Of a stretch of DNA of 27,791 bases, positions 1-27,791 are shown in pieces. Both the position numbers and the translations under genes were made by a program. The stretch is from assembly GCA_027604685.1 (NCBI GenBank), contig JADHYX010000283.1, positions 1-27,791 of the forward strand, in the 5' to 3' direction. The notes below the pieces were generated by a model. The model made no database searches. It saw nothing but the letters and a program-made list of their open reading frames with translations, and had not been told where the DNA came from. Position 1 is the stretch's first letter. Each line of letters begins with the position of its first letter. This DNA comes from Lobulomyces angularis (taxonomy: Eukaryota > Chytridiomycota > Chytridiomycetes > Lobulomycetales > Lobulomycetaceae).

Positions 1-159
1 GATGACTTGTAAGTGTAAGGGTGAAATATGTGACTAAAATATATTCCAATCTAATAGGATATGTTGCAATGGTGAACTAATTAAGATTACTTCAGGATCT
101 AGTAAAATTAGTATAAAAAGATGTATCTTTATAACCATAAAAACCTTAGAGTTTTTAAT

Positions 160-321
160 GGTTATAAATTATTAATATTATCTTTTTTATATCTTAGGTT
201 TGATTTATTATTTATATTATGTTTTTACTTATTTTATTCTATCTTATTGTTACTAGGTAATTTTATAATATTAAGAAATAAAGGTTATAAATTATTAATA
301 CTATCTTTTTAATATCTTAGG
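160..321. repeat. 39-bp direct repeat pair
   Basis: Two copies of a 39-bp sequence lie at 160-198 and 283-321, differing at two positions by eye and separated by T-rich DNA. Each begins GGTTATAAATTATTAATA and ends ATATCTTAGG. The weak plus-strand reading frame across both copies (121-312) is low-complexity and is probably not a gene. The pair could be a local duplication or the edge of a degraded element; no terminal features were found to decide. Confidence 0.75.
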
Positions 322-399
322 ATCCTAATATACAACATCTCCGTTGGAAAATGTAAAAAAAAACGACTTAATATTGTTTATATTTTGCAGGGCTGAGGA

Positions 400-1180
400 T
401 CTTAGAGAAGCAATCGTATGCAAAGATGGCCGAATATAAAGAATGTATTTGAAGAGGAATGGTAAGGTATTTGTATCAAAAATCGACAGTTGCAACTTGG
501 TTTTTCAGTAATTGTGTTATTTTTAGAATATGTCGCTACTATCGCAGCCGTTCCACCTATCCATAATATACTTCTACGTAAACTCTCAATTGAATTGCAA
601 ATCAAATAGTTAGTAATTCAGTTCCACCTGGAAGCGATAGAATAGAAAAATTTAGAAAAGGGAAAAAGTTAAAAAAAAAAATTAAAAAAAAATAAAGTAA
701 CAGAAAGTCGAAAATAAAAAATAAAATAGAAAGAAAAATTGATGTCTGCAATATTAAGAAAAAAAAAAAAAGTCAAAAATTGGTTTTATGGATATATCGT
801 TTATAGAAGAACAAAAATTAAAAAAAAAAAGATAACATACGTAGTGGTTGGCCAGACAAAATGCGTATCAAAAATAACAAAGTATCTAAAAACGTGTTGC
901 AACTTTTAAGAAAACTATTGGTATCTGCAACTTTGATTTCTAAATTTCGTATGCCGTTAGAATTTTGAAATGTGATAAAGGATGAAGAAGTTGACAACTT
1001 TTGTAGAATATGCCACGTATAACGCGATAACTCTTCTTTAGCAAATCCATTTCTAGAATCGGTTAAAAAAGATTAACCAGGAGTTTGAGAATCTAAATCT
1101 TCTAGTATCTTTTCAATTTTGAGTTCATTATTGGGCACAAAATTCATTAACAGTGTATCGAAATTAGATTCCATTTCTTT
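400..1180 (-). pseudogene. Possible relic of a telomere-linked RecQ-type helicase-like protein
   Basis: On the minus strand, about 80 codons stay open from about 1060 to 840, with a further open stretch from about 1180 to 1085. The longer stretch ends with hydrophobic residues followed by SGQP (about 850). This resembles the 'GQPARG' block found ahead of the helicase domain in the large telomere-linked helicase-like proteins of fungi. Further downstream, around 620-660, a segment reading LPGGTELLT resembles the 'FLP..ELL' block of the same family, but stops and frame changes interrupt it. Nothing here could make a full protein. The family call rests on remembered motif patterns and is tentative; it could be another repetitive gene family. 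Confidence 0.3.
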
Positions 1181-1439
1181 AAAGTTAACGAGATTCTTAT
1201 TTAGTCGATAAAAAATTAAAAAAATAAGATACTAAAAAATTTTATTAAAATATAGATGATTCAGCTATCATACCTTCTGCAGGGATGAGATGGAATAAGT
1301 AATATCACTTTTGATATATAACATCGCTATTGTTTACAAGTTCAAACAACAAACCACTTTGCCCAAACGGGAAGTGAACATTTGAAATTAGTGCGTTTAA
1401 TAGTATTAGTTTTTAAATAGAATTCGCTTCAATAGCAGA

Positions 1440-1797
1440 TTCCACAATTTTCTACAAGATTGCCGATGATTGGTTAGAGCAATTTGAGCTGACTTGTTGT
1501 CAATAAAAAAGAATTGTTAAAGCAATTTCGGAAAATGCCACAAATAAGTTTCTCAAATATAAAATTTCCTTTGTAACTTCATGAAGTGTAACTGTTTCAG
1601 CTTATTTGAAGCTGTCACTTACTAGAGGTTGTAATTTACCATAAAGTGATATTAAACCGCCACTCATGAACGTGATGTAAGAAGTTCTTACATTGGATCT
1701 TGTGCATAGTCAGAATCTGAGAAAATAAATAAAGGTTGATCTTTTTTTTGGTGCCAAGAGAGAGTTTAATTGAAGCTGTTTCTTTAAGGTAGCATAA
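1440..1797 (-). mobile_element. Ty1/copia retrotransposon relic (RNase H region)
   Basis: Minus-strand reading frames carry, in order, the landmarks at the 3' end of a copia-type pol gene. First comes a YLKET block (usual form RYLKG), then DSDYAQDP (usual DADWAGD), then SGGLISLYGKLQPLVSDS (usual GG.ISW.SK.Q..VALSS), then AETVTLHEVTKE (usual TEAEY.AL.E..KE) and LYLRNL. The last landmark is DNKSAQIAL (usual DN.SAI.L). The blocks are linked through stops and frame changes, for example a stop inside the SS-TEAEY equivalent and another after DSDYAQDPM. The copy is therefore dead. Reverse transcriptase, integrase, gag and LTRs were not recognised nearby, so this is a truncated fragment. Confidence 0.72.
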
Positions 1798-1799
1798 AC

Positions 1800-2623
1800 T
1801 TTAATTTTATATTTAATTAGAAAAGATGTTAAGTATTTTGAACTTTTTTAAGTAAATTTTATCGATTTGATAGTCCATCAAAAATAAGATTCAAAGTTAT
1901 GCAGCTGTAAAAAATAAATTGATTTATACAAAATTTTTTAATGATGTATTTTTAATACAAATTAAAAAAAAAAAAGGTTTTGTAACTTGAAATAAATTTT
2001 TTTACTTTTGTTAAACCATTAATGTGACTATAACTATTAAACGAAAAAGTTAAAACCACATTTTATTCACATAAATTTTTTTTTTTGAGAAGACTTACTG
2101 TATATTTTTTGCACTAATTCTTAATGAGGAAATGTTATTTACCCTTCTTTTTTATTTAAGCAGTTGATTATAAAATTTAGTGTATAAAAGCAGAATTTTA
2201 GAGCCTTATCTCAATTAACTAATGTCACTTAAGTTGGACTTGATTATTCATTATTAAAAAAAAACAAAGCAACTTGGCAACTACAGCTAAATATTGCCAA
2301 ATTGATTTTATTAATAAAGTTTTTAAAATTGTAATTTAATACCATACCAAAAAGAAAAATTTAACAAACAAAAGCTACATAAAAAATCTCCCAATAATTA
2401 TGAGGATTATGTAAATAAAATAAATAAAAAAAAAAATTAAATGTTTAGAGACTCATCAATTGATTTTTAGAAAATATTAATAAATAAATGCTGTTTTTTT
2501 TTTTTTTTATCTGTTTTAAATCTTAAAGGAAAATGATTTCTGAAAAAAAAAGTTTTTGTAAAATGCAATTCTTTAATATTTAGTTTAAACTTTAACTTTT
2601 TTACAAAACAAAAATGAAAATAC
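1800..2623. other. AT-rich stretch without a recognisable gene
   Basis: No long reading frame, RNA gene or repeat unit stands out. The stretch is dominated by A and T homopolymers and contains the 3' flank of the HNH gene. The nearest upstream landmark is the copia relic, and LTR remains may be hidden here but could not be identified. Confidence 0.5.
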
Positions 2624-3805
2624 TTATTTTAATTGAAGAAATGTTTCAGTAAATTTCACTTCTTCCCAACGCTTAATTGCCTCTTCTGAAGACTTTTCAT
2701 CATAAAATGAGACATTTTCCATATCATCACAAAAATCCTCTTTATCTGCGTACAGCTTAAGCGTTTTCTCCGAATCGTTTCTTTTAAATTCCGTGGGATC
2801 TGCATTACCTTTTAATCCTGATGCCTTATACATGAATTGCAAATTGTGGAATTTTAAAAAGTACTTATATGGTTTTTTAGTGTCATCGTCGCCAAAATTC
2901 ACTTCTTTTCCGTTTTTCTCTGAAAGTAGCTTGACACCAGGATTCTCTTCCATCACCTTATCCAACAGATCTTGGTTTTGACACCAAAACTCATATTTTC
3001 CATCTGAATAGAGAATAGTGAAATAGTGACTATCAAACAATCTATGCATAGAGGGTGATAATAAAATACCGTTGCAGACACTGTTTAAACGTTTTGTAGA
3101 GTCACTATCCATAAAAGGAGGAAATGAAATTTCAAATAATTTACAGTAATCATCAAAATGCTCTTTGTCTTTCAGTGCCACAATATGACAGGCTTCACAG
3201 TTTGCTGCTTCAACACTTTCGCTTATGATGCACACTTTATCACGAGCTATAACACTTTTCCTAAATTCTTCTTGCGTTTTTGAGCTACGGGAGGAACGTG
3301 AGCTCTGGGAAGATTGTTTACTTGGGTAAATGCAACCAGTTTTGCCTACACTTTCAAATGACCGCTTGGAGATACTACTACCAGATTCAAATGCTAATGC
3401 TTTTATTTCCTCTATCCTTTTATACTCAACAGGTTCCTTTAGAAGTAAATTTCTGGTATCGTAAAGTAAATTTATGCTATCACAAAGTTTCCCACGCTGT
3501 TTATCAAGTTCGCTAAGCCGTTCAGCAAGTTCCCTACGTTCTTTATCAAGGTACAGGAAAGTTTCGTCCTTTTCGGCTAACAATTCCAGTATAGTTTTAT
3601 TTAACTTTGTAGTATATTCGGTTATAAATATATTTATTTGAGTTTTTTCTAATTGAACTTGAGTTTTTTCTAATTTATTTTCTTCAATACTAAGTTCAAT
3701 TTTCTTAATATCTTCTTTAACTTCATCAAGTTGTTGTTGAGTTTGTTCTACGCTGAGTTTTTGTTGATTTTGTTCCATGTTGAGTTTTTGTAGAGTTTGT
3801 TCCAT
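2624..3805 (-). CDS. HNH endonuclease-domain protein with N-terminal coiled coil
   Basis: An uninterrupted frame of 393 codons runs from the first in-frame ATG (3803-3805). It stays open upstream to about 3904 without another ATG, so a short 5' exon is possible (the stretch ending AAAG before 3903 could be an acceptor). Residues 1-150 are Gln/Glu/Lys/Leu-rich and predicted coiled coil, starting with nine-residue repeats. A Ser/Arg patch follows. Residues about 180-270 form an HNH_2-type domain of the fungal sort: FRKSVIARDKVC, then CEACHIVA with the first His (207), then CNGILLS with Asn (245) and MHRLFDSHYF with the second His (254). All three signature residues are present, so nuclease activity is plausible. 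HNH domains of this type also occur as C-terminal domains of Crinkler-class proteins, and a Crinkler locus lies 1.3 kb upstream; this protein has no ubiquitin-like header. Its substrate and role are unknown. Confidence 0.82.
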   Translation of the reverse strand: MEQTLQKLNMEQNQQKLSVEQTQQQLDEVKEDIKKIELSIEENKLEKTQVQLEKTQINIFITEYTTKLNKTILELLAEKDETFLYLDKERRELAERLSELDKQRGKLCDSINLLYDTRNLLLKEPVEYKRIEEIKALAFESGSSISKRSFESVGKTGCIYPSKQSSQSSRSSRSSKTQEEFRKSVIARDKVCIISESVEAANCEACHIVALKDKEHFDDYCKLFEISFPPFMDSDSTKRLNSVCNGILLSPSMHRLFDSHYFTILYSDGKYEFWCQNQDLLDKVMEENPGVKLLSEKNGKEVNFGDDDTKKPYKYFLKFHNLQFMYKASGLKGNADPTEFKRNDSEKTLKLYADKEDFCDDMENVSFYDEKSSEEAIKRWEEVKFTETFLQLK

Positions 3806-3859
3806 GTTGAGTTTTTGTAGAGTTTGTTCTATGTTGAGTTGTAGTTGAGTTTGTTTGTA
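3752..3859 (-). repeat. 27-bp coding minisatellite, four units
   Basis: Four tandem 27-bp units start at about 3752, 3779, 3806 and 3833. On the minus strand they encode the nonapeptides NIEQTLQKL, NMEQTLQKL, NMEQNQQKL and SVEQTQQQL at the N-terminal end of the HNH protein. The middle units are nearly identical in DNA, suggesting recent slippage. The first in-frame ATG lies inside this array, so copy-number change would alter both the coiled-coil length and the number of candidate starts. Confidence 0.85.
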
Positions 3860-4150
3860 TGTTGATGATAAAAATTTGAATTGGTTTTTACGCCACAAAG
3901 CGCTTTAAACTACAATTCACTTTAAAAATAGGAAAAAATATCACATTAAATAACTTAATTGGTAAATAAAAAATCTTAACTAAAAACAATTGAACATCAA
4001 TTTTTTTTTTTATTACAAAATTTCAATTTTCTAAATGTTTCTCTTTTTGAAGTAGTTGAAAACCACATAATATCTAAGCATTTCATTGCTTGCAACTATC
4101 AAATTCCATATCATATATGTTAAGATGTACATCACTTACATGCAATTATA

Positions 4151-4262
4151 TTACTTACATAGATGTAGATTACTTACAGAGATACATTATTTACACAGAT
4201 GTAGATTACTTACAGAGAATTACATTATTTACACAGATTTAGATTACTGACAGAGAATTACC
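4151..4262. repeat. 36-38-bp tandem repeat, three units
   Basis: Three consecutive units lie at 4151-4186, 4187-4224 and 4225-4262, with the start of a fourth (TTACTTACTTATC) after 4262. The units share the core ACAGATGTAGATTACTTACAG with few substitutions; the first is two bases short. The array sits directly against the 3' end of the P-loop fragment and outside any gene. It is a candidate length-polymorphic locus. Confidence 0.85.
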
Positions 4263-4600
4263 TTACTTACTTATCATACACGGCTCTTGAAAGGTATTAT
4301 CGCATACTGTCATTAAGGACTTCACATTGTTACCTGCACAACCGTCAAAATATAATGCAAAACGAGTTCGGCATAACTGATAGCAGGTAGCCGTTTTTCC
4401 ACAACCGCTAAAGTTATTTTTAATAACACCGACAAAAAAAAACACCTAATGCCAATTAATACTTCGGTATCGCTTTTTTTTATCCGATTTCTTATATGGC
4501 AAATTCAAAGTGTCAAAAAAAGATGCCATATAATAATAAATCTGGCTTCTCTTACAGTTTAATCAAATTTTCTTTTCTAGTAAAAAAAATATTTCATTTT
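4263..4600 (-). pseudogene. P-loop NTPase fragment, Crinkler-like
   Basis: A short minus-strand frame (4263-4445) reads VGVIKNNFSGCGKT, a degenerate Walker A motif whose first glycine is replaced by Asn, followed by an ALYFDG strand. This order (P-loop, about 20 residues, a short 'hYFD' strand) resembles the NTPase domains of Crinkler-type and related fungal effector-like proteins. Upstream, to about 4600, related-looking coding sequence continues in shifting frames around an 11-A/T run. No Walker B, header or nuclease part was found, so this is a relic. It may be a second, older copy of the NTPase type seen at 5090-7619, or an unrelated P-loop protein. Confidence 0.45.
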
Positions 4601-5089
4601 CATCCTCTGCTTCTTCTTTTCTGTTTTTTAATTTTAAATTTGGTGCTTAACTTCTTTCAATGACTTTCTAACCTTTTTGCAATCAGAAGACTGGTTTCCT
4701 ATTAAGATTGTGTTAAGTTTCTTTTAGTATTAATCTAACAATTAAACAAAAGAAATATAGTTATAATTAATATTTAATACCTTTTAAAACCTTAGAGGTG
4801 TTTAAAAGACGAAAAATCGATATAGAGACTAAATGAAGCTAACTGCTTTTGGGCATTTTTCAGTAAATAATGGTTGAAAAACGAATACTAATTGAAAAAA
4901 ACAACTTAAAAATAATTTATTATAAATAGTAAAAATGGTTCATTAAAATTAAAAAAAGTGTGATATTGCAATGAATAAAAATAATAAATAATAATTTAAC
5001 AATAACAGATTCAGTAAAAAAAAAATTAATCAACTAAACTTTATTATGGAAAATTCAACTGAAAGGTGTAACACAAATTAATGCAAGTG
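4601..5089. other. No gene seen
   Basis: This is AT-rich sequence between the P-loop fragment and the 3' end of the Crinkler locus. No reading frame, repeat unit or RNA gene could be supported. Confidence 0.5.
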
Positions 5090-7619
5090 TCAATCATCAA
5101 TCTGTGCTAAAAGATTTAGGTGACGCTCACCAAAAATACCATTCACATTTGTTTTATCAATAACTCTTTTGTAACATTTTAATCCACCAATTTCAACAAT
5201 TCCAGCTACTTCATTCTGAAATGTTTTTGGGTAGCAAATTACTAATCCAATACATCTTCCATAAAATTCCAAACTTTTCATACAATCAGCGAATTCCTGT
5301 TGATATTTTTCCAATATTTTCCCATTTTTGTCAGTATAAAACAAATTTGGTTGTATTGTCGATAAAGCAGCTTTTCTATTTACATCCCTGCTGAGTTTTA
5401 ACTGAACGAAAACAGGAACCAATTTATCATCGCCATTGCAAATAAAAAATACTAAATCAGGACCAGCACTTTCTACTGGATGGAAAAACAATGCATCATT
5501 CTTGGATGGATCTGACAAGAACTGTGATAATGTGATTATTTTATTGCTTTTACAATTGATAAATAATGGTACTGGATAACATTCCTGCCGAAAAATTTTT
5601 GAATTTTCACAATTCATAAAATCGGAACAATTGTTTGTTAACTCCTTTAAAATATTTCCTTTTTCTGCAATTTCCAGAAATCTATGGGGGAAATATTCCT
5701 TTTAAAAATTAAAATAAAATTTTCATCCTTTATTCAATAAATACATACCTCCCATAATAACCGCGAGATTGTGGATTAAAACCTCAGCTATCCGTATTTG
5801 CGCCATTTCATTTAAAAAAATTTTATTTTCTTTAAAAAAGTAATTATAAGCACTGTGTAAGACAAACAACTCTTTAACGGTAACAATAACTCATTACTTT
5901 GCTCCTCCACTTTTCTCAATATTCCAAAGGCACGCTCAAAAAGTCTAGCATCCTTTGATACTGACATTGTAAATGGGTGATCAAAACAAACCTTAAAAAA
6001 TACACATTTCTTCAGAAGAGGTAGCAATGTATTATTCTTTAATCTCTCCCTTTCAAAAGTCTATAAACTGAGCCATACAGTTATCTCATTTACAAACCCT
6101 TTAAAATTTTCATTAACATCAAAGTTTTTCTCTTTTGTGCGTTTAACTAAGCATAACTCACTAAACAGTGCCAGAGGTCTTACACGACCAATAAAGTATC
6201 ATGCGTGCTCTGGTAACAATTTTTAAATTTTTCACCAAGGTACTGCGAAAGAAAGTCCTGAATTTCATCAATATTTTCCAAACAATTGTCGGCAATGCAG
6301 ATTGCAGGTAGCAGTTTTGCAGTTGAACTTTTTATAAAGTCGGACACTATAGCATTATTTCCAGAAATATCAGTTATTGACAATCCTGTTCAGTAGGAAT
6401 AATTAAAACTATGTCCGTATCAATTGCAAGTATGGCGTTTTTTATAGCATTTAATAAAGAACACCTTTTTAGTGCATCGGAATTTGAAGGAAACCTATGA
6501 AATTCCGTATCAATGAGGGCTTGTGCTTCGTCCTACAACACAAAATTTACTATAAAAAGAAAAAATAAACTTTTTATGATACCAAAAAAATTGGAATATT
6601 TCCACTAACTTTCTTAAAGTACTCAATTAAACCATTTAACGTAGCTTCCAAATCTTGGAATTTAAAATGCCTAAAAATCTGTATAATGGTTTCAAAATAT
6701 TCATCTGTATTTGAATAACGTTTAGGGAATAGCTGAATAAAAAGCCACGTTTCTTTTGTTATTTTATCACTTTCATAAATTTTTTTAAACACATACAAAC
6801 AGGCGGCCACTAAGCATTTAACCAAATGAGCAAGATATTTCTGGTTTTCATATACATCTCTATTATTAAATTGCTGGATTCGTTCTATAATGTAATTAAG
6901 ATCCCTTGAGCCTGGAAGTTGTGTTCCTGAGTTCTTGTAAGTCAAAAAAATTCCATAGTGTTGGTATAAGTACTCGAAGATGGATCTTGTCTTTCCACAT
7001 CCACTTGATCCTAATATAAACGTAACTCTATTTTTAAGACTGCAATGCAAGAAGATAAAGACCCAAGCATTTCGATTGTACAGTACCCAAATCATCTATC
7101 AGCAAATGCGGTAAATTTTCTGGGTGTTTTTTAATGCCATCGACTGTAAACAAAATTTGTTGACATCAACTTCAATGAATTTAAATTTTTCTTCCAAGTT
7201 CTCTAAAACTCTTGGTTTTTCCCAAATTTCAAATGACCAGTTCTTCAAAAGCGGTGCAGGTTTGTCTACATTTGTAAATTTTTATATAAAAAATTTGCAA
7301 GTAATATGAATAGTTAAATTTTGAAACACACTTTGGTGTTTTACCTGGAACAACAACTACCAAATCCTCAGTGTTGTCTAAGTTGAAGACAGGAGTTCTT
7401 TCATTAACTGGCTCCTCTGATAATTTATCTACACTTTCATATATTTCTAGCTGACCTGCATCAACCTATGAAAAGAATATTTGAGTATTCTTCTTTAATT
7501 AATCTTCTTAAATCATCAATGTTAGTATCTTGCTGAACTAAAACGCTCGACGGTGAAATTTTTTTGTAAGGATTTCCCTCTGAATCGACAAGTTGAAACC
7601 AAATCCTAGATTTAGACAT
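5090..7619 (-). pseudogene. Crinkler-type gene (ubiquitin-like header, P-loop NTPase, PD-(D/E)XK nuclease), broken
   Basis: The start at 7617-7619 opens a ubiquitin-like Crinkler header (WFQLVDSEG, then DDLRRLIKEEYS). A linker exon follows after an apparent intron at 7266-7344. The NTPase part has Walker A GSSGCGKT (about 6988-7011) and a Walker B that reads IPIFLDEAQ only after removal of a 50-nt intron (6533-6582). The C-terminal exon (5681 to the stop at 5090-5092) is intact. It carries a nuclease-like core, GPDLVFF followed by VFVQLKLS, in which Gln takes the place of the usual Glu (D...QxK), as in Crinkler nucleases. Breaks: frame changes near 7466, 7140, 7046, 6383, 6200 and 5860, a TAG at 6061-6063 within otherwise continuous coding sequence, and a splice-phase mismatch between 5749 and 5681. 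Neighbouring genes join cleanly, so sequencing error is an unlikely sole cause. In known Crinklers the header accompanies delivery and the C-terminal nuclease acts in host nuclei. Here a dead or dying copy is inferred. Confidence 0.72.
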
Positions 7620-7685
7620 TGAAAAGTTTATGTGAAAATTTAATAAAGTTTTTTGATATGACTGAACCAGTGTGCAAAAGGCCAC

Positions 7686-8426
7686 CGTGGCGACGATCCG
7701 GTTGGCTGTATATACAGGATAAATGTGCCTTGCAGTAAAGTTACAAAAGTATCAAGCAATTAAAAGAATGCAAAAAAGAATGAAGAGAAGACATAATGCA
7801 AAATTAAAGCACTAAGAGCAATTCAATAAGGTTAATATAGCTAGATTTGGAAACGACTTTGTAAAGATGGCAGATTTAATTTTTATTAATTGAGTCGATA
7901 CGAAAATAAAAATAAGGACTGGAGTGATTAATTTTTGAATTTATAAAATAATGCCAAGCCTGAAACTCCACAGGACAAAAAGATAAGAAAATTGCAACTG
8001 GAAAGAGTTTTTTAGCAGTTTAAATAGATATTTTAGTTTATAATTTTTATTTAAAAATTGTTTTATATTTTGTTAAAATGGTAACCAAAAAGATCTACAT
8101 TTTCCTTCATTATAAGAGTTCATTTCATCATATGTTGATTTATGATTAATATATATACTATTTTTTTTTTTTTAGTATAATTTAAATTTGGAACTTTTTT
8201 TACAAGGATTTAAAATTTATGTCAAATTTTAATATAATGTTTTAAATGCTCGAAATATTAAATAAAAAAAATAGTGTGCTGTAAAATTAAAAAACTTAAT
8301 TTAGATATTGTATCAAAAGATTGATATTCTAGGAAATTATCATTATCATTAAAGCAATTTAAAAAAAAAAAAAAAATCAAAAAAGAATTATAAATAAATA
8401 GCAATAGATATCCATTTTTAAATAAT
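7686..8426. other. Intergenic, no gene seen
   Basis: This lies between the Crinkler start and the 3' end of the BAG gene. It includes a short, less AT-rich patch (about 7680-7720) and, on the plus strand, a small basic open stretch near 7740-7828 with no ATG-led gene structure. The rest is AT-rich with T runs and presumably holds the Crinkler 5' flank and the BAG 3' UTR. Confidence 0.45.
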
Positions 8427-9655
8427 TTATATAGGTTGGACTTCACTATCCACTAATTTTAAAATATTATCAACTTCTTCCATATATTTTTGGATAACTT
8501 TTACTAATTCCTTTCGTTTTGCTCTTAATTCTCCTGAACTATCCAAATTGACTTCTAAACCATCCAACTCTAATAAATTTTTCATAAACATTTCTGTTAA
8601 TCTATTGTAAAAAAAATTTATGTTAGAAAGTTTCAAAATGTCAATAATGAAAAAAGTTTAAAAAAAGGACTTTAAAAATTTCTTGAACATCTCGTAAATT
8701 ATTATTTTTTTTTTATTCAATTACAAAAAAATTAAAAAAAACTTTATTAATTCTTACTTAAACCTTTCCATTCTTAAAATCTTTAGACTTAAATCCTTAG
8801 TTTCTCCATGTTTCGAAAAATACAACACTTTGTCCGCAAAGACTTTAATTAAAGGTTGCATTTCTGATGTTTTTTGAGATACTGTTAATAGCTTTTCACT
8901 AACAACTTCTAGAGCGGTTCTTTTATTTTCACTTTTTGTGCTGGAATCATTAAAGTTTGGTCGTTTTATGGTAATTCTTTCACCTACTGGTGAAGAAAAT
9001 GCTGAGTTTCGCGAAGGTGCTGATGATTGTGATATTGCTGACATATCCACTATCTTTGGAGGTTCTTTTATCCTCTATATTAAGAAATCGGTAAACAATT
9101 TACAAAAAATTTCAATAAAATATACTTACATTATTGTCACCAAGCATTACAATTTTTGATCCATTTTTTACTTTATATCGACTAAGTACTGCATTATCGT
9201 CTTTCATTACAACTAAATAAAAAAAAAAAAGTGTTAAAAGTATTCTTTTTTTTTTATTTTATTTTAAGAAAACATTTGATTTACATTGTTGTATATTTTT
9301 TTTCAATTTTTGTATGTGTTAAAAAAACAACACAATTACATGCAAAAATTTCGAATGAAAAATATTTTTTGAGTTCTGGATTCAAAATTTTAGTAAAGAA
9401 ATTAATTATAAAATTTTTTCCATCACTTTTTTAAAATAAAATATTGTAATTAAAAGAAAAAAAAAAAAGGAATAAAAAAAGATTAAAAGGATTATGCTTA
9501 CCACCAGTTGTTAAAAGTTTAATATTTTCTACTTTAACTTTAGTTGCTTCACTACATTTTTCTTTCAACAACTTTAAAGTCACTTTATCCTCCCAATTTT
9601 CAAAAGGAAATTTTATTTCAATTTTTTTGGATTTATATTTAACAAAAACTGACAT
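8427..9655 (-). CDS. BAG1-like co-chaperone (ubiquitin-like + BAG domain)
   Basis: Four exons (9502-9655, 9130-9212, 8758-9074, 8427-8601) join in phase to 242 residues with canonical GT-AG introns. Residues 1-79 form a ubiquitin-like domain: the start MSVFVKYKSKKIEIKFP, then TLKLLKEKCSEATKV, and the closing strand SKIVMLGDNN, which parallels the end of the BAG1 ubiquitin-like domain. A Ser/Pro linker follows (about 83-110). The C-terminal 120 residues are helical, with LTEMFMKNLLELDGLEV and RAKRKELVKVIQKYMEEVD, the pattern of the last BAG helices. BAG-domain proteins bind the ATPase domain of Hsp70 and act as nucleotide-exchange factors; the ubiquitin-like part usually links to the proteasome. 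Assignment rests on domain order and motif fit, and the architecture is complete. It is a cytosolic or nuclear protein with no signal peptide. Confidence 0.85.
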
Positions 9656-10041
9656 GTGTATATTGTTGATTTAAAAAAAATTTATTATGTTTTTTTTATC
9701 TAAATATTGTATTGATGGTATATTCAAATTATTGTTTTTTTGTTCGTTTATATTTTCTTTTTTTTTTTGAAAATTAAAAAAAAAAACAAAAATTTTTTTG
9801 AATTTAATTACTTTTTTAAAAAAATTAAAAAATTTAATGGTATGGCCAAAAAAAACCAAAAAATTTTACCACTTTTTTGTTGGACAATTTTGGAAACTGC
9901 ATTGTGTAGAATAGTAGATTAGTAGAATAATTTTTTTTATTAATTTTTTTTTTTTTGAAGATATAAAATGACAGTAACATTTGTTGATTTTTTTTTTCCA
10001 TTTTTCATATATTTTTTATTGATTTTTTTTTTTTTTTATTT
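9656..10041. other. Intergenic low-complexity A/T sequence
   Basis: Long runs of T and A dominate, and opposing reading frames rich in Phe, Lys and Ile arise from composition alone. It separates the BAG start from the stop of the membrane-protein gene. No specific promoter motif can be supported. Confidence 0.55.
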
Positions 10042-11254
10042 TTAAAAGTCTTCAACTTCCACTGCAGTCTTACTTACTCTTTTTTTATCTTTGATATTTG
10101 CCGCCTTTGGTGTATTCGTATTATCTTTAAACTTTTTATTTCTCCAAATGTTAAACAAACTGAACTATAAGAAAAGGTCAAAAATTTTAAAAAAGTCTGG
10201 TCATTTCAAGTTACCTCAATAGTTGTCATAAAGTAGGAAAATTGTTGAATTACCCAAGCAATATTGTAATTACTGTCATTGTCGGAGCTAAATTTTGGAT
10301 GAAAAACGTAAAACACTGTAAAAATGTTCAGTAATGCTGCAACCCATGTTATAGTTATCCACATTAAAACATTTCTTAATATGTTTTTGATTTTTTTTGA
10401 ATTGTTATTTTGCTTTTGTTTATCTGAAGCTGTTGCTGAAAAATGAAACTCATCTTCCTTTTCGTTTTCTTTAAGAGCCTTTTCTTTCTTTTCATGCTTT
10501 TTTAATGTTACTAATGATCCTACCAACATGAAGGCTAATTTTTATTTTATTATTATTTAATTTAATATCATTAAGATTGTACCTAAAACTGATTCAATTA
10601 TCGGTATCGTACCAATTTGAAGCATCCAAGCGATCGAGTCAATAGTGCCTGTTTTAAACATTGGCACCGCACAGTACGATGGCTCCTGCAAACCTTTGAT
10701 TTGCCATACATATTTGCAATATTTGAACATAAAGTCTATTGTTAGTGGTACAAAATTAAAAGCTGTAGTCAACAACAATATCATCGCCAAACTTTTACTG
10801 TACAGATTTGATACAACATGACTTTTTACTCTAGACACCAACGACTGCCTAATCTGAAAAATTCTAACAATTCATAAGAATTACAAAAAATAAAAATTCT
10901 GTCAAAGCATTGTTACCTTAGAATTGTAACTACTTGATAGAGATATATTCCCATGATATTAGTTAAATTAAATAAATTGAAGTAAAATATCATCTCCATC
11001 AAGGGGTCAGTAAATGTGTAATTATTCGTAACAAATTCAACTACAATCCAAAACAGCCAACAGACACAATGTAAAAAGTAAACTTTATCTAGTTTTGAAG
11101 GTTTGCTTTTTCTAATGGTGAGTATTGAGCAATTTAGATTATACAACGTTAAAAACAGTATAGCAATGTCAATTACAAGCATTGACACTTTATATTGAAA
11201 AGATGTGAAAATAACAGGTTCATCTACCAGTGCAGTCACACCCGATGAACTCAT
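10042..11254 (-). CDS. Seven-helix integral membrane protein (possible GPCR-like)
   Basis: Four exons (10917-11254, 10583-10848, 10215-10534, 10042-10164) splice in phase to 348 residues. Seven hydrophobic segments are visible: VSMLVIDIAILFLTLYNL, VYFLHCVCWLFWIVVEFV, the stretch around LFNLTNIMGIYLYQVVTIL, SLAMILLLTTAFNFVPLTI, the stretch around IGTIPIIESVLAFMLVG, VLMWITITWVAALLNIFTV, and IAWVIQQFSYFMTTIEFSLF. A charged Lys/Glu-rich loop of about 50 residues lies between helices 5 and 6, and the tail is basic then acidic. The N-terminus is short with no signal peptide. The seven helices and long loop between 5 and 6 fit a receptor, but no DRY-, NPxxY- or opsin-lysine motif is evident, so the GPCR idea is inference. 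A transporter-like or chytrid-specific 7TM family is equally possible. Confidence 0.78.
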
Positions 11255-11919
11255 TTTTTTTTAGTTTTTTTTTATTTTTTTTTGATATCTGGTTTCTTTT
11301 CACTAGCTTCTTTTGAGTTTTCAGTTAACCAATCAATTTAAAAAAGAAAAAAAAAAAAGTTTTTTTGTAATAACAATGTAGAATAAATTTAACACTATAT
11401 ATATTTATCTCCATAATAATTTTTATAAAACGAAATAGTTAAAATAAAAAAAAAATAAAAATTAAATAAATAAATGCTTTGGATATTTGAAGAGAAAAAA
11501 AATTATTAAAAATATAGAGTCTTACAAAAAAAATATTTGCTGTTAGAAAAAGTTCTTGTAACTTATGATTAAATTTTTGTTTCAATATGTGTAGACCAAT
11601 GTTGCAACTGGGAAATATTGTTCTATTGATGTTTTTAACAAATCATTACTAGTCCAGTTTAGAACAAGGCTGAATTCAGTAACTAAAAAAAAATTCGCGA
11701 TCCTTTGAGAATTGAATCTTGCATTGTGATGATCATACTTGTAATAAAAGAAAATCTTTTTTTAACATTCACCAAAATTGTTCAAAAAATTTTTAATATA
11801 TTGAAAAAAGGAATTTTAGAATTACAATAAAAAATTAAAAATAAAAATAAAAAATAAAAAGTTTTTTTAATAAATATAAATCTATTTTTCTACAAAAAAA
11901 AAAAAAAAAAAAAAGGTGT
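11255..11919. other. Intergenic, no gene seen
   Basis: This lies between the membrane-protein start and the exportin-7 stop. Just past that stop the plus strand has a run of 22 A (about 11893-11914), a U-rich 3' flank in the sense of the exportin gene. The moderately complex stretch 11560-11760 shows no coding potential that could be supported. Confidence 0.5.
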
Positions 11920-14900
11920 TTATTCGGTGGATAATTCTTTTGGTAAAATCAAGTTAATATTACTTTGAACAACATCTTCAAAGTAACAAATAAAAATTAA
12001 GAGGTTTTTAATAATAAGATAAATATAAATATAATTTTCATAAGAAAATATAATTGTTTTTTAAATTTTTATTCTTTTTAAATACCTCTTCTAAACTGTA
12101 CAATCTGTTGAGTAAATCGATCCCTATTTTTACTTAATAAATTAAATTCTATTCCATCCATTAAATTTTTTAAAAGCTAGCAAAAATTTTAAAAAAAAAA
12201 AAAAATTAAAAAAAACTAACAAACATTCAAAATACTTAAAAAAAAAATGATAATATATTTTTTCTTACATCCTTGCTTACTAAAACCAAAGGAAAGAATG
12301 CTCTGCTCATTGTCCACTGACTAGGATGATCCATAAAAAACAATAATTCCATTAACTTGACTAAAATTTCATTTACAAGGTTTATGTTGTTCTCAACTTG
12401 ATCTACAAGGTAATGCTGTTTTTTTAATAGTCTTTGCTTTACTATAAAACTAAATATTGATTCAATAGACATTGCTATTTGAGTTGCTATGACCTGATCG
12501 GATGAAGTAAGGCACTCTCCTGAACTTTTCAGCATATAAGAAAAAACCTGTTCATCTATGTTAGGTAAAGCTTGCATTTGCTCTGACGAAAAAACTTGGA
12601 ACAACAGAAATACGGACTATAGAAATAATTTTTTTTTTAATAACTTTTAAAAATGCAGTAACACTTACATTTGCCAATTTTGGTAAGGTCTAAATTTTAT
12701 AATATTTAAAAAAAAAAAAAAAAGAAAAATTTAAAGCTTAGAAATTCTTTATTAAAGAGTAATCTTACTTTTAAGTCACTCAACGGGATTGATATTAACA
12801 ATCTAAAATACATATTGATAACATTATCATACGCAGGATCTTGATATAAACTGAATACTCCAAAATTAACATACTTGCCAACTAGAGACCATCGTAACAT
12901 ATTACTAGAAAAATTTAACACATTTTTATTTTTTTTAAAATTCTTCTTAAAATTTACAAACAAATGCAGAGTCCTTTATATTTTTCTTCCCATATTGTTG
13001 AAGGATTAAAGTTTCTGGATTGTAAAATTGATCCTATAAGTGTACATATATAAATTTTGTACCAATTTTTTTTTTTTTTATTAAATTAAAATGTGACTTA
13101 CCAAAATCACAAATAATTTTGCTTATTTCCCTAAACAGGAGAATTCTTTTGATAAAAAGATATAAAAAATAAAATTTAAAATAAAATTTATTTTTATTAA
13201 TTGCTCACCCTCCTGGACTGGAAACCTCAAATACTATCCTTTGACTTCTGTTTTGAACAAACTCACTGAAAAATTTTAGAATTGCAATGGAAGTTGAATT
13301 GGTTTCGTTGGCTTGAATACCCTTTAGTAAAACATTGGTAAAAGGTAAAAACCAATTAAAAAACATCATATAATTTGATTTTGATTGAAAAGACGATGAA
13401 AATCCACTAAAAAATAAAAAATTTGTTTAAAATTAGCTGTACAATGATACAACTATTTACCGTAAGTCTCTAAATATCCCTTCAATTACATTTTGGGCTT
13501 TTTCAGATCGAAAAGTTTCCAAGTCGTTTATATTTAAAAGCTCATTTAAAACAACTGTCCAGGGTTCGACAAATGCCATAAACTCTAATTCCAAATTGTC
13601 GTCGTTACTTAGTAAAAGTCTACCTAAAGCAGCATAGTACTAAATAACATTGAAGTTCAATTAAAAAATAAAAAAATAAATAAGTTGCTTACCTGAAACC
13701 TAGATTTTTTATTTACTGGTTCATCTAAAAAGGGAAAATAACTTGAAGTATGGTTTACCAGCATAATTTTTGCAGTTTCTGTTTTTCTTAAAAGCTTTAC
13801 TGATGAGTATCTAATGTTTTTTAATAAAATTACTGTATTTACAACTATTTTTATATTTTGCAAGTAATTTCATACCCACTGGATATATCTGACAGTAAAC
13901 TTAAACTTCTTGAAACAATATGCTTATTAGTTGCCCAAAACTTTAAGTTGGATGCTCTTTATAATCAAAAAAAATGTTTAACAAATCATTCATTAAATTA
14001 TACAATTTTTGAACTAAGACGTTTAAAATCATAGGGAGTCCTTTTAATTGAAATGTATCTCCTAATATATCATACACCTTTGTTGATCGCAAACTTTGAT
14101 CTCCAATGTAGCTTTTTCTGAACATTTGAAAAAAATAGATAAGGGCCAAATCTAACTTTGCATCTTTACAAGCATCTCCGTGCTTTCCATAAATTCATGT
14201 TAAAAAAATAAAAATACTACATTAAAATCTAATTATCACCTGTGCCACTAAGTTTTCGTTGACGTTCATTAGTTGCAAGACACTACATACAATCTCTAAG
14301 ATATTTAGTTCAAAAAAAAATAAAATTTTGATAAAAATAATTAAAAAATTTTTAAATACCTCCATCTAAATTGTCATTATCATCACTATTAGAAGCAGGA
14401 GGTCTAGCACTAACAAAAGCCCCGATAATATAAACTAAAACAGTAAATTTTGCGCCAACAGTTTGATTCCAAATTATTAAATTTAATTGTGATGCTAAAT
14501 TGTTGAATATAGTTTTAACAAAACCGCACGTTTCTTGGTATTTAGCTCTAGATACCGAAGCTAATAGCTCCATTGTACTAATTAAATCTGATTCCTCCTC
14601 TAAAAATTCATCTATATCCAAAAAAAAAAAAAAATGTCGCTTTTAAAAAATATAAAAAGCTTAAATATCTCACCAAAATCTTCTTCAGAAGTGTCCACTA
14701 ACTCAATTCTTGATTTAATAAAAGCAATAGAAAGCTACAATGGTAATGATTAAAATTTTTTAGATATACAGATTTTTCGTATTTTGTAATTTTTACTTGT
14801 CCTGCTAAAGTTTCCAATCTATCATGGCTTGCTGGTCTCGCTTTGCCTTTACTATCACTTACTGAAAAAACCATTTTGGACCAAAAGTGTATTAAATGGC

Positions 14901-16507
14901 TGACACTGGGCAAATGCCAAAATGCAGGTTGAAAACATTTGGTACTAAAATTATAAATAAGTTCAATCCATTCGTTGTATTCTCTTTTTTCTATAAGTTC
15001 GCTAAATTGATGAACTGTTCTTATTCTTAATAAAAATTTGCAAAATTCATAAGTATTTTCTTGTTCGTCAAAGCCTTTTTCATTTTTTAAAATAGCTGAT
15101 GTGAATTGCAACATTGCCGCTAAAAATTTTGACCGTTCATCTTCATTATTAAATATGGATCGACGAGTAGATACTAATATGGCTAATGCTTCCATGAATA
15201 ATGCAGCATCGGCTGCTTGTGCTTGGTTATAGCCATCAAAAAATAGCTTAATGGTAGAAACATCACATACAATGGGTTTCCAACTTGAAGGGATCTAAAA
15301 AAAAAATTAATCGGTAATTTTTTTTGAAATATTAATTGAACAAAAAAAAAAATTAAAAAAAAATACCTGTACAGTTCCGAAATCTTCAGAAGTTTCGTCA
15401 GGGGAAGTTCCAATAAAATCAAAACTCAAACAATTTTTAATTACATTCATTACTGCCACATTCAATTTTCTACGCATATCAGCTACGATAAAATTAGTAA
15501 AATATTTAATAATTTTCGATAAAAAAATGAAATAAATAATTTAATTTGTAGATTTTTACATAAAGAGCATTGAATTCCATTATTTAGTAGTGTGTTTAAA
15601 AATGAAATTGAAGTTTCCAGTATAGTTAGCAGCTGGTTATCTCGAAAGTTTACCGCTAATTAAAAAAAAAAAAATAAGTAAAAATTTTAGTCTCATGTAT
15701 TACCTATTTTTCTATGTTTTGATATATTAGAGTATGACATTCTTTGTATATTCATTTCTGTAACCAAAGAGGAGAGTATGTTAAGCCCAATCAATTTATG
15801 ACCTTCGTGTGACTATTCCAAAAAAATTATTAAAAATAAAACGTTAAAAAAAAATGAATAAATAATATAAAAAAAAAACCTGCAAGAAATTGTTAACATC
15901 TTTTAAAACTTGCCGACATTGAGTTTGATATTCTTCATTATTATCAATCCACGAGAGTTTTGTAAAAAGACAAAAAAATTGAATTAGATTTGAAATTACT
16001 GAAAATTCTAACTGGTCTGATTTGGTAAAAAGAAAATTTAAAATAAATAATCCTATATTATTTTTTTTATAAAAAAAATAAAAAAAAAATTAGTTCTTTA
16101 AAAAAAAAAAATCTTTTAATTTCATTATACTTAGTTCTATTTTTACGTCATAAGAAAAAGTATTCCAGTGGGAGGAAAACAAGTTTTTTAAACTTAGTAA
16201 TGCAAACATTTGAGTATAAGGAGAAGTTCCGACCTCTAACAACAGTTTACATTTTAATGCAGTATCAGTTGGTCTCAAATTTGTGGTAGGGGAAGAGTTG
16301 TTTACTGTTGGTAAACTTTGCTCTGAAAAAGTAGGAAAATGCTTTGCTAACAAAATTTCTGCTTGTTTTCTTTCTGTGGCATTGCCCTGTGGGTTATAAA
16401 GTCTGAAACAGGCTAAAATTTTAGAGTTAAATTCTTTGCTAGCATTATAATATAATTTATTAAGTACCTTGTTCAATCTGAGGCAGTTGTCCTTCTAAAA
16501 TATTCAT
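11920..16507 (-). CDS. XPO7: Exportin-7 / RanBP16 family karyopherin
   Basis: Twenty-two exons join in phase from ATG 16505-16507 to TAA 11920-11922, giving 1069 residues (human XPO7 is about 1087). Exons: 16468-16507, 16131-16412, 15880-16052, 15704-15812, 15560-15655, 15367-15482, 14797-15294, 14674-14734, 14360-14611, 14240-14295, 14004-14182, 13876-13956, 13693-13810, 13461-13639, 13209-13406, 13102-13145, 12958-13033, 12769-12904, 12669-12689, 12269-12616, 12086-12176, 11920-11975. Family signatures run the full length: [13 protein letters not shown] near the N-terminus, [105 protein letters not shown] at the C-terminus. Exportin-7 is a HEAT-repeat, Ran-GTP-dependent nuclear transport receptor. 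Odd points are one 21-nt exon (12669-12689) and about 20 residues missing, relative to the animal protein, between exons 20 and 21. Confidence 0.96.
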
Positions 16508-17961
16508 AGTTAAGTACAATTACACAAGTTGAAGTATTTATTTAACTAGAATAAAAAATATTAACAATAAGTATCTACATAAATAAAGAAAATAAAAGAA
16601 AAAAAATTAGTTTGTAATTTTTTTTTTTATTTTTTTGTTTTTTAAAAAAAATCTTTTATGTATTTTAATTTTTTTTGGTCTATTGAGTAGAAAGTAAAAT
16701 AATAATTTGGATAGAAAAAAATCTAAAAAAGTTTTGTGATTTATAAATTGTTAAATGGTTATTACCTAATTACAACAAAAAAAAAAAAAAAATTTATAAC
16801 TTTTTATTTATTTATTTAATTTTTTTGTTGGATTTTTTAATTTTCATAAAAAAAAAGTTTCAAAAAAATAATAAAGTTTTTTCTTTACTTTTCATACTCT
16901 TTGTAAGTTAATAACTTTTTATAAATAAAAATATTAAATAAAGTATAAAAAAAATGCTATTTATATAAAGATCTCCATCAAAATACGTTAAGAAACACGT
17001 TCAAAAAAAATATTTGGCTACAACTTAACAACATAAGTTCTAAAAAAATTTGATTTTCCGTCATAAATTTAAAGATTTATTTGCTATGAAATTTTTGATG
17101 AATCAAGAGATTTTTTTTTTAATCTTTTTTTTTCTTGGATCTACTAAAAAATTGGATTAACTTCCTTTACACAAAAAAGTTAAAAAAAATTATTGTTGTT
17201 TAAATTAGATTAGAGGCATTGGTGATTTACAACTGCCCATATGTAATTAGGACAAAACTGTTAAAGAGCTGATAGAAACTCAGCCTGGATCTGGAGCAAG
17301 TGGATGAGCTGGTCTAAGGATGTTTGATAAGGAAAAAAAAACAGTTTAAGTTAGAAAATAAATTTTTTTAATTTTTTCCTTTTCAAATCTATTTCTCCTA
17401 CCATTAAAATTCAAAACACTTTGGTTGGTGATTCCTGCACCAATGTTCATGTGAAAACATTAAATTTATCCCTAACATCTTTGTGTTAAGATATAAAGGG
17501 TTTAAAGTATTGTTAAGACTTTTAAAAGTAAGATAATTAATCAGCTCCATAGTGAAAATGTATTCAATCAGTTCCACAGTGGTTATGATAAGCTTTTTAA
17601 AAGGTTGGTTCCAAGTTAATTTAATTCGCNNNNNNNNNNAAACAAAAAAAAAAAAAATTCATATCTTTATTCAATAAATTTATTATGCTGTTTATTATCT
17701 TTTTTTTTTTTTCATCACTTTTTTCAATTCTGTTCAAATTTTTCCTTTTTTCATAACTGTGGCTGTGCAAGAATTGAAGATCCACAAATATGTCTAAAAA
17801 TCAAAAATACAATGCCTATTAAACTCTAACTCTAAAAAAAGGTTAAATTTTGTAAAATAAAAACAATACATATATTTATAAAAAAGGATAACAATAAAAA
17901 AAAAAAAGCCAAAAAAAAAAAAATTCCATTTAAAAAAAAAAAAAATTAAAAGAAAAAAAAA
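16508..17961. other. Gene-poor stretch containing an assembly gap
   Basis: This holds the exportin-7 5' flank and the 3' flank of the P450 gene. It is mostly A/T homopolymer sequence; 17200-17625 is more complex but has no sustained reading frame on either strand and no tRNA-like structure I could support. Part of a feature could be hidden by the N gap. Confidence 0.5.
17630..17639. other. Assembly gap (10 N)
   Basis: Ten consecutive N bases are flanked on the right by an A-rich tract. The round number suggests a scaffold join of unknown true length. Confidence 0.98.
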
Positions 17962-20056
17962 CTAAACTTTATGATAGCTTAACTTAACAGGATACTTAGG
18001 ATACATAACACCTAAGCAGTCTAAATTTCTTTCTAAATTTCCAACAAGTTCAAATTCAAAGTTTGTTACTAGTACTGAAATGAGAAGTTTCACGTTTAAA
18101 CGAGCCAATCTTTGTCCCAAGCAAGGATGTCTAAAAAAAAAATGAAAAAAAAATTAATTAAATCATAAAGACTTCATAGTTTCTTTGATCTTTACCTTCC
18201 TGTTCCAAACGATGTATTTTTATATTCTTTTGTTAAAGATTTAAAGTCTAAAGTTTCCCACCGACGAGGATTAAACTCGTCTGGATTCTCAAAGGTTTCA
18301 GGATTCAAGTGATTATTCGATTGTGAAAATAAAACAAAACTACCTAAGGGTAAGTCATGTCCATCAATTTCGACTAAAAAAAAAAAAAATGTATAAATAA
18401 AAAATAAATAAAGTTTTTAATCCAAAAAAAATTTACCAGGTTTTATAACTCTTCTTATTGTGTTTCCTACTGAAGTTAGTCGTAAAGCCTGGCAGTTTTT
18501 TTTTAAAAAAAAAAAATTTTTTTTTTTGAATTTTTTACTTAAGAAAAAATTTTACCTCATTAAAAATATTATCCAAAAATTTAAAATTATTTTCCCAAAC
18601 CTAACAGAAAATAATGAAACTCATTAGAATTCAAAAAAAAAAATAAAAGTTTAAAGTACTGTAAGCGGTAATTTGGTTAAGTCTTCAGTAAGATTGATAA
18701 TTTTTTTTTCATCGCCTTCGTAAAGCTGCTCAGCAACAATGCGTTTCAGGCCATCCAATAAGTACCTGTTTAAAAATTAATTGATCAGTTTTTAAGTTGT
18801 ACTAAAAAAAGGAATTACTTTCTATTTTCCAAATGTTTATGAATGTAACAGATGGTCCAGCTAAGGGCAGCCCCAGTTGTACTTATCGAGACTCTCAGAG
18901 TAGTTGCGAGCCAAATAAATATATCATGATCCGTCATATCAGGAGATTCAATTAAAGTTTGCAGATTATCATCAAAGTGAGTCTTTTTACTTCTTCTATC
19001 CTGAATAAAAGTACTTAAGGTTCGGTGGAGTTTAAAAAAAGCATAGTACATTTTAATTTTTCCAGTCGTTGGTAAATAAGGAAATAAAGAGAAAAAACCT
19101 ACATAAATATATGATATTTTAATAAACTGGAAAAAAAAAAACAAAAATTCTTATGAAAAAAAAACTTACCACCACTATTACTTTCTATCATACTTAAATA
19201 TTTATGAATGGCTCTACTGTTTTGAATCATATCAATGCCTCCTAATGTTCTACAAGTGGCAATGAAAACCATCTAAAATTAAATAATTAAAAAAAAAAAT
19301 AAAAAATTTCGAAAAAGGTACATGTTCTAGTTCATCAAAAGGATTGATTTCACCGGCTATTTTCCACTTTCCAACAAGGTTTAGACAATCTTTTATAATA
19401 ATAGGTAATGAGGATGAAAGGTTAGCTTCTCTTAAAGCGTTGTGCAATTTTTTATTGAAATTGGTAGCATATCTCATTTCTTCCTTTTCTTGTTCTACAC
19501 TTAAGATAGTAAGATCTCTCTGACGGTTTCCTGGAATATCACCAATTAACATAACGACAGACTAAAATAAAAAAATATACATATGTTTATTAGGGAGATT
19601 AATTAATTTAAAATAAACAATTTTGATATTATAATGCTCATTTAAAAATTTTTTTTTTTTTGCTCAAACCTGATGTAAAGAAAGTTTCTGTTCTGGTGTA
19701 AAAAAAAAAACTTTTTTTGCAGATTCACTGTTGATATTAAAAATCCTGTAATGTAAAACTCTGAATTCAAAAAAGTCACCGAGTTTTTTTTTGTTTAAAC
19801 TCAAAAAGTTAAATTTGTTTCCAAAAAATTGAAAAAGGTTATTAAAAATAGGAAATTGAGAATCAACTAAAGGCCATGGTACATTATATTTAGAAGGATT
19901 CTTGAAGTTGTATAAAATTTGTTTGATGAGTGATATAATAAAAAAAAGTGATAAAAAAGTTATAAAAAAATTTTTTAAACTTAAGTTTGCTATTGAATCT
20001 TTTAAAATTGCTGAAAAAAACATTAAATGAGATTCAATATTTATTGATTCTGCCAT
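17962..20056 (-). CDS. Membrane-anchored cytochrome P450 monooxygenase
   Basis: Nine exons (19670-20056, 19322-19561, 19170-19272, 18819-19098, 18660-18765, 18556-18600, 18437-18488, 18196-18373, 17962-18130) join in phase to 519 residues, a normal microsomal P450 length. A hydrophobic anchor lies at about 26-48. The I-helix region reads SISTTGAALSW, lacking the common acidic-Thr pair and closer in style to the CYP51/CYP7-type clans. The K-helix ExxR is E387-A-L-R390, split by an intron after the Glu. FNPRRW supplies the PERF-type motif. The haem loop is FGTGRHPCLG with ligand Cys467, split by an intron just before the His. All core P450 residues are present, so it should be active. The substrate is unknown; HPC and the I-helix hint at a sterol/lipid-type clan but this is weak. 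It is an endoplasmic reticulum protein by its anchor. Confidence 0.95.
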
Positions 20057-20744
20057 TTTTTAGATTATTATAAAAATATGTGATATGTATTTAAAACTTT
20101 TGAAGTTTGATCTATTTATAGTTTGAAAAAACCGTGGTGCAATTATTCCCATGGTTGAAAAATTAAAAAATGGTTTTAAGCGGAAAAAAATAATACCACT
20201 TTAAGGTGAAGGACTTCTTTTTGTGAAAGGTTAACTTTGGAAGTGTTTAATGGTTGGAGAGTATTTGAACAGTATGTTGCAGAAATGTACACTTTATTTG
20301 TGTTGTTGTGATTGCACAGATAATCAGTAAGCAGATATTTGTTCTACTTTACAGCAAAATCTGCGAAAAAAATTATTTATAAAACAGGATTTAGTATTAC
20401 AGCTACAATTATGTATTATGCGATATATGAAGGGTTAAGAGTTCTTAAAATGGGTTTTTAAAGATGATATACAAGTTTTACAAGTTAAATATGCAAATCT
20501 TTAGCAACAACTTTAAAACTCTGGATGCCAATTAATAAGTTTAAATTTAGATAGTTGATAAGTTCAAAAAGACTATGTTGACCATCATTAAAAATTTCAT
20601 ACTTCAAGTACATATTTGTGATTGCAAATAAAAAAAAAAAGAAAAATGTAAAAAATTAAATGTTAGATAAACAAATATTTTACTATAAATATATATTATA
20701 AAAAATTCTTTTTAAAATAAGAAATTAAAAATTAATATTAACTA
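20057..20744. other. Intergenic, no gene seen
   Basis: This is the 5' flank of the P450 gene. It is less homopolymeric than most spacers here but contains no reading frame of useful length and no recognisable repeat. Confidence 0.45.
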
Positions 20745-21053
20745 TCAAATTAATTTCAAGTGTTGCTTAAATTCTTTCAACCCCAACTTTAGTTGGATGC
20801 CATAATTTCCATCTTTACAAATAGGCTTCCAAATCCAGTTGAAACATCCAGCTTGTGTTCTTCTAGCTGCCATAACTTTAATCGTATATGATCTTCTTTT
20901 AATCGGATTTTGTATTCTCCTAACTGCTTTATAGAGACAGTAGAAACCAGAATATGGATACTCAAGAAAATTTAATCTGCTTATTGCTACACCATCAAAA
21001 AATTGAATAGGATTTCCTTTCAATTTAACTTTAGTTAATGATTCAAGTAGTTT
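20745..21053 (-). pseudogene. Orphan reading frame without a start codon
   Basis: A stop-free frame of 102 codons ends at TGA 20745-20747 and is bounded upstream by TGA at 21054-21056. It has no suitable initiating ATG near its 5' end. The composition looks protein-like rather than random: LNFLEYPYSGFYCLYKAVRR, then RRSYTIKVMAARRTQAGCF and NWIWKP. It could be the last exon of a gene whose upstream exons I could not find, or the remains of a decayed gene. No family was recognised. The next upstream 700 bases show no partner exon. Confidence 0.3.
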
Positions 21054-21430
21054 TCAATTCTTGCAATTCCTTACAACTGCAATTAAATTGGGATAATGAA
21101 TCAGGTAAGTTTTCAATTTTAGTAATTCGATCCCACCACAATTAAATTGAGTTAATCAAGTTGGGTCTTTAAAATTCAGTTTTTTTTAAAACCATTATTT
21201 TCTTTTTCACTGTCTATGCAAGCTGGTAAAATAAGAGTACTGCACATATTAAACTTGCAAAGCATAGAGTGCTGGAGTTAAGGATGATTGTGGTCTAGTG
21301 ATTAAAGAGTTATGGTATAAATAGATGAATAGAAGTAGTTATTGTTTAAATAAAGTAAAAACAGAGTATAAATATAGTACTAAAAAAAAATGTTTACAGA
21401 CTAATAGTCAGCTTGCTGATTTTTGGACCT

Positions 21431-21543
21431 ATTTCCAGTTCATTTCCAAAAATCAATTTCTAATTCATTCCATAAATTAATTTCTATTTCATTTCCACAT
21501 ATTAGTTTCTAATTCATTTCTATAGTTAATTTCTAATCAATGT
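21431..21543. repeat. Degenerate 24-26-bp tandem repeat
   Basis: About four and a half units start at about 21431, 21457, 21481, 21506 and 21530. They follow the pattern TTTCTAATTCATTTCCATA plus a short variable tail. The array ends about 290 bases before the dioxygenase start, in its upstream region, so it could affect that promoter; this is inference. Confidence 0.75.
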
Positions 21544-21832
21544 CTTAAATATGAAATCAAAACATGGCAAATGCTGAAATAACGCAATTTTTGATAAATT
21601 TTTTTTTTTTCAGAGCTTTTTGCGGCTTAAATATACACAATCAGATTTCAGTAAATTTCACAATTTGTATGCAAAAAGATCCACAAATCACGAAATTTAA
21701 CAACACCAAAACAACTCTTATTACTAATGCCAGATTCCTATTTAAGCCTACTGCAATCTCCCTGGTCTAACTTTTTACATTTTCAAAGTCACATTCTTTA
21801 CTTAATTCATCATTATAAAAAAATATTCCTAA

Positions 21833-22939
21833 ATGCCTGCTGTTTCTCCTTACATTGAAATTCCTACTATAGATATTTCTGGTCTCTACTTTCAACAGTC
21901 TGATCCAAACTACAAACTTGCTTCTAAGCGTTTATTCAACGCAGTTAAAGAATTCGGTTTTGCCAATATCATCAATCACAACCTCCTTCACTCTAATCAA
22001 GAAAAATTAAACTCGGAATCTGTGAAATTCTTTCAAGACAAAGATGCTTCTGTAAGAAATTCTGTTAGAAGAAATGAATTCACTTCAAGAGGTAAACTTC
22101 ATTGATGATATTTTTTTTTATTTCGGTACAATTTAAAAAGGTTTTGCTGATAATGAGTTAACCAAGCAAAAGTTAGATAACAAAATGGTATTTGATTTTG
22201 CCAATCCGTTAACGGAAACTCCAAAAAGTTTGGATTTACAAAACTACTCTGAAGGAATTAATCAATGGCCAAAAGATAGAGAAGAATTTAAAAACAGCTG
22301 TTTGACACAATTTTTTGACTTAGATAAACTTGCTTTAATCATATTTAAAGCTTTAATATTCGAATTGAATTTGGATTTTGATACTGTTTATAAAAGTTTG
22401 GATTTGGACTTTCGGGAAGCCAAAATGAGATTAAATTACTACCCAATTGAAAAAGATGTATCGTTTGGTGTTTATGATCATGTAATTTTAAATTTTAACT
22501 TTTTTTAATTAAATTTTTAACAAAAAAAAATAAATTCATTTAGGCTGATCCTGGTTTAATAACTTTGTTATGGCAACAAAAAAGTGGTCTAGAAGCATTT
22601 CATGTAAAAACACAACAATGGTTAAAAGTGAATCCAATTGAAGGTGCATTTGTTTTAAATATTGGTGATATGTTTCAAGTACTTTCAAATAATGTTCTAA
22701 AAGCTGCCATTCATAGAGTAAAGATGGATGGTGATTCTACAGTTACTGCTGAAAATAACTATCGATTGTCTAGTCCTTTTTTTTTCAATCCTGGGTTTAA
22801 ATCTACAGTGAAACCATTCACAAAGTCTGAGAAACCTGTATACAAAGCTCTAAATTGGGCGGAGTTTAGATTAAAGAGAACGCTTGGAAACTATGCAGAT
22901 CATGGTTTGGAGGTTCAAATCGACCAATATCTCATTTAG
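21833..22939 (+). CDS. 2-oxoglutarate/Fe(II)-dependent dioxygenase, isopenicillin-N-synthase-like
   Basis: Three exons (21833-22091, 22141-22481, 22544-22939) join in phase to 331 residues, the usual length for this superfamily. The N-terminal domain opens with IPTIDISGL and contains EFGFANIINH, the classic DIOX_N pattern. The catalytic jelly-roll has the iron ligands His200 and Asp202 (YDH then ADPG, split by the second intron), His257 (AAIHRV), and the 2-oxoglutarate-binding R274-x-S276 (YRLS). The motif set is complete, so an active oxygenase is expected. It would oxidise a small molecule with 2-oxoglutarate and O2; the substrate cannot be told from sequence. It is the only plus-strand gene found and ends 190 bases from the stop of the converging RING/TPR gene. 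The other oxidative gene nearby is the P450, on the opposite strand. Confidence 0.93.
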
Positions 22940-23128
22940 TATTTTTGTATATAAATACTGTATATCATTATTTATCAGTAGAAATTAATAAATTATTTTT
23001 TTCGGCAAGAATTTTTTTTTTTTTTTTTTTGGAAAAGACTAATTTTTAATTTTTTTAATATTTGAAGTTTCTTTTTTTTTTTGTTTAATTTACTTTTGAT
23101 ATTAAAAAGTAAATAATATATGTTAAAT

Positions 23129-26100
23129 TTATAACCAGTATCTGGCTTTAAAAAATGCAACCATTTCTGGGTCAGTTTTTGCTTTTTTACTAACACCAGC
23201 ATATACTTCCATCAATGTTTCATACTCATTGTTTTCATCTAAAATTTTAACGTAACTTTCCAAACTTTTAATGCCTGGTAATTTGTTATATTTTTTATTA
23301 TAAAAAAAAGTATATGAATAGTTAGAAATTTTTTAAAATTATCGTTTTGCTTTTATACCTCCTCTATGTTTTCCTTCCAAAATTAAACAGTTAATTAACA
23401 AATTTTCTCTAAACTTTTTTTCTTTTAAAAAAAGTCTATTAATTTCACTAAATATAAATATTTCATCTTCAGTTGGCTTTGTATTTAAGGAATCATAATC
23501 ATTTAAAATAAATCCAGAATAAAATTTTTGTGCTTCACTGGATGAAACAAACTGATTCAGAATTGATCCCAGTTCCACATAAATTTCAATATTATTTGGT
23601 GAATAGTTTAAGGCTTCCTTATAAAATTTAATGCTGAGGTTTAAAAACTCTTCTTTAGTTGAAGATTGGTCCACAAAATTTTTAAGCTTTAGGTGATCAA
23701 ACAAGTTAAATTTTATGAAATTGACTTTTGCTAAACTAACTCTCGTCAATACCCAGTCATATCCATCAAACTTTGAAATCTTTTTATTATTTAATTCGGG
23801 CCTATTTCCAGGTGTTACTGAAGGTCTCACTTGAGAAACTTGCGTCAATCGCATTGTTGAATTAGATTTTGAAACAGTCAAGTTATTCTTTGATGCAGTT
23901 AAATTATTTTTTGACGCAGTCAAGTTTTTGGAAGTGGGCACTGCTAGGTTAAATTTTGACGTAGTTTTGGAAGTTGAAGTTACTGCCAAGTTATTTTTTG
24001 ATGCAGGTGCAATTTTTGAATTTTTTGCTGATAAATTACTTTTAGAACCAGTTTTAGTTGTCTCAACTTTTTTTGGAGTATTTAATAATATAGCAAGATT
24101 TCCTACTTTTTCTTGATGATGCTGAGAAGGTTTTGTTATTGATTTGCTCTTGGAGAAAGCTAAATTTTCTTTACTCATTTTACTAATTGGCAAAATTTTT
24201 TTTGCATTTGTTTCCACTTTAGCAGGAAGTGTTGGATTTCCTACCACTCCGTCGGTTTTTTTAACTTCGGATTTAATGGTTGTCGTTGCAAGTGACTTTT
24301 TTATAACCGGTTTTTTGACAACAGTTTTGTCATTTTTTTCTGTCCGCGCTTCTTCCAATATTGTATCGTCCATTTTATAAAAGTTTAAGTGGAAATCTCC
24401 CCACCATAACTGTGATGTAAATTTCTGTGAAGGTTCAGCTATTATATTATCAGGGTTTTCTTTTTCCGCTACAAAAAATAGAATTAAAAATAAAATATAA
24501 AAAAAAAATATAAATATATATATTTTATGAGTAAAACTTTTATAAGATTGTTTTATTAATTTACTGTCAAGAGCACATAATAATGACTTCTCGGCATCAA
24601 GCAAGAAAGTATAAATTTCCTCAACTTTAAAAAACTTTAAATCAGCTTCCCCTAAATTTGAAATAAACTCAAATTTTTCTAACTGGAGAGTTCCAAGTGA
24701 GTTTACGTACTTGGGCTCTTTAGTATTTGTTAAATAGACTAAAATCTTAAATACATTTAGGTTGACGTTCAAAAAATTAAATTTATTCTTTAGATTATGA
24801 GTGTTTAGCTCCTCAAATTTGTTTAAAAATCTGTATAAAATTATAATTGACTGGAAAAGTATTTTAGTCTGAGCTTTTCTCTTCTTTGTTATTTCACTCG
24901 TCTTTAAACTAGTTTCGGGTATATTAGTGGTTGTCATATTTAGTTTTAATATTTCAGTTTGAGCCTCTAAAAAATGTAAGTTCATTTTAAAAAATTTTTG
25001 AGATTTTGGATTGATCTTTTTCATTTCTTCAGTTAATTCAAATAAAAAATCATAGACAATTTCAGTTGCTAGTTCAAGTTTTCCCAATTTTCCATAACAC
25101 TTGGAGAGGGACAACCAGGCCACTCTTAAAACATCATTGCTGAGCTGATACCAATCTTCCACCAAAAGTGGTTGCGAGTAATCAGATTTTTGCTGAAAAA
25201 GTTGTTCTTGGTTTATACAATATTTCTGAATGCAATCTGTTAAATAATAAACCGCCTCGTTTAATACGCTTTTTTCAAAATTGACTTGTTGTGATTTTTC
25301 TAGCGCTATTCCCTATGGAATGAAGAGATTATAGTAATATATTAATATTTTAAATTATTAAAAATTTTATTTTACCAATAACAATTTTCCAGCAAAAGAA
25401 TCAGTGTCTTTACCAACTGCTCTTCTCAAAAAGACAATTGCTTCATTGATCTTTCCTAGAAATAGTAAATTTCTCCCATAATGAATACTACAACATCATA
25501 AAAAAAAATTTACACATATATTAATGAAATGAACTGCGCTTTGTTAATTAAAAAATATATTTTTTTTTTTTTTTTACTTCGCATCGAGAGACTTTGGATT
25601 TACTTTACAAGCCATTAAAAACTTGTCTGATATGTTAAGAAAATTCTGCTCTTCATTTTGATCCAGTGAAGAGAAACTACTACCTATTTTGGCGCCTACC
25701 GTGTTCATAGTTTTTAATTTCCAGGATAGTAATCCTTGCACCTCAGCCGCTTTATCAGATTGTCCAGCAGCCAGCAACCTGTGATATTCCTCCTCCATTG
25801 CGCGTATTTTAAACTCGTCACTTTTATCCTTTGAAACGCCTTTAATTTATTTGCAATAAATTTTTTTATTTTTATTTTAATATTAACTAATAATAAAAAG
25901 AAATAAAACCTAATGAAAGAAGTAATCCTTCAATTTCATCAGCGCAAAAAGAATCCTTAGCAATCATATTTTCATCGACAACATCTTTTTTTTTTTGAAG
26001 ATTGTTTGGAATAGGAAAAAAATTATTGTATTCAATAATTTCCTCTAATATTAGTCCAATTTGCAATTGACAATGACTCTCCTCCTCTTTTTCATTCTCA

Positions 26101-27757
26101 GATTTGTCATTTAACTTAGAAAGAAGATTAACTAGTTTAATTTTAATCGTTTCTAATTGTGGAATAGCAGTTTCCAGTGCAATTTGCCCCGAAAATTTTT
26201 TGGAAAATTTAAGTGTTTCGTTTAAGTTTCGTCTATAACTGGCTATATGATTATTTAGAATTTTCAATTTTGAAACATTGAAGTCATCTCCAGAAAGAAC
26301 TTTTTTATCCATCAATGCTTGTTCCCATGATTTAAATAAATATTTTTCTTTAAGTACAGGGATTTCGATGGCATTTTGTACTATGCACATGGCTTTGTGG
26401 TACTCAGTTTCCACCAGTGGAATAATTAAATCACATTTGCATTTTTCAATACAACTCGTTTTATGTTTAAACCCATCTACAGACCTTTCCAATTCACTAC
26501 TCTTCGCCTCAAATTTTTTGCATTTGATGCATTGCCATTCAATAGACTCTGAAATTTCTAAATCTTTTAGCAAAACCGCGCCTTTTTCTGAAAAATCATG
26601 CTTTAAGATGATTGAAGGTGGTTTTACTTTAAGTTCCGCTAAATATTTTTCTACTTTGGGATTTGAAATTGCAGTAAATTTAATTTCAGTCGCCTCGTTA
26701 AATGCATCATTGTTTTTTGTAGAAAAACAAAAAGGGCAATTTATGCGCACAATCTGTGATCCAGCCTCCTTATCTATTTCTATTGCTTTTTCACCAAACA
26801 AGTCTAGACAAGTGTAACAAAAAATATGTTTGCATGAATTGATTTTTGTGCTAAAATAGGACCAAGGACGAAAAACCACCCCACTACATAAATTACATAA
26901 CAAATCTTCCGAAAATTTATTATCGTCCTCCACAAAATGTGGCCTTCTGACAGGTTTATCTAAATAAGATTATTATTTATGGTTACTAGAGAAATTTCAC
27001 GTATTTTTTTCTTTTTTTTTTATTTAAATTTTTAATTTACCACGCCGAATTGTAATATGATAATCTGATGAACCTTGCATATCAGCGGCCAAAACATGTA
27101 AAGTTACAGATGTATCACCTAATAGCAAATCAACCGAGAGTTCGTTCGGTGCCTCTGCCCCACTACTGTTATTTATTACTGTTACTTTTGCTTTTGGATT
27201 TATAGCAAATGACTTTATTGTTATATTTTTTATAAATCCAACATTTAGGGTGTAAAACTTTTCAGAGGGTTGAAAATCAGGCCTTAAAAAACCAGATTCA
27301 AATTTGATGTTGCTTAGTCCAGATTCACTTTCTATACAAATATTATTAAAAAATTGTATTAACAGACGTATATTTCAAAATTTTCAAACCAGCTGGTTTT
27401 TGTATTTTTATGATGTAAGTACTACTTGTTGTCTTATCTGGTGCATCTACTTTAATGGACACTTCATTTTGTCCATTTTTCAGTGATATATTTCCATTGC
27501 TGTTAGTTTTTTGTACTTGGGCATACCCATCAGTCTCAGTTGGAATTGCTTTTATTAATATTTCTAAATTATAAAGTTTTTTAGTTTTTTTTATTTAAAA
27601 AATTTTGATTTTATAGTTTTAAGAATTAACCTTCCACATCAGAAGCGACAGTACAGTAATACAAGTATATACATTTATCAAAAGGAGGTTTGCAAGTTAT
27701 AATTTCATTAGATGTTTTTGAAGTAATTGAAATTTTTTTTAATGTGGAATCATCCAT
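23129..27757 (-). CDS. Cadherin-like/RING/TRAF-type zinc finger/TPR protein, probable E3 ubiquitin ligase
   Basis: Nine exons (27631-27757, 27390-27563, 27041-27331, 25910-26959, 25578-25839, 25376-25487, 24565-25312, 23359-24468, 23129-23274) join in phase to 1339 residues. Residues about 1-99 and 101-197 are two cadherin-like beta-sandwich repeats: the second begins LSNIKFESGFLRPDFQPSEK and both end in a YxIxI strand. A C3HC4 RING spans 219-275 (CNLC, CKHIFCYTC, CPFC). TRAF-type zinc pairs follow: C341, C344, H363, C367 and C371, C373, H385, C389. Then come a helical stretch, TPR-like helices (about 550-900, for example IHYGRNLLFLGKINEAIVFL), a Lys/Ser/Thr-rich linker (about 950-1120), and a final TPR-like region (about 1140-1330, IKFYKEALNYSPNNIEIYVE). 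RINGs of this type recruit E2 enzymes; the beta-sandwiches and TPRs would bind targets. No signal peptide is seen. I know no named family with this order. Confidence 0.88.
23857..23936 (-). repeat. 21-bp coding repeat in the linker
   Basis: Near-tandem 21-bp units encode the heptads ASKNNLT, ASKNNLT and VSKSNST of the linker in the RING/TPR protein. Related SKSNL, SKNNLAV and SKFNLAV segments occur up to about 24060. The linker is basic and Ser/Thr-rich, probably disordered and a likely phosphorylation target. Confidence 0.7.
24469..24564 (-). other. Stop-free 96-nt intron within the RING/TPR gene
   Basis: The segment begins GTAAAT and ends TTTTGTAG on the minus strand and separates exons 7 and 8 (phase 1). 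It is a multiple of three and has no stop in the host frame. Its translation contains IYIFIFFFYILFLILFFV, unlike the surrounding hydrophilic sequence, which supports treating it as an intron. Confidence 0.75.
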
Positions 27758-27791
27758 ACTTTTAAAGTTTTGTATATATTAAAAAAAAAAA

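What the first reader, a model, noticed from the sequence alone, without database searches (positions are those of the whole stretch)
23129..27757. One gene joins cadherin-like sandwiches, a RING, TRAF-type zinc fingers and TPRs
Seen: eight introns with GT-AG borders link all exons in compatible phase from an ATG to a stop, so the RING part and the TPR part are one 1339-residue protein, not two genes. Known: RING plus TRAF-type zinc finger is typical of E3 ligases, and cadherin-like beta-sandwich domains are mostly known from bacterial and surface proteins. Inference: this is an uncommon intracellular ligase with its own adaptor modules, possibly specific to zoosporic fungi.
Basis: partly seen in the sequence, partly recalled or inferred. 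Interest (0 to 1): 0.75.

Follow-up and report, generated by a model that had tools for sequence, protein, structure and literature searches.

The report
Chytrid TRAF-like RING protein with TPRs
A chytrid fungus gene appears to encode one long protein that joins two bacterial-looking beta-sandwich domains, a RING and zinc fingers resembling those of animal TRAF ubiquitin ligases, and a TPR scaffold, and similar proteins recur in other chytrids although no description of them was found.

Summary
Nine minus-strand exons with eight GT-AG introns give 1339 residues. The genome is Clydaea vesicula or very near (4 of 1238 residues differ). Relatives occur in eight other chytrid genera (nine genera, six orders in all) and in two unnamed proteins. 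The RING/TPR border (intron 4) aligns ungapped in 13 of 13 other rows, so this is one gene; there is no transcript evidence.

Domains: two cadherin-like sandwiches (PF12733 above cut-off in 15 of 15 proteins); a RING with all eight ligands here and in 10 of 14 rows (four models lack part); TRAF-type fingers 2-3 intact in 14 of 14; TPR superhelix; basic linker; C-terminal TPR-like block. The RING-finger profile best matches TRAF6 (E 1.5e-7, whole length), closely followed by TRIM30's RING alone.

Corrections: window RING and TPR hits are below cut-off and zf-TRAF is not listed; finger 1, needed for TRAF6 activity (PMC5702613), is lost in Clydaea only.

Best reading: a TRAF-like RING ligase or scaffold whose sandwiches and TPRs bind partners; activity untested. 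Not a TRAF: no MATH domain found.

The parts
23129..27757 (-). whole gene, 9 exons, 1339 aa
   Evidence: spliced translation without internal stop; relatives along the length
27390..27757 (-). exons 1-2: first cadherin-like beta sandwich (aa 1-100)
   Evidence: PF12733 best stretch aa 21-97; start MDDSTLK or near it shared with relatives
27041..27331 (-). exon 3: second cadherin-like beta sandwich (aa 101-197)
26727..26897 (-). RING finger, C3HC4, aa 219-275
   Evidence: eight ligands present here and in 10 of 14 rows; the other four models lack four to six of them; sub-threshold Pfam hits in window, above cut-off in P0011, P0012, P0027
26532..26633 (-). degenerate place of TRAF-type zinc finger 1 (about aa 307-340)
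   Evidence: CCHC ligands present in 12 of 14 rows, absent only in the two Clydaea rows; bounds by eye
26385..26531 (-). TRAF-type zinc fingers 2 and 3 (aa 341-389; C341 C344 H363 C367 / C371 C373 H385 C389)
   Evidence: ligands in 14 of 14 rows; RING-finger profile matches TRAF6 over nearly its whole length
24428..26330 (-). helical TPR superhelix (about aa 408-935, bounds carried over from the P0025 model by eye), including the conserved EEEYHRLL block
   Evidence: model of orthologue P0025; matches to LGN, OGT and designed TPR arrays; sub-threshold TPR Pfam hits in window, above cut-off in 13 of 15 proteins
23783..24355 (-). low-complexity basic linker (aa 960-1150) with SKNNL-like repeats
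   Evidence: net charge +0.13 per residue; positive in 14 of 14 rows, +0.08 to +0.18, the rest of each protein slightly negative; mostly pLDDT under 50 in the P0025 model
23132..23752 (-). C-terminal TPR-like helical block (aa 1161-1339) ending FFKARYWL
   Evidence: TPR_11 stretch aa 1200-1224, protein score below cut-off; helices in model; 42 to 67 identities of 150 to 171 aligned in the ten non-Clydaea rows that cover it; the Powellomyces and Spizellomyces models end before it

Best explanation
One gene, with no second copy found, encodes a TRAF-like RING protein. Shown by sequence: the fused gene, the domain order (two cadherin-like sandwiches, RING, TRAF-type fingers, TPR superhelix, basic linker, C-terminal TPR-like block) and its conservation in Chytridiomycota. 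Inferred: the protein is intracellular; the RING binds a ubiquitin-loaded E2, helped in most relatives by zinc finger 1 as in TRAF6; the paired N-terminal sandwiches play the partner-binding part that the C-terminal sandwich plays in TRAFs; the TPR superhelix and the basic linker hold clients or a larger assembly in place for ubiquitination. In Clydaea, loss of finger 1 predicts weak ligase activity or a mainly scaffolding role.
For: Spliced gene and relatives across the junctions, best at introns 4 and 5. PF12733 above cut-off in 15 of 15 proteins. Eight RING ligands in 10 of 14 rows and finger 2/3 ligands in 14 of 14. Family RING-finger profile: best PDB match TRAF6 RING+ZnF 5vo0, E 1.5e-7, profile positions 23-182 of 186; TRAF5 at 1.6e-4. 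TPR superhelix in the orthologue model, mean pLDDT 77, matching LGN and OGT arrays. No second copy found in the genome. Tree groups follow chytrid orders, fitting vertical descent. In TRAF6, RING dimer plus ZF1 hold the E2~ubiquitin closed (PMC5702613, abstract and passages seen).
Confidence: 0.6

Rival explanations
1. A scaffold rather than an enzyme: the RING and fingers serve only dimerisation or protein binding, and the TPRs organise a complex, for example at the flagellar base of the zoospore.
For: No Arg/Lys after the last RING cysteine in 14 of 14 rows; finger 1 lost in Clydaea; four gene models lack part of the RING while fingers 2-3 stay. Window identity to relatives is highest in the EEEYHRLL block (21 to 35 of 60 in the 12 non-Clydaea rows). 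TPR fold matches include IFT-A, BBSome and axonemal proteins, but equally Ctr9, Ski3, OGT and APC/C.
Against: All eight RING ligands are kept in 10 of 14 rows, including the long Clydaea branch and P0027, hard to explain without a RING function. The flagellar idea has no specific evidence.
Confidence: 0.3
2. Two neighbouring genes (cadherin-like/RING and TPR) wrongly joined by gene prediction.
For: No transcript evidence; the relatives are predictions too. Intron 4 has the donor GTTTTA, one of three of eight that do not begin GTA, and exon 5 holds an in-frame ATG (the M of AMEEEYHRLL).
Against: Junction 4 is ungapped and conserved in 13 of 13 other rows, 10 of the 12 non-Clydaea ones from eight other named genera; that M is I or L in several rows.
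Confidence: 0.02
3. A true member of the TRAF family that lost its MATH domain.
For: RING plus TRAF-type fingers; best PDB match TRAF6.
Against: No MATH hit in the 15 proteins scanned; the sandwich domains are PF12733 and N-terminal; TPRs are not a TRAF feature (recall). TRIM RINGs match nearly as well over the RING.
Confidence: 0.08

Closest known systems
TRAF family (TRAF6, TRAF5; Dictyostelium TrafE)
   Same: RING followed by TRAF-type zinc fingers; beta-sandwich domain in the same chain; TRAF6 is the best PDB match of the family RING-finger profile.
   Different: Sandwiches are PF12733 and N-terminal instead of a C-terminal TRAF-C domain; long TPR superhelix; finger 1 lost in Clydaea.
TPR-bearing RING/U-box ligases (CHIP/STUB1, TTC3, LONRF, rapsyn; named from recall)
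   Same: TPR array joined to a RING-like domain in one chain (recall).
   Different: By recall these lack PF12733 and TRAF-type fingers; not tested here.
Cadherin-like beta-sandwich proteins of bacteria (PF12733)
   Different: Here the domains stand in front of a RING. That PF12733 proteins are mostly surface or secreted is recall; no signal-peptide predictor was run on the window protein.
Giant-virus RING-type proteins (Terrestrivirus, Harvfovirus)
   Same: Predicted structures annotated as RING-type match the model over long stretches.
   Different: TM-scores normalised to the model are 0.10-0.12, so only a loose likeness; a two-pattern scan of viral contigs found no sequence relative.

Membership tests
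TRAF family | RING of C3HC4 type | tested here: met
   eight ligands in window and in 10 of 14 rows; Pfam hit below cut-off in window
TRAF family | TRAF-type zinc fingers after the RING | tested here: inconclusive
   fingers 2-3 ligands 14 of 14, finger 1 12 of 14 and missing in window; family profile matches TRAF6; zf-TRAF not listed for window at E<=5
TRAF family | C-terminal TRAF-C/MATH sandwich | tested here: not met
   no MATH hit in window at E<=5 nor in 14 relatives at E<=5, 1 and 0.5; the C-terminus of P0025 is modelled as helices
TRAF family | TRAF-N coiled coil and trimerisation | not tested
   no coiled-coil or oligomer prediction was run
Cadherin-like beta sandwich (PF12733) | profile match above curated cut-off | tested here: met
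   51.7 bits against 24.2 in window; 15 of 15 proteins above cut-off, two stretches in 14 of 15
TPR proteins | TPR profile match above cut-off | tested here: inconclusive
   window and P0006 fail, 13 of 15 proteins pass at least one TPR cut-off
TPR proteins | helical hairpin superhelix | tested here: met
   model of orthologue P0025 and its matches to TPR arrays; not modelled for the window protein itself beyond exon 4
active RING E3 ligases | ubiquitin transfer with an E2 | not testable with these tools
   needs biochemistry; no Arg/Lys after the last RING Cys in 14 of 14 rows (meaning of that position recalled)
CHIP-type TPR ligases | U-box in place of a zinc-binding RING | tested here: not met
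   U-box family not listed at E<=5; eight zinc ligands present

The most novel reading that the evidence does not exclude
An old, so far undescribed class of TRAF-like ligase without MATH domains: paired cadherin-like sandwiches are its ligand-reading head and a TPR superhelix its client platform. It has been kept as one protein across chytrids, perhaps also beyond fungi (P0027), and in Clydaea is turning into a non-catalytic scaffold by losing finger 1.
Probability: 0.25. Interest if true: 0.65.

Novelty: new variant of a known kind. Interest (0 to 1): 0.5.

Why it matters
TRAF signalling is known mainly from animals and, for TRAF-like ligases, from Dictyostelium (recall; PMC10181826 passages). 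A chytrid family with a TRAF6-like RING-finger module, a different sandwich head and a TPR array would show that this kind of ligase can be built in more than one way. It also offers a natural test of finger 1, which 12 of 14 rows keep and the two Clydaea rows have lost. If it is chytrid-specific it is a marker of chytrid biology; if not, P0027 may point to an older origin.

Tried and rejected
Chance or mis-joined gene: rejected by conservation across the junctions. Support is uneven. Introns 4 and 5 are ungapped in 13 of 13 other rows. Intron 1 is covered in 12 rows (one only in part), intron 2 in 13 (one half-covered, one with a 5-residue gap), intron 3 in 13 (two half-covered). Intron 6 has small gaps in four rows and an insertion in one. 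Intron 7 has gapped flanks in 8 rows. Intron 8 shows a one-residue difference in 10 rows, and the models of Powellomyces and Spizellomyces end before it.

Own-genome searches for zf-TRAF (PF02176) and MATH (PF00917) found nothing, but the 14 controls were silent too, so they say nothing about absence. The second sandwich alone found nothing in the PDB by sequence. Scans of viral contigs and genome contigs with two peptide patterns each matched 44 and 157 stretches, none a relative. The viral fold search gave Ig-like and loose helical matches. The model of the window's exon 4 was too poor to use (pLDDT 56, pTM 0.29) and was not searched.

Papers: none held cadherin-like beta sandwich + RING + tetratricopeptide. 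By listing, 4 and 1 papers hold the domain names: bacteria, a phage, lung cancer. Chytrid/TRAF searches: 15 of 33 listed, 0, 1, and 15 of 154 listed, none on such a family by title. 5 papers name Clydaea vesicula. Most subscription papers are not held, so 'undescribed' means not found there.

Rows dropped: P0006 and P0009 are second gene models of Powellomyces and Polyrhizophydium and were left out of the 14-row counts. P0006 lacks the RING and the fingers; P0009 lacks the first part of the RING and fingers 2-3. Other hits were not counted as relatives: by their listed Pfam domains P0003-P0005, P0028-P0030 and P0032-P0034 carry PF12733 without RING or TPR, and P0013-P0021, P0031 and P0035-P0038 carry TPRs without PF12733 (some lists were cut in the output).

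Full report
What is there. The minus strand from 27757 to 23129 holds nine exons separated by eight introns of 58-96 nt, all GT...AG, giving 1339 residues and a TAA stop without internal stops. The window is contig C283 of a 20.8 Mb genome in 533 contigs. NCBI's partial protein HK099_007347 of Clydaea vesicula, order Lobulomycetales, differs at 4 of 1238 residues, so the window is that species or very near it. That protein begins at the first whole codon of exon 3 and agrees with the spliced product from there on; exons 1 and 2 are supported by relatives that start MDDSTLK or nearly so.

One gene, not two. Three protein searches found relatives in Borealophlyctis, Powellomyces, Spizellomyces, Polyrhizophydium, Dinochytrium, Polychytrium, Chytriomyces and Obelidium, of the orders Rhizophlyctidales, Spizellomycetales, Rhizophydiales, Chytridiales and Polychytriales; with Clydaea that is nine genera and six orders. 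Not every model is complete: the Powellomyces and Spizellomyces models end before the C-terminal block, and those of Borealophlyctis, Polyrhizophydium and Obelidium lack part of the RING. I compared 14 rows: two of Clydaea, ten from the eight other genera, and unnamed P0012 and P0027. The others are supported by fewer or gapped rows, intron 7 least. All of these are gene predictions, not transcripts.

Domains. PF12733 is far above cut-off in the window protein (51.7 against 24.2 bits, two stretches) and above it in 15 of 15 proteins scanned. RING profiles reach a cut-off in 3 of 15 (P0011, P0012, P0027) and not in the window, but the eight C3HC4 ligands are complete in the window and in 10 of 14 rows in all; P0002, P0010, P0024 and P0026 lack four to six of them. 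The zf-TRAF profile is not listed for the window protein and matches 2 of 8 RING-finger pieces weakly (best E 0.18). A profile of eight RING-finger pieces matches TRAF6 RING+ZnF (5vo0) best in the PDB, E 1.5e-7, along nearly its whole length, with a bias correction of 20 bits; the RINGs of TRIM30 (3.6e-7) and TRIM5 (3.4e-6) come next over the RING alone, TRAF5 has 1.6e-4, and the finger-only matches FLN29 (0.028) and SIAH1 (0.16) are not significant. With the full-length profile the TRAF6 chain scores E 1.3e-5. Finger 2 and 3 ligands are kept in 14 of 14 rows; finger 1 (C-x6-C...H-x3-C in Powellomyces) is kept in 12 of 14 and lost only in the two Clydaea rows. At least one TPR cut-off is met in 13 of 15 proteins, not in the window or P0006.

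Linker. Window residues 960-1150 carry +0.13 net charge per residue; all 14 rows are positive in the matching columns (+0.08 to +0.18) while the rest of each protein is slightly negative. The sequence is not conserved but the charge is; P0027 uses arginine (11) as well as lysine (9). This would suit an acidic partner (inference).

Descent. No second copy was found (only best candidates are scored), and the two sandwich exons are the only PF12733 matches reported in the genome, one over and one just under the cut-off. In a maximum-likelihood tree the Spizellomycetales, the Chytridiales, and Polyrhizophydium with P0012 group with strong support (98/99, 99/97, 100/99), as expected for vertical descent; Clydaea (2.98) and P0027 (3.24) are very long branches, and their places are not resolved. 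P0027 has every domain but no source name; it could be a non-fungal relative or a fast-evolving fungus.

How it most likely works. [quoted passage not shown] The chytrid family keeps a RING and three fingers in most members, so a TRAF6-like ligase is the simplest reading. The position after the last RING cysteine is never Arg/Lys (F, P, T, Y, N, G or V in 14 of 14 rows); by recall that position often stabilises E2~ubiquitin, so finger 1 may matter more. If so, Clydaea, without finger 1, should be a weak ligase or a scaffold. The sandwiches in front and the TPRs behind would choose partners. None of this function is shown.

What is known of the kind. TRAFs end in a TRAF-N coiled coil and a TRAF-C domain of seven to eight beta strands; Dictyostelium TrafE is a TRAF-like ligase recruited to damaged endolysosomes (PMC10181826: passages seen). 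No MATH (TRAF-C) hit was found in the 15 proteins scanned here, so this is not a TRAF by definition, though it may work like one. I found no paper describing the architecture (listings only).

Verdict. It is a real, conserved and apparently undescribed architecture of a known kind of protein.

Noticed in passing
window 21833-22939 (+): 2-oxoglutarate/Fe(II) dioxygenase gene in pieces: DIOX_N 34.7 bits and 2OG-FeII_Oxy 57.2 bits, both above cut-off; it converges on the studied gene, about 190 bases between the ends.
   Followed up: partly
window 2624-3904 (-): 426-residue frame with an HNH_2 endonuclease domain (41.5 bits, above cut-off) behind a glutamine-rich repeated start (LNMEQTLQK repeats).
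   Followed up: no
window about 5090-7751 (-): Frames with a P-loop-like GSSGCGKTR stretch and a header that looks like a Crinkler-type start (recalled; Pfam silent on the three frames tested).
   Followed up: no
window about 14352-16494 (-): Exportin-7-like gene: TPR_XPO7 48.9 bits and importin-beta N-terminal 23.1 bits, both above cut-off.
   Followed up: no
P0027 (no source name, contig 918 kb): Most divergent relative with the whole domain set, 1067 aa, with an arginine- and glycine-rich linker and a compact RING; organism unknown.
   Followed up: partly
viral fold library hits A0A3G4ZMX2, A0A3G5A4T3, A0A3G5A461: Giant-virus proteins annotated as RING-type match the model loosely over long stretches; RING plus helical repeats in giant viruses may deserve a look.
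   Followed up: no
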